Positions 1 through 64,000 of a stretch of DNA of 64,000 nucleotides are shown piece after piece. The stretch lies in contig VGXU01000001.1 of NCBI GenBank assembly GCA_016873215.1, positions 1 through 64,000 on the forward strand, in the 5' to 3' direction. A model generated the notes under the pieces. The model searched no databases, was not told the DNA's origin, and saw nothing but the letters and a program-made list of their open reading frames with translations. Position 1 is the stretch's first letter. Each line of letters begins with the position of its first letter. The DNA comes from Planctomycetota bacterium (GTDB lineage: Bacteria; Planctomycetota; Phycisphaerae; Sedimentisphaerales; Anaerohalosphaeraceae). Made by a program: the position numbers and the translations under genes.

Positions 1-145
1 CAAGTGACAGTAAAATATCACTGTAGGATAATAGCCAGTTCAAATCGATAACAGTTGTTTTTTGCTGTAATATCATGCAATTAAAATAGTTATATCATAA
101 CAGTCTCAAGTTAATGGGACAGTATTGATTTTTGGGGGTAAATTG

Positions 146-1216
146 TTAGTCGAGATTTGCACGTGGTCCGTGATTTCGTGAACCATAGCCAGTGCCGATG
201 GTTCTGCCGATGGAGGCAATACGGGCGGCCAGGCATTCCTGGCATTGTTTGGCCGTTTCGTTCAGACAGGCTTTGCCGGGATAGATCTCGTACAGGGTAC
301 GGTATTGGACCGGCGTCACATTGGGCATCACGACATTGGCGCCGCGGGCCAGCCCTAATTCCCGCCCGCTTTCTTTATTCATTGTTGCCAGCGCCGTTGT
401 GCTGGGTATATTTGCCTGTGGGCACACCAGCCGAGTTAGAGCGACGACTTTGTAGGTCATTAATTCTGTATTCGGCACCTGCTTTTCGGGGGAAATATCG
501 GGTTTAATTTCCCCCCGCCCCAGTGGCGTCAGGGGATTGGCAATATATGGCCCAACACCGACCATATCCATATCGAATTGCCGAAAGAAATCAATATCCT
601 TTGCCAGTGTGGCATACGTTTGTCCGGGGATGCCGATCATAACACCGGAACCGGTTTCGTAGCCCAATAGCTTAAGTTGCCTGAGGATTTCAAAGCGGTC
701 GATTGCCTGCTTTGGAAGCGGAGGATGTATCATCTTATACAACTCGGTATCAGAGGTCTCAAATCGTAACAGGTAACGGTCCGCCCCGGCATCTCGCCAG
801 CGTTGTAAATCTTCAAAGGGACGTTCGCCCATGCTGAGTGTGACTGCGAGAGGCAGCTCTGTTTTAATGCGTTTAACAATATCGGCCAGCCAATCGGTTT
901 TGATGCCGTAGTCCTCGCCGGCCTGCATCACGACCGTGCCGTATCCATAACGTGCGGCCTCTTCGGCGCAGGCGAAGATTTCGTCAGCATTCATTCGGTA
1001 ACGGGTCGTTTTTTTGTTGTCCGCGGCAAGCCCGCAATAGGTGCATTGCCGGACACAATAATTGCTGATTTCGATTAGACCCCGCAGATGGACGGTATCA
1101 CCAACGTATTCTTTGCGAACGGCATCGGCGGCGAGCCAGAGCTGCTCCAGTTTTTGCTTATCTGTTTCGCGAAGCCATGTTTCAAGTTCTTTGATTGTCA
1201 CATTTTTATTTAGCAT
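146..1216 (-). CDS. hydE: [FeFe]-hydrogenase maturase HydE (radical SAM)
   Basis: HydE is a radical SAM enzyme that helps build the diiron subcluster of the [FeFe]-hydrogenase H-cluster. The protein is about 356 residues, normal for the family. The radical SAM cysteines are seen as CVRQCTYC (C-x3-C-x2-C) near residues 50-57, directly after the family-typical stretch VHLRGLIEISNY. A longer frame begins at 1261, but the ATG at 1216 gives the usual HydE N-terminus (MLNKNVTIKELETWL). This start overlaps the end of hydF by 11 bases, which suggests translational coupling. It is the last gene of hydG-aspartase-hydF-hydE. No strong Shine-Dalgarno is seen, consistent with coupling to hydF. Identity is secure; the exact start is less so. 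Confidence 0.95.
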   Translation of the reverse strand: MLNKNVTIKELETWLRETDKQKLEQLWLAADAVRKEYVGDTVHLRGLIEISNYCVRQCTYCGLAADNKKTTRYRMNADEIFACAEEAARYGYGTVVMQAGEDYGIKTDWLADIVKRIKTELPLAVTLSMGERPFEDLQRWRDAGADRYLLRFETSDTELYKMIHPPLPKQAIDRFEILRQLKLLGYETGSGVMIGIPGQTYATLAKDIDFFRQFDMDMVGVGPYIANPLTPLGRGEIKPDISPEKQVPNTELMTYKVVALTRLVCPQANIPSTTALATMNKESGRELGLARGANVVMPNVTPVQYRTLYEIYPGKACLNETAKQCQECLAARIASIGRTIGTGYGSRNHGPRANLD

Positions 1217-2420
1217 GTTTATGATACGCTTCCAGTGCGGCGGGGAAGGGTGATAATGCACGTTCGAAGATGCCTAAACTATAGGCAATAGTCAGGCCGT
1301 AATTGGTTATCGGCAGGCCGGCTTTTCGGCATTCGAGGATGCGCGAGAGCATTTGTCGGCGGTTCCACATGCAGCCGCCGCAATGAATGACTAATTTATA
1401 AGGCGACAGGTCTTCGGGCCAGTCGCGGCCGGGAAGTGTCGTAAAGTCGAGTTTGCCGCCGACATATTGCGTCAGCCAGCGGGGGATTTTGACCCTGCCG
1501 ATGTCTTCGCCGATGGGATGATGCGAGCAGGCCTCCGCAATCAGGACTTTGTCGCCGGGCTTGAGGCTTTCGATGGCCATGGCGCCGAGGGTCTGGGCGA
1601 CAAGGTCTCCTTTAAACCGTGCAAACAAAATCGAGAAGCTGGTCATGAGGATGTTTTTGGGCGTATCGGCAGCAACTTTCAGGAAGGCCTGCGAATCGGT
1701 GACGATTAATTTTGGCGGCTGTTTTAGATTTTCAATTGCGGAACGCAGTTCGCGCTCTTTAACGACCATACAGCAGGCATCGCCATCAAGCAGGTCGCGG
1801 ATAGTCTGTACCTGCGGCAGTATCAATCGGCCTTTGGGGGCTTCTTTGTCGATAGGGACTACAAGGATGGCCGTTTGGCCGGGACCCACGAGGTCGGAGA
1901 CGATGGACGGATTTTCTATAAAGTCCGCGGGGGCATTATCGAGAAGGGCCTGACGAAATTCAGCAATGCCTTTGTTTTCTTTGACGCTGGTCCGGACGAC
2001 GGCGACTTTTATGCCGTGCAGGTTGGCGGACTTTGCGATGTCTATTTTGTTGAATACGGCGATATAAGGAATCTTTAACTCGGTTAATTCTTTGGCGATT
2101 TTATCTTCGAAGTCCATCCATGGGCCGTCGGTGATGATAACGCCAAGGTCGGTACGTTCAAAGACCTTGCGGGTTTTGGCGATACGCAATTGACCCAGGG
2201 CGCCGACGTCGTCGATGCCGGCCGTGTCGATGAAGACCACCGGGCCCAGCGGCAGCAGTTCCATCGGTTTTTCGACCGGGTCTGTTGTGGTGCCGGCGAT
2301 GTCGGATACAATCGATACATCCTGGCCGACGACGGCGTTAAGCAGGCTCGATTTACCGACGTTGCGCCGACCGAACAGGCCGATGTGGAGACGTAAACTT
2401 TTTGGCGTCGATTGGGTCAT
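1206..2420 (-). CDS. hydF: [FeFe]-hydrogenase maturation GTPase HydF
   Basis: HydF is the scaffold GTPase that receives the diiron precursor made by HydE and HydG and delivers it to apo-HydA. The 404 residues match the family. The N-terminal G domain shows the P-loop GRRNVGKSS, the switch region DIAGTTTDP, the G3 motif DTAG and the G4 motif NKID. The C-terminal Fe-S domain shows CSHHP and HCGGC, the expected CxH...HCxxC ligand set. Its ATG overlaps the stop codon of the upstream aspartase gene (ATGA arrangement), and its own end overlaps hydE, so the three genes are almost certainly co-transcribed and coupled. Confidence 0.96.
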   Translation of the reverse strand: MTQSTPKSLRLHIGLFGRRNVGKSSLLNAVVGQDVSIVSDIAGTTTDPVEKPMELLPLGPVVFIDTAGIDDVGALGQLRIAKTRKVFERTDLGVIITDGPWMDFEDKIAKELTELKIPYIAVFNKIDIAKSANLHGIKVAVVRTSVKENKGIAEFRQALLDNAPADFIENPSIVSDLVGPGQTAILVVPIDKEAPKGRLILPQVQTIRDLLDGDACCMVVKERELRSAIENLKQPPKLIVTDSQAFLKVAADTPKNILMTSFSILFARFKGDLVAQTLGAMAIESLKPGDKVLIAEACSHHPIGEDIGRVKIPRWLTQYVGGKLDFTTLPGRDWPEDLSPYKLVIHCGGCMWNRRQMLSRILECRKAGLPITNYGLTIAYSLGIFERALSPFPAALEAYHKHAK

Positions 2421-3814
2421 GTTCTTTTATTTCCGAGACAACAGACGGATTGAGGGCTGATGAGAGCGTCGAAATCTGTCCGGGTCATAAGATTTTGTTC
2501 GAGAACCAGTTGACGAATGGTTTTACCGCTGGTGGCCGCGAGTTTGGCAATTTGGTCGCAACGCTCATAACCGAGTTTTTCAACCAGGGCAGTAACAGTC
2601 GCGGTGGCGTTTTCAACGGATTGCCTGCATTGAGCGCGGTTGGCAGCAAGGCCATTGATACAGAAGAGTTTTAAAATCTCGCAGGCGGTTGTGAGCAGTT
2701 CGATATTTTCCAGCAGGTTGGCCGCGATCAGCGGCATAAAGGCGTTGAGTTCGAGGCTTCCTGCGGAACAGGCCTGCGCGATAACGGTGTCGTTGCCCAT
2801 GACCTGCATGGCCGCCTCGCTGACGGATTCGGGGATGACCGGGTTAACTTTGCCGGGCATGATGGAAGAACCGGTTTGTCGCGGAGGCAGGGCGATTTCA
2901 CCCAGACCGCCGGTCGGGCCGCTCGATAACAGACGAAGGTCGCCGCAGATTTTTAGCAGAGATGTCGCGCAGGCTTTGAGGATGCCGGAGACTTCGACGA
3001 AGACATCGGTATTTTGTGTGGCTTCGACGAGATTTTCGGCGCGGGCCAGGCCAAGGCCGGTGATGTCGCGGAGGGTTTCAGTGACTTGGAAAATATAATC
3101 GCGCGGGGCCGCAAGGCCTGTGCCGATGGCGGTTCCGCCAAGATTAACGACGCGAAGCCGTTCGACGCATTTATATACACGCCAGCGGTCACGGTTGATC
3201 GCTTCGGCATAGGCAGCCATTTCACGGCCCAGCGTGGTCAGCGCAGCGTCCTGGTATTCTGTGCGGCCGATTTTGACGATGTCAGCAAATTCGCTTTCTT
3301 TGGATTGAAACGATTGCTGAAGTCCAACCAGTGCCAGTTCGAGTTTTTGAATCAGCCATATCGCCGCGATTCGCATGGCAGTCGGAAAAGTATCATTGGT
3401 GGATTGGCAGTGGTTGATGTCATCGAGCGGATGAATACGGTCGTACGCACCCAGAGGCAAACCGAAAATCTGCAATGCGCGGTTGGCGATCACTTCATTG
3501 ATATTCATGTTCAGACTAGTGCCGGCGCCGCCCTGGAATAAATCGACTTTAATATGCTGACTGAGACGGCCGTCGGCCATTTCCATCGCGGCATGCAGTA
3601 TGGCGGCGGCTTTGGGTTTGTTGTCGGACCAGTCACCGAGCGCTATGCAGGCCTGGATACAGGCCTGTTTGACGATTCCATAGGCTCGGACGAAAACATC
3701 CGGTACAGGACGAGAAGTAAAGGGGAAATTGGCCATAGCACGGGCGGTATGAATACCATAGAGCGCGTCAGCCGGAATTTCCATTTGTCCCAGAGAGTCG
3801 GTTTCTATTCGCAT
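2417..3814 (-). CDS. aspA: aspartate ammonia-lyase embedded in the hydrogenase maturation operon
   Basis: This fumarase/aspartase superfamily enzyme should convert L-aspartate to fumarate and ammonium. The 465 residues are full length. The signature loop is seen as GSSIMPGKVNP near residues 315-325, with other family blocks GGAGTSLNMN and STNDTFPTA. The gene lies 9 bases downstream of hydG and overlaps hydF by 4 bases, so it belongs to the maturation operon rather than to amino-acid catabolism. Aspartase-like genes occur beside hydEFG in other anaerobes, and ammonium is a plausible nitrogen source for the azadithiolate bridge of the H-cluster. That link is inference here. A fumarase or argininosuccinate-lyase activity is less likely from the motifs. 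Confidence 0.88.
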   Translation of the reverse strand: MRIETDSLGQMEIPADALYGIHTARAMANFPFTSRPVPDVFVRAYGIVKQACIQACIALGDWSDNKPKAAAILHAAMEMADGRLSQHIKVDLFQGGAGTSLNMNINEVIANRALQIFGLPLGAYDRIHPLDDINHCQSTNDTFPTAMRIAAIWLIQKLELALVGLQQSFQSKESEFADIVKIGRTEYQDAALTTLGREMAAYAEAINRDRWRVYKCVERLRVVNLGGTAIGTGLAAPRDYIFQVTETLRDITGLGLARAENLVEATQNTDVFVEVSGILKACATSLLKICGDLRLLSSGPTGGLGEIALPPRQTGSSIMPGKVNPVIPESVSEAAMQVMGNDTVIAQACSAGSLELNAFMPLIAANLLENIELLTTACEILKLFCINGLAANRAQCRQSVENATATVTALVEKLGYERCDQIAKLAATSGKTIRQLVLEQNLMTRTDFDALISPQSVCCLGNKRT

Positions 3815-3823
3815 GTGTTCATC

Positions 3824-5227
3824 TCAGCAATAGACGTCGTGTTTTCCGCTTTTTACCGCCGCCAGCATTTTTTCGCTGCGTTGACGCGGCTCATCATCCA
3901 TTTCTTTGACGACTTTGTCAATGAGCGACAAGCCGAGCTGTTTGGTTTTTTCAGAGGCGTAGTCCTGCAGGTATTCGAGAAACGTTGACAGGGCGTTTGG
4001 ATCGCAGTGTTCCTTGATCAGGCCGGGTTTGGCGAGGTCCATGAAATCTTTGCCCGTACGGCCGAGGCGGTAGCAACCTGTGCAGAAGGACGGGATATAT
4101 CCTAAATTCGTAACATCGTAAATGATCTCATCCAGCGGCCGATGGTCGCCAAGCGAGAATTGTGCTTCATCCTCGATACTTTCCCCTTCCGCATAGCCGC
4201 CCGGATTGGTCCGACTACCGGCGGATATTTGGGAAACACCCAGCGCAAACGTCTCACGCCGCATTTTAGGCGTCTCCCGCGTAGACATAATAATTCCGGT
4301 ATAAGGCACCGCCAAACGCAAAATCGCAACAATTTTGCGGAACTCTGTATCACTCACCGGTTGCGGCGGATGGATTGATATATCCGAACCGGTTGCGGGT
4401 TCCAAGCGAGGTACACTGATGGTATGCGGGCCAACGCCAAATTTGTTTTCGAGATGCTTGATGTGCTGCATCAGTGCCAGCATTTCAAAACGCCAGTCAC
4501 ACAGACCAAACAACACGCCGATGCCTACGTCATCAATTCCCGCTTCCATAGCGCGATCGATGGCAGTGACCCGCCAGTCGTAATCCATTTTTTTCCCGGC
4601 AACATGAACATTGGCATACGTCCGGCGATGATAGGTTTCCTGGAACAACTGATACGTACCGATATTCGCGGCTTTCAGTTGTTTGAATTCATCCCGTGTC
4701 AGCGGCGCGATGTTGACGTTGACCCGGCGAATTTCACCGTTCCCGGTTTTGGTGGCATAAATCGTATCCACGGCATCCAATATATATTGAAAACCTTGCC
4801 TTGGGTAAGATTCTCCGGCGACCAGCAATATGCGTTTATGGCCCTGTTTTTCGAGGATTTCGACTTCTGCGGCGATTTCCTTCTGTGTCAGAACGCGGCG
4901 TTTGACTTCTTTGTTTTTAGCACGAAAAGCACAATAAAGGCATTCATTTCCACAAAGGTTGGAGATATACAGAGGGGCAAAAACCACCATTCGCTTCCCA
5001 TAGATAATGTCCTTGATTTGCTTGGCCGTTTTATATAGCTCAGCTAACAACTCCGGGTCATTAACCGCGGTCAGAATCGAGATGTCGTCTGTGTCTAACC
5101 CCTTTAATTGCATTGCCTTAGAATAGATTCGGTGAACCTCGGCGGCATTCGGGGTGCTGGCTGTATTGCTAAGACGATTTTCAATAATCTCTTCGTTAAT
5201 AATATTTGAAAAAACCGTTTTTGTCAT
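3824..5227 (-). CDS. hydG: [FeFe]-hydrogenase maturase HydG (tyrosine lyase)
   Basis: HydG is a radical SAM enzyme that cleaves tyrosine to make the CO and CN ligands of the H-cluster. The protein is about 467 residues from the chosen ATG. The radical SAM cysteines are CGNECLYC, and the C-terminal auxiliary cluster ligands are visible as CTGC followed 22 residues later by a cysteine (C-x2-C-x22-C), the feature that separates HydG from ThiH. A longer frame opens at 5278. The ATG at 5227 has an AAAGG ribosome site seven bases upstream and gives a typical N-terminus (MTKTVFSNIINEE). This is the first gene of the maturation operon, divergent from rex. Confidence 0.96.
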   Translation of the reverse strand: MTKTVFSNIINEEIIENRLSNTASTPNAAEVHRIYSKAMQLKGLDTDDISILTAVNDPELLAELYKTAKQIKDIIYGKRMVVFAPLYISNLCGNECLYCAFRAKNKEVKRRVLTQKEIAAEVEILEKQGHKRILLVAGESYPRQGFQYILDAVDTIYATKTGNGEIRRVNVNIAPLTRDEFKQLKAANIGTYQLFQETYHRRTYANVHVAGKKMDYDWRVTAIDRAMEAGIDDVGIGVLFGLCDWRFEMLALMQHIKHLENKFGVGPHTISVPRLEPATGSDISIHPPQPVSDTEFRKIVAILRLAVPYTGIIMSTRETPKMRRETFALGVSQISAGSRTNPGGYAEGESIEDEAQFSLGDHRPLDEIIYDVTNLGYIPSFCTGCYRLGRTGKDFMDLAKPGLIKEHCDPNALSTFLEYLQDYASEKTKQLGLSLIDKVVKEMDDEPRQRSEKMLAAVKSGKHDVYC

Positions 5228-5431
5228 TTTATGACCTTTTCTGAGAAGTATTCTTAATTTATGGGACATTAAAAACAATAACCATGTCTAAATTTTTAAA
5301 TGACTTAAGTACTCTAAAGATTAATTGTACAAAGAAGTTCTATTAAATGCAACAAAAAGAACAATTAAAATTAAACAAAGTAGATTATATATGTATATTT
5401 TATTTTGTTGTGAAATAAAGAATAATAAATA

Positions 5432-5460
5432 TTGACATAAACAATAAACATCAGTATAAT
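5432..5460 (+). promoter_or_regulatory. consensus sigma-70 promoter ahead of rex
   Basis: A perfect -35 TTGACA at 5432-5437 is separated by exactly 17 bases from a perfect -10 TATAAT at 5455-5460. The expected transcript would start near 5467 and carry a leader of about 100 bases before the rex ATG. Full consensus at both hexamers and spacer suggests a strong promoter that needs repression. Confidence 0.75.
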
Positions 5461-5526
5461 GAAAAAAATGATTTATTCCTTGTTTCTTTTTTTGTGCATA
5501 AGAGAGCAATATTGACATGTAGGCCT

Positions 5527-5543
5527 TATTTGGGACCCAAATA
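5527..5543. promoter_or_regulatory. 17-bp perfect palindrome in the rex leader
   Basis: The sequence TATTTGGG-A-CCCAAATA is perfectly symmetric and is followed by seven T residues (5547-5553), 22 bases before the rex ATG. It could be a repressor operator or a weak intrinsic attenuator in the leader transcript. The sequence does not match the usual Rex box, so the binding factor is unknown. Confidence 0.45.
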
Positions 5544-5565
5544 GTCTTTTTTTGGAAGAACAGTT

Positions 5566-6207
5566 ATGACCCTCAACAGAAGATGCATTATACGGATTTC
5601 GAGATATAAGAACGCCCTGAAGCGTCTTAAGGGGTTGGGTTTTGTGAAAGTTTTTTCCGGCAATCTTGCGGATGCCGCGGGCGTGACATCGTCGCAGGTT
5701 CGCAAGGATTTTTCTCTGTTCGGCATTACAGGCAATCGTCGAGGCGGCTACCACGTGAATGAATTGGTCGAACATATTGGGCGTATTCTGGGGAAAAATG
5801 AGCTTCAAAAAATAGTGATTGTCGGCATGGGCAACATCGGCAAGGCCCTGATGCGGTATCGTGGTTTTGAAGCCGGTGGAATTAAAGTGATAGCAGGGTT
5901 TGATATTGACCCGGCCAAGTATAGCAAGACGGCTGACACTCCGATTTTCCCGCTGGAGGATTTTCGGGAATTTGTGCATGCAAACGGCGTCAAAATTGCC
6001 ATCCTGTCGGTGCCGGATGTCGCGGCGCATCATGTATCGGAAGTGATGATTTCGGCGGGTATCAAAGGGATATTGAATTTTGCTCCGATTCAACTTCGCG
6101 GCGCTGAAGACGTGGTCATCAGCAGCATCAATCTGGAAGTGGAACTGGAGAACCTGATTTATTTTGTCAATGCGGGCGCCAAAACGAGGATAGATAGCGA
6201 GATATGA
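5566..6207 (+). CDS. rex: redox-sensing transcriptional repressor Rex
   Basis: Rex is a dimeric winged-helix repressor that senses the NADH/NAD+ ratio and commonly controls fermentation and hydrogenase genes. The 213 residues match the family. The N-terminal helix-turn-helix region contains SSQVRKDFSLFG, the hallmark of Rex, followed by the Rossmann NAD-binding motif GMGNIGKAL near residues 85-93. A GGAAG ribosome site lies about seven bases before the ATG. The stop codon overlaps the ATG of the histidine kinase gene (ATGA), so redox sensing and the two-component kinase are expressed together with the hydrogenase genes downstream. Confidence 0.95.
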   Translation: MTLNRRCIIRISRYKNALKRLKGLGFVKVFSGNLADAAGVTSSQVRKDFSLFGITGNRRGGYHVNELVEHIGRILGKNELQKIVIVGMGNIGKALMRYRGFEAGGIKVIAGFDIDPAKYSKTADTPIFPLEDFREFVHANGVKIAILSVPDVAAHHVSEVMISAGIKGILNFAPIQLRGAEDVVISSINLEVELENLIYFVNAGAKTRIDSEI

Positions 6208-8045
6208 AAACCCGCCGGTTAAAAAACAGGATTTTGCTGGGGTTCCTGGCGGTGATTTCCGTCCTGGGGGGCAGTATTTTTGCCCTTGGTTTCTATATGA
6301 TTAAGGAAGACATCTATGCCCGTGCCCAGCGGAGAGTGGGGAATTATATAGACAGCGCCAGAACGGTCTATGCCGGTGAAATTGAACGTATCGGCAATGC
6401 GCTGGAACTTGTCAACCTGCAGGATGATACTGAAACGCTGCGCGTGAAAATCAACCTTGATTACTTATATCGCATCGAAGTTTCCGAGGCGGCAGGCTGT
6501 CCCAGTGAAATTGTTCGCACCGCGGTGAAACGCGGAAAACCGGCTGGGGGTACACGGATCGCCGAATGGGCTGAAATAGCCCGAATGAGTCCGGAGGTTC
6601 AGTCCCGCAGCCGAATAACCATTTTGGTAACAGCCAAAGCGGGTCCCAGCAGCCGCAAAGAACTGGATTCGGCGATGGTCAAGGAATATGCCGTGCCGAT
6701 AAAAGATTCCGCCGGAAAAATGATTCAGGTGGTTTATGGTGGACGCGTCGCTAATCAGGATAATTATCTGGTGGACCGTATCCGCGACCTGGTTTTTGGC
6801 CAGGAAATGTATGAAAAATGGCCGGTAGGAACGGTGACGATTTTTCTGGACGACGTTCGAATCTGCACCAATGTTCTCGACGAAAACGGCAACCGGGCCA
6901 TTGGAACGCGGGTGTCTAAAGAAGTCTATCAGCAGGTAGTGAATAACGGTCAGCGCTGGCACGATCGGGCGTTCGTAGTCAACCGATGGTATATGACGGC
7001 TTATGAGCCGATCCGGAATATCAACGGTACGATTATCGGAATGCTGTATGTCGGGATGCTGGAATCGCCGTTTAACGCGCTGGCGGCTCGTGCGCTGGCG
7101 GCGTTTGTGGCGGTGGTTCTGCTGGCCAGCGCGGCGGCGTTTGTGTTTGCGATATGGCTGGCGGATTCGGTCAGCCGTCCGTTAATCAATCTGCTGGATG
7201 CGACAAAGAAGCTCAGCCGCGGAGAACTGGGCCATGAAGTGCAGACTCACGGAACGATTCTGGAAACCAATGAGTTGGCCGAATCGTTTAACGAAATGAG
7301 CATCAAACTGGAACAGCGGGAAGACCGTCTGAAAGTGACGAATGAGAAACTGGAAGATTTGAATAAGAGCTATCTCGATTTACTGGGTTTTGTGGCTCAC
7401 GAACTGAAGGGGATATTGTCTTCGACCATGATGAACGCCTATTCGCTTCACGACGGCTTTCTCGGAATGATTAATTTCAAGCAGAAAAGGGCAGTGGATT
7501 CCATTTGCCGGAATCTGGATTATCTGGCCGCGACGGTCAAGAAGTTTTTGAACTTGAGCCGGATTGAACGGGGCAATCTCGAAATCAATAAGACGTATTT
7601 CAATTTACGGGATGGCATATTTGAGCCGGCGGTACAGACGTTTATCAAACAAATCAGCGACCGGGGAATGAAACTGATCAACGAGATGGACCCGGCGATG
7701 CGTGTGCATGCTGACCAGGATTTGATGCAGATCGTGGCCAACAATCTGATTAACAACGCGGCCAAGTACGGCAGCGACAGCGGCAAAATCATCCTGCGCA
7801 GCCGACAGGATGATAAAATGGCGACAGTGGAAGTATATAACGACGGACGTCCAATTACATCTGAGCAGATGGCGAAGCTGTTTAAGAAATTCTCGCGGCT
7901 GGACGTGCCGGAGAAAAAACAAGTCAAAGGGACGGGACTGGGATTATATATTACCCGCCAGATTGTCGAAAGCCACGGCGGTTCGATCCGTGTGGAACCG
8001 AAAGAAAACGGGAACTCATTTATATTTACCATAGAAAGGGGATAA
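6204..8045 (+). CDS. membrane sensor histidine kinase (Cache-HAMP-HisKA-HATPase)
   Basis: The 613-residue protein has an N-terminal membrane helix (about residues 10-32), an extracytoplasmic Cache-type sensor region ending near FLDDVRICTNV and YMTAYEPI, a second membrane helix (about 288-315), a HAMP segment starting at SRPLINLLDATK, and a kinase core. The phosphoacceptor box is FVAHELKGIL, an unusual variant of the HELRTPL type. The ATP-binding domain shows NNLINNAAKYG and KGTGLGLYI. It overlaps rex and precedes the hydrogenase genes, so it probably reports an extracellular signal relevant to hydrogen or electron flow. The receiver protein at 12777-13160 at the end of the cluster is the likely partner. 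The ligand cannot be read from the sequence. Confidence 0.9.
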   Translation: MKTRRLKNRILLGFLAVISVLGGSIFALGFYMIKEDIYARAQRRVGNYIDSARTVYAGEIERIGNALELVNLQDDTETLRVKINLDYLYRIEVSEAAGCPSEIVRTAVKRGKPAGGTRIAEWAEIARMSPEVQSRSRITILVTAKAGPSSRKELDSAMVKEYAVPIKDSAGKMIQVVYGGRVANQDNYLVDRIRDLVFGQEMYEKWPVGTVTIFLDDVRICTNVLDENGNRAIGTRVSKEVYQQVVNNGQRWHDRAFVVNRWYMTAYEPIRNINGTIIGMLYVGMLESPFNALAARALAAFVAVVLLASAAAFVFAIWLADSVSRPLINLLDATKKLSRGELGHEVQTHGTILETNELAESFNEMSIKLEQREDRLKVTNEKLEDLNKSYLDLLGFVAHELKGILSSTMMNAYSLHDGFLGMINFKQKRAVDSICRNLDYLAATVKKFLNLSRIERGNLEINKTYFNLRDGIFEPAVQTFIKQISDRGMKLINEMDPAMRVHADQDLMQIVANNLINNAAKYGSDSGKIILRSRQDDKMATVEVYNDGRPITSEQMAKLFKKFSRLDVPEKKQVKGTGLGLYITRQIVESHGGSIRVEPKENGNSFIFTIERG

Positions 8046-8048
8046 ATC

Positions 8049-8402
8049 GTGGTGACGCCATTAGACATTATCAAGAAAAAACGTGCCCAGGCGGTGGCGC
8101 GGATTATCAGCAAAGGCTACCTGTCAACCAAGCGGGTCTATGTAGGGATGGCGACCTGCGAAATTGCCGCCGGGTCCAAAGACGTGATGGACATTTTTCG
8201 TCAGGCTGTGGCCAACGGCCTGACGGAGGTGTATCTGAGCCAGAAGGGCTGTGCCGGGCGGTGCAATCTCGAACCGACGGTGGAAGTGGTGGAAGAAGGT
8301 AAAATTCCGTACAAATACGGCAAGGTGACGCCGCAGAAAGCCCGCGATATCATCGAACGGCATCTGAAGAAAGGCGAAGTGATTCGGGAGTGGCTGATAT
8401 AA
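8049..8402 (+). CDS. thioredoxin-like [2Fe-2S] ferredoxin of the hydrogenase cluster
   Basis: This 117-residue protein resembles the small thioredoxin-fold [2Fe-2S] subunit found with NAD(P)-linked [FeFe] hydrogenases (HndB-like). Cysteines are visible in MATCEIAAGS and KGCAGRC. The start is a GTG at 8049 with GAAAGGGG upstream, overlapping the end of the kinase gene region by only a few bases of spacing. It sits between the kinase and the NuoF-like subunit, so it is probably an additional electron-transfer subunit or partner of the hydrogenase. Its exact electron partner is inferred from position only. Confidence 0.8.
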   Translation: MVTPLDIIKKKRAQAVARIISKGYLSTKRVYVGMATCEIAAGSKDVMDIFRQAVANGLTEVYLSQKGCAGRCNLEPTVEVVEEGKIPYKYGKVTPQKARDIIERHLKKGEVIREWLI

Positions 8403-8519
8403 AGTAAAAAGGCAAAAGGTAAAAGTAAAAATGTTTTACCTGAGATGGGATTTCAAAATACCGAAACGAAAAACAGTGGAAACATTCATTTCGGGATGAG
8501 AATAGAAAGGAAAGCAACG

Positions 8520-10313
8520 GTGCCTGAAGTTCATTATAAAATTACATTATGTGACGGAACGAGTTGTATTCGCAAGCAATCCAAGCAGATTCATCAGATT
8601 CTCGATCAGGAACTAAGGAAGCGGAATCTGAAAGAGGTGGTGAGCGTTCATCTGAGCGGCTGTCTGGGGATGTGTGCCAAGGGACCGATTCTGATTATTA
8701 ATCCGGGCTATGTGATGTACGGCAATATCACGGAGGCCGACATTCCGGAAATTGTGGAATCGCATTTGGTCCACGATACGCCGGTCGCCCGGCTGATGGT
8801 GGAAGAAAATCACCTGTATAATCGCTTCTTCCGTATTTTCGGCGACGTGGATTTCTTCGGCAAACAGATGCGTATTACGCTTCGCAACTGCGGCATTATT
8901 GATCCGGAAAATATCGACGATTATCTGTCTGTTCGCGGCTATGAAGCGCTGGCCAAGGTGCTGACGGATATGAAGCCTGAACAGGTGGTTTCCGAGGTCA
9001 AGAAAAGCGGCCTTCGCGGTCGCGGCGGCGCGGGATTCCCGACGGGAATGAAATGGGAGTTCACCGCCAAACAGCCGGCGGGGGAGAAATACGTGATATG
9101 CAATGCCGACGAAGGCGACCCGGGAGCATTTATGGACCGCAGCGCCATCGAGGGCGACCCCCATACCGTTCTGGAAGGAATGATTATCGGCGGTTACGCG
9201 GTGGGTTCCAGTCGGGGGGTTGTCTATATCCGGGCGGAGTATCCGCTGGCGATCAAGCGTCTGGAGAAGGCCATCGCCGCGGCGCGGGAACACGGCTTTT
9301 TGGGACAGAATATCCTCGGGTCTAATTTTTCGTTTGATATTGAAATTCGTCTTGGCGCAGGCGCCTTTGTCTGCGGCGAGGAGACGGCCCTGATTCATTC
9401 GATTGAAGGCTCTCGCGGAATGCCGAGGCCCCGGCCTCCATTCCCGGCCGTCAGTGGTCTGTTCGGCAGGCCAACGCTGATTAATAACGTCGAGACGTGG
9501 GCGAATATCCCCGTGATAATTCTTGACGGCGGCGAATGGTTCTCCGGCATCGGCACGCAGGGCAGCAAAGGCACAAAAGTGTTCGCGCTGGCCGGCAAGG
9601 TTCGCAATACGGGGCTTGTGGAAGTGCCAATGGGGACGACGCTGCGGGAAATCGTGTTTGATATCGGCGGCGGTATTCCCAATGGGCGCAAATTCAAGGC
9701 GGTGCAAACCGGCGGTCCCAGCGGCGGATGTCTTCCGGAGCCGTATCTCGATACACCGATTGATTATGAATCACTGGCCAAGGCCGGTTCGATTATGGGT
9801 TCCGGCGGGATGATTGTCATTGATGAAGATTCCTGCATGGTCAATATCGCCAGGTTCTTCATTGAATTTACGCAGAGCGAATCCTGCGGCAAATGTGCTC
9901 CGTGCCGGGAAGGCACCCGACGAATGCTGGAGATTCTGACCCGCATTACCGAGGGCAAAGGCTGTCCGGAGGATATCGACAAGCTCGAACGGCTGGGTGC
10001 GATGATTAAGAAATCCTCGCTGTGCGGTCTGGGCCAGTCGGCGCCAAACCCGATACTCAGTACAATCAAAAATTTCCGTGAGGAATATGAAGAGCATGTC
10101 AATCAGAAGAAATGCCGGGCCGGTGTTTGTGCGGCGATGCTCAGCTATACCATTAACGATAATTGCGTGGGGTGCGGTGCGTGCAAGCGGGCCTGCCCGG
10201 TCAATGCCATCGACGGCACTCGCAAGGAAAAGCACCATATCGACCCGAACAAGTGTATTAAATGCGGACAATGTTATTCCGTTTGTAAATTCAGTGCGGT
10301 TGCCAAAGCATAG
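8520..10313 (+). CDS. hydB: NADH-binding flavoprotein subunit of trimeric [FeFe] hydrogenase (HydB/NuoF-like)
   Basis: This subunit carries FMN and NADH sites and links NAD+/NADH to the hydrogenase. About 597 residues are expected from the GTG at 8520, which has AAAGGAAAG upstream; a longer in-frame extension to 8445 has a poor N-terminus. Domains in order: N-terminal thioredoxin-like [2Fe-2S] domain (CDGTSC and SGCLGMC), NuoF domain with the FMN/NADH loop GRGGAGFPTGMKW, the [4Fe-4S] motif SCGKCAPCREGT, and a C-terminal 2[4Fe-4S] ferredoxin (CVGCGACKRACP and CIKCGQCYSVCK). The architecture matches HydB of electron-bifurcating hydrogenases. It is followed immediately by hydA. Confidence 0.94.
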   Translation: MPEVHYKITLCDGTSCIRKQSKQIHQILDQELRKRNLKEVVSVHLSGCLGMCAKGPILIINPGYVMYGNITEADIPEIVESHLVHDTPVARLMVEENHLYNRFFRIFGDVDFFGKQMRITLRNCGIIDPENIDDYLSVRGYEALAKVLTDMKPEQVVSEVKKSGLRGRGGAGFPTGMKWEFTAKQPAGEKYVICNADEGDPGAFMDRSAIEGDPHTVLEGMIIGGYAVGSSRGVVYIRAEYPLAIKRLEKAIAAAREHGFLGQNILGSNFSFDIEIRLGAGAFVCGEETALIHSIEGSRGMPRPRPPFPAVSGLFGRPTLINNVETWANIPVIILDGGEWFSGIGTQGSKGTKVFALAGKVRNTGLVEVPMGTTLREIVFDIGGGIPNGRKFKAVQTGGPSGGCLPEPYLDTPIDYESLAKAGSIMGSGGMIVIDEDSCMVNIARFFIEFTQSESCGKCAPCREGTRRMLEILTRITEGKGCPEDIDKLERLGAMIKKSSLCGLGQSAPNPILSTIKNFREEYEEHVNQKKCRAGVCAAMLSYTINDNCVGCGACKRACPVNAIDGTRKEKHHIDPNKCIKCGQCYSVCKFSAVAKA

Positions 10314-10333
10314 TGCGTAAGGATAAAGAAACA

Positions 10334-12106
10334 ATGGACAAAAAGATTACCATTTACATTAACAGCAAAGAATACAAAGTATCGCCGAACCAGACGATTA
10401 TGCAGGCGGCGGACCATTTGGGATTTCATATTCCGCGTCTGTGTTATCACCCGAAGCTGTCGATTGAGGGCGCCTGCCGGGTGTGTATTGTCGAGGTGGA
10501 GGGCATGCGGAATTTTGTCGCATCCTGTGCCTACCCGGTCAGCGACGGAATGAAAATTCACACCAATACCCAGGAATTGCGGCGTGCCCGTCGGGATATT
10601 GTCGAACTGCTGGTGGATAATCATCCGATGGACTGTCATACCTGCGAACGGGACGGCAACTGTGAACTGCAACGGCTGGCTTCTTCGATGGGCATTCGCG
10701 CCCGGCATTTTGTCGGCCAGCGCAAACAGTACGGCAGGGATTTGTCCGGCCAGGCGGTCATCCGAGACCCGGACAAGTGTATCTTGTGCGGACGGTGCGT
10801 GCGGATGTGTTCGGAAATCCAGCAGGTGCATAACCTGACGCAGGCGCATCGCGGTTTCGATACGGTGGTGATGCCGGCGTACAATATGCCGATGGCCGAA
10901 AGCGTCTGTACCGCCTGCGGGCAGTGCATCAATGTCTGTCCGACCGCAGCGTTCCTCGAAAAGAATTATACGCAGGAATTGTTTGAAAAGCTCAACGACC
11001 CGAACCTGATTAAAGTGGCGCAGTTCGCGCCGTCGGTTCGTGCGGCTATCGGCGAGGCATTTGGACTGGAAGCAGGGCATAATATGGAAGGCCAGCTTGT
11101 CGCGGCCCTGCGGAAGCTCGGATTTAATTATGTGTTCGACACGCAGTTCTCAGCAGACTTGACGATTATGGAAGAGGCGACGGAATTTCTCGAGCGCATC
11201 CAGAATAAGGGCAAGCTGCCGATGATTACCTCATGTTCGAGCGCCTGGATGAAGTGCATGGAGCAGTTTTATCCGGACCTGATTGAGAACATCTCGACCT
11301 GCAAGTCTCCGATGTCGATGCAGAGTGCATTAGCCAAGACCTTTTTCGCCCAGAAAATCGGTGTTGATCCGAAGAAAATTTTCAGTGTTGCGGCGATGTG
11401 CTGCACAGCCAAGAAATATGAAGCCGCACGGCCTGAACTGGACGTGGAAGGAATGCGGGCAACCGATATTGTGGTGACTACCCGTGAAATCGCATGGATG
11501 ATCAAATCAGCGGGCATTGATTTTCTGAATATCGAACCCGAAACCCAAGACCATCCCATCGGGATGTCCAGCGGCGCCGGCGTGATTTTCGGCACCACCG
11601 GCGGCGTGATGGAAGCATCCATCCGCACCGCCTACGAGCTTTATACCGGACAAACACTGGTGGATATCGAAGTCGAATCCATTCGCGGTCTTAAAGGCAT
11701 CAAAGAAGGTAAAGTGGTGATGGACGGCCAGGAAATTCGCGTCGCCGTGGCACATGGCTTAGGCAACGCCTGCAAACTGCTTGACGTTGTGCGCAAAGAC
11801 CCCGGCCGGTATCATTTTGTGGAGATCATGGGCTGTCCTGGCGGATGTGTTGGCGGTGGCGGGCAGCCTTATGCCGGCGTTAACTCCATTCCGCTGGATG
11901 AGGATGCACTGATGAAACGTGCCGAGGCGCTGTACAGCATCGACCGGGCCAAGACCATTCGACGCAGCTACGACAACCCGGATATCCAGAAACTCTATAA
12001 AGAATACTTGCAGCGGCCCGGAAGTCCGATTGCTCATAAACTGCTGCATACGCATTACAAACAGAAATTCCCCCAGGGAATTATCCCAAAAGAGGCTCTT
12101 AAATAA
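10334..12106 (+). CDS. hydA: [FeFe] hydrogenase catalytic subunit HydA, with altered L1/L2 motifs
   Basis: This is the H-cluster subunit that reduces protons or oxidises H2. From the ATG at 10334 it has 590 residues. It contains an N-terminal [2Fe-2S] domain (near CRVC), a His-Cys [4Fe-4S] motif (HPMDCHTCERDGNC), two ferredoxin-type clusters (CILCGRCVRMC, CTACGQCINVCP), the H-domain, and a C-terminal small-subunit-like tail (SYDNPDIQKLYKEYL). The H-cluster motifs are TSCSSAW (C301), MCCTAKKYE (C356-C357) and EIMGCPGGCVGGGGQP (C501, C505). Compared with the standard TSCCPxW and MPCxxKxxE, the second L1 cysteine is serine and the L2 proline is cysteine. HydB and HydC neighbours indicate a trimeric NAD- and ferredoxin-coupled enzyme. 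Confidence 0.95.
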   Translation: MDKKITIYINSKEYKVSPNQTIMQAADHLGFHIPRLCYHPKLSIEGACRVCIVEVEGMRNFVASCAYPVSDGMKIHTNTQELRRARRDIVELLVDNHPMDCHTCERDGNCELQRLASSMGIRARHFVGQRKQYGRDLSGQAVIRDPDKCILCGRCVRMCSEIQQVHNLTQAHRGFDTVVMPAYNMPMAESVCTACGQCINVCPTAAFLEKNYTQELFEKLNDPNLIKVAQFAPSVRAAIGEAFGLEAGHNMEGQLVAALRKLGFNYVFDTQFSADLTIMEEATEFLERIQNKGKLPMITSCSSAWMKCMEQFYPDLIENISTCKSPMSMQSALAKTFFAQKIGVDPKKIFSVAAMCCTAKKYEAARPELDVEGMRATDIVVTTREIAWMIKSAGIDFLNIEPETQDHPIGMSSGAGVIFGTTGGVMEASIRTAYELYTGQTLVDIEVESIRGLKGIKEGKVVMDGQEIRVAVAHGLGNACKLLDVVRKDPGRYHFVEIMGCPGGCVGGGGQPYAGVNSIPLDEDALMKRAEALYSIDRAKTIRRSYDNPDIQKLYKEYLQRPGSPIAHKLLHTHYKQKFPQGIIPKEALK

Positions 12107-12120
12107 AGCGGAGAACGACA

Positions 12121-12618
12121 ATGGTGGAAATGGCACAGGAAAAAATGGACGAACTCAGGACGTTTATCGCGGCCTGCATGCAGAAAGAATATTCGGATTC
12201 GTATCTTATCGCGGTTCTGCACAAGGCGCAGGAATTATTTGGTTATTTGCCCGTCGAGGTGATGGACGAGGTGGCCCAGAGAATGAATATCCCCACCGCC
12301 CACCTCTGGGGCGTGGCGACGTTTTATCATTATTTTAATCTCAAGCCCATTGGCAAATACGTCATCAGCGTCTGTCTCGGCACGGCCTGTTATGTCAAGG
12401 GAGCTACGGAAGTGCTGGAAGCAATTAAACGGGAATTGGGTGTAGAGATTGGCCAAACAACCGCGGATAATTTATTCACGCTGCATGAAGCAAGATGTCT
12501 GGGCGCCTGCGGCATTGCGCCGGTTATTATGATTAACGACAAGATATATGGAGAATTGGACGCCAAAAAAGTCGTGGCGCTGATTAACCAGTACCGCAAG
12601 ACCGCTCAAGTAGCGTGA
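12121..12618 (+). CDS. hydC: NuoE-like [2Fe-2S] subunit of trimeric [FeFe] hydrogenase (HydC)
   Basis: This 165-residue NuoE-like thioredoxin-fold protein carries one [2Fe-2S] cluster. The ligand motifs are CLGTAC and CLGACG, and the family block GVATFYHYFNL precedes them. A GGAGAACG ribosome site lies just before the ATG. It starts 14 bases after hydA and completes the HydABC set (catalytic HydA, flavoprotein HydB, small HydC), the arrangement known from bifurcating hydrogenases. In those enzymes the complex couples exergonic oxidation of reduced ferredoxin to NADH oxidation during H2 formation, or the reverse. Confidence 0.94.
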   Translation: MVEMAQEKMDELRTFIAACMQKEYSDSYLIAVLHKAQELFGYLPVEVMDEVAQRMNIPTAHLWGVATFYHYFNLKPIGKYVISVCLGTACYVKGATEVLEAIKRELGVEIGQTTADNLFTLHEARCLGACGIAPVIMINDKIYGELDAKKVVALINQYRKTAQVA

Positions 12619-12653
12619 GTATTTTGATTTTCATGTTTTTTTGAACGTGACCT

Positions 12654-12671
12654 TTGTGAAATTTTGTACAA
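12654..12671. promoter_or_regulatory. candidate Rex-type operator before the receiver gene
   Basis: TTGTGAA-ATTT-TGTACAA is close to the Rex consensus TTGTGAA-n4-TTCACAA: the left half is exact and the right half matches five of seven positions. It lies in the 158-base gap between hydC and the receiver gene, upstream of TATAAA at about 12702. Binding by the Rex protein encoded in the same cluster is inference. Confidence 0.4.
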
Positions 12672-12776
12672 AATTTGCGGGACAAAGGGATGAAAATAGT
12701 GTATAAATCTGGCACAATAAAATGTGATGTTCAACGTGCCGGCGAGAACGAATAATAACGATACAGGAGTACCAGG

Positions 12777-13160
12777 ATGGCCAAGAAGATTTTGGTGATT
12801 GACGATGACCCGGATTTTGTGGAATCAGTAGAAAACCTGCTGGAGGCCAAAGGCTACCAGGTGGTTTCCGCTTCCAACGGCAAAGAAGGTGTGGAAAAAG
12901 CCAAGGCTGAAAAGCCCAACCTGATTTTGCTGGATGTGATGATGAATACCAAAGATGAGGGGTTCAATGTGGCCCGCCAGATACACGAGATACCGGAAAT
13001 CAAGGGGACGCCGGTAGTGATGGTGACGGGGGTTCGCAAGGAAATGAACCTGCCATTCGGTTTTGAGCCGGATGAAACATGGCTTCCGGTTAAAGAAGTT
13101 CTCGAAAAACCCGTCAAGCCGGAAACTTTGCTCAGCGCTGTTGTTAATGCGCTAAAATAG
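12777..13160 (+). CDS. stand-alone response regulator receiver protein
   Basis: This 127-residue protein is a single CheY-like receiver domain without an output domain. It shows the acidic pair in VIDDDPDF, the phosphoacceptor aspartate in LILLDVMM, a threonine in MVTG, and the conserved lysine in EKPVKPE. AGGAG lies eight bases before the ATG. It is the last gene of the hydrogenase cluster, and the kinase lies at the front, so the two probably form a pair. With no DNA-binding domain it must act by protein contact or in a phosphorelay. The extended loop between the TG and KP motifs (about 20 residues with two acidic patches) is longer than in CheY. Confidence 0.88.
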   Translation: MAKKILVIDDDPDFVESVENLLEAKGYQVVSASNGKEGVEKAKAEKPNLILLDVMMNTKDEGFNVARQIHEIPEIKGTPVVMVTGVRKEMNLPFGFEPDETWLPVKEVLEKPVKPETLLSAVVNALK

Positions 13161-13679
13161 ACCGCTTACTATGTGATGAACAACGAGAAGATGTTGGAAC
13201 GAATGGGTCTTAGCGATCCATTCGTTTCTTTTCATTTTCGTAATACTTCAGCGGTAATCGCCAATCGTTAGTGCTGCACCAAAACACCTTTGCGAAAGAA
13301 CGAATCACTGCGAAGCCGTGTTGATCAGAACCTTGCCGCCATCAAATCCTCGCCGCGCCTTGTTCAACCATTTTTTCATGCTCCAAGTGCAGCCTATACT
13401 ATGAACTGATTAGTAAATTGTTTTACAGAAATGAATTAAAAAATCGTCCCCGATAGGATTCGAACCTACAACCCTTGGCTTCGGAGGCCAATACTCTATC
13501 CAGTTGAGCTACGAGGACATAAATTGCCGCTTTTAGCGGCTTTTCTATTATCCACACCGCCGGGCGAAAGTCCAGTATTTTCCGATTCCGTCGGCCAGGG
13601 ATTAACTTTTACAAATCGCCCGCGCGGGATATAATATGCCCCGTAAAATGCCAATAATGTCAGGAAGCAGACCTCCGAT
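13161..13679. other. intergenic stretch holding a tRNA gene
   Basis: Apart from the tRNA-Arg at 13445-13518, nothing that looks like a gene, terminator or strong promoter is visible in these 519 bases. Confidence 0.5.
13445..13518 (-). tRNA. tRNA-Arg (anticodon CCG)
   Basis: The minus strand folds as a 74-nt cloverleaf. The acceptor stem pairs GTCCTCG with CGGGGAC with a G discriminator, the D arm contains AGCTCAACTGG, the anticodon stem TTGGC/GCCAA encloses loop CTCCGAA with anticodon CCG, and the T arm carries GGTTCGAATCC. The 3' CCA is not encoded. It reads CGG arginine codons. Confidence 0.95.
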
Positions 13680-14987
13680 ATGTGCTGGTTAATAAATATC
13701 TTATATGTTATCATGCTGATTTTGTACAGCCCGGTGATTGTGTATCGAATGATAGTGCAGAATCGGTACCGAACCGGCTGGTCGCAGCGGCTGGGCCGGG
13801 TCGGTCGAAAATGGCCGGACAAAAAATGCCTCTGGCTGCACGCCGTCAGTGTCGGCGAAATCAACGCCGCACGCACCCTCATTGACGCTCTTAAACAATC
13901 GCTGCCCGATTACGAAATCGTCATCAGCGCCACCACCGACACTGGATTGGCGCGGGCCTGCGCGCTGTACGAAAAGCAGCACTCGGTATTTTATTTCCCG
14001 TTTGATTTTTCGTGTGTGATGAAAAAGGCCTTCGACCGCCTGCGCCCCGACGCGATTCTGCTGATGGAATTGGAAGTCTGGCCGCATCTGGCGTCCATCG
14101 CCCATCGCAGAAATATTCCCGTTGTTGTCGTCAACGGCCGTATCAGCGACCGCTCTTTCCCAAAATATCTGAAGTTCCGCAACATCACCCGGTGGATGTT
14201 TGAAAAAGTGTCGCTGGTTTTGGCTCAGACGCAGGAATACGCCAATCGCTTCATCGCGCTGGGCTGTGAGCCGGGCAAAGTCATTGTCACCAGTTCATTA
14301 AAATATGATACTGCCCAGACCGATGGCGCCGTCAGCGGGTCCGACCGTCTGGCCGAACAGATTCGCCTTGAGAACGACCGCTTATGGGTGCTGGGCGGCA
14401 CAGGCCCCGGCGAGGAACAGATCGGTTTAGACGTATTTGCCCGGCTGAAAAAAGACCTCGGTCTCGAAACCCTGCGATTAGCGATAGTGCCGCGAAAACC
14501 GGAACGTTTCGATGAAGTCGCGGGTCTGATTGAAAAGACCGGATTCGATTACGTGCGATTCAGCAAACTCAAAGAAGATAATTCCCGCGCCGAAGGAAAG
14601 CCTGCGGTGATTCTGGGGGACACAATGGGCGATTTGAAAAAATTTTACGCGATGGCGAAGGTTGTTTTCGTCGGGCGGACGCTCGTGCCGATGGGCGGCT
14701 CGGATATGATGGAGCCGGCGGCGCTGGGCCGATGCACAACCTTCGGTCCGCACACGTTTAATTTCAGGCAGACCGTCGATGCACTGCTGGAAGGCAACGG
14801 CGCTATTGTTGTCGCCGACGCTGAAGAGCTGTATGACATTACCAAGAAATGCTTCAGCAACCCCGACTTCGCCAATGCCATCGCCGCGGTGGGACAGAAA
14901 ATCATCCGCCAAAACCAGGGCGCCACTCAAAAAACCGTAGAATCAATTATAAAAACGGTCTTGAAAATAAATAAGGAAAAGTTATAA
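13680..14987 (+). CDS. waaA: 3-deoxy-D-manno-octulosonic-acid (Kdo) transferase
   Basis: WaaA/KdtA adds Kdo to lipid IV-A at the inner face of the cytoplasmic membrane, an essential step in LPS core synthesis. The 435 residues are typical. There is an N-terminal membrane anchor (residues 4-25), then the family blocks WLHAVSVGE, ATTDTGLARA, ELEVWP and NGRISDRSFP, and a C-terminal nucleotide-sugar half ending in VFVGRTLVPMGGSDMMEPAALG. It stands alone between the tRNA and the acyl-CoA gene cluster. Its presence supports an outer membrane with LPS-like lipid. Confidence 0.93.
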   Translation: MCWLINILYVIMLILYSPVIVYRMIVQNRYRTGWSQRLGRVGRKWPDKKCLWLHAVSVGEINAARTLIDALKQSLPDYEIVISATTDTGLARACALYEKQHSVFYFPFDFSCVMKKAFDRLRPDAILLMELEVWPHLASIAHRRNIPVVVVNGRISDRSFPKYLKFRNITRWMFEKVSLVLAQTQEYANRFIALGCEPGKVIVTSSLKYDTAQTDGAVSGSDRLAEQIRLENDRLWVLGGTGPGEEQIGLDVFARLKKDLGLETLRLAIVPRKPERFDEVAGLIEKTGFDYVRFSKLKEDNSRAEGKPAVILGDTMGDLKKFYAMAKVVFVGRTLVPMGGSDMMEPAALGRCTTFGPHTFNFRQTVDALLEGNGAIVVADAEELYDITKKCFSNPDFANAIAAVGQKIIRQNQGATQKTVESIIKTVLKINKEKL

Positions 14988-15250
14988 TAGCGTCGTGTTT
15001 TACCATTCCGGCCCTCTCCAGCTTTCGCATAAGGCAAAATCGAGTCAGAAAAGACTTCTTTGCGGTGAATTGCCGACGAAACGGACTCGCATCCAAACGG
15101 GCGGGGAGGAAAGTTTTTTGTTTATGTTTTTGCAGTAGAATACTGACCGTTGTCGGCTCAGAACGTTGTGATTTTGGTGCATTAAGAAGTCGAAAATCGG
15201 CAAAGAAACTTTTGTTGTTATGAGCATATTAGAAAGGTATAGTGCTTGTT

Positions 15251-17353
15251 ATGAGTCTTGAGAAATTTTTCAACCCGGCATCGGTGGCTATCGTCGGCGC
15301 TTCCCAAACGCCGGGCAAAGTGGGTTATGAAATCCTGGTCAATATGATTAAGGCCGGATACCCGGGGAAATTATACCCCATCAATCCCAATGCCAAAGAA
15401 ATTGAAGGGATTGCGTGTTATCCGGACATTGCCTCTATTGGCCAGACACCGGAACTGGCCGTTATTGTTGTGCCGGCCAAGGCGGTCCCTGCGGTGATGC
15501 AGCAGTGTGCCAAGGCGGGCGTTAAATCAGTGGTAGTCATTACCGCCGGTTTCAAAGAAGTCGGCCCGGAAGGCAAGGAGCTGGAACAGCAAATTGTACA
15601 AATTGCCAAACAGGCCGGGATTCGCGTCATTGGCCCCAATTGCTTAGGTGTCATTTCCCCAATTGAAAAGCTCAATGCCAGTTTTGGCGGTGATTTACCG
15701 CAATCCGGTGTCATCGGTTATATCTCCCAGTCCGGCGCGCTGCTGGCTGCGATTCTCGATGCCGCAAATGCCATGGGCATCGGATTCAGCAAACTGGCCA
15801 GTATTGGTAATAAAGCCGACGTCGATGAATTGGACCTCCTCAAGGCTTTCGGTTCCGACCCGAGTGTCAAAGTCATCGCAGGCTACCTCGAAAGCATTAC
15901 CGATGGAAATGATTTTCTCAGAGAAGCCGAGCAGGTTTCGCTTAAAAAACCCATCCTGTTGATGAAATCCGGCGGTACCGAAGCCGGCGCCAAAGCCGCC
16001 TCATCCCATACCGGCAGCCTGGCCGGCAGCGAAACCGCCTATGAATGTATGTTCGACCGCGCCGGAATTATCCGGTGTTCTTCCATTAAGGTTCAGTTCG
16101 ATTTTGCCCGCACGTTTGTCAGCCAGCCCCTCCCGGCCGGCCGCCGCGTCGCCATTATTACCAATGCCGGAGGCCCCGGTATTATGGCCGCCGACGCTAT
16201 TGAACGGGAAGAACTCGAATTCGCCAAATTAACCCCGAAAACAATCAAAATGCTGCAGGAAAAACTTCCCGCCGCCGCAAATTTTTATAACCCTGTGGAT
16301 ATTCTCGGCGACGCTCTGGCAGACCGCTATGAGTTTGCCATCGAGACGGTTCTCGACGACCCCGGCGTGGATGCGGCGTTGATTCTGCTGACGCCGCAGG
16401 CCATGACCGAGGCCACAAAGACCGCCGAGACAGTCGTTAAAATTCTTCGCAAAAAGACCCAAAAGCCCGTGCTGATCTGTTTTCTTGGCGGCGGTAAAGT
16501 TGCAGAAGCCGTGGAATTATTCCGCAAAGAACACCTCCCCTATTACGATTCCCCGGAGATTGCCGTTCAGACCCTGCGGGTCATGGCCGATTATGTCCGG
16601 TGGCGCTCCAGACCTAAACGTGTGGTAAAAATGTTCGCCGTCAACCGCAGAAAAGCGGAGAATATCATCGAGCGGAATCTGCGTATGGGAACAACCGACC
16701 TCAGCGAAGCTGATTCCAAGGAAGTTCTCGAAGCCTACGGATTCGTCACTCCCAAAGGGTCCATCGCCACAACCTCCGAACAGGCGGCCGGCATCGCCGA
16801 ACAAATCGGTTTCCCCGTCGTGATGAAAATCTGGTCGCCGGACCTGACGCACAAATCCGACCTCGGCGGTGTTGTGCTGGGGCTGGAAAATAAAAGAGAA
16901 GTTATGGACGCCTTTGACCTGATGATGTATCGCATCCCCAAGAAGGCGCCTAAGGCCAAAATCCTCGGCGTGCTGGTGCAGGAAATGTGCCGGCGCGGCA
17001 AAGAAGTGGTTATCGGGATGAACCGCGACCCCCATTTCGGACCGCTGATTATGTTCGGCATGGGCGGGACTATGGTCGAAGTGCTTAAAGATGTCACCTT
17101 CTACCTGGCTCCCCTGACTGCCGACGAAGCCAAGCAGATGCTGATGAACACCAAAACCTATAAGGTATTAAAAGGATTCCGCGGCGAAGAAGGCGTGGAT
17201 ATCGACGCCATCGCCGAAAGCCTTCAGCGGCTTTCCCAGCTTGTCACGGAATTTCCCCAGATTCAGGAGTTGGATATCAACCCCTATATTGTCAGCGCGG
17301 CGGGAACCGCTCCTGTCGCCGTGGATGCCCGAATGCGAGTGAAAAAAGTTTAG
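15251..17353 (+). CDS. ADP-forming acetyl/acyl-CoA synthetase, fused alpha-beta
   Basis: The enzyme converts acetyl- or acyl-CoA, ADP and Pi to the acid, CoA and ATP, giving ATP by substrate-level phosphorylation in fermenters. About 700 residues hold the CoA-binding Rossmann domain (IVGASQTPGKVG, residues 15-30), the ligase-CoA domains, and the C-terminal ATP-grasp domain (from about residue 480, with VVMKIWSPDLTHKSDLGG). The catalytic histidine of the central loop is probably in ASSHTGSLAGSE. The start is ambiguous: a GTG at 15242 lies closer to the AAAGG site, while the ATG at 15251 gives the usual MSLEKFF N-terminus. It is the first of three genes in a row dealing with acyl-CoA. Confidence 0.92.
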   Translation: MSLEKFFNPASVAIVGASQTPGKVGYEILVNMIKAGYPGKLYPINPNAKEIEGIACYPDIASIGQTPELAVIVVPAKAVPAVMQQCAKAGVKSVVVITAGFKEVGPEGKELEQQIVQIAKQAGIRVIGPNCLGVISPIEKLNASFGGDLPQSGVIGYISQSGALLAAILDAANAMGIGFSKLASIGNKADVDELDLLKAFGSDPSVKVIAGYLESITDGNDFLREAEQVSLKKPILLMKSGGTEAGAKAASSHTGSLAGSETAYECMFDRAGIIRCSSIKVQFDFARTFVSQPLPAGRRVAIITNAGGPGIMAADAIEREELEFAKLTPKTIKMLQEKLPAAANFYNPVDILGDALADRYEFAIETVLDDPGVDAALILLTPQAMTEATKTAETVVKILRKKTQKPVLICFLGGGKVAEAVELFRKEHLPYYDSPEIAVQTLRVMADYVRWRSRPKRVVKMFAVNRRKAENIIERNLRMGTTDLSEADSKEVLEAYGFVTPKGSIATTSEQAAGIAEQIGFPVVMKIWSPDLTHKSDLGGVVLGLENKREVMDAFDLMMYRIPKKAPKAKILGVLVQEMCRRGKEVVIGMNRDPHFGPLIMFGMGGTMVEVLKDVTFYLAPLTADEAKQMLMNTKTYKVLKGFRGEEGVDIDAIAESLQRLSQLVTEFPQIQELDINPYIVSAAGTAPVAVDARMRVKKV

Positions 17354-17369
17354 CAGGACATAACCAACT

Positions 17370-19238
17370 ATGCAGGAATTTGACTGGAAGAAACGATACG
17401 AAAATAAAGTCAGCGCCGCTGCCACGGCCATGAAACTCATCAAGCCGGGCAACCGCATCTTTATCGGCACCGGCTGCGCTCAGCCGCAGCATCTGGTGAA
17501 TACGCTGGTGGAACATTCCGGCGAGATTTATGACGCCCATATTGTGCATTTGCTCACCATGGGTTCGGCTCCTTATGCCACCGAGAAATTTCGGGAAAGA
17601 TTCAAAGTCAACAGTTTTTTCATTGCCGATAATGTGCGCGATGCGCTTGAAAGAGGTATCGGCGATTATACGCCGATATTCCTGTCCGAGATTCCCATGG
17701 AATTCGAAAGCGGAAGAATCCCGATTGATGTAGCTTTGATCAGCGTTACGCCGCCCGACGCCAACGGTCTGTGCAGCCTCGGCGTTTCCGTTGATATCGT
17801 CAAATCCGCCTGCGCCAACGCCAAGTATGTCATTGCTCAGGTCAATGCCCGAATGCCGCGAACGTTCGGCGACAGCTTTATCCATATCAATAATATCGAT
17901 GTTATGGTTCCCTGCGATGAAGACATCATCGAGGTTCCAGTCCCAGAACCTGACGAAATATTACGCCGAATCGGGCAGAATATCGCCCGGCTCGTCGAGG
18001 ACGGCTCTACCATCGAGTGCGGTATCGGACGAATCCCGCAGGCCCTGGCCGAATTTCTGAAAGACAAAAAAGACCTCGGCATCCATACCGAAATGTTCAG
18101 CGACTGGATTCTTGACCTCATCGACTGCGGCGCCATCACCTGCTCCAAAAAAACCCTCAACCGCGGCAAAATCGTTGCCAGCTTCTGTATGGGCTCCAAA
18201 CGCCTTTATGACCATATCGATAACAACCCATTTTTTGAATTTTATCCGACGGAGTACGTCAACGACCCCCAGATTATCAGCCAGCATGAAAAAATGGTCG
18301 GCATCAACGTCGGCCTTGAAATCGACCTGACCGGCCAGGTTTGCTCCGACTCGCTGGGGTACAAATTCTACAGCGGCATCGGCGGACAGGTGGATTTCAT
18401 CCGCGGCTGTGCCCGGAGCCGCGGCGGCAAGGCCATCATCGCCATGCCCTCCACCGCCCGGGATGGACAGGTCTCGCGCATCGTATCACAATTGACCGAA
18501 GGGGCCGGCGTCGTCACAACCCGCGGAGACGTGCATTATGTCGTCACTGAATACGGCATCGCATACCTCCACGGCAAAAGCATTCGTGAACGGGCGTTGT
18601 CGCTGATTAACATCGCCCATCCCAAATTCAGAAGCGATCTGATTAAAGCCGCAAAAACAAGAAACTATGTCTATGCCGACCAGATTGAGATGGATACCGA
18701 AAAAATCCGCTATCCGGAAGAATTGGAACATCGCGATACGCTGAACGACGGCACAGAGATATTCTTTAGACCGGTCAAGCCCACGGATGAGCCGTCGCTG
18801 GCGGAAATGCTCTATTCGCTTAGTGAAACGTCCGTTCAGACCCGTTATATGATGCGCACGGTACGCTTCCCGCGCAAAGATATTCAGCAGTGGACGAATA
18901 TTGATTACGACCAGAATCTCGCCATCGTGGGAACCGTGCCGGGAGCTTCCGGCGAGGAAATCGTCGCTATCGCGCAGTATTTTCTCGACCCCAAAACACA
19001 GGCCGCCGAAGTCGCCTTTCTGGTCCAGGATGAATGGCAGAATAAAGGCATGGGAACGTTTCTTCTCGAATATCTCAGTAAAATCGCCAAAAAACGCGGC
19101 GTTAAACAATTTTACGCCAAAGTCCTGCCGGCCAACAAGGGCATGCTGGCGGTCTTTTACAACTCCGGCTATAAAGTCAACACGGAATTTGACGGCGATG
19201 TCTATAGTATCGCATACAATTTAGCGAATCAGAAATGA
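17370..19238 (+). CDS. acetyl-CoA hydrolase/CoA-transferase fused to a GNAT acetyltransferase domain
   Basis: Residues 1 to about 450 form a CoA-transferase of the acetyl-CoA hydrolase / 4-hydroxybutyrate CoA-transferase type (blocks GTGCAQPQHLV, VSPPDANG-like SVTPPDANG, SGIGGQVDFIRG, VVTEYGIAYLHGK). Residues about 465-622 form a GNAT domain with acetyl-CoA loop DEWQNKGMGTFLL and the motif FYNSGYKV. The fusion is known from other anaerobes. It starts 16 bases after the acyl-CoA synthetase gene and is followed 13 bases later by an HDAC-like gene. One reading is that the GNAT part acylates proteins using the same acyl-CoA pool, perhaps to control the synthetase. The substrate acid is unknown. 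Confidence 0.9.
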   Translation: MQEFDWKKRYENKVSAAATAMKLIKPGNRIFIGTGCAQPQHLVNTLVEHSGEIYDAHIVHLLTMGSAPYATEKFRERFKVNSFFIADNVRDALERGIGDYTPIFLSEIPMEFESGRIPIDVALISVTPPDANGLCSLGVSVDIVKSACANAKYVIAQVNARMPRTFGDSFIHINNIDVMVPCDEDIIEVPVPEPDEILRRIGQNIARLVEDGSTIECGIGRIPQALAEFLKDKKDLGIHTEMFSDWILDLIDCGAITCSKKTLNRGKIVASFCMGSKRLYDHIDNNPFFEFYPTEYVNDPQIISQHEKMVGINVGLEIDLTGQVCSDSLGYKFYSGIGGQVDFIRGCARSRGGKAIIAMPSTARDGQVSRIVSQLTEGAGVVTTRGDVHYVVTEYGIAYLHGKSIRERALSLINIAHPKFRSDLIKAAKTRNYVYADQIEMDTEKIRYPEELEHRDTLNDGTEIFFRPVKPTDEPSLAEMLYSLSETSVQTRYMMRTVRFPRKDIQQWTNIDYDQNLAIVGTVPGASGEEIVAIAQYFLDPKTQAAEVAFLVQDEWQNKGMGTFLLEYLSKIAKKRGVKQFYAKVLPANKGMLAVFYNSGYKVNTEFDGDVYSIAYNLANQK

Positions 19239-19251
19239 TAAAGGACGGATT

Positions 19252-20406
19252 TTGACGACAGGAAAAGCTGTTTTCGTTCATTCGCCTCTGTTGGATCAAT
19301 TATCGTATCCGCCGCAGTGTCCGTTTAATACCAGCCGGGCCGGGCGGTTGAGAAAAATCCTCTGTTCTATGGGACTGCTGTCAGGTTCGGATAAAATCGA
19401 AGCGGTTCCCGAACCCGCCTCGAGAGAAATCCTCGAAAAATTCCACTCCGTCCGTTATTTGGACGCATTGCAGCGGGCCGCCGAAGGAAAATGGGGGCTT
19501 GAATTTCTTTATATGGGGCTTGGCACTTCCGATTGTCCCGTTTTTCCGGACATGTACAACTATTCCGTTCTGGCCTGCGGAGCGACGCTCAAGGCGGCAA
19601 GCCTGATTTTAGATGGTTGTGCCGGTGTCACCTTTAATCCCTCCGGCGGCTATCACCACGCCGGGCCGGAAATGGCCGCAGGGTTCTGCTACATCAACGA
19701 TGTCGCACTGGCCTGCCTGGCGCTGGCTGAAGCCGGAAAACGCGTCCTCTATCTCGATATCGACGTTCACTACGGCGACGGCGTCGCTAATTTCTTTTAC
19801 GACCGCAAAGACGTGATGACTATCTCGTTTCATCAGGACGGACGTACGCTGTTTCCGGGGACCGGCTTTGCGGATGAAATCGGTGAAGGCGACGGTAAAG
19901 GCTATTGTGTCAATTTCCCTTTACCGGTCGGGACTTATGATGAGGCGTATAAAAAAGCCTACGAGGCCGTGGCGATACCGCTCATCGGAACATTCAATCC
20001 GGATGTGATAGTTCTGGAGTTCGGCGCCGATGCCCTGGCCGGCGACCCGCTGGCACAGCTTCGACTGACCAATAACACCTTCGCCGACGTCATTACATCA
20101 TTGCTGGACTTTCATAAACCCATCCTGATGACCGGCGGCGGCGGGTACAATATCGAAAACACCGTTCGGGCATGGGCGCTGGGATGGAGCGTCCTGTGCG
20201 GTGCCGAGGCTCATGATGCCGCCGCCAATATCGGCCTGGGAGGAGTCATGCTCGAAAGCACGGATTGGTCCGGCGGACTCAGAGACAGACAGCTTTCTGT
20301 CACGCAATCGCAGCAGGAAACGGTTCTCCCGACCATTGAGGCTACAATTAAAGCGATTAAAGCAAATATTTTTACTCTTCACGGCCTTAAATGCCGATTT
20401 AAATAA
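19252..20406 (+). CDS. histone-deacetylase-family (AcuC-like) deacylase
   Basis: This zinc hydrolase removes acetyl or other acyl groups from lysines or polyamines. The 384 residues show the catalytic His pair in GGYHHAGPE, the zinc ligands in DIDVHYGDG and the second Asp in FGADALAGD, and the C-terminal MTGGGGYN motif with the transition-state Tyr. The start is TTG at 19252 with AAGGAC upstream. It follows the CoA-transferase/GNAT gene closely. GNAT plus AcuC-type deacetylase next to acetyl-CoA synthetase is the logic of Bacillus acuABC/acsA, so reversible acylation of an acetyl-CoA enzyme is a likely role; this is inference. Confidence 0.9.
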   Translation: MTTGKAVFVHSPLLDQLSYPPQCPFNTSRAGRLRKILCSMGLLSGSDKIEAVPEPASREILEKFHSVRYLDALQRAAEGKWGLEFLYMGLGTSDCPVFPDMYNYSVLACGATLKAASLILDGCAGVTFNPSGGYHHAGPEMAAGFCYINDVALACLALAEAGKRVLYLDIDVHYGDGVANFFYDRKDVMTISFHQDGRTLFPGTGFADEIGEGDGKGYCVNFPLPVGTYDEAYKKAYEAVAIPLIGTFNPDVIVLEFGADALAGDPLAQLRLTNNTFADVITSLLDFHKPILMTGGGGYNIENTVRAWALGWSVLCGAEAHDAAANIGLGGVMLESTDWSGGLRDRQLSVTQSQQETVLPTIEATIKAIKANIFTLHGLKCRFK

Positions 20407-20454
20407 CGAACAGCGGAAAAATTTTCTTCACAAGTTTTCGGAAAGGATTGGGAA

Positions 20455-22335
20455 ATGGATATGAAAAAAGATGGCAATTCATTTCGGATGGAAACAAAAA
20501 CACGTCGTAATTCTCTGCTTGTGCTTTTCATTTTATGGTGCGGCCTTTGCGTGTCCGTACTTGCCGCCGAGGCGAAACCTTCGTCCTGGCCGTATGAAAA
20601 CGAAACCCAATCCCAGCGCGACGCCCGGATGGAATGGTGGCGTCAGGCGCGGTTCGGAATGTTTATTCACTGGGGCGTGTATTCCGTCCCGGCCGGAACT
20701 TATAACGGCAAACAGATTCCCTGTATCGGTGAATGGATCATGCACGACGGTAAAATCCCGGTCACCGAGTACAAGACCTACGCCAAAGAGTTTAATCCCG
20801 TCAAGTATGACCCGGATGCATGGGTTCGCCTGGCCAAAGAAGCGGGGATGAAATATATCGTTATCACCTCCAAACACCACGATGGTTTTGCGCTGTTTGA
20901 TTCAAAGGTGACGGATTGGGATGTCGTTGACGCGACGCCCTACGGTAAGGACCTGCTCAAACCGCTGGCCGAGGCCTGTAAAAAACACGGCATCAAACTG
21001 GGTTTTTATTATTCTCAGGCCCAGGACTGGAATCATCCCGGCGGGGCCGCCTCCAAAGGACATTGGGACCCGGCTCAGGACGGCGATATGAATGAATACA
21101 TCCAAAAAATCGCCGCCCCGCAGGTCAAAGAGATTCTGACCCATTACGGAGACATCGCTATATTATGGTGGGATACCCCGTACGATATGAACATGGAGCG
21201 TGCCGATATGCTCCAGCCGCTGATTACGCTTCAGCCGGGGATTATCACGAATAATCGTCTTGGCGGCGGTTATCGCGGTGATACAGAGACGCCTGAACAG
21301 CATATTCCAGCGACCGGCTACAAGGACCGTGACTGGGAAACCTGTATGACGATGAACAATACCTGGGGTTTCAAGAGCTACGACAACAACTGGAAATCCG
21401 CAAAAGTCCTGATTCAAAATCTTGTTGATATCGCCAGTAAAGGCGGCAACTATCTTCTGAATGTCGGTCCGACATCGCTGGGCGAGATTCCCCAGCCGAG
21501 CGTCGAACGCCTGCGGGAAATCGGGAAATGGATGAAAGTCAACGGCGAATCGATTTACGATACAACCGCCAGCCCGTTTGCCAAACTGACGTGGGGACGA
21601 TGCACGAAGAAAGAACTCGATAATGGCGCAATTCTTTATCTGCACGTTTTTGACTGGCCGGCGGATGGAACGCTCATCGTGCCGGGACTCAAAAATAAAG
21701 CAAAGGAGGCGTACCTGCTGGCCAATCGGAAAACGGAACCCAATCCTGTTTTCGCCGTTTTGTCCGCCGTCTTTCGCCTCTTCGCCGGCCCGCGGGACTT
21801 GAAAACGGAAATCGTTGACGGCGGCGTCAAGGTCTGTCTGCCCCAAAAGCCGCTGGATGCGATTGATACCGTTGTCGTGCTGAAGTTCGATGGCAAATTG
21901 CAGGTGGAAAAAACATTGCCGAAACAAAGCAGCGATGGCACGGTGATTTTATCGGCGGACAGGGCGGATATTCATAATCGTATGGGTTCCGACGCCAAAC
22001 TGGAAACCAAAGACGGGATTGAGAGTATCGGCTATTGGGTTTCTTCGCGTGTCTGCGTGGACTGGTTATTCCAAATTGACAAGCCGGGGCGATTTGAAGT
22101 CACAGCCGACCTGGCAGTGGATGCCGCCAAAAGCAGTTTTGAGATCATTATCGACGACCAAAAGCAAAACGCGGAAGCTGCTTCTACCGGCGGCTACGAC
22201 AAATTTGCAAAAACAAAACTGGGCGAAATCACGCTGGCGCAGGCCGGCGAACACAGGCTTCAAATCAAACCCATTGAAAAACAGTGGCAGCCGATCAATC
22301 TCCGCACGATTCTTTTAACGCCGATTGGGAATTAA
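20455..22335 (+). CDS. secreted alpha-L-fucosidase (GH29)
   Basis: GH29 enzymes release L-fucose from glycans with retention. The 626-residue protein has a signal peptide (hydrophobic run LLVLFILWCGLCVSVLAA ending near residue 40). The catalytic domain shows FGMFIHWGVYS, SKHHDGFALFDS, the probable nucleophile region ILWWDTPYDMN, and GNYLLNVGPTS. The C-terminal part (from about residue 500) is a beta-sandwich-like extension. The start at 20455 has GGAAAGG upstream. It is the only glycan enzyme here before the repeat-scarred region and ends 16 bases before a MITE-like element. Confidence 0.92.
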   Translation: MDMKKDGNSFRMETKTRRNSLLVLFILWCGLCVSVLAAEAKPSSWPYENETQSQRDARMEWWRQARFGMFIHWGVYSVPAGTYNGKQIPCIGEWIMHDGKIPVTEYKTYAKEFNPVKYDPDAWVRLAKEAGMKYIVITSKHHDGFALFDSKVTDWDVVDATPYGKDLLKPLAEACKKHGIKLGFYYSQAQDWNHPGGAASKGHWDPAQDGDMNEYIQKIAAPQVKEILTHYGDIAILWWDTPYDMNMERADMLQPLITLQPGIITNNRLGGGYRGDTETPEQHIPATGYKDRDWETCMTMNNTWGFKSYDNNWKSAKVLIQNLVDIASKGGNYLLNVGPTSLGEIPQPSVERLREIGKWMKVNGESIYDTTASPFAKLTWGRCTKKELDNGAILYLHVFDWPADGTLIVPGLKNKAKEAYLLANRKTEPNPVFAVLSAVFRLFAGPRDLKTEIVDGGVKVCLPQKPLDAIDTVVVLKFDGKLQVEKTLPKQSSDGTVILSADRADIHNRMGSDAKLETKDGIESIGYWVSSRVCVDWLFQIDKPGRFEVTADLAVDAAKSSFEIIIDDQKQNAEAASTGGYDKFAKTKLGEITLAQAGEHRLQIKPIEKQWQPINLRTILLTPIGN

Positions 22336-22351
22336 AGGCACCGCGAACTTA

Positions 22352-22531
22352 GAGCATCTAACAAAATGCCTTTGCATTCAAGCGGGTTATTTTGCGTCCG
22401 GCGGCGGTTGGCCGGGACAAAATTGTCCTCGACGTAGTATTCCGCTACGCCTGCGGCAATTTTGCCCCGTCCGCCTTGCCGGCCACAAAATCGTTCGCTT
22501 TCGGTGCGACAATTCATTTTGTTAGAGGCTC
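22352..22531. repeat. MITE-like element, copy 1
   Basis: This 180-bp element has near-perfect terminal inverted repeats: AGAGCATCTAACAAAATG on the left versus AGAGCCTCTAACAAAATG read inward from the right (17 of 18). It is flanked by the direct repeat TTA/TTA (22349-22351 and 22532-22534), a likely 3-bp target duplication. A closely similar copy lies at 24575-24753 in the same orientation. There is no transposase gene inside, so it would move only with help in trans. The right-hand TTA is also the stop codon of the PEP-CTERM fragment read on the minus strand. Confidence 0.85.
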
Positions 22532-22889
22532 TTAAAAAGAACTGCGGCGTCGCAGATAACCCGCAAAAAGAACCCCAATCGAACCCAGAACAACGGCACC
22601 TGGCGCCGGGACGGTGGGCGGAGTAATCACCGGATGAATCATAATCAACTGATCCTGGGCATATCCGCTGTAGGTATTACCGTTAAATTGGCTCCATAAA
22701 TTCATCACTCGGACATTGCCGAGGCCTTTGCCGTACCACTCGCCGCCGACAGCAACGGCCTGGTTGGCCAGTGTGACATAATTGTTCGAGGTCGTGTTTT
22801 CCGCCTCGATATAATGAATCGCGGTCTGCAGCTTGCTCTGGTCGGTAAACCGAATGTATTTCCTGCCGGAGGAACCGTCGGCGTTTTCC
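22532..22889 (-). pseudogene. 5'-truncated PEP-CTERM secreted protein fragment
   Basis: The minus strand reads without a stop from about 22890 to the TAA at 22534-22532, giving about 118 residues. The end carries a PEP-CTERM-type sorting signal: a VPAPGAV motif, a hydrophobic helix (VVLGSIGVLFAGYL) and a basic RRR tail. Upstream in the frame there is a stop at about 22902 and no start codon with a signal peptide, so the front of the gene is gone. It abuts, head to head, another gene that is also missing its front (22886-23402). The MITE copy 1 sits directly at its stop codon. Confidence 0.8.
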
Positions 22890-23402
22890 TGGGAAGATAT
22901 TTATTCCAATCTTCTGGGCATACGGCTTGGCGCCCAGGCCCTCCAGAGCAGCGATTACGGATATAACAAGGCAATGACAATTCTGATTAAAAAGGAACTC
23001 GAGAAACTTCAAATACAGCCCGCCAAAACCGCATGGCAGGCCGCTGAAAAAATGAGAGGCAAATGGTTCAAAGGATTTGTGCTTATTAATATGATACAAA
23101 GAAATATGGATATCGGTATGGAGAATGGCTTGGTCACGCCGATACTCGTCCCCGGCGCATGTGAGGGCGCAAAACCTCAGCCCTATCCTGTGCCAATTCT
23201 GGATACACTGAATAAATACGGGTTCACGATGCGTTTTGAGGTGGAACCCGCGGAATTTGAAAAAAACAAAATCCTTAAAATTATTTATCCGAAGGGCGGC
23301 GGCAAAAGAATCCGGTTTCCTGGGCATCTTGTGGAGATTATGGACTATACAAAAGCCGAGGCGATAAAACGCGGCTGTATGATTATGCGCTCGGACCATT
23401 AA
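22886..23402 (+). pseudogene. 5'-truncated DUF4056-like protein fragment
   Basis: About 170 residues are readable from SWEDIYSNLLG to the stop at 23400-23402. The composition and the SWEDxYSNLLG block fit the uncharacterised DUF4056 family as I remember it; this assignment is tentative. An open frame extends leftward to 22833 only because it crosses the opposite-strand PEP-CTERM fragment. No start codon with ribosome site is seen at the junction, so the gene has lost its N-terminal half, including any signal peptide. A strong hairpin follows at 23445-23466. Confidence 0.65.
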
Positions 23403-23444
23403 ATACACCCGTCCATGGCAAAAATACTTTTATCGCGGCAATGA

Positions 23445-23475
23445 AAAATCGGCCCGGGCCGATTTTATTTTTGCC
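23445..23475. terminator. bidirectional intrinsic terminator
   Basis: A 22-bp perfect palindrome built on ATCGGCC-CGGGCCGAT is bounded by A and T runs on the two sides. It lies between the DUF4056-like fragment (plus) and the URO-D family gene (minus) and can end transcription from both. Confidence 0.8.
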
Positions 23476-23490
23476 CAACTGAAGTTTGTC

Positions 23491-24531
23491 TCATTTTTTA
23501 TTTTGTACCCGTATCGCCTGCACAAAAGCGTTGATATTTCCCGACGAAACCCCCTGCGGCATTCCACCTCCGCACGAGAACAATATCCCGCTTTTGTCAT
23601 CCAGTTCCTGCATCTGTTCGCGGATTTTTTCAGTGATTTGCTCCGGCGTACCCTGCGCCAGCACATCCCGCGGTGGAATACCGCCGACCAGTCCGACCCG
23701 GCCGCCCGTCCACGCCTTCATTTCTTTCAGTGAATGTTCAAAACTGAAATTAAACAGATTGACCCCCGTCTCAGCCAGGTGCGGCGAACACACCCTGTCG
23801 TCCGCATCATTGTGGAAAAATCGGACGGAAGCATCAAAGCTGCTGAACAGCGCCTTCAGATACGGCTGCGCGAATTCCTTGAAATCAGACTCACCGCAGA
23901 ATCCCACGATGTCATCCAGTATCAAAATTCCGTCAATCGTGTCAAACGTCTCTTTTTGCACCTTGAGCCATTGAACCGTAAATTCCGTAATGATCTTCAG
24001 CAGCGTATGAATTTTCTGCGGGTCCGTCTTCATTGCCATCAGAAATTCCGTCGTGCCCATCAAAAACGTGGCGATATTCAGCGGCCCCCGCGCAACCGCG
24101 AAGCGAATCGCATGTCCGGCCTTTTCAATTTTTTTACGGGCCAGTTTCAGGCGGTTCAGCACAAACGGCGTCAGTCCGTGCTGGCGGGGATTGGGTACGG
24201 CCAGTTCGTCGATATCCTCAATCCGCCGGATTGTCTTTTCGGCGTAGGGCAATTCATTTTCGTGCCAAGTACATCCCGCCCCGAACGCCGACGGCTCCGT
24301 GCACATCCCGTATTCCGACCAAAAGCCCGGTAGAAATAATACATCGGGGAAAGCCTGTATAGCCTTCAGGTTGGCCCCCAGCCAGAGTTCATCGTTGGTA
24401 AAATAATCCAGTATCGAAATCCCGGCCCATCCCGGCAGCCACGGACTGTCTATGATAAAACCCGCCGGCAGGGGATTAACCGCCCGCCCCGCAACAACAT
24501 CCAAAAGAACCTTCCATTGCTTGTCATTCAT
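23491..24531 (-). CDS. uroporphyrinogen-decarboxylase-fold protein (methyltransferase-like)
   Basis: The 346-residue protein belongs to the URO-D superfamily, which includes HemE and corrinoid-dependent methyltransferases such as MtaA. Visible blocks are ARGPLNIATFLMGTTEF, ILDDIVGFCG, FHNDADD and FSCGGGMPQG. The HemE substrate loop with paired arginines is not evident, so a methyltransferase-like or unknown role is more likely than heme synthesis. A GAGGA site lies about nine bases before the ATG. It stands alone between a bidirectional terminator and MITE copy 2, with no corrinoid protein nearby. Substrate unknown. Confidence 0.8.
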   Translation of the reverse strand: MNDKQWKVLLDVVAGRAVNPLPAGFIIDSPWLPGWAGISILDYFTNDELWLGANLKAIQAFPDVLFLPGFWSEYGMCTEPSAFGAGCTWHENELPYAEKTIRRIEDIDELAVPNPRQHGLTPFVLNRLKLARKKIEKAGHAIRFAVARGPLNIATFLMGTTEFLMAMKTDPQKIHTLLKIITEFTVQWLKVQKETFDTIDGILILDDIVGFCGESDFKEFAQPYLKALFSSFDASVRFFHNDADDRVCSPHLAETGVNLFNFSFEHSLKEMKAWTGGRVGLVGGIPPRDVLAQGTPEQITEKIREQMQELDDKSGILFSCGGGMPQGVSSGNINAFVQAIRVQNKK

Positions 24532-24574
24532 CCGTAAGTTCCTCGATTTTGACGTTTAACTTTGACTTTATTAA

Positions 24575-24753
24575 GAGCATCTAACAAAATGCCTTTGCAT
24601 TCAAGCGGCTTATTTTGCGTCCGGCGGCGTTGGCCGGGCCAAAATCGTCCTCGACGTAGTATTCCGCTACGCCTGCGGCAATTTTGCCCCGTCCGCCTTG
24701 CCGGCCACAAAATCGCTCGCTTTCGGTGCGACAATTCATTTTGTTAGAGGCTC
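24575..24753. repeat. MITE-like element, copy 2
   Basis: The element is one base shorter than copy 1 and otherwise nearly identical, with the same terminal inverted repeats. It is flanked by TAA/TAA (24572-24574 and 24754-24756), a likely 3-bp target duplication different from that of copy 1, so the two arose by separate insertions. It lies just upstream of the URO-D family gene and could affect its expression. Confidence 0.85.
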
Positions 24754-24905
24754 TAAGTATATCCCGTAAAAGTTTTTTTTCACCTGTTAATTCCAGTCAT
24801 TATGCAATTCAAAATCAAGTATACCATTAAAATCCGGAGAAATAAAGAGGGTAGAAATGAGATATAGGAAATCGCTTTCTTTTTGGGTACTGAATGAAAA
24901 ATTTG

Positions 24906-25643
24906 TCAACGGGCGATTGTTTTTCTGCTGAGAATCCGGCCCTGCAGGCTGATGGTGATATCTTCATAGTCCATTTTAACGCCGGCCTTTTGAATCGCCG
25001 CTTCGGCAATCCGCAGCAGACCTGAACAGCACGGCACTTCCATATGCACTACCGTCAGGCTGTGCAGGTGATTATGCTGAATAATCTGCGTCAGCTTATC
25101 GACATAATATCCGCCGTCGTCCAATTTCGGACATCCGACCGCCACACTGTGGTCTTTCAGCAGCGTCGAATGAAAATCGCCCATCGCGAACGGCACGCAA
25201 TCGGCAGCCAGCAATAAATCCGACCCCGCGAAATACGGCGCCATCGGCGACACCAGCTTTAACTGCACCGGCCACTGGCCCAATTGCGATTCGACAGGCC
25301 CGCTTGACGAAGTTGCAGCGGACGGCTTTTTCTCAAATGTCCGCATCCGCATTCCCGGACAGCCAAACCCGCCTTCGGCGGCGGGTTCGGTCTTTGCCTT
25401 CATTTGCTTCAAATGCGCATGCGTTGCCTTTTCGTCAAACTCCGCCGCGTCGCGCTGTTCAATCGTGATTGCTCCCTGTGGGCAATGTCCAAGACAGGCC
25501 CCCAGTCCGTCGCAGTAAATCTCGCTGACTAATCGGGCCTTGCCGTTGACAAGCTGGATTGCGCCTTCCGCGCAGGCGTTGACGCACAAACCGCAGCCGT
25601 TGCATTTATTTTCGTCGATTTTGACGATGTTTCGTTTTGCCAT
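24906..25643 (-). CDS. 4Fe-4S binding protein, usual partner of hybrid cluster protein
   Basis: The 245-residue protein begins with a 2[4Fe-4S] ferredoxin domain (CNGCGLCVNACAEGAI and GLGACLGHCPQGAI) and continues with a domain containing ADCVPFAM, VGCPKLDD and a VPCCSG motif. Proteins of this build are often found beside hcp in anaerobes and may supply electrons to or assemble clusters for Hcp; the role is not established. It is the last gene of the operon starting at 31818. A copy of its first 17 codons occurs at 26438, left by a tandem duplication. Confidence 0.85.
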   Translation of the reverse strand: MAKRNIVKIDENKCNGCGLCVNACAEGAIQLVNGKARLVSEIYCDGLGACLGHCPQGAITIEQRDAAEFDEKATHAHLKQMKAKTEPAAEGGFGCPGMRMRTFEKKPSAATSSSGPVESQLGQWPVQLKLVSPMAPYFAGSDLLLAADCVPFAMGDFHSTLLKDHSVAVGCPKLDDGGYYVDKLTQIIQHNHLHSLTVVHMEVPCCSGLLRIAEAAIQKAGVKMDYEDITISLQGRILSRKTIAR

Positions 25644-25674
25644 AATTACTCTCTGTTTTTTTACTTATAAATTT

Positions 25675-26325
25675 CTATTTCTGGTATTGAATTATCCATT
25701 CCGTGGAAGGCAATTGGAGTTTGACCTCTTTATGCTCTTTTGCAAGTTTCCCTTTTTCTTCGGCGAGTTTTCCATCGAAGATGATTTTATAGGCGCTGCA
25801 CTTATCCAGGCCGACGGTCTTGAGGTACGATTCCGTCCGGACTTTTATCGAAATAATATTTTTCACTTTGCCGTCCTTGATGACGGGGTATCGCATTGCA
25901 ATCAGGCGCGGCTGCATAACGCTTATGTGGCCGGGTTCGCTGAGCTGCGGCGCGGGCTTTTCCTGCATCATCTTATAGAAACTTTTAAGTTCCTTGACGT
26001 TTTTAAGGTCAAACCCACGGGCAATAAAATGACTTGGATAATAAACCTGGGTAATTATCCAATCCGGGCTGACAAGAGTGCCGCCGTAAAATCCTTTCGT
26101 GCTCTCGGCGACGGGTTTCATGATTTTCCGATAATTATCATAGCCGGGGTCTTTTTGTGCCGCGCTGCCCAGCTTATCGAACAGGTCGGTAAAATAGGCG
26201 ACGGTTTTACATCCCACCTCGTCATTATTCGGGTCACAACTATAAACTTGTGCCTCCTGGCCGAGAACATTTACTGCACATAGCAGAACGCTTGTCATTA
26301 AAAATAATCCAATACTCTTTGTCAT
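25675..26325 (-). CDS. exported protein of unknown function, tandem copy B
   Basis: The 216-residue protein has a signal peptide (LFLMTSVLLCAVNVLG) and is about 75-80% identical by eye to the copy at 26471-27121. The first mature block is SCDPNNDEVG, and the domain ends in LPSTEWIIQYQK. Blocks such as FYGGTLVSPDWII and AMRYPVIKDGKVKNI resemble Cache/PDC-type ligand-binding domains, but this is a weak similarity. The ATG at 26325 has AAAGG nine bases upstream; the frame opens further left only because it runs over the duplication scar. Periplasmic location is inferred. Confidence 0.75.
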   Translation of the reverse strand: MTKSIGLFLMTSVLLCAVNVLGQEAQVYSCDPNNDEVGCKTVAYFTDLFDKLGSAAQKDPGYDNYRKIMKPVAESTKGFYGGTLVSPDWIITQVYYPSHFIARGFDLKNVKELKSFYKMMQEKPAPQLSEPGHISVMQPRLIAMRYPVIKDGKVKNIISIKVRTESYLKTVGLDKCSAYKIIFDGKLAEEKGKLAKEHKEVKLQLPSTEWIIQYQK

Positions 26326-26327
26326 GT

Positions 26328-26438
26328 TTAACCGCCTTTCTCGGCAGACAGTTTTTGTCCGGCTTCGATCGTCAGTGTGCCGGTGTCGCAGCCGTTGCAT
26401 TTGTATTCGTCGATTTTGACGATATTTTGTTTTGCCAT
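26328..26438 (-). CDS. 36-residue chimeric ORF left by tandem duplication
   Basis: An ATG at 26438 opens a 36-codon frame ending in TAA at 26330-26328. Residues 1-17 copy the start of the Fe-S protein at 25643 (MAKxNIVKIDExKCNGC), and residues 18-36 copy the SAM-motif region of the methyltransferase at 27124-27798 (TGxLTIEAGxKLSAEKGG). The join is in frame at a shared TGCG. Both flanks show it is the breakpoint of a tandem duplication. It has kept an open frame, but no function is expected; it could equally be called a pseudogene. Confidence 0.6.
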   Translation of the reverse strand: MAKQNIVKIDEYKCNGCDTGTLTIEAGQKLSAEKGG

Positions 26439-26470
26439 AATTGCTCTCTGTTTTTATTACTTATAAATTT

Positions 26471-27121
26471 CTATTTCTGGTATTGAATTGTCCATTCGGT
26501 AGAAGGCAATTGAAGTTTGACTTCTTTATACTCTTTTGCAAGTTCCCCTTTTTCTTCGGCGAGTTTTCCCTTGCAGGTGATTTTATAGGCGCTGCACTTA
26601 TCCAAACCGACGGCTTTGAGATACGCTTCCGTTCGGACCATCATCGAGAGGATATTTTTCACTTTGCCGTCCCTGATGACCGGGTATCGCATTGCAATCA
26701 GGCGCGGCTGCATAATGCTGCCGTGACCGGGTTCGCTGAGCTGCGGCGCGGGCTTTTCCTGCATCATCTTATAAAAGTCGGTAAGCTCTTTAACCTTTTT
26801 AAGGTCAAACCCACGGGCAAGAAAATGGCTCGGATAATAGACCTGAACGATGACCCAGTCCGGCCCGACAAGAGTGCCGCCGTAAAACCCTTCCGTACTT
26901 TCGGCGACAGGTTTCATGATTTCCCGATAACTATCATACAGGGGATCTTTTTCTGCCGTTTTGCCCAACCCCTCAAACAATGTGTTAAAATAGGCGACAG
27001 TTTTGCGTCCCACCTCGTCGTTGTTTGGGTCGCAACTCAGGCCTTGCGACGGTTCGCCCAATGCCTTCGCGGTACACATTAAAACGACCGCCAGCAATAA
27101 CAACGCAATATTCTTTTTCAT
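26471..27121 (-). CDS. exported protein of unknown function, tandem copy A
   Basis: The 216-residue protein has a signal peptide (IALLLLAVVLMCTAKALG) and the same layout as copy B. Both copies keep SCDPNNDEVG, YPSHFLARGFDLK/YPSHFIARGFDLK, MMQEKPAPQLSEPGH and the final WTIQYQK/WIIQYQK. Conservation of exact length and of most residues argues that both are functional. The gene starts two bases after the methyltransferase stop, with AGAAAGG as its ribosome site. It may sense or bind a small ligand in the periplasm, but no specific role can be read from the sequence. Confidence 0.75.
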   Translation of the reverse strand: MKKNIALLLLAVVLMCTAKALGEPSQGLSCDPNNDEVGRKTVAYFNTLFEGLGKTAEKDPLYDSYREIMKPVAESTEGFYGGTLVGPDWVIVQVYYPSHFLARGFDLKKVKELTDFYKMMQEKPAPQLSEPGHGSIMQPRLIAMRYPVIRDGKVKNILSMMVRTEAYLKAVGLDKCSAYKITCKGKLAEEKGELAKEYKEVKLQLPSTEWTIQYQK

Positions 27122-27123
27122 TT

Positions 27124-27798
27124 TTAGAATCCTTTCTGTAAAACAAAAATGGAGACATAACCTAAATGAGATGAAATGAACTTGAAATCGCCGAATTTAC
27201 TTGAAAGCATAACTTCTCTTAATTTCCCTTTGATATTTTCCCTGATTTCTTCCTGCCGAAAAAGGATATACCCGCTCCATGCACAGATTTTCCCGAAAAT
27301 ATTCGTTGGCGTATCGATATCGACAATGACGGCTTTTCCGCCTCTTTTCAGAATCCGCCACATTTCATTCAGCACCGTCTTCTTGAGTTCAAAATCAATA
27401 TGATGAAAGAAGAAGGTGGAAAGAGCGAAGTCAAATGTTTCATCATCATAACGAAGCTGTTCCGCCGCCGAGATGTCAAATCTAACCTGCGGTATTTCGA
27501 CGTTTTTTTTCCGCGCCAGCATTATCATTTTTGCCGCCGCATCGACCCCAACGATACTTCCGCCTTTTTCGGCGGATAATTTCCGTCCGGCTTCAATTGT
27601 TAGCGAGCCGGTCCCGCACCCGATATCAATAATTTTTTCATGCCCCTTCAACTCCAGAAGCTCAAGGGCGATTTGCCCCATCCGCTTTTCGTGTCCGAAT
27701 GTCATCAGCGGACTCAGCCAGTCATAGATGGATGCGGCATAATCCAGCGTTCTGCCTCGGGTCGGAGCGGAACATTCCTCTTTTATGCACTCAGACAT
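27124..27798 (-). CDS. class I SAM-dependent methyltransferase (UbiE-like)
   Basis: The 224-residue protein shows SAM motif I (IIDIGCGTGSLTIEAG), acidic post-motif (GVDAAAKMI) and a later FALSTFFFHHI block, all typical of UbiE/COQ5-type methyltransferases that act on isoprenoid quinones or related lipids. Its start overlaps the isoprenoid-synthase-like gene by 16 bases, a strong sign of a joint pathway. A plausible job is methylation of a prenyl-derived product. Part of this gene was copied into the chimeric ORF at 26328-26438. Confidence 0.85.
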   Translation of the reverse strand: MSECIKEECSAPTRGRTLDYAASIYDWLSPLMTFGHEKRMGQIALELLELKGHEKIIDIGCGTGSLTIEAGRKLSAEKGGSIVGVDAAAKMIMLARKKNVEIPQVRFDISAAEQLRYDDETFDFALSTFFFHHIDFELKKTVLNEMWRILKRGGKAVIVDIDTPTNIFGKICAWSGYILFRQEEIRENIKGKLREVMLSSKFGDFKFISSHLGYVSIFVLQKGF

Positions 27799-28817
27799 TT
27801 TGTTAATTCTCCAACGCCCAATGTTTCGAACATAGTGAGACTTAAACGTCTTGCGACGGCCTTGTTGATTCCAAGCCCCGCCGACCCGAGCGACAAAAGG
27901 CCGTCGGTTAATAATTCCCTGGCCTTGTCCGCCGCGGGATAAACCGCATCGGGAAATAAGCCGAAGATATTGGAAGAGACGCGGATATCTGGCTCTATTG
28001 CATTGAGTTTCTCGACATATAACAGGTAATCGGTGTATACCATGGACAGTATGTAATTGTGTCTCATCTCCAGATAATCTTTGGCAATATCCCGGATGTC
28101 ATCGAGAATCTGGCATCCCAATCCGAAATTCATAAGGCCCTGTTTGCAGAGTGTTAATGTTTCTTTGTCCAATTCCTTTTCGATAGTGTCGGGACCTAAA
28201 AACGGAATATGGAACAAAAGCCCGGTCTTAAGCCGGTGTATCGTATTCAGGACATAACCGGCATTAGGCCTGTGTGTGATTCCATCTTCCTCAGAGCCTT
28301 CCTCCGCGGCGCTGGGCAAAAGAATTTGCAGTGATCGATGTGTCAACAGAGATGCTTCTTCTTCACGGAGGACCTTATTTCGAACAGCCTCATCGGTGAT
28401 ATTTCTGAGGATTCTGTCGGCAAGCAGAATTGAAATAACCTGCCGCATCACCCTGGAGGACCCGGCAATCTCCATCGGCACGACAATCTTGTCTTCATTG
28501 TCAAGGAGGTTATCCGCCGACGTTACCCATATTCGAAACAGGTGATTCAGCTTGCCGTACAAAAGTCTTCTGGGCTCTTCGATTTTCAGAAGGGGATAAA
28601 CGGATTGAAACAGCGTCGAAAACAGATTTTTCCGGATGGAGTAAAATTCATCCGGTATCGTCCCCATCCGGACCTCGAATTCTGCAGGGGTCTGAGGCGG
28701 ACTTTGAAGCAGAGTCTGGGCCTCTTTGAAGACGGCTTTGATGCATACTTTGTATTCATCAAAGGCCGCCTTCAAAAATTTCCCCTGCTGCCACAAATGT
28801 TCTATTTCAGTTGTCAT
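27783..28817 (-). CDS. isoprenoid/polyprenyl-synthase-like all-helical protein
   Basis: The 344-residue protein is not a clear member of a named family, but two spaced acidic motifs fit the class I isoprenoid-synthase fold: SADNLLDNEDK near residue 100 and GCQILDDIRDIAKDY near residue 235, the second resembling the second Asp-rich motif of polyprenyl synthases (QxxDD). The rest is predicted helical. The FARM and usual DDxxD region of trans-prenyltransferases are diverged, so product and activity are uncertain. It sits between hcp and an overlapping SAM methyltransferase gene in an Rrf2-led operon, an unusual place for a terpenoid enzyme. Confidence 0.6.
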   Translation of the reverse strand: MTTEIEHLWQQGKFLKAAFDEYKVCIKAVFKEAQTLLQSPPQTPAEFEVRMGTIPDEFYSIRKNLFSTLFQSVYPLLKIEEPRRLLYGKLNHLFRIWVTSADNLLDNEDKIVVPMEIAGSSRVMRQVISILLADRILRNITDEAVRNKVLREEEASLLTHRSLQILLPSAAEEGSEEDGITHRPNAGYVLNTIHRLKTGLLFHIPFLGPDTIEKELDKETLTLCKQGLMNFGLGCQILDDIRDIAKDYLEMRHNYILSMVYTDYLLYVEKLNAIEPDIRVSSNIFGLFPDAVYPAADKARELLTDGLLSLGSAGLGINKAVARRLSLTMFETLGVGELTKCLSA

Positions 28818-28852
28818 CGTTTGTCTTTGTTTGTCCCGGTCTATTCCGTTAT

Positions 28853-30502
28853 TTACGCTTTAAGTATCGCCTTCAGGTCCTGCTGGGCCGTGGTCGTCGG
28901 TGCGATATTAAATTTTTCAACCAGCACGTTGAGCACGTTGGGGCCAATGAACGCCGGCAGAGTCGGGCCGACTTTGATATTCTTGATGCCCAGATGCAGC
29001 AGCGTCAGCAGAATACACACCGCCTTCTGCTCGTACCAGCTCAGGATCATTGACAGCGGCAGGTCGTTGACGCCGCAGCCGAACGCCCCAGCCAGAGCCA
29101 CCGCAATCTGAATCGCAGAATAAGCGTCGTTGCATTGGCCGATATCCAGCAGGCGCGGGATGCCGCCGATGTCGCCAAACGGCAGCTTGTTGAAGCGATA
29201 CTTGCCGCAGGCCAATGTCAGAATTACGCAGTCATGGGGCACGGCCTGTGCAAAGTCGGTGTAGTAGTTGCGTCCGGGCTTGGCGCCGTCGCAGCCGCCG
29301 ATGAGGAAGAAATGTTTGATCTTGCCCGCCTTGACCGCATCTATCACTGCTCCGGCGACATTCATCACCGCGTTATGACCGAAGCCGATAGTGATTTTCT
29401 TTTCGGGCTCGTCTTTCTCAAATCCCTTTTCGGCTAATGCGGCTTTAATCACCGGCTCAAAGTTCTTGTCGGCGATATGCTTAACCTTCGGCCATGCAAC
29501 CAGGCCCGTGGTAAAGATGCGGTTGATGTAGCTGTCTTTGGGCCGCTGGATGCAGTTGGTCGTCATCAGAATTGCGCCGGGGAAGGCGTCGAATTCCTTA
29601 TGCTGGTCCTGCCAGGCGCCGCCGTAGTTGCCGACCAAATGCTTATATTTTTTCAGGCCCGGATAGGCGTTGCACGGCAGCATTTCGCCGTGGGTGTAGA
29701 TGTTGATGCCTTTGCCATCAGTCTGCTTAAGCAGTGATTCAAGGTCTTTGAGGTCGTGGCCGGAAACAAGAATCGCCTTGCCCTTAACCGGCGTAATACG
29801 CACCGGTGTCGGTTCCGGATGGCCATAGACGCCGGTATTGGCGGCATCCAGCAGTTCCATCACCTTCAAATTCACTTCGCCGACCTTCAGCGTCATCGCC
29901 ACCAGTGCATTGACATCCGTTGCTTTCGGCCCCGTCAGGAAATCCAATGCCTCGTGAAAGAAAGCATTGACGCCGTCATCCTCTTTGCCCAGCACCAGCG
30001 CGTGGTCGGCGTATGCCGCCGTACCTTTCAGTCCGTACAGAATCAATTCCTGCAGGCCCGCCGCGTCAGCACCGAGGACTTCTATCTTTTTGGCAATGCT
30101 CAGCGCCTGGGCCTGGACCAGCATCTCCGTACGGTCTTTCGGCGGCGTCCATTGAGCCGCGTCAGTTGGTTTGTCGGTGGGCTTGTCGACCCTCTGACAG
30201 CGATTTGCGTACTCATTTTGCAGGCGGGCTTTAACCTGTCCGGCCTTGGCAATCAGCGCTTCCAGACGAACCGGGTCAAAATTCACATTCGTTACCGTCG
30301 AAAATAACGCCTCAAGAACAAATCGGTCCGCCTCCTTGTCCACGTACTGCATCGCACGAAGACGATGCGCGTAGAAAGCGATTCCCTTAGCCGCCCAAAC
30401 CAGCAAATCCTGCAAGTCTGCCGTCTGCGGGTCTTTGCCGCAGACGCCCACTTTCGTGCATCCTTTTCCCATCGCAGTCTGTTCACATTGATAACAAAAC
30501 AT
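28853..30502 (-). CDS. hcp: hybrid cluster protein (hydroxylamine reductase / NO-stress protein)
   Basis: Hcp carries a cubane and a hybrid Fe-S-O cluster; it reduces hydroxylamine in vitro and NO in vivo and helps against nitrosative stress. The ATG at 30502 gives 549 residues and the canonical N-terminus MFCYQCEQTAMGKGCTKVGVC with its four cluster cysteines. Hybrid-cluster ligand blocks include GHDLKDLE, GEMLPCNAYPGL, MTTNCIQRP and LACGKYRF. The open frame extends 33 codons upstream without a ribosome site. It is the fourth gene after the Rrf2 regulator. Confidence 0.96.
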   Translation of the reverse strand: MFCYQCEQTAMGKGCTKVGVCGKDPQTADLQDLLVWAAKGIAFYAHRLRAMQYVDKEADRFVLEALFSTVTNVNFDPVRLEALIAKAGQVKARLQNEYANRCQRVDKPTDKPTDAAQWTPPKDRTEMLVQAQALSIAKKIEVLGADAAGLQELILYGLKGTAAYADHALVLGKEDDGVNAFFHEALDFLTGPKATDVNALVAMTLKVGEVNLKVMELLDAANTGVYGHPEPTPVRITPVKGKAILVSGHDLKDLESLLKQTDGKGINIYTHGEMLPCNAYPGLKKYKHLVGNYGGAWQDQHKEFDAFPGAILMTTNCIQRPKDSYINRIFTTGLVAWPKVKHIADKNFEPVIKAALAEKGFEKDEPEKKITIGFGHNAVMNVAGAVIDAVKAGKIKHFFLIGGCDGAKPGRNYYTDFAQAVPHDCVILTLACGKYRFNKLPFGDIGGIPRLLDIGQCNDAYSAIQIAVALAGAFGCGVNDLPLSMILSWYEQKAVCILLTLLHLGIKNIKVGPTLPAFIGPNVLNVLVEKFNIAPTTTAQQDLKAILKA

Positions 30503-30527
30503 TTTTATTTCCTTTAAAAATAGAAGT

Positions 30528-31022
30528 TTATTCAGATTTTTCCTGTAGATAACGTTCTGCGGCGATTTGCCGCCCGGTCTGTGTTCGAAACGCCGTATCA
30601 ATTATTTTTTGTTTTTTTACCCGCGGCCATTGGGCGTAATCCTGTCCCAGGTTGACGATCCAGTCGGCGTCCCAGATGCAGCGGAATTCCGGCGTATCAA
30701 TTTTGTTGCCGCTGTGATGACTGCCCACAATCGCGCAAACGTGCTCAATATCCGCCGCCGGCCATGCCAGCGAGGTCAGAATCGCCTCGGCGATAGGCGG
30801 GCCTTCGATTTCCTGATAATATCCCGCCGTGGACCGATATTTTTTCTCGGCGGCGTGAATACCGATATCATGCAGTATCGCCGCCGCCGCAACGATATCC
30901 AGTCGTCCTCCTTCGCACGACTGAATCGTTTCGGCATAATTCAACACCGCCAGCGCGTGGTCGATACGCCGCTGGTCGTCGCCAAAAACGTCTTTCATTT
31001 TATCAACCAGTTTTTGCCGCAT
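30528..31022 (-). CDS. HD-domain protein (predicted phosphohydrolase)
   Basis: The 164-residue protein has the HD superfamily metal-binding pattern: H in RIDHALAVL, HD in AAILHDIGIH, H in GSHHSG and D in IWDADWIVNL. This size and spacing fit small HD hydrolases acting on nucleotides or unknown phosphate esters. It lies nine bases after the cupin gene and 25 bases before hcp. Small HD proteins recur next to hcp and cupin genes in anaerobes, but a defined substrate is not known. Confidence 0.82.
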   Translation of the reverse strand: MRQKLVDKMKDVFGDDQRRIDHALAVLNYAETIQSCEGGRLDIVAAAAILHDIGIHAAEKKYRSTAGYYQEIEGPPIAEAILTSLAWPAADIEHVCAIVGSHHSGNKIDTPEFRCIWDADWIVNLGQDYAQWPRVKKQKIIDTAFRTQTGRQIAAERYLQEKSE

Positions 31023-31031
31023 CGGATCTCC

Positions 31032-31376
31032 TTATGCCCGAATCATTGTCAAAAGCATTTTGAATTTTTGGGCCGCATACACGGCGTGCGGGACGTTGGC
31101 GGGCATAATCAATATCTGACCGGCCCCAGCCTCGACATCTTTTCCGCCGATAGCGAAAACGCCTTTTCCGTCCACAACTTCAACCACGGCATGATATGGC
31201 GTGGTGTGTTCGCTGAGACGCTGGCCCTCGTCAAATGCGAACAGCGTTATGGTGCCGACAGGTTTGTCGAGAATCGTTTTGCTGACGACGGAATCTCCGG
31301 CGTAGTCAATCAGGCCGCTCAAACTCTGGGCGTTTCCAAGACAGCTTTCAAGAACTGAATTCCGCGATTGCGCCAT
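31032..31376 (-). CDS. small cupin-domain protein
   Basis: The 114-residue protein is one cupin barrel. Motif 1 is seen as SEHTTPYHAVVEVVDG and motif 2 as PANVPHAVYA, giving His/Glu-type metal ligands. It starts 13 bases after the Rrf2 gene. Cupins of this type are often found in NO- and redox-stress operons and may bind a metal or a small molecule; the activity is unknown. Confidence 0.85.
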   Translation of the reverse strand: MAQSRNSVLESCLGNAQSLSGLIDYAGDSVVSKTILDKPVGTITLFAFDEGQRLSEHTTPYHAVVEVVDGKGVFAIGGKDVEAGAGQILIMPANVPHAVYAAQKFKMLLTMIRA

Positions 31377-31389
31377 AGCCTTTTCCTCT

Positions 31390-31818
31390 CTAAATATCCG
31401 ATATATTATTCTGAGGGACTATCATTTCGGCAAGTGTGGTATTACGCAAATGCCGCTCTATTTCTTCCTGTAAATCAGCCAGCTTTGGATGCAGTGGACA
31501 ACGTTCCTGCATCGGGCAGACAAATGTTCCCAGAAGACAGCGATTGGCCCGAATTGGCCCCTGAATGATTTCTATCAGCTCCAGAAAAGTAATTTCCAGC
31601 GGCCTGCGGACCAGGCCAAAACCGCCTTTTGGACCCATCGTGCTTTTTATAATTCCAGCCTGCTGGTATTTTTGAAGCAATTTGCACGCCAGCGGATAAG
31701 GGACGTTATTTTGCTGAGAAAGAGTCCGTGACGACAGGACCTTGCCCGTGTTGTACTGGGTCGCCAAAGCCACGACAAGCCGTAATGCGTAATCTGTATT
31801 TCGACGTATTAAGTCCAC
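31390..31818 (-). CDS. Rrf2-family regulator, NsrR-like Fe-S sensor
   Basis: The 142-residue protein has the N-terminal winged helix (RRNTDYALRLVVALA, LSQQNNVPYPLACKLLQKY, GPKGGFGL wing) and three cysteines in RCLLGTFVCPMQERC, the Fe-S ligand spacing of NsrR/IscR-type regulators. The GTG at 31818 is preferred: GGAG lies seven bases upstream, while the longer frame from 31836 has none. It heads the hcp operon, so it probably represses its own operon until its cluster reacts with NO or is lost. A palindrome overlapping the -10 box at 31847-31859 is its likely operator. Confidence 0.88.
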   Translation of the reverse strand: MDLIRRNTDYALRLVVALATQYNTGKVLSSRTLSQQNNVPYPLACKLLQKYQQAGIIKSTMGPKGGFGLVRRPLEITFLELIEIIQGPIRANRCLLGTFVCPMQERCPLHPKLADLQEEIERHLRNTTLAEMIVPQNNISDI

Positions 31819-31846
31819 TTCTATTCTCCAGAACACAATAGTATAA

Positions 31847-31879
31847 GACTAAAATAGTCATATTTATGGGATTTGTCAA
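31847..31879 (-). promoter_or_regulatory. hcp-operon promoter with palindromic operator
   Basis: On the minus strand TTGACA (31879-31874) is followed after 17 bases by TATTTT (31856-31851). The -10 box lies wholly inside the perfect 13-bp palindrome GACTA-TTT-TAGTC (31859-31847). Transcription would start about 26 bases before the Rrf2 GTG. Repressor binding there would block RNA polymerase directly; Rrf2 autoregulation is the natural reading but is not proven. Confidence 0.7.
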
Positions 31880-32175
31880 CAGGATTTTCGAAATTTTTTT
31901 GCTGGGTTGTACGTCTAAACTAGTAAAAGCCGTTGAGGTCTGATAAAAATAACTACAGCCCCAGAATATTAACAAAAATGGAAAGAGAGTGTTTTTTTCT
32001 ATAAAGGTCGGACAGCAAGAAGGTTAAAATTTGCCTCAAAACGTGTAAAATTTGGGAAAAATTAAATATTTTATGTAAATTTCTGCCAAAATCTGGCATT
32101 TATATACAGAGCCTGCTATAATGAAGAAGAGAAAAAGACAGAGGAAGGTTCTTTGAGAGAGAAAGGAAGAAAAAA
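31880..32175. other. AT-rich divergent intergenic region
   Basis: These bases separate the Rrf2 promoter from the zinc-ribbon gene. They hold the plus-strand promoter at 32094-32122 and otherwise nothing recognisable. Confidence 0.5.
32094..32122 (+). promoter_or_regulatory. extended -10 promoter of the zinc-ribbon gene
   Basis: TGGCAT at 32094-32099 is 17 bases from TATAAT at 32117-32122, and the -10 box is preceded by TGC, an extended -10 signal. Confidence 0.6.
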
Positions 32176-32418
32176 GTGATTACTTTCAAGTGCTCGAAGT
32201 GTGGCCATGAATACAGGGTCGCTGATGAATATGCTGGTAAAAAGGCCCGATGCAAAAGCTGTGAGAATGTTAACTTGATTCCCGCGGCGCTGGGAAAGCC
32301 GGTACAGTCGGCCAAAAGCCCCGGCAACGGGGATAGCGTGGCGGCGTATAATAATTTGCTCCAGGAACTGCTCAAACAGGAAAAAACCGCCCCATCCGTG
32401 GAGATGGACTCGAAATGA
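32176..32418 (+). CDS. small zinc-ribbon protein
   Basis: This 80-residue protein starts at a GTG with AAGGAAG upstream. The first half is a zinc ribbon: CSKC at residues 6-9 and CKSC at 26-29, with basic residues between them. The second half is a polar, probably disordered tail. Similar ribbons open many planctomycete proteins, but here the protein ends soon after. It has its own promoter and is followed by a strong structured terminator. Function unknown. Confidence 0.65.
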   Translation: MITFKCSKCGHEYRVADEYAGKKARCKSCENVNLIPAALGKPVQSAKSPGNGDSVAAYNNLLQELLKQEKTAPSVEMDSK

Positions 32419-32454
32419 GTCCGTCTTGTACCTGTTGTTTTTTTGTATAAATTC

Positions 32455-32545
32455 AAATCGGCGGAAAGTTGCCTTTTGGCTGTGACTAAGATGGGATAAC
32501 GCCAAAAGTAAAATGAAAAAACTTTCCGCCGATTTTCTTTTTTGG
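32455..32545 (+). terminator. large nested hairpin, probable terminator
   Basis: A 16-bp perfect inverted repeat (AAATCGGCGGAAAGTT at 32455-32470 with its complement at 32520-32535) encloses an inner 8-bp hairpin (CTTTTGGC at 32473-32480 with GCCAAAAG at 32501-32508). A T-rich tract follows. It ends the zinc-ribbon transcript and borders the start of rsmE. It is far longer than a normal intrinsic terminator. Confidence 0.7.
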
Positions 32546-32553
32546 ACAAAAGC

Positions 32554-33282
32554 GTGGAAGTACCCCGTTTCCATCATAATCCATTAACCCCCGGGTGTAC
32601 GCAGCTTTCCGCTCCGGAAGGCCGGCATTTCGTCAGCGTTCTGCGGGGCAGGGCGGGACAATCCATAGAATTGTTTGACGGATGCGGCAGGCTCGCCGCC
32701 GGCGTCGTAGCCCGGATAAAAAAAAATGATGTCTTCGTGGACATCGAAAGTGTTTCCGTCTCTTCGCCGCGTCAAAGTGGGCGTATTATTCTCGCCGTCG
32801 CCGCCGCCAAGGGACAACGCTTGGATTGGATGCTGAGTAAATGTACCGAACTTGGCGCCGACCACATCGTATTAGTTCAATATGAGCACAGTGTTCGGCT
32901 CGGCAGCCAATCCGCGGCCGGTCGATACCAGAACATACTCATCGCCGCCTGCAAGCAATCCGGCAGGGTATTTCTGCCTATTCTCGCCGGCCCGCAAAAA
33001 CTCGCCGATGCAATCGCCGAATTAAAAAGGCGGTATCCGCAATCGCGTTTTATTTTCGGCAGTCCAGATCTGAATGCAAAAACTATTCAGAATCTGGCGA
33101 ACGATTCACGCGATACCATTATCTGTATCGGCCCCGAAGGCGGACTGACACAAATCGAAACGCAATTGCTCGAACACAATGGAGCGGTTCCGGTTCGCGT
33201 CGCAAACCATATCTTGCGGACGGAAACCGCCGCCGTTGCCTTTACCGCTATTCTCGAAGCGCTGCGAATCAGCAACGCATAA
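32554..33282 (+). CDS. rsmE: 16S rRNA m3U1498 methyltransferase RsmE
   Basis: RsmE methylates N3 of U1498 in 16S rRNA. The SPOUT-fold protein shows GADHIVLVQYEHSVRL, CKQSGR, IGPEGGLTQIE and HILRTETAAVAF, the SAM-binding knot motifs. The frame is open from a TTG at 32542, inside the T-tract of the preceding hairpin, but the GTG at 32554 with GGA seven bases upstream is the better start, giving 242 residues. Confidence 0.9.
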   Translation: MEVPRFHHNPLTPGCTQLSAPEGRHFVSVLRGRAGQSIELFDGCGRLAAGVVARIKKNDVFVDIESVSVSSPRQSGRIILAVAAAKGQRLDWMLSKCTELGADHIVLVQYEHSVRLGSQSAAGRYQNILIAACKQSGRVFLPILAGPQKLADAIAELKRRYPQSRFIFGSPDLNAKTIQNLANDSRDTIICIGPEGGLTQIETQLLEHNGAVPVRVANHILRTETAAVAFTAILEALRISNA

Positions 33283-33406
33283 AAATTTCTCAGACCCTGA
33301 GATTTTAAGTCTCATATAAAATCAATCTTTTTTATCAAATTTTATCATCCGCAATCCGCACCTCAGCGTATAAGTTTATGAAGACTTCAGTTGAGGAGAG
33401 CGACCC

Positions 33407-34174
33407 ATGAACAGACCAACTAAAAAAGGCATCGCCGAGGAACTGGAAGGTCTGCTGCTGAGAATCAATGACGGGAAACCCACAGCGGATATCCGAAAAC
33501 AGGCAAATCATCTCATCTCTGCAATTACACCCCGCGATATTGCCCAGGTCGAAGACCGACTCATCCAATCAGGATTGTCGGCACAGCGGGTGCAGCAGCT
33601 TTCCGCCGCGTTTATCCTGATGGGATTGATGGAAGGCAGCAAATCCAACCTGCGGGAACGTCTCACCGAACGTCACGTACTTAAAAAAGTGCTGGCCGAG
33701 CATGATATGCTGCGATGTTTTATCAGCGATCTCGAAGATGTAACACTGCGAATCGTTCAATCGGATTTCCTGAACGACACCAGCGGTGAAATCCGCCGCC
33801 TGTCGCACATCACCGAACATATTTACGCGATGGAAGAACATATCGACCGCGAAAACGACGTCATATTCCCGGCCCTGCGCTCGCATGGATGGGATTCGCT
33901 GTGCCGCTCGGCGGAAAGCGACCATGTATATATCCGTTCTGCCATCGAAGAGTTGGTTAAACTGGTTGGCTCGTTCGGCGAGGTTTCCTTTGGTGTATTC
34001 AAGTGCAAACTGCTGTCCATCGTCAAAACACTTTGCCCGGTTCTCAAGGAACATCTCTTCTATGAAGACCACATCCTGTATCCCGTGGCCGTGACGATGA
34101 TTGAAAACCCGCCGTTCTGGGACAAAATCCACCAGGTCTGCGACGAAATCGACTACTGCGGAATCCACCTGTGA
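33407..34174 (+). CDS. hemerythrin-domain protein with DUF438-like N-terminus
   Basis: The 255-residue protein has a helical N-terminal region (residues 1-95, DUF438-like in character) and a hemerythrin bundle. Diiron ligands are visible in AEHDML, EEHIDRENDVIFPAL, ESDHVYI and KEHLFYEDHILYP. Such proteins bind O2 or NO and assist repair of iron centres after oxidative or nitrosative stress. A GAGGAG ribosome site precedes the ATG. Its position 1.5 kb from the Rrf2/hcp operon, on the other strand, fits a shared stress theme, but no common operator was found. Confidence 0.82.
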   Translation: MNRPTKKGIAEELEGLLLRINDGKPTADIRKQANHLISAITPRDIAQVEDRLIQSGLSAQRVQQLSAAFILMGLMEGSKSNLRERLTERHVLKKVLAEHDMLRCFISDLEDVTLRIVQSDFLNDTSGEIRRLSHITEHIYAMEEHIDRENDVIFPALRSHGWDSLCRSAESDHVYIRSAIEELVKLVGSFGEVSFGVFKCKLLSIVKTLCPVLKEHLFYEDHILYPVAVTMIENPPFWDKIHQVCDEIDYCGIHL

Positions 34175-34283
34175 TTCGGCGGCGGTATTTGCGTTATATA
34201 CGGATTGTGTGAAGTGTGTGACGTGCGGCAAAGTGAATTATTAAATCTCTGGCTTGGGGGAGTATATAACATGTAGAGGGGCC

Positions 34284-34328
34284 TGTGCTCTTTTCCGGAA
34301 TGAAAGGCCGGAGAAGAGCACATTTTTT
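34284..34328 (+). terminator. intrinsic terminator after the hemerythrin gene
   Basis: TGTGCTCTTTTCCGG pairs with CCGGAGAAGAGCACA across a nine-base loop and is followed by six T residues. It separates the hemerythrin gene from the RNase P RNA promoter. Confidence 0.85.
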
Positions 34329-34381
34329 ATGTGCGTCTATCCCATCAAAAAATCAGCTTTTAATGACAATCCTTAAAATCT

Positions 34382-34410
34382 TTGAATCAGTCTAAAAATA
34401 ATGGTAGAAT
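34382..34410 (+). promoter_or_regulatory. promoter of the RNase P RNA gene
   Basis: TTGAAT at 34382-34387 lies 17 bases from TAGAAT at 34405-34410. The expected start is at about 34417, one base before the first paired base of the RNA. Confidence 0.75.
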
Positions 34411-34417
34411 GACTCAT

Positions 34418-34794
34418 TGAGTGGGTTGGGCGACCGCCGGGGAGAAATCTCCGGAGGAAAGTCCGAGCAGGACAGGGCGCGGTGGCGGCTAACGACCGCC
34501 CGGGGCGACCCGCGGGACAGTGCCGCAGAAAAGATACCGCCGTAATCCGCGAGGATTGTCGGTAAGGGTGAAATGGTGCGGTAAGAGCGCACCGCGTCAC
34601 CGGTAACGGTGATGGCATGGCAAACCCCACCGCCTGCAAGACCAAACAGCCGGTCACCCGGCCCGGGCAAATTCCGGCGGGTAGGTTGCATGCCGACGGG
34701 GAAACCTGTCGGCAGAGCCGGCCGGCAACGGCCGGTCAAGTGTAATGGTCGCCGTCCCGAAAGGGATACAGAACTCGGCTTACAGACCCACTCA
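34418..34794 (+). ncRNA. rnpB: RNase P RNA (bacterial type A)
   Basis: The ends pair as TGAGTGGGT with ACCCACTCA (helix P1). The conserved core is visible: GAGGAAAGTCCGAGC near the 5' end, the universal ACAGNNCCGC-like segment ACAGTGCCGCAGAAAAG region, GGTAAGGGTGAAA, GTAAGAGCGCACCG, the GGCAAACCCC block, and near the 3' end AGAACTCGGCTTACAGACC. At about 377 nt it has normal type A length. RNase P matures tRNA 5' ends. A matching promoter ends seven bases before it. Confidence 0.95.
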
Positions 34795-34856
34795 TTTTAT
34801 TTTCAATTGGCGATTTTCAGTTTCCAATTAACCCTTATTCCATTTACAATGCGGGT

Positions 34857-36110
34857 ATGACTTATGACTTGTGCATTATCGGAGGCGGGGCGGCGGGCCT
34901 GATGGCTTCCATTTTTGCTGCGCAGACCGGCGCCAAAGTCGTCATCATCGAAAAAAACACCACCGTCGGACGAAAACTCCTCAAGACCGGCCGGGGCCGA
35001 TGCAATATCACCCATACCGGAACAATTGACGACTTCGTTCGCGAATATGATTTCTGCGGACGATTCCTCAAACACTGCCTCTACGAATTTCCCCCCGAAG
35101 CCGTCCGCCAATTCTTCGCGCAAAAAGGTCTCGCCACCAAGGTTGAAAAAGACGGATGCGTCTTCCCGCTCACCGATCGCGCCGCCGACGTCAGCCGCGT
35201 CCTCGTTGATGCTGCACGGCGAAACGGCGTGCAGTTTATTTATGGCAGAACCGTCGAGACCATCGATAAACATTTCAGCGGCGGCTTCATCTTAAAAGCC
35301 GGCGCCGACCAATACGAATGCGCCGCACTCATCCTCGCCACCGGCGGCGCAAGCTGGCCGCAGACCGGCTCCGCCGGCGACGGCTACAACTTCGCCCTTG
35401 CACTCGGCCATTCCATCGTCGAACCCAAATCGGCGCTAGCGCCGCTGATAACCGTGGAAACCTGGCCCGCTGAACTCCAGGGTGTCGGCGTCCCCGATGT
35501 AAGGGTCAGCGTGACTGTCGGCGATAAAAAAATCCAGGCCGCAGGACCGCTTATGTTCACCGCTGACGGCATCGGCGGCCCCGTCATCTTCGATATCTCG
35601 CGTGCTGTCACCGATTATCTGCACGCGCATCCCGAACCGCTGCCGATTAAACTGGATTTGTACCCCTCCAAAGATTTTCAGCAGTTGGAAACATTCTTTC
35701 TCGACGGCTGCGCCGCCCACCCAAAACAGGAAATCGCCCGCGTTATCACCGACCTGCTGCCCCGCGCGGTCACATTGTATATCGCCCGGCAGATTCAGAC
35801 CGACGGCCGGCCGATTATGGCCGGACAACTGTCCAAAGATGCCCGCCGAAAATTAATCGGTCTGATTAAGGAAATGCCGCTGACCATTCAGGCGGTTCAT
35901 CCGCTGGCCGAAGCTACCATCACCCGCGGCGGTGTCTGCCAGGATGAAATCGAACCCACCACCATGCAATCCCGGCTCTGTCCCGGCCTGTTCTTCGCCG
36001 GCGAACTCATCGACGTTGACGGTCCCTGCGGAGGATACAACCTCCAGATTGCCTGGGCCACCGGCGCACTCGCCGGTAAATCTGCCGCAAAGCACTGCAA
36101 ACCAGCATAG
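34857..36110 (+). CDS. HI0933-family NAD(P)/FAD-dependent oxidoreductase
   Basis: The 417-residue flavoprotein begins with the FAD Rossmann motif IIGGGAAGLMASIFAA, followed by GRKLLKTGRGRCNIT, which marks the HI0933/BaiN-like family. The C-terminal region shows ATITRGGVCQDEI and GLFFAGELIDVDGPCGGYNLQIAWATG. Most members have no known substrate; one clostridial member (BaiN) acts on bile acid intermediates. It precedes a Nudix gene by nine bases, and they share a terminator. Confidence 0.9.
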   Translation: MTYDLCIIGGGAAGLMASIFAAQTGAKVVIIEKNTTVGRKLLKTGRGRCNITHTGTIDDFVREYDFCGRFLKHCLYEFPPEAVRQFFAQKGLATKVEKDGCVFPLTDRAADVSRVLVDAARRNGVQFIYGRTVETIDKHFSGGFILKAGADQYECAALILATGGASWPQTGSAGDGYNFALALGHSIVEPKSALAPLITVETWPAELQGVGVPDVRVSVTVGDKKIQAAGPLMFTADGIGGPVIFDISRAVTDYLHAHPEPLPIKLDLYPSKDFQQLETFFLDGCAAHPKQEIARVITDLLPRAVTLYIARQIQTDGRPIMAGQLSKDARRKLIGLIKEMPLTIQAVHPLAEATITRGGVCQDEIEPTTMQSRLCPGLFFAGELIDVDGPCGGYNLQIAWATGALAGKSAAKHCKPA

Positions 36111-36119
36111 GAACTTTAT

Positions 36120-36761
36120 ATGTCATCCAATTTTTCAATGGAACCGTTCAAATGGTTAACCATCGCCGCGGAATTGAAAGCGATTTCGCAGGCGGGCAAG
36201 ACCTTTGCCAAAGACGAGTACGAAAAACAGCGGCATGAAAAAATCGAATGGCTTGCCGCGCAGATTCTGGCGAAACACACGGATTTGGAGGCTGATGAAA
36301 TCCGTATGATGCTCCAGAAAGACTGCGGCTACCCCACCCCCAAAACCGATTGCCGGGGCGTTATCTTCAAAGACAATAAAATCCTCCTCGTTAAAGAAAT
36401 CGAAGACGGCGGCTGGACGCTGCCCGGCGGCTGGTGCGACATCGGCCTGACTGCCGCGGAAAATGTCGTCCGCGAAGTCCGCGAAGAAGCCGGGTTTGAA
36501 GTGCGGGTGGTTAAACTGTTGGCCGTCTATGACCGCAACAGGCAGGGCCATACGCCGCCGTATCCATTTGATATCTACAAGATGTTCTTCCTCTGTGAAA
36601 TCACCGGCGGCTCGCCAAAAACCAGCAACGAAACCAGCGATGTGAAATTCTTCGATGAAAATGAAATACCTCCATTGTCCAGAGGGCGCACGCTGGAACA
36701 TGAAATCAAGCGATTTTTTGAACATCTTCGCAATCCGGACCTGCCGACTGACTACGATTGA
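36120..36761 (+). CDS. Nudix hydrolase (ADP-ribose-pyrophosphatase-like, with N-terminal domain)
   Basis: The 213-residue protein has an N-terminal helical domain (residues 1-70) followed by a Nudix domain. The Nudix box is visible as the G-x5-E...REVREEAGFE segment around residues 105-128. This two-part layout fits the YjhB/ADP-ribose-pyrophosphatase-type group that cleaves nucleoside diphosphate derivatives. AGGA lies seven bases before the ATG. It ends 30 bases before a bidirectional terminator. Confidence 0.87.
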   Translation: MSSNFSMEPFKWLTIAAELKAISQAGKTFAKDEYEKQRHEKIEWLAAQILAKHTDLEADEIRMMLQKDCGYPTPKTDCRGVIFKDNKILLVKEIEDGGWTLPGGWCDIGLTAAENVVREVREEAGFEVRVVKLLAVYDRNRQGHTPPYPFDIYKMFFLCEITGGSPKTSNETSDVKFFDENEIPPLSRGRTLEHEIKRFFEHLRNPDLPTDYD

Positions 36762-36790
36762 ACTTGCGGCAATCTTGCCCCAATAAAAAA

Positions 36791-36822
36791 GGCTCCCGTT
36801 AAAGTCAACGGGAGCCTTTGTC
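36791..36822. terminator. bidirectional intrinsic terminator
   Basis: GGCTCCCGTT and AACGGGAGCC form a perfect 10-bp stem with a six-base loop, with an A run on the left and a T run on the right. It serves the Nudix gene (plus) and the sialate esterase gene (minus). Confidence 0.9.
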
Positions 36823-36857
36823 ATTGAGTGTTTTCATTCAATCCGATACGCAGCCAC

Positions 36858-38843
36858 TCAGATTTTCTTGTCGGGGCGGTCATTCCAATTGTCAGTGCGA
36901 AACGACGATGCGGGAAGTTCTTCTTTATTAAACAGCGTTCCCTTTACCCAGTTGCTCCATGCGTACCGTACCGCGACAGGTTTTTGCACCTGATCGCTGG
37001 AGACAACAATGGTATCGCCGTCGATGACCGCCTGTGCGGGGACAAATTTTCGGTCTTCCCCGGCGATAACAAAATCAGATAAATGGCCCTCCCTGGCCAA
37101 CAGCCCTCCGTAGGTATAGTCAAAATAGAGGCGAGCTTTCTGCCCCTCGACTGCCATCTTTTTATACACCGGCCCGCTGTAAGCGATGTCTTTCTGTCCG
37201 TAGGTTTTAGCTAAAGCCCACAACGCCAGCCGTTTACCGACGTCTAATTTGTTCTTCGGATGAATGTCTTTTTCGGTTCCAATATCCATCGTCACGGCCA
37301 TACCGCCGTTCTTGACGCTTTTTAATGTTTTCATCTGCGCCTCGCGCAAATACGCAGAACCGCCGATTTGGCTGTTTTCGTAAGAAAATGGTGCGATTTG
37401 TACCCAGTAGAAGGGGAAATCGCCGACGTTCCAGTGTGTCCGCCAATCGGCAATCATGGCCGGGAATAACGCGGCGTATTCCGCAGGGCGTTCTCTGTTG
37501 GATTCGCCCTGATACCAGATGGCCCCGGCGATACCAAACCCAACCAGCGGGGAAATCATCCCGTTAAACAGCGTTGTGGGACTACTCTGGTTAAATCGGC
37601 CGGTGTACTTTTTGGGTGCCGCGGGCAATGATTTATCAGTCAGGCTGGCTTTGTATTTCCATGTTTTCGCCAGAGTTGCGCAGGTTTTAATATCCGCGCC
37701 GACCGGACCGATACGCATCTGTGCTTCATCGCCGCGAAAACCGCCCTGGCTGCCGGTGTCCACAATGCGAACCGCGATCATGTTCGGGCCGGGATGCAGC
37801 GCTGAAGATGGAATTATATAGCGGCGAGGCAATACCCGATCTGTCGTACTTGCGATTTTCGCGCCGTTAACCCATACCGTATCGATGTCGTCAATCGGAC
37901 CCAGATGCAATTCCATATCCGCCCTGGCCCAGGATGGCGGCAGATTCGTAATGCGTCGAAACCACACGATCCCATTGATATTTTCCAATTCCGTTCCCGC
38001 CCACTCGCGCGGCTGTTCCATTTCTTTCCAGTCGGATATATCCGTTTTCGGGTCCTGCCAGTTTTGCTGTGTTCCCGGGTCTATCGCCGCGATTTTGGCT
38101 TCCCAATCAGCCATTGCTTTTTCATTCTGCAACTGTTCATTTTTCGCTTGAACCTCATCCGGAACCAGTTTTGCCTTTTCTATTTCCTCAAGCATTGTTT
38201 TATAAGCAGGGAATGATTTTATCGTTTTTCCGCTGGTCCACGCCTGGGCCGGGGTTCCGCCCCAACTCGTATTGATTAATCCTATTGGCACGTTCAATTT
38301 CTGATGAATCTGGCGGCCAAAGAAGTACCCTACGGCGCTGAATGGACCTGCCGTGTCGGGACTGCATATCTTCCATTGCCCCTTGCAATCTGACTGCGGC
38401 TGCAGTGAGATTTTTTTTGTGACTGTAAATAATCGAATCTTCGGAAAATCGGCAGCCTTGATTTCTTCCTTGGCATTATCCGCGGATTGCAGCGACCACT
38501 CCATATTGGATTGTCCCGAACAAACCCAGACCTCCCCAATAAGGATATTTTGCAGAGTGATTATATTCTTACCTTTGACAGTCAGTGTATAAGGCCCTCC
38601 TGCTTCAGGAGTTTTGATTTTCACCTGCCATGTGCCGTTTTTGCCGGCCTTGGCGCTGACGGCCGATTTCATCCACGAACCCAAAATCTCCACTTTTTCG
38701 CCGGCATCCGCCTGACCCCACACCGCAACATTGCTTTTCTGCTGCAAAACCATATAGTCACTGAAGATGGCCGGTAATTTGACATCTGCTCCGGCAAGAC
38801 TCCCTGCTATAATTAAAATTGCCGCAACAAACCGTCGTTTCAT
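36858..38843 (-). CDS. secreted sialate O-acetylesterase family protein
   Basis: These SGNH-type esterases remove O-acetyl groups from sialic acids or other acetylated glycans. The 661-residue protein has a signal peptide (VAAILIIAGSLAGA), the nucleophile motif VCSGQSNMEW, an inserted beta-sandwich (about residues 270-390), and later blocks WYQGESN and the final catalytic Asp-x-x-His region near DIHPKNKLDVG. The ATG at 38843 has AGGAG seven bases upstream; an earlier in-frame ATG does not. With the fucosidase and epimerase genes it suggests growth on complex host or algal glycans. Confidence 0.92.
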   Translation of the reverse strand: MKRRFVAAILIIAGSLAGADVKLPAIFSDYMVLQQKSNVAVWGQADAGEKVEILGSWMKSAVSAKAGKNGTWQVKIKTPEAGGPYTLTVKGKNIITLQNILIGEVWVCSGQSNMEWSLQSADNAKEEIKAADFPKIRLFTVTKKISLQPQSDCKGQWKICSPDTAGPFSAVGYFFGRQIHQKLNVPIGLINTSWGGTPAQAWTSGKTIKSFPAYKTMLEEIEKAKLVPDEVQAKNEQLQNEKAMADWEAKIAAIDPGTQQNWQDPKTDISDWKEMEQPREWAGTELENINGIVWFRRITNLPPSWARADMELHLGPIDDIDTVWVNGAKIASTTDRVLPRRYIIPSSALHPGPNMIAVRIVDTGSQGGFRGDEAQMRIGPVGADIKTCATLAKTWKYKASLTDKSLPAAPKKYTGRFNQSSPTTLFNGMISPLVGFGIAGAIWYQGESNRERPAEYAALFPAMIADWRTHWNVGDFPFYWVQIAPFSYENSQIGGSAYLREAQMKTLKSVKNGGMAVTMDIGTEKDIHPKNKLDVGKRLALWALAKTYGQKDIAYSGPVYKKMAVEGQKARLYFDYTYGGLLAREGHLSDFVIAGEDRKFVPAQAVIDGDTIVVSSDQVQKPVAVRYAWSNWVKGTLFNKEELPASSFRTDNWNDRPDKKI

Positions 38844-39008
38844 TGTGTTGCTCCTAATCATTTGGTTGATGTAAACTGACTTTCTGTATCGTATTCAAAA
38901 GCGTCTTTTATGCAAGATTTTTCTGCCCGAAAAACAGAACATTTTTTAATTTGCTCGCGGCCAAAAATCGTCTTACAATGTAACATATCCAATGCAAAGG
39001 ACTTGCCG

Positions 39009-40730
39009 ATGTTTCATGAAAACGACCTTGAATTATACAGCTCCGCGATTACGCTTTCGGATATGGAATGTTTCGTCTTTCCGGAGCTGATGTACAGCCT
39101 CGTCCTGGCCAATCTCATGAGTCCGGCCGTCTGGCAATGGCGCAATGAAGATTGCTTCGTCAAGCTCGAAGGCAAAAATCCCTACCGCAAACTGATGCGC
39201 CTCCGCCAGTATATTATGGATGAATTCGATTTCAACCTCGACCTCCAGACCTGGGGACTCACGACCAAGCAGGCGGAACTGGCGCGGTTTGGAAAATTTC
39301 TTTCCCCCGAACAAATCGCCCAAAGCAATGCCCTGTTCGGCTATCAGGGCGACCAGTATTATTTCGATGTCGATATCCGCCGGCACTTCGGCCTCGACCA
39401 GTACGACGGCGACGTCATCCCCTACTGGAAAACCGAAACCGTCGAAGCGATGAACGCCTTCCGCCGCAAGCCCGGCTACAAGACCGGCGCCGGCGAATGT
39501 GTCTCCCTCTCGGCATTGTACGCCGCCGCCGCCTTTATCGTCGCCGGCGTCCCGCTCGAAGATATTTTTATGGTGCTGACGCCGCTCCACTCGCAGAATT
39601 TCATAGATGTCGCCGACGGCGTCATTTCCAATAACCGCCGGATGGTTACCAAGGCCATGTGGTTTAACGGAACCGAAATCAGCACCAAAGCCCAGCGCGC
39701 CATCCGAAATGAACAAGTCACCATCGTCGGCCACAGCACCGGCTGGGTCCACTGCCTCTACGACCGCGCCACTATCGACCCGTCGCAGTACGGCCGTCTG
39801 CGGAAAAAACTTGGTGAGTTTCTCACCGCCGAGCTTAACGTGCTTAATTTCGCCAACTTTCTGCGTGCCGATCACGTGTATCAAAAATATTTCCAGTTCT
39901 GCCGCATCATTCGGGATAAAAAAATGTTCGTCAAGGCTGAAATCCTCTTCGGCTATGAACATGGCAGCCGGTTCCGCGTCGCCGAAGAAACCTGCGAAAA
40001 ACTCCTCGACGAAGTGTCCAGCGAAGATTATCAGCAGTTCCCGCACGAAGGACGCATCTGCTGCGAGCAGCTTCGGGCGTATCTCGAATACGAAAAAATC
40101 AGCATCGAAAAACCCGGCGACCGCTATAAGCTTGCGCGGTTTCTCGCGCCGGCGATGCCCGATGCCGAAAAACTTGTCGCCGACCTCGTGGATTTTCTCA
40201 AAATTACGCCCAAACTGCCCGGCGAACAAAAACAATACGAAAAAACCGAACCACTGATTATTTCGTCGGATTGGTCGCGCCAACAAATTACGGATTATCT
40301 GCGCTCGATGCGCGACAAAAGCCTTACCGCTGATTTGGCCTTTTACGCCAACCGCGATATGGACGCCTGCGACTGGCGGCCGTTTTTGAAGGCTGCAATG
40401 GAACGCTCACCCGTCAGCGTCGAAGCCGCCAAAGACAAAAACGAGCGCCAGGTCTTCGCGTGGCTAAATGAAATGTCCAATGAATCCATCTATGATGGCA
40501 GTCGTCTTGCCCAGCCGGACGAGGTCGTCAACTATACCACCGGCGACGGCGTCGAAAAGGCAATTACGCTTGCCAACATCCTCTGCGTCCGCCGGCCCGA
40601 CAAAACGATTGAAATTCGCATCGCTGGCCGCGATATCGTTGTCATTGACTCCGCTGACAGTGCCGAATACCGCTTCGCCTCTAACAAAACCTTCACCAAA
40701 AAACTCCGCCTGTCCCGTCGGCAGGAATGA
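39009..40730 (+). CDS. transglutaminase-like protein of unknown function
   Basis: The 573-residue protein starts at an ATG with AGGA seven bases upstream. Its central region (residues about 150-215) shows GAGECVSLSALYAAAA followed by LTPLHSQNFIDVADG. The order Cys, then His, then Asp with small residues around the Cys fits a transglutaminase-like cysteine-protease fold. The rest is helical with many charged residues, and no signal peptide or membrane segment is present, so it is cytoplasmic. No family name is recalled. It stands alone between two secreted-enzyme genes. Confidence 0.6.
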   Translation: MFHENDLELYSSAITLSDMECFVFPELMYSLVLANLMSPAVWQWRNEDCFVKLEGKNPYRKLMRLRQYIMDEFDFNLDLQTWGLTTKQAELARFGKFLSPEQIAQSNALFGYQGDQYYFDVDIRRHFGLDQYDGDVIPYWKTETVEAMNAFRRKPGYKTGAGECVSLSALYAAAAFIVAGVPLEDIFMVLTPLHSQNFIDVADGVISNNRRMVTKAMWFNGTEISTKAQRAIRNEQVTIVGHSTGWVHCLYDRATIDPSQYGRLRKKLGEFLTAELNVLNFANFLRADHVYQKYFQFCRIIRDKKMFVKAEILFGYEHGSRFRVAEETCEKLLDEVSSEDYQQFPHEGRICCEQLRAYLEYEKISIEKPGDRYKLARFLAPAMPDAEKLVADLVDFLKITPKLPGEQKQYEKTEPLIISSDWSRQQITDYLRSMRDKSLTADLAFYANRDMDACDWRPFLKAAMERSPVSVEAAKDKNERQVFAWLNEMSNESIYDGSRLAQPDEVVNYTTGDGVEKAITLANILCVRRPDKTIEIRIAGRDIVVIDSADSAEYRFASNKTFTKKLRLSRRQE

Positions 40731-40782
40731 CAGAGCCACAGCCGAGGGCGGCTGTGCAGCATTGGATATATTATGGCTGGTA

Positions 40783-43700
40783 TTACTGCAGCCAGCGGCT
40801 GGAAAAGACGATCAGATCCGACAGGTTGACCGCGTTATCTTTTGGAATGGAAAGGTCACATGCCGAGTTGTAATGAGCATCTCCCAGTTGGGACATCCAC
40901 GCCGAAGAAAAGATTGCCAGGTCCGGCATTTTTAGATTCAAGCTTATATCAAAGCTGAATTTAGTAATCTTCACATCATCCAGTTTACCTTGGTAGTATC
41001 TTGAAAAAGTGTTCTTGTTGCCGAGTTCCAGGTTGTTGCTCGATGTTACAAGCCCTGCGCCTACGTTGTCACTGATCGTAACGCCGTCACAAGTAAGTGT
41101 ACGGTTGCCGCTTGCATCGCATGTTGCAATGACCCTGTGCCATTGATTCACTCCGAGGTTCGTTGTAAAAGCAAGCGAGCCTGCATATAGGTTGCTGTTC
41201 CATGTTGTAAAACTCAGTTTGCCGCTGCTGACATCCACGCTCCATACGTTCCTGGCGCTTACCACCACATTCGAACCGGCATTATCGTCAGTAGGATACA
41301 TCCAGAAGTCCACTTTTACATGTGTGCAATTTGTCCATCCATTAGTGAAATATGCGTAATCATCGACACCATCAAAATTAAGAGCCTCATCGAATTTGCC
41401 GCCGTCGCCTGTGGTAAGAGCCGCTCCGCCACTGAGCGTAAGATCTTTATTGCGCCCGGCATTTTCAAGATCGTCATCGGGTACCTTGGAACTGACCAGA
41501 TTATCCATATGCCAAAGCGCAAGGGTCTGGTAATCATCCCATCTTGGCGAACTTCCGTAATTGAAATCGAGCGTTAGAAGAGTTGTTTCGCCCGGACACA
41601 TAATCCTTGCTGTATCACTGCCGTGATCCATATCAAGATACGGGCTCGAGTAGCTCTTTGCGGGATTCAGATTCACACTCTCGCCGTTGATCTTTGGCAG
41701 ATTGCCGCTTCTTGACCAGTATTCAATCGTATCGCCAGCCTCTGAGACATACGTCAGTTTGCCGTCCGAATAGGTACAGGTATTGGCCTTGACAGATGTC
41801 TTGAACTCGTCAAAATTCGCGTAATCCGACGCGGAACCTACCTGGATAACGACCGGCGACCACATGTCGTTGTTTGGCGCATCGAGTTCTATCATCCTGC
41901 CTCTTACGACGTCATTGTACTCATAGCCTCCGTTTGCAATCTTTATGCCGACAAAGACATCCCTGCGGTACAGAGATTCCATATCCCATGCGGCGATTCT
42001 CTTGTTGCTCTGGCTAGGAATGGATATGCGAACCGTGTCGATTTTGCCGTTGAAGAATCGCGAGTAGCTGGGTTTATTACCAAGCGTAAGGTCCCCGCTT
42101 GCGGTTCTCATCTTAATGCCAGTTGAAGGCGAACCAGCTGCATTGACGCCATTTACAGTAAGCGACATAATACTTGAACTGCCGTTTGCCGTGATCGAGG
42201 CCACCACATGATACCATGTGCCGGCAACAAAGGCGTTGCTATATGTCAAGGCACGCGTTGAGGGAGTCGAGTCTGTCCAGATGGTGAATGTAAGATTGTT
42301 GCCGACCACGGTGACTTCCCAGGTACTTGGAGAGCCGATAAGATACCTTGTGCTTGTCCCTGTGGTATCTGCCTTGAAGTAGAAATCAGCAGTTACGGAG
42401 CCGTAACTTTGCCATCCTTTTGTCCCAAAGGCCACATCATCGGAGCCGTCGAAATCGAGGCAGTTCCCACTCTGACCGTTGCCTGCTATGACCGGCTCTG
42501 TATTTGTCCACCCGGTCGCATTATTTCCGTCAAGCAGTTCGTGATTCCTTGTGGGATCATCACCATTTTCATCGGCCACAAATTTCCTGCCTTCTGCGCT
42601 GTACGGGCCGGTTTTGGTGAATATCCAGCCGGTATCATCGACCTTGTTTCTCACCAGTTCGCCGTCTGAAAGGAATATCAGCGTGCCGTCGCTTTGATTG
42701 GCAATTCTGTCGCGGGCGCCCACAAAGCAGTTGGTGCGGCATACGCCGGTTATCTCGGCATATCCGGTCCTTCCGTCCTGGTCTGTGCCTTTGCCGTGGA
42801 AAATAATGCGGTCGTCAATATCTGCCGCGAACATTACTCCCATCGCCCTGTTCTGATCGATAAGCTGGATATAGGCATTGCTGTCAGTTTTCAGCGAAAT
42901 GGCGCCGATGACATAATCATTGTGCCAATATACATCGCGTCGGATATGGGAACGGAAATCGGAATCCCATGAAACATCAGAGACATTGTCGACCACAACA
43001 CCCTTGCCGAATTTTCGGGATGTCTGCATATACGGAGTTCTTTTTATCCTCGATCCTGCCTTATTGATGATGGCCGGATTACGATAGGAACTGGTGAGCA
43101 TGACAACCTCTACTGGGTGAGGCGGTTGAACAACATCGTACCAGTCATAGACGTATGCCATGGCCGCAGTGCCGTCATCACCAATGCAGAGGTCATCCTT
43201 GTACCACCTTGTCCCGGCTCCGCCCCTAAGACCTGTAGAAGGCATAAAGTCGCCGGCAACCTCGGCCCAGTACAAATTCAGCAAATCTTCGGCGATGTAT
43301 GCCAGGTCATCATCCTCCGTCAGATCATAAATGTTCATATAGCATTCGAGTGTGTATTTGGCATAAGTCAGCGATGCTATCTCGCAGTTGATGCCTTCCC
43401 TGGCCCGCTGCCTGAAATACTCGTAGAAGTATTTCTTCCAGGCAGCCAGATGATCGTTGACCGTTCCGCCGTTAAAAAGATTTGCGGAACCGCCGTATGG
43501 TGCGCCGGCATCCCTTAGGGCCTGGAGACAAAGCAGGTAGCTGGATTTTTGGATAATATCGTGGTTTTCACTATCGACGATATTCCATACGCTGGCCTGT
43601 GCATCGGCGAGGTTGCTTCTCTTGTATACCCATTGCCACATCGTTTGTTCGACATTGTCCTTTGTGGCCTGGCTCAGATGCTCACTGAGTTCAGGGTCCA

Positions 43701-44022
43701 TATAAGCACGCCAAAGGGCATGCATACTAAAATAAAATGGGAATGATAAGCCAACATTCGTGATATCTTCATAATCACAGATGTAATTAATATACTGCTC
43801 GGCTTTTGGAATATCCTTCTCACGGTAGAGGGCTGCCACTGCATAGGCGCCTTTGCCCCACATCGCTGAGCCTATGTCGGTTGAAGACGGATCCGGCCAT
43901 GGATCTTTTATATAATCATCGAGAACGGAATTGATCCTGTCCTGCGTGACATCAGACTTGACCGAACTCAAACAAAAGATTGGAGCGAACAGCAATAACA
44001 GCACAATCTTTTTGTAATCCAT
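40783..44022 (-). CDS. large secreted glycan-active candidate: toroid domain, two LamG domains, dockerin-like end
   Basis: The 1079-residue protein has a signal peptide (IVLLLLFAPIFCLSSV). Residues about 25-330 look like an all-helical toroid found in polysaccharide lyases and related enzymes, with IVDSENHDIIQKSS as a candidate active-site block and YKDDLCIGDDGTAAMAYVYDWY later. Residues about 500-680 and 830-1010 are two LamG/concanavalin-type domains (FDGSDDVAF and FDGVDDYAYF start blocks). The last 50 residues carry a dockerin-like calcium-loop pattern (DLAIFSSAWM, DNAVNLSDLIVFSSRWL). The ATG at 44022 has AAGGAG upstream. Substrate is unknown; a uronate-containing polymer is a guess. Confidence 0.7.
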   Translation of the reverse strand: MDYKKIVLLLLFAPIFCLSSVKSDVTQDRINSVLDDYIKDPWPDPSSTDIGSAMWGKGAYAVAALYREKDIPKAEQYINYICDYEDITNVGLSFPFYFSMHALWRAYMDPELSEHLSQATKDNVEQTMWQWVYKRSNLADAQASVWNIVDSENHDIIQKSSYLLCLQALRDAGAPYGGSANLFNGGTVNDHLAAWKKYFYEYFRQRAREGINCEIASLTYAKYTLECYMNIYDLTEDDDLAYIAEDLLNLYWAEVAGDFMPSTGLRGGAGTRWYKDDLCIGDDGTAAMAYVYDWYDVVQPPHPVEVVMLTSSYRNPAIINKAGSRIKRTPYMQTSRKFGKGVVVDNVSDVSWDSDFRSHIRRDVYWHNDYVIGAISLKTDSNAYIQLIDQNRAMGVMFAADIDDRIIFHGKGTDQDGRTGYAEITGVCRTNCFVGARDRIANQSDGTLIFLSDGELVRNKVDDTGWIFTKTGPYSAEGRKFVADENGDDPTRNHELLDGNNATGWTNTEPVIAGNGQSGNCLDFDGSDDVAFGTKGWQSYGSVTADFYFKADTTGTSTRYLIGSPSTWEVTVVGNNLTFTIWTDSTPSTRALTYSNAFVAGTWYHVVASITANGSSSIMSLTVNGVNAAGSPSTGIKMRTASGDLTLGNKPSYSRFFNGKIDTVRISIPSQSNKRIAAWDMESLYRRDVFVGIKIANGGYEYNDVVRGRMIELDAPNNDMWSPVVIQVGSASDYANFDEFKTSVKANTCTYSDGKLTYVSEAGDTIEYWSRSGNLPKINGESVNLNPAKSYSSPYLDMDHGSDTARIMCPGETTLLTLDFNYGSSPRWDDYQTLALWHMDNLVSSKVPDDDLENAGRNKDLTLSGGAALTTGDGGKFDEALNFDGVDDYAYFTNGWTNCTHVKVDFWMYPTDDNAGSNVVVSARNVWSVDVSSGKLSFTTWNSNLYAGSLAFTTNLGVNQWHRVIATCDASGNRTLTCDGVTISDNVGAGLVTSSNNLELGNKNTFSRYYQGKLDDVKITKFSFDISLNLKMPDLAIFSSAWMSQLGDAHYNSACDLSIPKDNAVNLSDLIVFSSRWLQ

Positions 44023-44639
44023 TTTCTTTCTCCTTTTTAATCCAACCCCTATTTGAATGCCCATGGCATCTAAACAGTTTATATGCTTGATGGAAATTCA
44101 CCATTCATTTGAAAAACTTGAAAGTACAACTCAAGCACAGATTCCCCATATTAAATGCTTGGCTACACTGCCAAGCATACCTCTTTGATAATTTTACCAA
44201 AATCTTCATCTGATTGCAATAACTCGAAACATTTTCTTGCAAATTATACGACTAATTCCGCTAATATCCCGCCAGGTGGCCTTAAAAATGCCTTAAAACG
44301 ATGATTTTTGGGCAGACTCCAACCGTCTCCCTCATCAAAAAACCATTTTTTTTCAGCTATTTTCGGCATTATCCAGCCCCTGAAGGTATCGCCAGCAACT
44401 GCCTGATTATATGAAGGATTTCACAGAACAAAGTCTTCGGTACTGCGGTACTGCCACCTCTGCCATCTGAAAGACTACATATCTCGAATGTCTTACGGCT
44501 TTTGCACTGATTTTTCTCAGTTTCTCTTTGAGTGTCCTCAACGACCAAATGAATTAAATGTACCAGGTACATTTTTCGATCACGGTTTGTCACACCACTC
44601 TATTGAGTCGTCCATGATTTTGACTATTAAATTTTTGGT
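44023..44639. other. 617-base intergenic region with one palindrome
   Basis: No gene is supported. The region is AT-rich and contains the 19-bp perfect palindrome AAATGTACC-A-GGTACATTT at 44556-44574. Short pyrimidine tracts occur around 44330-44360. No terminator hairpin for greA is evident. Confidence 0.5.
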
Positions 44640-45122
44640 CTATTCGGTCTGGGATTTTGCAATGTCGATGATCTCGAAATTCGTCATGCCGCGGGGCAGT
44701 TTGACGGAGACCTTTTCGCCCTTGGCCAGCCCGTGGAGAGCTTCGCCCACCGGCGAGAAAATGGAAATGCTGTCGTTATCAATATCGGCGTCATGCGGGC
44801 CGAGGAGTTGATAAGTCATTTTCTGATTTGTATCCAGGTTCAGCAGTGTCACGACGGCGCCGAACTCGACGCGGTCGCACGAGACCGTGGTGCAGTCCAC
44901 GACTTTGGAAAAGTTTATTTTACCCCGCAATTCACCCATACGGCCTTCGATGAAGCCAAGCTGCTGCCGGCCGTAGATGTATTCGCCGTTTTCTCTCAGG
45001 TCGCCCTGTTCACGGGCCTCGCCGACACGCTGCCGGACTTCGACAGCCTCTTTTTCGAGCCGCTTCAATTCTTCGTGAAGTTTGTTGTAGCCGGTTTTTG
45101 AAATTGGTGTCAGTTTCTGCAT
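44640..45122 (-). CDS. greA: transcription elongation factor GreA
   Basis: GreA rescues backtracked RNA polymerase by stimulating transcript cleavage. The 160-residue protein has the N-terminal coiled coil (LHEELKRLEKEAVEVRQRV, EAREQGDLRENGEY with the tip acidic residues) and the C-terminal FKBP-like domain ending in FEIIDIAKSQ. Normal length. It follows lepA by about 53 bases on the same strand and is probably co-transcribed. Confidence 0.94.
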   Translation of the reverse strand: MQKLTPISKTGYNKLHEELKRLEKEAVEVRQRVGEAREQGDLRENGEYIYGRQQLGFIEGRMGELRGKINFSKVVDCTTVSCDRVEFGAVVTLLNLDTNQKMTYQLLGPHDADIDNDSISIFSPVGEALHGLAKGEKVSVKLPRGMTNFEIIDIAKSQTE

Positions 45123-45175
45123 TTTCGATCTTTCCGTATATCCAGTGGTTTGTAATGGTTGTTTTGTATCTCCGC

Positions 45176-46975
45176 TTAATCGTCGGAGTTGTCGAGGATG
45201 GACATGAAGGCTTCCTGGGGGATGTTGACCTGGCCGATGGATTTCATTCGCTTCTTGCCCGCTTTCTGCTTTTTGAGCAGTTTCATTTTGCGCGTCACGT
45301 CGCCGCCGTAGAGTTTGGCCAGCACGTCCTTGCGATACGATTTAATCGTTTCGCGGGCGATGATTTTGCCGCCGATGGCGACCTGCAGCGGAATCTCGAA
45401 TTGATGTTTTGGAATCGCCTTGCGGAGACGGAGAATCATTTTCCGTCCGCGCTGCTCGGCATTGCTGCGATGGACGATTAAACTCAATGCCTCAACGGGT
45501 ATCTTGTTGACGAGAATATCAATCTTGACCAGGTCGCCGGGCTCGAAGCCGATAAATTCATAATCCATCGTTGCGTAGCCGTGGCTGATGCTTTTGAGCA
45601 GGTCGTAAAAATCATACACAATCTCGGCCAGCGGCGCGCGGTATTCGAGCATGACGCGCGTCGGGCTGAGATATTCGGTCTTGACGAGCTTGCACCGGCG
45701 TTCCTCGGCCAGCTTCATAATCCCGCCGAGCGTATCGCCGGCGGTGATGATTTCGAGTTTGACGAACGGCTCGCGAATTTCGGCGATGACCGAGCGGTCG
45801 GGCAATTCGCTGGGCGAATCGATGCGTTTGATGGTGCCGTCGCTGAGCAGAATTTCATAGCTGACCGTCGGCGCCGTCTGCACGACGTCGATATCGTTTT
45901 CGCGTTCGAGCCTCTCCTGCACGATTTCCATGTGCAGCAGGCCGAGAAAGCCGCAGCGAAAACCGAAGCCCAGCGCCTGCGAATTTTGCGGTACATACGT
46001 AAAGCTGGCGTCATTCATCGACAGCCGTTCAAACGCCGTCCGCAGTTTGGGATAGTCGGTCATCGCGCCGGGATAAAAATCAGAGAAGACCATCTGCATC
46101 GGAGCTTTATAGCCCGGCAGCGGTTCGGCTGCGGGATTGGCGGCGTCGGTGATGGTGTCGCCGATACGAACGTCTTCGAGTTCGTGGATGTTGGCGACGA
46201 CATAACCTACCTCACCGCTGGATAGTTTATCAACGGAGACCATCTTCGGGCACATCTTGCCGATGTCGGAAATGGTATAATTTCGTCCCGTGCCCATGAA
46301 GCGGATTTTTTGTTTGAGCGACAGCGTCCCGGCGAACAGTCGGACATAACATATAACACCGCGATAGTCATCCACCACGCTGTCGAAAATCAGCGCCGCG
46401 GTCGGCTGGTCGGCCTTGTCTTCCGGCGGCGGCAGTTTTTGGACGATGGCTTCGAGCAGTTCGTTGATGCCGATGCCGGTTTTGGCGCTGATGCAAAGAC
46501 ATTCGCCCTGTTTAATGCCGAGGACGTGTTCCATTTCTTCGGCGGCGACGGCCGGCTGGGCCGACGGCAGGTCGATTTTGTTGATGACGCCGAGAATTTC
46601 GCAGCCGCTTTCGACGGCTAAGTAGGCGTTGGCGACGGTCTGTGCTTCCACACCCTGACTGGCGTCCACGACCAAAAGTGCTCCTTCGCAGGCCGCCAGC
46701 GACCTGGAGACTTCGTAGTGAAAGTCCACGTGACCGGGTGTATCGATAAGGTTTAGCATATAATTGGTGCCGTGATAGTCGTAGTTCATCGTCACGGCGG
46801 AGGCCTTGATGGTGATGCCGCGTTCACGTTCGAGATCCATATCGTCGAGCATCTGGTCTTTTCTGTTGCGCGGGTCGGTGGCGCCGGTGCGTTCGAGCAG
46901 CCGGTCGGCCAGGGTGCTTTTGCCGTGGTCGATATGGGCGACAATCGAAAAATTTCGTATATGTTCAGTGCTCAT
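45176..46975 (-). CDS. lepA: elongation factor 4 (LepA)
   Basis: EF-4 is a ribosomal GTPase related to EF-G. The 599-residue protein begins with the G domain (AHIDHGKSTLADRLLE, DTPGHVDF, NKIDLPSA), and the unique C-terminal domain shows RGRKMILRLRKAIPKHQFEIPLQ and VTRKMKLLKKQKAGKKRMK. Length and domain order are standard. greA follows. Confidence 0.97.
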   Translation of the reverse strand: MSTEHIRNFSIVAHIDHGKSTLADRLLERTGATDPRNRKDQMLDDMDLERERGITIKASAVTMNYDYHGTNYMLNLIDTPGHVDFHYEVSRSLAACEGALLVVDASQGVEAQTVANAYLAVESGCEILGVINKIDLPSAQPAVAAEEMEHVLGIKQGECLCISAKTGIGINELLEAIVQKLPPPEDKADQPTAALIFDSVVDDYRGVICYVRLFAGTLSLKQKIRFMGTGRNYTISDIGKMCPKMVSVDKLSSGEVGYVVANIHELEDVRIGDTITDAANPAAEPLPGYKAPMQMVFSDFYPGAMTDYPKLRTAFERLSMNDASFTYVPQNSQALGFGFRCGFLGLLHMEIVQERLERENDIDVVQTAPTVSYEILLSDGTIKRIDSPSELPDRSVIAEIREPFVKLEIITAGDTLGGIMKLAEERRCKLVKTEYLSPTRVMLEYRAPLAEIVYDFYDLLKSISHGYATMDYEFIGFEPGDLVKIDILVNKIPVEALSLIVHRSNAEQRGRKMILRLRKAIPKHQFEIPLQVAIGGKIIARETIKSYRKDVLAKLYGGDVTRKMKLLKKQKAGKKRMKSIGQVNIPQEAFMSILDNSDD

Positions 46976-47090
46976 AATGCTTTATTGCTTCTTTCATTAA
47001 ATCAAAGTCGCGTATTATACCCGCCCGGCTCTTAAAAAGCAATCCGGCGTTGGGCGAGTGGCGATTTTGCTGAAAAACACGGGATTTTGG

Positions 47091-47130
47091 CGCAAAAGAA
47101 AACATCAGGAAACTCAAATTTCCTGATGTT
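47091..47130 (-). terminator. intrinsic terminator
   Basis: AACATCAGGAAA and TTTCCTGATGTT (47101-47112 and 47119-47130) form a 12-bp perfect stem with a six-base loop. On the minus strand it is followed by TTTTCTTTT. It ends the transcript of the TlpA-like gene. Confidence 0.8.
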
Positions 47131-47227
47131 TTCCGGAGGGGAGAAAACTCTTGCATTAGTTATTTCGGCAGGGGGATGGGAAAAACTTAAATTTTTTGGC
47201 CCTATTCCAGCGGTTCCAATGGGGATA

Positions 47228-47437
47228 TTATCGGCCGCGAAGCCAGCGGAAACGGAAGAAATCGCGGATAGAATCGGTGAATCGCAGGCCAATTTTTTGG
47301 GTATTTGTGGAAAAATCGAGTTTTTTGACGTCGGCGGGGGTAGGGGGTATGTTTTTTTTGCCAAACCAGCCCAAGGCCCGCCCGGCCAAGGCTCCAAGGC
47401 GGCCGGATTTTTTAGATTGTCTTGTTTTTGGTTCCAT
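47228..47437 (-). CDS. possible small basic protein (weak)
   Basis: A 69-codon frame lies between the TlpA-like gene and its terminator, on the same strand. The product is very basic, with KSGRLGALAGRALGWFGKKN near the N-terminus and RFRWLRGR at the end. No ribosome site is seen before the ATG. Position between stop codon and terminator is the only support, so this could be chance. Confidence 0.22.
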   Translation of the reverse strand: MEPKTRQSKKSGRLGALAGRALGWFGKKNIPPTPADVKKLDFSTNTQKIGLRFTDSIRDFFRFRWLRGR

Positions 47438-47463
47438 AAATTTTTTGTCGGCTGTCAGCCGGC

Positions 47464-48612
47464 TTATTCCCGCATGAGCTGATCGATTTTGTCTGTCATC
47501 AATTGCTCGCCTGCGGCTTGCTGCCAATTCAATTCTCCATACCACCAGAAACGGACATTGCCTTTTTTATCCACCAGATAGACGCTGGGCCAGACATTAT
47601 TACTCCACGCGTTCCAGTTCGCTTTATTGTTATCGACGGCGATCGGGAATTTTAGTCCGTCTTCGCTGGCCTTGCGGTTGATCGCTTCAACCACGGTTTC
47701 CGAGGATGTCTCGGGGGTATGAATACCAATCATAGTGACTTTATCGGCGCTATATTTCTCATACCAGCGTTTGTACGCCGGGTAATTATTGATACAGTTG
47801 CCGCAACCGAAAGTCCAGAAGTGAATAATGACTACTCTGCCGCGAAGGCTTTGCAAGGTGAGCGGGCCGGTGTTCATCCATGCGGTGACATCTGTCAGTT
47901 CGGGAGCGAGGAACGATAATAGCTTGAGAACGGAAAAATCAAACGGCCTGCCCATCATCTTCTGCCATTGCATGTTTTGTTTGGGCGACAAAACGTCTAT
48001 CATGTTCTGCTGCTGCCGGTTTAGAATCTGCCGGTAGTCTTCAGCCTGAGATTGTTTCTTTTGTTTAAGGGAGTCAAGTTGGCTGCGTGTTTCGACCGTG
48101 ATATTCCTGATGCTCTGCAATTGCGCGTCAGTCAGTTTTAACTGGTCAGCTACCCTCGGCCATAAAAGCGCGGCGAATCCGTGATACTGGATTGTCAGTT
48201 CCTCGAGGCGTCGTTGCTGGTCCGGAGTCAGGATTTCAGGCAGGGCTTTTAATTTATTTTGAATGGCTGCGGAATATTGTAATGCCGCCGGGTGGGTGGA
48301 TTCGGCGGGCACGTCCCGCATGGCGAATAAAAGCGAGTCAAGTGTATTGCATAACGACTCAAGTTTTGCGGTTGCGGCAGCATCCAGGCTCAATTGATTT
48401 CGAATGGCGTCATCCCGGATCAGCAGCGCCTTTGGGTCCACCAGTGGTTCCGAATAAAAGGATTTCTTAGCAGTAACTTCATTTGACGCGACGGATTGAT
48501 TTGGGTCGGCGGCGGCAACGGCATTGACGACGGACAGTAAACTCGCCGTTAAGACCGACAAGACAATAACGAGGTTCCATTTTAAACGATTTCTTTGCTC
48601 CATTTTTTCCAT
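47464..48612 (-). CDS. secreted thioredoxin-like (TlpA-type) protein
   Basis: The protein has about 382 residues from the ATG at 48612 (GGGGGC upstream; a second ATG at 48603 is possible). It starts with a signal peptide (LVIVLSVLTASLLSVVNAVAA). Residues about 60-200 form a helical region with many Q, L and K residues. Residues about 235-380 form a thioredoxin fold with active site FGCGNCINNYPAY (CGNC), RVVIIHFWTFG before it, and WPSVYLVDKKGNVRFWWYG after it. It likely acts in the periplasm in thiol-disulfide exchange. The pairing with a long helical N-terminal part is common in planctomycetes. Confidence 0.85.
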   Translation of the reverse strand: MEKMEQRNRLKWNLVIVLSVLTASLLSVVNAVAAADPNQSVASNEVTAKKSFYSEPLVDPKALLIRDDAIRNQLSLDAAATAKLESLCNTLDSLLFAMRDVPAESTHPAALQYSAAIQNKLKALPEILTPDQQRRLEELTIQYHGFAALLWPRVADQLKLTDAQLQSIRNITVETRSQLDSLKQKKQSQAEDYRQILNRQQQNMIDVLSPKQNMQWQKMMGRPFDFSVLKLLSFLAPELTDVTAWMNTGPLTLQSLRGRVVIIHFWTFGCGNCINNYPAYKRWYEKYSADKVTMIGIHTPETSSETVVEAINRKASEDGLKFPIAVDNNKANWNAWSNNVWPSVYLVDKKGNVRFWWYGELNWQQAAGEQLMTDKIDQLMRE

Positions 48613-48653
48613 TTTTTGCCCCCGGTATTTTGCAGGAATTCGGTAAGCTGCTT

Positions 48654-49235
48654 TTAACGGACGACGGTTTTTCTGGTTGCGGCGATGAGTTCGGCGCCAG
48701 TCAGTTGGTCGAAGGAATCGGCGGCCCAAAGCTGCTGCTGGTCGAGAATCTCTTTTTGCGTGGTGTAATATTGCTCGACGGCACCGGCGCCGCCTTCGGC
48801 CTGGCCGGCAGTGCGGTAATGATTATCAAGCAGCCAGCGGCTGAAGTCGTCGTCGTGTTCGGCGGGGTAAATCATCGCCGTGACAAATTCGCTTTCCGAC
48901 AGCTTGGCCAGATGAACTTTGGCGCGGGCCGGGGGGGCGGAGGCGACGGCGATATTTGTCAGGCGTTTGAAGTCGTCGCGGGCAGTTTGTTCGTCGGCGG
49001 CGTAAAAGAGCATCCCGGCCTCAAGCTGGAATGTCTCATTTCGCATGCCTTTAAGTTCCATCCGGCCGTCGGGGTAGGCGTTGTGAATTTTATAGACCTT
49101 GACGTCGGCGAATAATTCGCTTTCGAGTAATTCAGCGACTTCCGGCGAGGTAAAACCGACAGCACTGTGGTCGCCGAAATCCACGACGTATAATCCCGTA
49201 TAACGTTTTGCGTTTTGTATGGTTGGTAGTTTCAT
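48654..49235 (-). CDS. conserved-looking protein of unknown function
   Basis: The 193-residue protein has no signal peptide or membrane segment. Visible features are MKLPTIQNAKRYTGLYVVDF at the start, a DHSAVGFTSPEVAELLE segment and an acidic middle (YPAEHDDDFSRWLL). It overlaps the upstream PH-like gene by four bases, so the two are probably made together. The overlap and good codon use support a real gene. I do not recognise the family. Confidence 0.6.
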   Translation of the reverse strand: MKLPTIQNAKRYTGLYVVDFGDHSAVGFTSPEVAELLESELFADVKVYKIHNAYPDGRMELKGMRNETFQLEAGMLFYAADEQTARDDFKRLTNIAVASAPPARAKVHLAKLSESEFVTAMIYPAEHDDDFSRWLLDNHYRTAGQAEGGAGAVEQYYTTQKEILDQQQLWAADSFDQLTGAELIAATRKTVVR

Positions 49236-49750
49236 TGTTTATCGCCTGTGTAATTTTTTGAATGCATTATTGTTTCAACAAAGTCATTCAGATTTGACGG
49301 GGAAAGAATAATTTTCTCTCCCGCGCGGTCCTGAAGCAGAACCATATTGTCATTGCGGGTCATATAACATTTGAATGGGCCGATCGTTGAGGATTGGAAT
49401 CGACCCCAAAAACCAAAAAGGCCGCCCATGCCCGCAACCCGCATCACGGAACCAAGGTCTCCTTTGTCCAGACGCCGCATTTGCGTAATAGACTCAAAAG
49501 GGATTTTCAAGCTGAAGCCGGGACGATTGATAATCACGGCGGATTCGGTAAGCGTATAACTTTGCGGGGCGAACAAGAATGCCGCGACAATAAATACGCC
49601 CAAAAGAACAACGAAAATAAGCGGTACCCAGTGTGCCAGCGCTATCGCCAGTATCAGCAATACAACAAACATGGCAAAAATGAAACCAGTCACAGCCCAG
49701 ACGAGGCCAGACCATCGAGCGGAATACTTTTTCCCTGTTTTCGTATCCAT
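49232..49750 (-). CDS. membrane protein with bacterial PH-like domain
   Basis: About 172 residues from the ATG at 49750. Two membrane helices (about residues 12-36 and 39-60) are followed by a cytoplasmic beta-rich domain with SYTLTESAVIINRPGFSLKI and IPFESITQMRRLD, the pattern of bacterial PH (DUF304-like) proteins. The C-terminus (IILSPSNLNDFVETIM) ends the domain. The gene is just downstream of tyrS on the same strand and overlaps the next gene by four bases. Role unknown. Confidence 0.7.
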   Translation of the reverse strand: MDTKTGKKYSARWSGLVWAVTGFIFAMFVVLLILAIALAHWVPLIFVVLLGVFIVAAFLFAPQSYTLTESAVIINRPGFSLKIPFESITQMRRLDKGDLGSVMRVAGMGGLFGFWGRFQSSTIGPFKCYMTRNDNMVLLQDRAGEKIILSPSNLNDFVETIMHSKNYTGDKQ

Positions 49751-49781
49751 TTTCAATCTGCCGTTTCTCGGCAACGTTCGC

Positions 49782-50987
49782 TTAGTTGACCGCCAGTTTT
49801 GCGAATTTACGTTTTCCGACCTGAATAATCATACCGTTGGTCGGCGCGACGGGTTCGTTGGGGTCGGCGATTTTTTTCTCGTTGATTTTGACGCCGCCCT
49901 GCTGAATCATGCGTTTGCCTTCGCCGCCGCTATCGACGAGTTTGCAGTGCAGCAGCAATTTGGCGGCGGAAATGGGTTCCGGGCCGATTTCCACTTCCGT
50001 CATTTCATCGGGCAGTTGATTTTGCGCGAAAACTTTTTCAAAACTTGTGGCGGCATCTTCGGCGGCCTGCTTGTCATAGAACTGCTCGACAATCATCTTG
50101 CCGAGCATTACCTTGGTCTGTTTGGGGTGCGTTTTATTCGAGTCGGTCAATTCCTTGATTTTGTCGGCCGGCACATTTGTCAGCAGGGTGAAGTAATTTT
50201 CCATCAAGCTGTCAGGGATGCTCATTGTTTTGCCGAACATATCGGCGGGGCTGTCTGTGACGCCGATGTAGTTGCCTTTGGATTTGCTCATTTTCAATGT
50301 ACCGTCGAGGCCCACGAGAATCGGCATCGTGATGACAATCTGCGGGAGCTGGCCGGCGATGCGCTGCAGGTCGCGTCCGACGAGATTATTGAATGTCTGG
50401 TCTGTGCCGCCCAGCTCGACGTCGCTTTTGATGGCGACGGAATCGTAGCCCTGCATCAGCGGATAGAGAAATTCGTGGACGCCGATGGGGTCGCCTTTTT
50501 TGTAGCGGATTTCGAAGGTGTCGCGTTCGAGCATTCGCGCGACGGTGATGGAGGCGGTGAGCTTGATGATGTCGGCGAGCTTAAGATCGGCCAGCCATTC
50601 GCTGTTGAATCGCACTTCGACTTTATCGGGCGACATGTCGAGGATTTTGCCGGCCTGCTGGAAGTAGGTTTCGGCGTTGGCTTTGATTTGTTCAGGGCTG
50701 AGCATCGGGCGCGTGGTGTTTTGGCCGGTGGGGTCGCCGATGCGGGCGGTATAGTCGCCGATGATGAGCACGGCTTTGTGGCCGAGGTCCTGAAACTGGC
50801 GAAGTTTGCGGAGAACGACCGTATGGCCGAGGTGAATATCAGGGGCGGTGGGGTCCATACCGAGTTTGGCGCGGAGGGGCCGGCCGGCTTTAGCGGCAAG
50901 TTGGAGCCGCTGGGCCAGTTCTTCCTCGCGGAAAACCTCGACGGCGCCGCGTTTGAGGATATCCATCTGCCGGGCAATATCAAGCAT
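49782..50987 (-). CDS. tyrS: tyrosyl-tRNA synthetase
   Basis: TyrRS charges tRNA-Tyr. The class I signatures are HLGHTV (HIGH) and KMSKSKG (KMSKS). The Tyr-binding region shows [21 protein letters not shown], and the C-terminal S4 domain is seen around [15 protein letters not shown]. The ATG at 50987 has AAAGGG upstream, giving 401 residues; a longer frame to 51059 lacks a ribosome site. It leads the PH-like and unknown genes. Confidence 0.95.
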
Positions 50988-51082
50988 TGCAACCCTTTCT
51001 AAAAAACATGTATCAATACTGAAAACGGGGATTATAGTCCGCCGAGCCGGGATAAGCAAGGCCGGAACTTGCTTTTTTGCGC

Positions 51083-51111
51083 TTGACGGGGTGTCGGAAG
51101 ATTTATACTAT
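51083..51111 (+). promoter_or_regulatory. candidate promoter of the aldose epimerase gene
   Basis: TTGACG at 51083-51088 lies 17 bases from TACTAT at 51106-51111; overlapping TATACT boxes give spacers of 15 or 20 bases. The -35 box is good, and the exact -10 box is uncertain. Confidence 0.5.
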
Positions 51112-51263
51112 ACTGCACGGCATCTATTTAGGAGGCTGTAAGTGGACGGAAACGGAGTTTGATAGTGCAGAGCGTGTTTAAACGGAATCCCAAATCTATT
51201 TTGCTGTCAATCAAGCAGCGCAGCGACAAACCCAGCATTTTCTCTTTAAAGGGAGATTTGCGT

Positions 51264-52418
51264 ATGAAAAGGAAATGGATTGTGTCAGCGGTGTGTGCGG
51301 GACTGATTTTGACGATGTGTTCGTGTTGCTGTTGCATGAAAGGCCGGAAAGGAGAAGTTAAGGCTGTGATAGAGAAAAAACCTTTTGGAAGTGTGGGCGG
51401 GGAAAAGGTGGACTTGTATGTCATGACCAACGCCAACGGCCTGAAGGCGTCGATCACGAATTACGGTGGTACGATGGTGTCGCTGGAAGTGCCGGACAAG
51501 AACGGCAAGCTGGGAGATATTCTGCTGGGTTGTGACACGGTGGACGGCTTTACGAAACAAACGGCGTATCTGAATGCGCTGATCGGCCGCTACGGCAACC
51601 GCATCGGGAAGGGTAAATTCACGCTGGACGGCAAGACTTATACGCTGGCAACCAACAACGATGTCAACCATCTGCACGGCGGCCTGAAGGGTTTTGACAA
51701 GGTTATCTGGGCTGCCACGCCGTTTGAGACGAAAAAAGGCGTCGGGCTTAAACTGGCCTATCAGAGCAAGGACATGGAAGAGGGCTATCCGGGCGACCTG
51801 AAGGTTGAGGTGGTTTATACGCTGACCAACAAGGACGAACTGAAGATAGACTATACCGCGACGACCGACAAGCCGACCATCTGCAATCTGACCAATCACA
51901 ATTATTATAATCTGACAGGCTGCAAGCGTGACATTCTGGGTCACGAGCTGATGATTAAGGCGGACAAATTCACGCCGGTTGACAGCGGTCTGATTCCGAC
52001 GGGCGAACTGCGTCCGGTTGCTGATACGGTGATGGATTTCACCAGGCCGACGGCGGTTGGCGATCGCATCAACGCCGCGGATGAGCAGATTAAGTTTGGC
52101 GGCGGTTATGACCACAACTGGGCGCTGAATAAGAAGAAAGCGGGCAAGCTGACGCATGCCGCAACCCTGAGCGACGCTGAGAGCGGTCGTGTGATGGAAG
52201 TCTGGACGACGGAGCCTGGGGTGCAGTTCTACTCCGGTAATTTCCTTGACGGCACTATCATCGGCAAGGGCGGTATCGCGTATAAACATCGCTGGGGGAT
52301 GTGTCTTGAAACGCAGCATTTCCCGGATTCGCCCAACAAGCCTGAATTTTCGACGACCGTGCTGCGTCCGGGCGAAGTGTACAAGACGACAACCATTCAC
52401 AAATTTTATGCCCGCTAA
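51264..52418 (+). CDS. galM: exported aldose 1-epimerase (galactose mutarotase)
   Basis: The enzyme interconverts alpha and beta anomers of hexoses. About 384 residues follow the ATG at 51264, which has GGGAG eight bases upstream; the longer frame from 51159 lacks one. A signal sequence ends in a run of cysteines (LTMCSCCCC), probably a lipoprotein anchor although the lipobox is not standard. Catalytic blocks are GRYGNRIGKGKF, NHLHGGLKGFDK, LTNHNYYNLTG and the C-terminal GVQFYSGNFLDG and CLETQHFPDSPN. A gutted sugar symporter gene follows, so it was probably part of a sugar uptake unit. Confidence 0.9.
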   Translation: MKRKWIVSAVCAGLILTMCSCCCCMKGRKGEVKAVIEKKPFGSVGGEKVDLYVMTNANGLKASITNYGGTMVSLEVPDKNGKLGDILLGCDTVDGFTKQTAYLNALIGRYGNRIGKGKFTLDGKTYTLATNNDVNHLHGGLKGFDKVIWAATPFETKKGVGLKLAYQSKDMEEGYPGDLKVEVVYTLTNKDELKIDYTATTDKPTICNLTNHNYYNLTGCKRDILGHELMIKADKFTPVDSGLIPTGELRPVADTVMDFTRPTAVGDRINAADEQIKFGGGYDHNWALNKKKAGKLTHAATLSDAESGRVMEVWTTEPGVQFYSGNFLDGTIIGKGGIAYKHRWGMCLETQHFPDSPNKPEFSTTVLRPGEVYKTTTIHKFYAR

Positions 52419-52454
52419 CGCAGGGACGGTTTGAATACGAAAGAATAATAACGC

Positions 52455-52838
52455 ATGAGCGCAATGAATGTTTTAGCTATTGGAGTACCATGGCACCTGC
52501 TGGACACCACTGTCGTGGCGGCATTCTTTATTGGTATGGTTGTCGTGGTGCTGTGGTCGATGGTGAAAAAAAAAGAGTCGTCCACGGATTATTTTCTGGC
52601 CGGGAAAAACGCCAGTTGGGTTGAAATCGGCTCGTCGATTTTCGCGTCCAATATCGGTTCGATGATTATCATCAGCATGATGAGCAAAGCGCCTACGGAA
52701 CAGCAAATGCGTTATAGTTATCGCGCTTCCACGGCGGCGGAAAAGGCTGCGACGAGAGCCAGTTGGAACGGCTGGGATATTCTGCATACGCCGATTATTC
52801 TGGGCATTATCGCGGCGTTCTATATGTATTTCTGGTAA
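52455..52838 (+). pseudogene. sodium/solute symporter with large internal in-frame deletion
   Basis: The open frame encodes only 127 residues. The first 65 match the start of an SSS (SGLT-like) transporter: one membrane helix and the block STDYFLAGKNASWVEIGSSI. The last part matches its C-terminal end: IIISMMSKAPTEQQ, a basic loop, then a final helix ending in MYFW. About 400 residues that should lie between (12 helices) are missing, and the join is in frame near residue 68 (SNIGS-MIII). It follows the epimerase gene by 36 bases and cannot transport. Confidence 0.8.
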
Positions 52839-52841
52839 TTG

Positions 52842-52881
52842 AAAAACCAGGGGTGAGCCGAAATCTCACTCCTGGTTTTTT
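52842..52881 (+). terminator. intrinsic terminator before obgE
   Basis: AAAACCAGGGGTGAG pairs with CTCACTCCTGGTTTT (one bulge) across a seven-base loop and is followed by T residues. It separates the symporter remnant from obgE. Confidence 0.85.
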
Positions 52882-52907
52882 GTGTAAGGCAAATTTCGGC
52901 AGCGGAT

Positions 52908-53903
52908 ATGTTTGTTGATGAAGTTCAAATTCGAGTCAAGGCCGGAGACGGCGGCGGCGGCTGCGCGAGCTTTCGGCGGGAAAAATTTATTCCCAAAGGC
53001 GGCCCGGATGGCGGCGATGGCGGCTGCGGCGGCAGTGTTTATTTTGTCGTTGACCCGTCACGCGATACTTTGCTGGATTTTTCGGGCAAGCATGACTGGA
53101 TTGCAAAAAATGGCCGGCCCGGCGAAGGCAAAAAAAAGTTTGGCCCCGACGGCGAGGATTTGATTATCCCCGTTCCGCTTGGCACATTAGTTTATGACCT
53201 GAAGCGCGATATTTTGATAAAAGATATGAATGAAGCGGGGATGAAAATCTGTATCTGTCGGGGCGGTCGTGGCGGGTGGGGCAATGTGCATTTCGCAACG
53301 TCGAGGCGACAGACGCCGCGATTTGCCGGGCGGGGCAAGCCCGGCCAGGAGCGAGACCTTCGGCTGGAACTCAAGCTGATGGCCGATGCCGGACTGGTAG
53401 GGATGCCCAATGCGGGGAAGAGTACACTGCTGAGCCGTTGTTCCAAAGCGCGTCCCAAAATTGCCAATTATCCTTTTACGACGCTCAGCCCCGTGCTGGG
53501 GATTGTGGAACTGTCCGGGCTTCGACGGTTTGTGATGGCGGATTTGCCGGGTCTGATCGAAGGGGCACATTCAGGCGCCGGGCTTGGATACGAATTTCTG
53601 CGTCATATTGAGCGGACACGAATACTGGTGCATTTGGTGGATATCCTGCCCGTGGACGGCTCAAGGCCGATGGACAATTATAAAAAAATCCGCAATGAGC
53701 TTAAATGGTACAGTCCGGCGCTGATTCGCAAGCCGGAATTGATTGTGCTGAACAAGGCTGACCTGGATGGGGACGGGGAGCTTGTTAACGCGATTAAAAA
53801 GAAACTAAAGGGCAAAAAAGTGATGGTGATTTCCGCCGTGTCGGGTCAGGGGCTGGATGAACTGAAGGAGAAGCTGTGGGAGATGATACAGAAGAAGAAA
53901 TAA
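52908..53903 (+). CDS. obgE: Obg-family GTPase
   Basis: ObgE is an essential GTPase in 50S ribosome assembly and stress control. The 331 residues show the glycine-rich Obg fold (residues 1-158, with KAGDGGGGCASFRREK and GPDGGDGG), then the G domain: GMPNAGKSTLLS, switch FTTLSPVLG, DLPGLIEG and NKADLDGD. There is no C-terminal OCT extension, as in shorter members. It opens a run obgE-coaX-mnmE-like. Confidence 0.95.
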   Translation: MFVDEVQIRVKAGDGGGGCASFRREKFIPKGGPDGGDGGCGGSVYFVVDPSRDTLLDFSGKHDWIAKNGRPGEGKKKFGPDGEDLIIPVPLGTLVYDLKRDILIKDMNEAGMKICICRGGRGGWGNVHFATSRRQTPRFAGRGKPGQERDLRLELKLMADAGLVGMPNAGKSTLLSRCSKARPKIANYPFTTLSPVLGIVELSGLRRFVMADLPGLIEGAHSGAGLGYEFLRHIERTRILVHLVDILPVDGSRPMDNYKKIRNELKWYSPALIRKPELIVLNKADLDGDGELVNAIKKKLKGKKVMVISAVSGQGLDELKEKLWEMIQKKK

Positions 53904-53941
53904 AAGGGAAACCTTAAAACAGTTTTTATGCGGATGGCACG

Positions 53942-54775
53942 ATGAATATTATCGCAATAGATATCGGCAATACAAATGTTAAGGTGGCGTTTTATCTTGA
54001 CGACGAGGAGAAATTTATCCGGTCGCTGGAGGGTGATGCGCCTGATATGCGTGAAGAACTGACAAGGATTCTTCGGGAAAGCTGGGAGCGGATTCCGTTG
54101 GTTCGGAGCGCCATGGAACACATCCATGAGGGGGTGATTGTCGTCAGTTCAGTCAAGCCTGCCTGGACGGAAATGGTTGAGCAGATGGTTAAAGCGGCGA
54201 TTGGCGAAAGGATTCTGCTGATCGGCCGGGATATTCCGCTGCCGATGGAGACGGGTGTGGAGAATTCGCGGCAGGTGGGGACGGATCGAGTGGTCGCGGC
54301 GGCGGCGGCTTATGCGGTGGTGGAGGACGCGGTGGCGATAGCCAGTTTCGGCACGGCGGTGACTATCGATCTTGTGGATGAGGACGGTGTTTTTCGGGGT
54401 GGTGTTATCGCGCCGGGATTTGCGATGGGCGCCAAGGCTCTGCATGAGGGGACGGCACAATTGCCGCTGGTGAAAATTGGTCCGCCGCAGGGCGGTTATG
54501 GGGCCAATACCGAACAGGCGATTAATGCGGGGCTGTTTTATTCAGCGGCGGGGCTGCTTAGGACGGTTGTGGAAAAATACGCGGAAGAAATCGGCAAATG
54601 GCCGCATGTTATTGTCACGGGTGCGGCGGCCGGGATACTGAAGGATGAATGTGAATTTGTGGATTCGTGGGTGCCGAACCTTGCGGTGCGGGGGATTGTC
54701 ATCGCTTACAAGAAATATATCTTCGAGAAAGCCCACATCGACGAATTAGACGCTCAGGACAACGGCGGGCAATGA
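53942..54775 (+). CDS. coaX: type III pantothenate kinase
   Basis: CoaX phosphorylates pantothenate, the first step of coenzyme A synthesis. The 277 residues show MNIIAIDIGNTNVKVAF (phosphate 1), the QVGTDRVVAAAAAY block with the catalytic Asp, FGTAVTIDLVDEDGVFRGG and TGAAAGI. CoA supply suits the CoA-rich energy genes at 15-19 kb, though the position in this operon looks housekeeping. The next gene starts one base after the stop. Confidence 0.93.
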   Translation: MNIIAIDIGNTNVKVAFYLDDEEKFIRSLEGDAPDMREELTRILRESWERIPLVRSAMEHIHEGVIVVSSVKPAWTEMVEQMVKAAIGERILLIGRDIPLPMETGVENSRQVGTDRVVAAAAAYAVVEDAVAIASFGTAVTIDLVDEDGVFRGGVIAPGFAMGAKALHEGTAQLPLVKIGPPQGGYGANTEQAINAGLFYSAAGLLRTVVEKYAEEIGKWPHVIVTGAAAGILKDECEFVDSWVPNLAVRGIVIAYKKYIFEKAHIDELDAQDNGGQ

Positions 54776-54776
54776 T

Positions 54777-55895
54777 ATGTCGGCGAAAGTCTGCGTCCTG
54801 ACGGCAAAAGGGTATGGGGCCATCAGCGGCATCGCTTTGTATGGGGATGGGGCCGAGGCGATATTGACGAAGGTGTTTGTGAAGGCCGGCGGCGGGCCGG
54901 CTGATTTTGAAACCGGCGGTATTTTTCACGGGCAGATTGTCGAAGACGGGCAATCTCTGGACGAGGTTGTCGTCGGCTGCGAGGGGGAAGGATATTTTGT
55001 CATTCATTGTCATGGCAATCCGATTCTGGTTCAAAAAATCGTGCAACTGCTGATTCGGCACGGGGCGCAGGTCGAAACGGTTGAACAAATGATGTGGGAA
55101 GTCTATCCTGTGGGGAATAATTTAATTGAGCGGGAAGCATATCTTGAGCAGCTCAGGGCCGTGACGATAGAAGGCGTAAAAATTATTCAGTCTCAAATCA
55201 GTGGGGGGCTTTCGGCGATTGTGAAAGACTGGCTTGATAACTTTGACCGATTTTCAATCAAGGAAATTCAAGAGCGATGCCGGGAGATTTTAAGCCGCAG
55301 CATAGTTGCCCGGCGGATTATCCATGGTGTAAAAATTGTTCTGGCGGGACCTGCCAACAGCGGCAAGAGTACACTGCTCAATGTGCTGGCCGGCGGCGAG
55401 AAGGCGATTGTGTCCGACATTGCCGGGACAACGCGGGACTGGGTGAGTGTATTTATTCATACGGGGCCGCTGCGGGCGGAAGTGATTGACACGGCGGGGC
55501 TGGGGCAGGACGCCGTGCGCAACGCGGCGGACACGGCGGCACAGCAGCGAACACAAGAGTTGATAAAACAATGTGATTGTGTCCTGTGGATCGAAGACGG
55601 CACAAACCAGTCACAATCTCCTATGAATGACTTTTCTGTGCCTGTTGTCAAAGTGCGGAACAAATCGGATTTGCCCGGCGGTCCATTGCCGGCAAACGCT
55701 GCCGACGCAATTTGCATCAGTGCAAAGACCGCAAATGGGATCGACTTGTTGCTGCATGAGATTCAAAAACGTCTCGGGGTCTGTGATTTTGATTATTCTT
55801 TGCCCGTGGTCTTCACAGGCCGTCAAGAGAAACTGCTTGAGGTGATCATGGCGGCCCGACAACCCCAGGAGATTTACCGGCATCTTGTCCAATGA
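54777..55895 (+). CDS. MnmE/TrmE-like GTPase, shortened, without the C-terminal cysteine motif
   Basis: The 372-residue protein has an N-terminal TrmE-type domain (residues 1-105), helical linkers and a G domain with GPANSGKSTLLN, DIAGTTRDW, DTAGLG and NKSDLPGG. Normal MnmE has about 450 residues and ends in a C-x-G-K-C-type motif that takes part in tRNA wobble-uridine modification. Here the C-terminus is AARQPQEIYRHLVQ with no such cysteine. It may be a diverged homologue with a regulatory or lost tRNA role. No mnmG is in the window. It starts one base after coaX. Confidence 0.8.
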   Translation: MSAKVCVLTAKGYGAISGIALYGDGAEAILTKVFVKAGGGPADFETGGIFHGQIVEDGQSLDEVVVGCEGEGYFVIHCHGNPILVQKIVQLLIRHGAQVETVEQMMWEVYPVGNNLIEREAYLEQLRAVTIEGVKIIQSQISGGLSAIVKDWLDNFDRFSIKEIQERCREILSRSIVARRIIHGVKIVLAGPANSGKSTLLNVLAGGEKAIVSDIAGTTRDWVSVFIHTGPLRAEVIDTAGLGQDAVRNAADTAAQQRTQELIKQCDCVLWIEDGTNQSQSPMNDFSVPVVKVRNKSDLPGGPLPANAADAICISAKTANGIDLLLHEIQKRLGVCDFDYSLPVVFTGRQEKLLEVIMAARQPQEIYRHLVQ

Positions 55896-55907
55896 GCGGG
55901 ATAAAAT

Positions 55908-56471
55908 TTATTGGTCCTGCGTGCTGGGACTCTGGTTCCCGGGGATTTCTGTGCCCGAAGGCCCATGCGGAAAGCAGTTGGCGACAAAAACAACGGCTCG
56001 TTGTGCATCATTAACCCATTCAGTGATTTCCTGGCGGACGGGCTGCGCTGTGAGCATGGCCGTGATGGCAATGTTGCGGTGGAATGCCGTGAAGATGTCG
56101 TTTGCCGCGGCGGCGGCCTGGATATTACGCTGATAAGTCCAATAGAATCGACCGGACAATCCCGCCAGGATCATAAAACATGCGGCGGCGGCATAAACTG
56201 GCCATCGTTTGGACCGGGGCCGAACCGGTTGTTTTTTGAAGTCAAACGCGTCGAGTGCTTTCAAAACGGAAGCTTCGACCTGTCGAATACCGGCTTGCGA
56301 TAATTTTCCGCAGGCGGATTCTTTCATATATATCTCGAACCGGGCCATGCGGCTCTCATAATCCCGGCATGCGGCACAACGGCTTAAATGAAGCGACAGT
56401 TCAGGGAGGCTGGTTTTTTTATGTCGGTCCATTTTGCGACAGATCAGGTATCGGTAATAAAAGCAAAACAT
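55908..56471 (-). CDS. anti-sigma factor with zinc-finger and one membrane helix
   Basis: The 187-residue protein begins with a zf-HC2-like anti-sigma domain (HLSRCAACRDYE, with an upstream Cys), has one membrane helix (about residues 92-112, VYAAAACFMILAGLSG) and a periplasmic tail ending in low-complexity residues. Its ATG overlaps the stop codon of the ECF sigma gene by one base, the usual sigma/anti-sigma arrangement. It should hold the sigma factor inactive until an envelope signal arrives. Confidence 0.85.
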   Translation of the reverse strand: MFCFYYRYLICRKMDRHKKTSLPELSLHLSRCAACRDYESRMARFEIYMKESACGKLSQAGIRQVEASVLKALDAFDFKKQPVRPRSKRWPVYAAAACFMILAGLSGRFYWTYQRNIQAAAAANDIFTAFHRNIAITAMLTAQPVRQEITEWVNDAQRAVVFVANCFPHGPSGTEIPGNQSPSTQDQ

Positions 56472-57070
56472 TATTGGGTCCCTTCCATAACAGAAGTTCC
56501 GGTGAAATGAATTTCCACCTGCTCGCTGAGCCGCGCATCGCGGCGCAGCTCCTTTTCCAGTCGTTTTCGCGCACGATGCAAAAGCACCCGAACGGCCACT
56601 GAAGAGCGTTTCATGATGTGCGTGATGTCTTCCACGGTCATGTCCTTTTTATAATGCAGCCATAAAACAGTTTGGGTGTCAGGTTCCATCCGGGATACGA
56701 CGTCCCACAGCCAGTCGGCGCTTTCATAAAACTCAGCCGGCGATGCCGGAATATGATGTAATTCCCGCTGGTCGGTCAGTTGCAGCTTTCTGCGCCGATA
56801 ATGGGAAATGACCAGATTGTAAGCAATGACAAACAACCAGTTTTTCAGGGAATTTGTCGTATCGAATGCATCAATATTGGCAAGGGCTTTCAGGAATGTT
56901 TCCTGGGTTAAATCTTCGGCGTCCTGAACGTTTTGCGTTTTATAGGCGATAAACTGTGAAATCGGGCGGCAATAGCGCCGTACAATCTCTTCAAACGCCG
57001 TCCGGCTGCCGGAGGCGGCGGCCGCGACAAGCTCAATATCGCAGCAGAATTGTAATGGTTTATCAGACAA
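56471..57070 (-). CDS. ECF-type sigma-70 factor
   Basis: The 199-residue protein has sigma region 2 (AFEEIVRRYCRPISQFIAY, DAEDLTQETFLKAL, LKNWLFVIAYNLV) and region 4 (LHYKKDMTVEDITHIMKRS, ALLHRAR-type VLLHRARKRLEKELR). It lacks region 3, as expected for an ECF factor. It lies 36 bases after an exported protein gene and is coupled to its anti-sigma gene. Confidence 0.9.
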   Translation of the reverse strand: MSDKPLQFCCDIELVAAAASGSRTAFEEIVRRYCRPISQFIAYKTQNVQDAEDLTQETFLKALANIDAFDTTNSLKNWLFVIAYNLVISHYRRRKLQLTDQRELHHIPASPAEFYESADWLWDVVSRMEPDTQTVLWLHYKKDMTVEDITHIMKRSSVAVRVLLHRARKRLEKELRRDARLSEQVEIHFTGTSVMEGTQ

Positions 57071-57106
57071 TACAAATCCTTATTTGGCTTTAGATACGGC
57101 CGCCGT

Positions 57107-58048
57107 TTAATTTGGGTCAGTCTGCGCCTCAGACTGTTTAGCGGCAAAACCCTTGAGTATATTCATCAGTGCCTGTGAAGGGTATTGGAACTGGACGTTG
57201 AGCATGCTCTGGTCGCGGGTGATTTTGCAGGCCCCGATCAGCGCAGCAATATCCGGGTTATCTTTCTGGCGGAGTGTCGTAAATGCCAGTATGCCGCGCA
57301 GGACCATTTCAATCTGTTCGGCCGCCTGGGTGTCTTTGGTTTCAAGCCGCAGGCGGGTGATGACGCTGTCCTGGTCTTCACTTCCGACAAAAGCCATCAG
57401 TTTGGAATTCTGCAGAATGGCGGCGTTTTTGTCGTCCTGGCTTAATTCATCCAGTCCGACCGCCGCCGCCAGCACAAAGGCGGCTTGAGGGACTTCAGTC
57501 AGTGGTACGATAGGATTGGCTTGCTGCTGGGCCAGCGAACTGGCTTTGCCGGATAAGATATCAAGAACTGATGTCACGTTGGATTCCGTTCGAGAAATGA
57601 CTATCAGGTTGTCCTGCGCAAAGGCGCCGACGCGATTTTTTTGGTCCCTGTCGTCAACCCAGTGATGCAGGGCTGAACCGTTGTAGTCACTCTTTTTATA
57701 CGAGCCGTTGAGAGTCAGCAGCGCCGTCAGTTTTTCCTTATTAAACTTGCCGTAAATCAAAAGCGATGCGTTTTCTTCTCCCGCCTTGCTTCCAAATAAC
57801 GTCATTGCAGTGATATCACGGGTGAGATCGCTGCCGAACAATTGATTGAGAGCGTCGATCTTGGGCTGCCAGTTCTGGCGGATATCGTCCTGCACCAGCC
57901 GGCCGAGTTGAGTCGCGCGGAAAGCTTCGAAATCGACATGGAATATCCATTTGGCGTCGGCTGAGATATGATTTTTATTGAGCGGTTCGGCGGTAGAGAG
58001 TCCTGAAACAAGACATACTGCCAACAAAATAACAAGAATGGTTTTCAT
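57107..58048 (-). CDS. exported protein of unknown function upstream of an ECF sigma factor
   Basis: The 313-residue protein has a signal peptide (ILVILLAVCLVSGLSTA). The mature part has repeated beta-hairpin-like segments (WIFHVDFEAFRATQLG, ASLLIYGKFNKEKL, KNRVGAFAQDNLIVISRTES) that resemble planctomycete exported proteins of unknown role. Downstream lie the ECF sigma and anti-sigma genes, so it may be a target or regulator of that pathway. The family could not be named. Confidence 0.65.
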   Translation of the reverse strand: MKTILVILLAVCLVSGLSTAEPLNKNHISADAKWIFHVDFEAFRATQLGRLVQDDIRQNWQPKIDALNQLFGSDLTRDITAMTLFGSKAGEENASLLIYGKFNKEKLTALLTLNGSYKKSDYNGSALHHWVDDRDQKNRVGAFAQDNLIVISRTESNVTSVLDILSGKASSLAQQQANPIVPLTEVPQAAFVLAAAVGLDELSQDDKNAAILQNSKLMAFVGSEDQDSVITRLRLETKDTQAAEQIEMVLRGILAFTTLRQKDNPDIAALIGACKITRDQSMLNVQFQYPSQALMNILKGFAAKQSEAQTDPN

Positions 58049-58173
58049 TTGTATGACCCTTTCTCAAAGAATTTTATCGTTTTTGGTCTAATCCGTACGG
58101 ACAAGCGTTTCGACGCTCACTAAATATTACGCTTAACCGTTGATAGACGTTACAGGTCAGAATCATATTACGA

Positions 58174-59958
58174 TTATTGTGATGTAATATTACCCCAGTG
58201 GTCCAGTAGGTAGTTTTCTTTCGGGCCGCCGAGATGCGACCAGGGGATGGGTTGGCCGGGAGTGTAGGCCTGTTGGGCGCAGGCATCCAAATCAAGGCCG
58301 TTGTCGGCGAAGGCTTTTTGCCAGATATCGAGGCGGAAACATTCATCCCACAAATCAAATTTCGCACCGCCGCGCCAGGCGGATTCAATGACACGGCCGA
58401 GTCTGCGGTCGCCGCGGGCGAGGGCCGATTCGAGGGCGCTGCATTCGATATTATGAAACTTGAGTGATATGCAGCGGGCATTCAATTCTTTTTTACGGTC
58501 AATCATCAGCCGACGTGCGTGTTCAAAGTATTGGCGGCTTTGCTGGCCGAGCCAGCCGAAGGGCGTATGTGGTTTCGGCACGAGCCAACTGACGGCGGCG
58601 TTGACGGCGGCGGGTCTGCCGCAAGTTTCTTTTCGCAGTTGCGCGATTTGATATGACAAATCAACGATACGCCGGAGGTCATCGTCGGTCTCGCCGGGGA
58701 ACCCGGCCATAAAATAGAGCTTGATTTTCTGGAAGCCCGCTTCGTAGGCGGTGCGGATAGCGGCCAGCAGGTCTTCGTCGGAGATGGGCTTGTTGATCAT
58801 CTCGCGGAGTTTCATACTGGCGGCTTCGATGGCGATGGTCATACCGCTTTTACGGACGCCGGCGACCATTTTCGGCAGGAGCTTTAATTGCTGCTGGACG
58901 CGCAGGCTTGGGACGGAGATTCCCACGTGCAGCGGCGTAAAATACGCGGACAGCTTATCAATCAATGTTTCGAGATGCGGATAATCCGCCGTCGAAAGCG
59001 ACAGCAGGCTGATGGTATCATAGCCTGTCGCGGCGTATTGCTGTTTGGCAATTTCGAGGATTTTGTCGGGGCTGCGATACCGGATTGGCCGGCGGCAAAA
59101 TGAGGCCTGACAGAATCGACACCGACCGGGGCAGCCTCGCATAATTTCGATGCTGATGCGATCGTGGACGGCTTCGGCGAATGGTACAATCGGTTTTTGC
59201 GGCACGGGAGCGTTTTCAAAATCGTCCACGACGGCATTTTCCAGGCGCGCGGGAATATCGGGATATTTCGGCGTAATGCTTTCCAGTGCAGGGCCGTTGT
59301 ATTTGACCTCGTAAAGCGACGGCACATACAGGCAGTTGAATTTTTTCGCGGCGGCCAGCAGAAAATCTTTTTTGGAAACATTTTCCTGTTTGCATTGCCG
59401 ATATAATTCGATGACGGCGGGCAGGACTTCTTCGGCCTGGCCGAGGAAAAATAAATCCGCGAAATCAGTCAGTGGTTCGGCGCAGTTGGCGATTTGTCCA
59501 CCGACAACGACGAGCGGATGGTCTTCGGTGCGCTGGTCGGCACGAATGGGCAGGCCCGCCAGGTCCATCATATTGAGAAATGTGGTATAGCACAGTTCAT
59601 TAGTCAGACTGAAGCCGATGAAGTCAAAATCCCGCACGGCGGCTCTGGATTCGAGGGAAAACAGCGGGATGGCTTTTTCGCGCATCAGTTCTTCGGCGTC
59701 GAGCCACGGCGCGAAGACCCGTTCGGCGGCGACGGCGGGCATTTGATTGAGCAGGTCATAGACAATCGCCAATCCCGTATGGCTCATCCCGATTTCATAC
59801 ACGTCGGGGAAGCACAGCGCGACGCGGACATCGCAATCGGCCGGGGCTTTTTGAATCTGGTTGATTTCGCCGCCGATGTAGCAGGCGGGCCTGCGCACAA
59901 ACGGCAGGAATTTATTTTCTACCTGCGATTTCAGGATGTCTGGCGTTTTTCTAAACAT
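58174..59958 (-). CDS. TIGR03960-type radical SAM protein
   Basis: The 594-residue protein has an N-terminal B12-binding-like fold (VALCFPDVYEIGMSH, FDFIGFSLTNELCY) and a radical SAM core with the cysteine motif IMRGCPGRCRFCQASF (C-x3-C-x2-C). Motifs GFPGETDDD and VSWLVPKPHTPFGW are typical of this group. The ATG at 59958 is preferred. Members are usually linked to a DUF2344-containing partner (TIGR03936) and with Rne/RNase G genes; none lie here. Function is unknown. Confidence 0.85.
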   Translation of the reverse strand: MFRKTPDILKSQVENKFLPFVRRPACYIGGEINQIQKAPADCDVRVALCFPDVYEIGMSHTGLAIVYDLLNQMPAVAAERVFAPWLDAEELMREKAIPLFSLESRAAVRDFDFIGFSLTNELCYTTFLNMMDLAGLPIRADQRTEDHPLVVVGGQIANCAEPLTDFADLFFLGQAEEVLPAVIELYRQCKQENVSKKDFLLAAAKKFNCLYVPSLYEVKYNGPALESITPKYPDIPARLENAVVDDFENAPVPQKPIVPFAEAVHDRISIEIMRGCPGRCRFCQASFCRRPIRYRSPDKILEIAKQQYAATGYDTISLLSLSTADYPHLETLIDKLSAYFTPLHVGISVPSLRVQQQLKLLPKMVAGVRKSGMTIAIEAASMKLREMINKPISDEDLLAAIRTAYEAGFQKIKLYFMAGFPGETDDDLRRIVDLSYQIAQLRKETCGRPAAVNAAVSWLVPKPHTPFGWLGQQSRQYFEHARRLMIDRKKELNARCISLKFHNIECSALESALARGDRRLGRVIESAWRGGAKFDLWDECFRLDIWQKAFADNGLDLDACAQQAYTPGQPIPWSHLGGPKENYLLDHWGNITSQ

Positions 59959-60006
59959 TGCGGTATTATACTGGCGAAATTGATTTTGTACAGGACGACA
60001 CAATTT

Positions 60007-61047
60007 ATGACGGAACGCGGCAGAAAATTTCTGGAAATTGGAGTTTCGGCGCTGATTGCTGCGGCACTGGGGGTATTATTCTGGCATCAGTCTCGCAATC
60101 ACCTTGATTTTTATAACAGCGGCTTTCGTGAAATGATGGGGACGTTTACGCAAATCACGGTTGCGGCCCGTGACGAACAGCAGGCACAAGGCTTTATCGA
60201 CACGGCGTTTGAGCTGATGAAGCAAATCAACCGCGAGATGAATGACCATGACCCCAATTCGCCGATTTCGCAATTAAGTTTAACGGCCCATTTGCAGCCG
60301 GTCGCTGTCAGCCCGGAATTGGTTGAGGTTATCGAGACATCGCTTTATTACAGCAAGCTCAGCGATGGGGCGTTTGATATTACCGTCGGGCCGGAGACGC
60401 AGCTTTGGCGGCGGATGCAGAAAACGGGACAAAAGCCTTCGGATGATGAACTATCTGAGGCGAGAAGCAAGGTCGGTTATGAAAAACTAATTTTAGACAA
60501 AGCGAATCGGACGGTGAAATTCGCGGTCGAGGGGATGAAGTTAGACGTCGGCGCTATCGCCAAAGGCTACGCGGTGGATTTGGCGGTGAAGATATTGCAG
60601 GAAAGGGGCGCTGTCGGCGGGATGGTGGATATCGGCGGCAACATCCGCTGTTTCGGGACGGGGCCGGGCAAGGGCGGATTATGGTTAATCGGCCTGCAGG
60701 ACCCGCGAAAAGATAATGCGATTCTGCTGAAACTGCGGCTTAACGAAATGTCTGTTGCCACCAGCGGCGATTACCGGCGGTTCGCCGTTATCGGCGGGCA
60801 ATCGTACAGCCATATCATCAATCCGCGCAGCGCCGGATCGGTGAAAGAGCTGGCCAGCGTGAGTGTTATCGCGCCGCTGGCAGTCGATGCCGACGCGCTT
60901 TCGACGACGGTCAGTGTTTTGGGCAAAGAAAAAGGACTGGCGCTGATTGAACGGCTGAAAGATACGGCGGCAATTGTGATGACAACGCAGGAGCCGGGAA
61001 AAATGATTCAAACGCCCGGCACAGAGCGGTTTGTGGAGAAAGAATAA
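60007..61047 (+). CDS. apbE: FAD:protein FMN transferase (ApbE family)
   Basis: ApbE attaches FMN covalently to threonine of proteins such as Nqr/Rnf subunits. About 346 residues follow the ATG at 60007. An N-terminal membrane helix or lipid-free signal (ALIAAALGVLFW) is followed by MMGTFTQITV, DITVGPETQLWRRMQ, LDVGAIAKGYAVD, VDIGGNIRCFG, VATSGDYRRF and VDADALSTTVSVLG. The divalent-metal and FAD motifs are all present. The longer frame to the left (from 59494) is an antisense artefact over the radical SAM gene. A target Rnf or Nqr complex is not in the window. Confidence 0.92.
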   Translation: MTERGRKFLEIGVSALIAAALGVLFWHQSRNHLDFYNSGFREMMGTFTQITVAARDEQQAQGFIDTAFELMKQINREMNDHDPNSPISQLSLTAHLQPVAVSPELVEVIETSLYYSKLSDGAFDITVGPETQLWRRMQKTGQKPSDDELSEARSKVGYEKLILDKANRTVKFAVEGMKLDVGAIAKGYAVDLAVKILQERGAVGGMVDIGGNIRCFGTGPGKGGLWLIGLQDPRKDNAILLKLRLNEMSVATSGDYRRFAVIGGQSYSHIINPRSAGSVKELASVSVIAPLAVDADALSTTVSVLGKEKGLALIERLKDTAAIVMTTQEPGKMIQTPGTERFVEKE

Positions 61048-61543
61048 TCTTTTATCTCACGCGTCGAGAAATCAATCCAGCCACGTTAAGTTATCCACAA
61101 ATGGGTTCGTTTCGTTTTTTGGGGTTGTTTTTTGACCTCCATTTCTGCGATTTTGATATTGATAACGCCTATTTGGTCGTGAAAAAATTGGGTTCGTTCT
61201 GCGAAAATGTCTGAAAGACATTTTCGAAATCAAAAATCAAAGTGCAAAAATCAAAATTAAGGACCCGCCTTCGTTAAAACTACGGCGGGGCAGGCGGCCT
61301 GCGGCCGGGGTAAATGCCCCGAAGCGGGGACGCTTCGGCTACGCTGGGCGAAGCCAAATAAATTGGGTTCGTTTGGGTTGAAATTGGTTTTAGAGGCATA
61401 TTTGACGTTCATTTTCGCTCACTTATTGGGTTTAGATTGGATTTCGGCCTGTTTATTTTGGGTTTTATTGGCTTTTCCGGCGTACTTTTGCGTACTTTTT
61501 AATGCGATTGACAACCCCATTTATGCTATGTTCTGTCGCAATT
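61048..61543. repeat. repeat-rich intergenic DNA with small hairpins
   Basis: No gene is supported in these 496 bases. The motif TGGGTTCGTT recurs at about 61102, 61189 and 61364. A 11-bp stem (CGAAAATGTCT/AGACATTTTCG) with a three-base loop lies at 61202-61226. A GC-rich patch at 61261-61355 has several short inverted repeats. The pattern is that of dispersed intergenic repeats. Confidence 0.55.
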
Positions 61544-62149
61544 CTATACGGTCGCATGGTTGGCTCCTTGTTCTTCTGAATCGGCATTGTTCTTTTTTCG
61601 GATGTATTGGAGCTTCTGCAATTCGAGGATAGTTTTGTAAAGACCTCGTTCCATTTCGCTTTCATACCGCAAGAGATGCGCGATGTGATTTGAGCCGGCG
61701 AAATCTAATTTGACCATGCCGCCAAGAAGCGTAGAGTGCGGATGCGGGAAAGACGGGTCGAGGTCTTCATCTGTTCCATGAAATGAAATTTGTAAAAACT
61801 TTGCCATGCGGACCGGTCTGAGGGTGCGTTCCGTGTCCTCCTGATCGGCACAGAGTTCGTTCAAGAGAGCGGATTCCATGCGGCCGGCGCGTTTGAGCCG
61901 CCAGAAAAAGGCGATGATGCGTTCGGCCAGAAGGATTTCCATTGGGCCGACGGGAGCAAGGTCGCGCAGGACAGCCTGATAAAAGACGTTGAATTCGTCG
62001 GGGTTTTCATCGTAGATTAACAGCCGGTCGGCCAACAGGCCATGGGTGAGGGAGTTTTGAGCGGCGATGGTTTTGCCTTCCGGCGTGCGTGGGCCGGTGG
62101 ATTTGAGGGCGTTGAGGCGGTTGGCGGCGATTTGTTTTTCGGTTGTCAT
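61544..62149 (-). CDS. 'STGPRTPEGK' family protein of unknown function
   Basis: The 201-residue protein starts MTTEKQIAANRLNALKSTGP and continues RTPEGK, the hallmark of a family that is widespread and multicopy in Planctomycetota and Acidobacteriota. The C-terminal half is helical and charged (LLAERIIAFFWRLKRAGRME, LRYESEMERGLYKTILELQK). AAGGAG lies six bases before the ATG at 62149; the longer frame to 62221 is not needed. The function is unknown. Its place in repeat-rich DNA suggests an accessory or mobile history. Confidence 0.7.
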   Translation of the reverse strand: MTTEKQIAANRLNALKSTGPRTPEGKTIAAQNSLTHGLLADRLLIYDENPDEFNVFYQAVLRDLAPVGPMEILLAERIIAFFWRLKRAGRMESALLNELCADQEDTERTLRPVRMAKFLQISFHGTDEDLDPSFPHPHSTLLGGMVKLDFAGSNHIAHLLRYESEMERGLYKTILELQKLQYIRKKNNADSEEQGANHATV

Positions 62150-62948
62150 ACAAAACTCCTTCAAAAAAGTATTTATTTCGTGGTTCATAGCCGAAAAACC
62201 GACAAAACCACGGGGGCGCAAAAAAGGCGCCTCTTATATAGGGCGGACTTGCACGCCTGTGTCGAAAATTCGTGATTTTTGCGGGACGAAAAAACTGTAA
62301 GTCTTTATGGGGAAGGGAGTTAAAAATTTATGGAATTATTGAAAATAGCAGGATAGTGCAATCGCAATACGTTTTATCTGGATAAAACGTATTGCGAATT
62401 GAGAATGCAGAATTTAGAATTGAGAAAATAAAGAATAAACAAGAAAATTTCAGGCGGGATAGGACTAATGGGTCTAATGGGGCTTATGGGTGGGGAATTT
62501 AGAATGCAGAATTTAGAATTTAGAAATCAAAGGTGTAAACCACGAAAAACACGGATTAACACAGATTTTTTAACGCTAAAGACGCAAGAGGTGCAAGAGA
62601 CGCAAGGAGGGGGAAAAAAGGTCAAAAGGAAAAAAGCAAAGACAGCCCTGATTGTCCGGAAAAAGAAAAATAGAGGGTTGTAAAATCGGAGGGGGATTGT
62701 ATAATATGGGTACATCAGCAACGGGCGAAACGCAGGTATATAGGTATGCGGGGATACAGGTAGAAGAAATCCGCCGGGAGGCGGGGAAGACGTGAGAACG
62801 TGAGAACGAAAAATAGAAGAAAATAAAAGGGCCGTTCGGTCCGCCGGAGGGAAATTGGGCAAAAAATGTACCTGACCCCTTTATTTCCTCCCAAAACGGC
62901 TTTACCATCCAGTTCAACCAGAAATATCTATTTGGTTAGGGGAAATAT
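62150..62948. repeat. 799-base intergenic region of direct repeats and a long palindrome
   Basis: No gene is supported. There is a near-perfect 36-bp palindrome at 62362-62397, copies of AATGCAGAATTTAGAATT at about 62404 and 62501, short tandem motifs GACGCAAGAGGTGCAAGAG at about 62580 and GTGAGAAC twice near 62792, and ATGTACCTGACCCC at about 62868, which recalls mobile-element borders. Confidence 0.55.
62362..62397. repeat. 17-bp perfect inverted repeat with 2-base centre
   Basis: TCGCAATACGTTTTATC at 62362-62378 and its complement at 62381-62397 are separated only by TG. No T tract follows, so it does not look like a terminator. It could be a binding or recombination site or a remnant of an insertion. 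Confidence 0.7.
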
Positions 62949-63986
62949 ATGGGGAAATCAGAATTGATTAAGTCGGTTTTAGCTTCAGCAGCGATGAGCG
63001 CCAGTGATTTCGTTCGTGATGTTGCTTCTTATGGGATGTTCTCGGGCGACGATATACGCAGAAAGAAATCGCAGATTGATGAGCAGGCCAAAGAATATGA
63101 AACATTAAATCGCAGGATACGAGAGAAACGACACCGTTTGACAGACTGTATCTTCCTTGGCGGGGATGTTCTGACGGATATGATATCCCAATCGTATGAC
63201 ATTCCTGGCGATGTGCTTGAAGCCTATCAGACGGTTTATCCAGATCTTGCGGCAGCGAAATCATTCCAAGATGCAGTGAATTCTTACGATGAAAACCAAC
63301 TGACGGGTTTTATCTCCAGCATAAAAGGCAAACTATTTGAAATGCAATATGCCGACCACCTTAATTCCGGAGTTCTGCCGGAGGGGTATTATGCAGAACT
63401 TGCCCATTCGGTTACGCAGCCCGGCTGGGATATCGAGGTGGTTGGGCCCGATGGTCATATTGCGGATTTAATTCAGACAAAGGCCACAGACTCAGCACAG
63501 TATGTACTTGAGGCCCTGCATCGCTATCCTGATATAGATGTTGTGACGACAGGAGAGGTATATTCTCAACTTGTAATGCAGGATATGACAGAACGCATTA
63601 CGGACTCAGGAATCAGCAATGATGTGATTACCGATTATGTTAATGATACTATTGATGGAACGTCTATACACATGGATTGGTCGCCCCCGCTTATCTCGCT
63701 TGCGTTAATTGCCTTTACGGCCTATTCCATGGAAAACCTGTCTCTATACGAAAAATCTGCTCATTTTGGAACCAGAGCGGGCAAAAGCTATCTATGCTAT
63801 CTTCTTGGAAAAGGAGCTGCGGTTTTTACCCAGTCTTGGCCGTTAGGTCTTGCTGTTAGCCTTGTATCTCGTTATTTGGCGGTAAAGGGCAAGGCTCAGA
63901 GAGACGTGTATTTAAGACTGTGTGAAATAGAACAGACAAACGATAAGATTATTGGCCGTCTGGAGTCACATTTAAGCAAAATATAA
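62949..63986 (+). CDS. nuclease-like membrane protein of unknown function
   Basis: The 345-residue protein has a helical N-terminus (about residues 1-110) and a region about 120-200 that resembles a PD-(D/E)xK nuclease fold: KGKLFEMQYADHL with a Glu, GWDIEVVGPDG with Asp, then ADLIQTKAT with Q-x-K. The C-terminal third has hydrophobic segments (ISLALIAFTAYS, GAAVFTQSWPLGLAVSLVS). No family is recalled. The gene is preceded by repeat-rich DNA and followed by another gene starting 12 bases later, so it may be part of a defence, toxin or mobile module. Confidence 0.55.
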   Translation: MGKSELIKSVLASAAMSASDFVRDVASYGMFSGDDIRRKKSQIDEQAKEYETLNRRIREKRHRLTDCIFLGGDVLTDMISQSYDIPGDVLEAYQTVYPDLAAAKSFQDAVNSYDENQLTGFISSIKGKLFEMQYADHLNSGVLPEGYYAELAHSVTQPGWDIEVVGPDGHIADLIQTKATDSAQYVLEALHRYPDIDVVTTGEVYSQLVMQDMTERITDSGISNDVITDYVNDTIDGTSIHMDWSPPLISLALIAFTAYSMENLSLYEKSAHFGTRAGKSYLCYLLGKGAAVFTQSWPLGLAVSLVSRYLAVKGKAQRDVYLRLCEIEQTNDKIIGRLESHLSKI

Positions 63987-63997
63987 AGGAGTATTTT

Positions 63998-64000
63998 ATG
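63998..64000 (+). CDS. start codon of the next gene, cut off by the window end
   Basis: An ATG at 63998-64000 is preceded by AAAGGAG with good spacing, 12 bases after the nuclease-like gene stop. Only the start codon is visible, so no product can be named. The spacing suggests an operon with the preceding gene. Confidence 0.55.

Follow-up and report, generated by a model that had tools for sequence, protein, structure and literature searches.

The catalytic subunit HydA of the [FeFe] hydrogenase encoded in the window, a 64,000-nucleotide stretch of contig VGXU01000001.1 from a Planctomycetota bacterium (GCA_016873215.1), carries an active-site variant that is real, conserved and ordinary for its clade. 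A serine, Ser302, occupies the position of one cysteine ligand of the [4Fe-4S]H subcluster, and Cys356 belongs to a second-shell residue set that is lineage-specific and common to a multi-phylum clade. The reading we favour, with a probability of about 0.6, is that of a working NAD(H)/ferredoxin-linked group A6 HydABC, in which serine at the ligand position and the clade-specific second shell tune redox potential and catalytic bias.

The HydABC locus

HydA matched NF040763, the model for group A6 NADH-dependent [FeFe] hydrogenases, over its full length with 828.6 bits (curated cut-off 765). The open reading frame encodes 590 aa from the ATG at 10334, with a GTG at 10313 as an alternative upstream start. 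Its domains (Fer2_4, NADH-G_4Fe-4S_3, Fer4, Fe_hyd_lg_C and Fe_hyd_SSU) form a layout of NuoG-like N-terminal Fe-S domains, an H-cluster domain and a small-subunit tail. The gene is adjoined by hydB, with an FMN/NADH domain and a full Fe-S set, and by hydC, the neighbours by which group A6 is recognised; residues 32-622 of HydB align to Acetobacterium woodii HydB (E 5e-250), and inspection of that alignment by eye shows conserved cluster cysteines. The nearest solved relatives of HydA are HydA1 of Thermoanaerobacter kivui and A. woodii. An AlphaFold model of HydA from a 30-row alignment, built without cofactor, reached pLDDT 86 and pTM 0.86 (pLDDT 38 for a single-sequence prediction) and superposed on the T. 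kivui and A. woodii proteins with a TM score of 0.93 and on CpI, the monomeric Clostridium pasteurianum HydA I, with approximately 0.92.

The original prediction of a full HydABC catalytic subunit with complete maturation genes alongside is borne out, as hydB, hydC, hydE, hydF and hydG were all found (table 1). HydA is the sole protein with the H-cluster domain PF02906 in the assembly (2.69 Mb, 99.9% complete). No other client of the HydEFG maturases is thus apparent, which argues for a functional H-cluster, and the sequence indicates that HydA is probably functional. On the plus strand the order is Rex, Cache histidine kinase, ferredoxin-like protein, hydB, hydA, hydC and response regulator; the genes at 5566-8402 lead straight into hydBAC, which suggests NADH-responsive control and a single transcription unit. 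A search for Rex operators gave overall counts near chance. The interval separating hydC from the response regulator gene contains one Rex-like palindrome with a single mismatch. The lyase gene sits inside the maturation cluster, flanked by hydF and hydG, and overlaps hydF by 4 bases.

Table 1. Features of the hydrogenase locus and other positions in the window discussed in the text.
Feature	Position	Strand	Basis
hydE, H-cluster radical SAM maturase	146-1261	-	TIGR03956, 325 bits, above cut-off; Radical_SAM
hydF, H-cluster maturation GTPase	1206-2420	-	TIGR03918, 554.5 bits, above cut-off; HydF dimer and tetramer domains
Aspartase/fumarase-superfamily lyase gene	2417-3814	-	Lyase_1, E 3e-80
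hydG, H-cluster radical SAM maturase	3824-5278	-	TIGR03955, 540 bits
Rex-family NAD(H)-sensing repressor gene	5566-6207	+	NF003996, 218.7 bits
sCache/HAMP sensor histidine kinase gene	6204-8045	+	Pfam sCache_3_3, HAMP, HATPase_c
Small thioredoxin-like [2Fe-2S] ferredoxin-like protein, 117 aa	8049-8402	+	Weak NF041612 match, below cut-off; no Pfam match
hydB, FMN/NADH and Fe-S subunit	8445-10313	+	Alignment to A. woodii HydB
hydA, [FeFe]-hydrogenase catalytic subunit, group A6	10334-12106	+	NF040763
L1 motif TSCSSAW, HydA residues 299-305	11228-11248	+	Alignment to CpI
L2 motif MCCTAKKYE, HydA residues 355-363	11396-11422	+	Alignment to CpI
L3 motif MGCPGGCVGGGGQP	11828-11869	+	Alignment to CpI
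hydC, NuoE-like [2Fe-2S] subunit	12121-12618	+	NuoE/HoxE models; 2Fe-2S_thioredx, E 1e-51
Rex-like palindrome TTGTGAAATTTTGTACAA	12654-12671		1 mismatch
Weak HydF-GTPase-like match	53388-53909	+	Interrupted by a TAA stop

H-cluster motifs of HydA

Measured against the prototypical set TSCCPxW/MPCxxKxxE/ExMxCxxGCxxG, HydA departs at the second L1 cysteine (Ser302) and the L2 proline (Cys356). The motifs TSCSSAW and MCCTAKKYE are present as first described, with Ser302 and Cys356 correctly numbered, and relative to CpI (TSCCPGW/MPCTSKKFE) L1 does lack one cysteine and L2 has an additional one. Alignment to CpI, in which L1 reads T297-S298-C299-C300-P301-G302-W303 and L2 begins M353-P354-C355, equates Cys301 with C299, Ser302 with C300, Ser303 with P301 and Ala304 with G302. 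In L2, Cys356 is an extra cysteine at P354 and Cys357 is the retained ligand C355; in L3, the ligands C499 and C503 are kept as Cys501 and Cys505, and Gly500 replaces A498. The length of loop L1 and the flanking T297 and W303 are invariant in the sequence alignment.

In the crystal structure of CpI the [4Fe-4S]H ligands are C300, C355, C499 and C503, and C300 is the counterpart of C223 in CpIII (C. pasteurianum HydA III). In CpIII the cysteine directly preceding the proline, C223, is a [4Fe-4S] ligand (PMC12138974). The proton relay of CpI is C299, described as non-coordinating (PMC10055695), and the C299S variant has less than 1% activity (PMC6226526), so it matters which of the two roles is affected. 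Ser302 had been taken for the lost relay cysteine, a mapping that was off by one residue: the relay is the first L1 cysteine, kept as Cys301, and the second is the cluster ligand. HydA shares three of the four ligand cysteines with CpI and all four residues of the proton path (C299, E279, S319 and E282 in CpI numbering), and also keeps CpI M353, M497, K358, F417, A230 and P231. Across sequences with both serine at 300 and MCC, CpI positions A230, P231, E279, E282, C299, S319, P324, M353, K358, F417 and M497, and likewise the ligand positions 355, 499 and 503, are conserved in 89 of 89.

Serine at the ligand position has precedent. A. woodii HydA1 (HydABC; PDB 7q4v, 7q4w and 8a5e), a group A6 protein with 44% identity to HydA over the structural alignment and a closely similar HydB partner, has the L1 motif TSCSPGW, with serine at the C300 position and, like HydA, a cysteine at CpI 321; it differs in having MPC in L2, P and G at CpI 301 and 302, and A232, Q325 and A498 where HydA has S, M and G. 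A. woodii HydABC is an isolated, characterised and physiologically used bifurcating enzyme (PMC6288185). Serine was also reported in 2024 as common at this position, the fifth of the P1 motif xTSCxPxWx, in four of five sub-types of Hydrogenedentota BfuA, which differ from HydA in keeping the P1 proline and a P2 motif xxMPCxAKK, with no description of SSA and MCC (PMC11406978), and TSCSPGW has been noted in Melainabacteria (PMC3787301). The HydA proteins of Thermotoga maritima and T. kivui (7p5h and 8a6t) share the fold (TM 0.88-0.93) and trimeric architecture, but retain the ligand cysteine (TSCCPAW/TSCCPSW) and MPC. CpIII, a group B enzyme with TSCCCP, likewise departs naturally from TSCCP and has an additional cysteine near the cluster, although there the extra residue lies inside L1 and the ligand cysteine is kept (PMC12138974). 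The literature searched, with the A. woodii structure paper outside it, contained no statement equating the serine site with the [4Fe-4S]H ligand position.

Distribution and evolution of the motif forms

TSCSSAW and MCCTAKKYE are identical in 20 of the 21 host-family orthologues with readable motifs, so they reflect neither sequencing error nor chance; the exception (G287, 76% identity) has TSCSPGW and MPCTAKKYE. When 84,980 species genomes were scanned with MCCxxKK[YF]E, at least 105 HydA frames matched, a lower bound on a sequence sample enriched by the search pattern. Among the matches listed, HydA frames came from Planctomycetota (41), Omnitrophota (23), Elusimicrobiota (13), Armatimonadota (11), Auribacterota (3), Spirochaetota (2), Raymondiibacteriota, Sumerlaeota and Bacillota (1 each) and genomes with no phylum (9), along with 10 further frames that were not HydA. 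MCC is thus present in at least eight named phyla besides that of the host. Its L1 partner is nearly always TSCS[SA]xW, and TSCSSAW itself in 85 of the 105 HydA frames among the matches listed. The original prediction presented the motif forms as unusual, a view that it would have given up had they proved standard among the HydA proteins of trimeric hydrogenases from related bacteria; they are standard there. A literature search for TSCSSAW/MCCTAKK returned no match.

All four combinations of the two sites occur: TSCC/MPC, TSCS/MPC, TSCC/MCC and TSCS/MCC. In the Bacillota sample, TSCSPGW with MPC far outnumbers every other form. TSCC/MCC is represented by 13 Armatimonadota sequences with TSCCPTW, mostly paired with MCCTC. 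Six Armatimonadota sequences (L079, L081, L083, L150, L158 and L159) combine TSCCPTW with MCCTCKK, keeping the ligand cysteine and having two extra cysteines in L2.

CpI position 300 is serine in 187 and cysteine in 56 of the 243 HydA sequences of a trimmed set, and no other residue occurs; some of these sequences had been selected by the MCC pattern, and family searches free of that pattern likewise returned only cysteine or serine. Serine is the more frequent state in group A6, and the second L1 cysteine is accordingly not a defining feature of the group. The state at position 300 changed approximately 11 times on a 129-row tree, never to Ala, Gly or Thr. Position 498, by contrast, accommodates five residues (A, C, T, G and S). 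The restriction to cysteine and serine is the best sequence argument that the serine still does the ligand's job.

The MCC enzymes fall within a clade marked by Met at CpI 325 (support 100), inside which Cys354 underwent approximately five changes. We use the name MCC sub-clade of group A6 for sequences with C354, S232 and M325 within this supported clade; S232 and M325 accompany MCC in 100 of 100 sequences, and HydA, with all three residues, belongs to it. The second-shell set of HydA comprises Ser234, Met327, Cys356 and Gly500, usually joined in the clade by S/A303 and A304. This sub-clade and its coherent signature appear to be undescribed, as judged from the literature searched. Four sequences nested in the MCC clade (L026, L307, L310 and L019) have MPC and Ala at CpI 232, three of them also with Ala at 498, looking like a concerted reversion of scattered pocket residues.

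The idea of a cysteine swap, one lost and one gained together, is not supported by this comparison. MPC and MCC accompany serine at 300 about equally often, the ligand cysteine is intact in some MCC sequences, and in independent pairs Cys354 and Ser300 changed the same way in 0.5 and the opposite way in 0.4, showing no association. The tree thus shows no coupling between the Cys-to-Ser change and the gain of Cys356. Independent-pairs tests of C354 against S300, P301, 302, 232, 498 and 321, with 4-7 usable pairs each, gave no significant result for any of the six positions; C354 trended positively with S232, G498 and non-P301, on only four usable pairs, too few to count as more than a trend. 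A. woodii and HydA also raised the idea that a cysteine at CpI 321 (STCKSP) compensates for the lost ligand. As a general rule this was rejected: Cys321 is frequent in Cys300 sequences too, and among the 29 Ser300 sequences without Cys321, 20 have Cys354 and nine, all with MPC, have neither. These nine indicate that a compensating cysteine at those sites is unnecessary. Taken together, the coupling data suggest that the place of the lost ligand is taken by Ser302 itself or left as an open iron site, and that Cys356 belongs to a separate second-shell remodelling.

Proposed mechanism and alternatives

Most likely, judging from the conservation pattern, Ser302 ligates the iron through its oxygen or the iron is left bound to water or hydroxide; in the latter case the serine might be only a second-shell residue beside an open, water- or hydroxide-bound iron. 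H2 would be split at the [2Fe] site and protons would leave via Cys301-Glu-Ser-Glu, as the full conservation of this path implies. Electrons would pass through [4Fe-4S]H, held by Cys357, Cys501, Cys505 and probably Ser302, and then along the HydA relay to HydB/HydC, NAD+ and ferredoxin, a route suggested by homology to structurally solved HydABC; the complex would then bifurcate electrons between NAD+ and ferredoxin. The potential of the [4Fe-4S]H subcluster contributes to the bias of [FeFe] hydrogenases. Serine-for-cysteine ligation together with S234, M327, C356 and G500 would be expected to shift both, so that what the pocket residues probably adjust is the [4Fe-4S]H potential and the catalytic bias, and not proton transfer. 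Exchange of a cysteine ligand of [4Fe-4S]H for histidine shifts bias (PMC11376134), and in HydS a serine close to this subcluster alters its potential by 50 mV (PMC10055695).

Other readings of the motifs are possible. The loss of one cysteine and gain of another beside a ligand, and the 20 Ser300 sequences that have Cys354 in place of Cys321, could mean that Cys356 (or Cys323, at CpI 321) has taken over from C300 to maintain an all-cysteine [4Fe-4S]H of altered geometry. This is unlikely, given the 13 TSCCPTW sequences that combine MCC with Cys300, the equal frequency of Ser300 with MPC, the uncoupling in independent pairs and the nine sequences with neither cysteine; the adjacent residues 356 and 357 would, moreover, both need to ligate one cube. 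Somewhat less likely again is a slip in register, whereby Cys301 would serve as the cluster ligand and a serine (300 or 302) as the relay, so that loss of the relay cysteine would be functionally true after all. L1 is left with a single cysteine, and a one-cysteine deletion in TSCCCP of CpIII is functional, if much weakened, so the loop tolerates change (PMC12138974), but the loop length, T297 and W303 are invariant, and the near-complete inactivity of CpI C299S (PMC6226526) is hard to square with the physiological use of TSCS-bearing A. woodii HydABC (PMC6288185).

Several departures from the textbook motifs might also be expected of a degenerating, weak or non-catalytic HydA, an explanation made very improbable by the fixation of the motifs across multiple phyla, the retention of every catalytic residue and the presence of a complete HydEFG set with HydA as its sole client. 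Least probable of all is an H2-sensor-like role in place of catalysis. Second-shell residues are altered here, as they are in sensory enzymes, but it is C299, M353 and M497 that sensory (HydS) enzymes alter (PMC10055695), and HydA keeps all three as C301, M355 and M499, with its gene placed beside hydB and hydC.

Identifying the first L1 cysteine as the proton relay corrects the reading of Ser302, and motif filters that require TSCCPxW and MPC would throw out real hydrogenases. Most sampled members of the bifurcating family appear to have substituted the ligand position naturally, and one clade shows additional remodelling of the pocket. The forms TSCC/MPC, TSCS/MPC, TSCC/MCC and TSCS/MCC provide a ready series for asking whether a serine-ligated cluster and a second-shell cysteine shift the balance between H2, NAD and ferredoxin.
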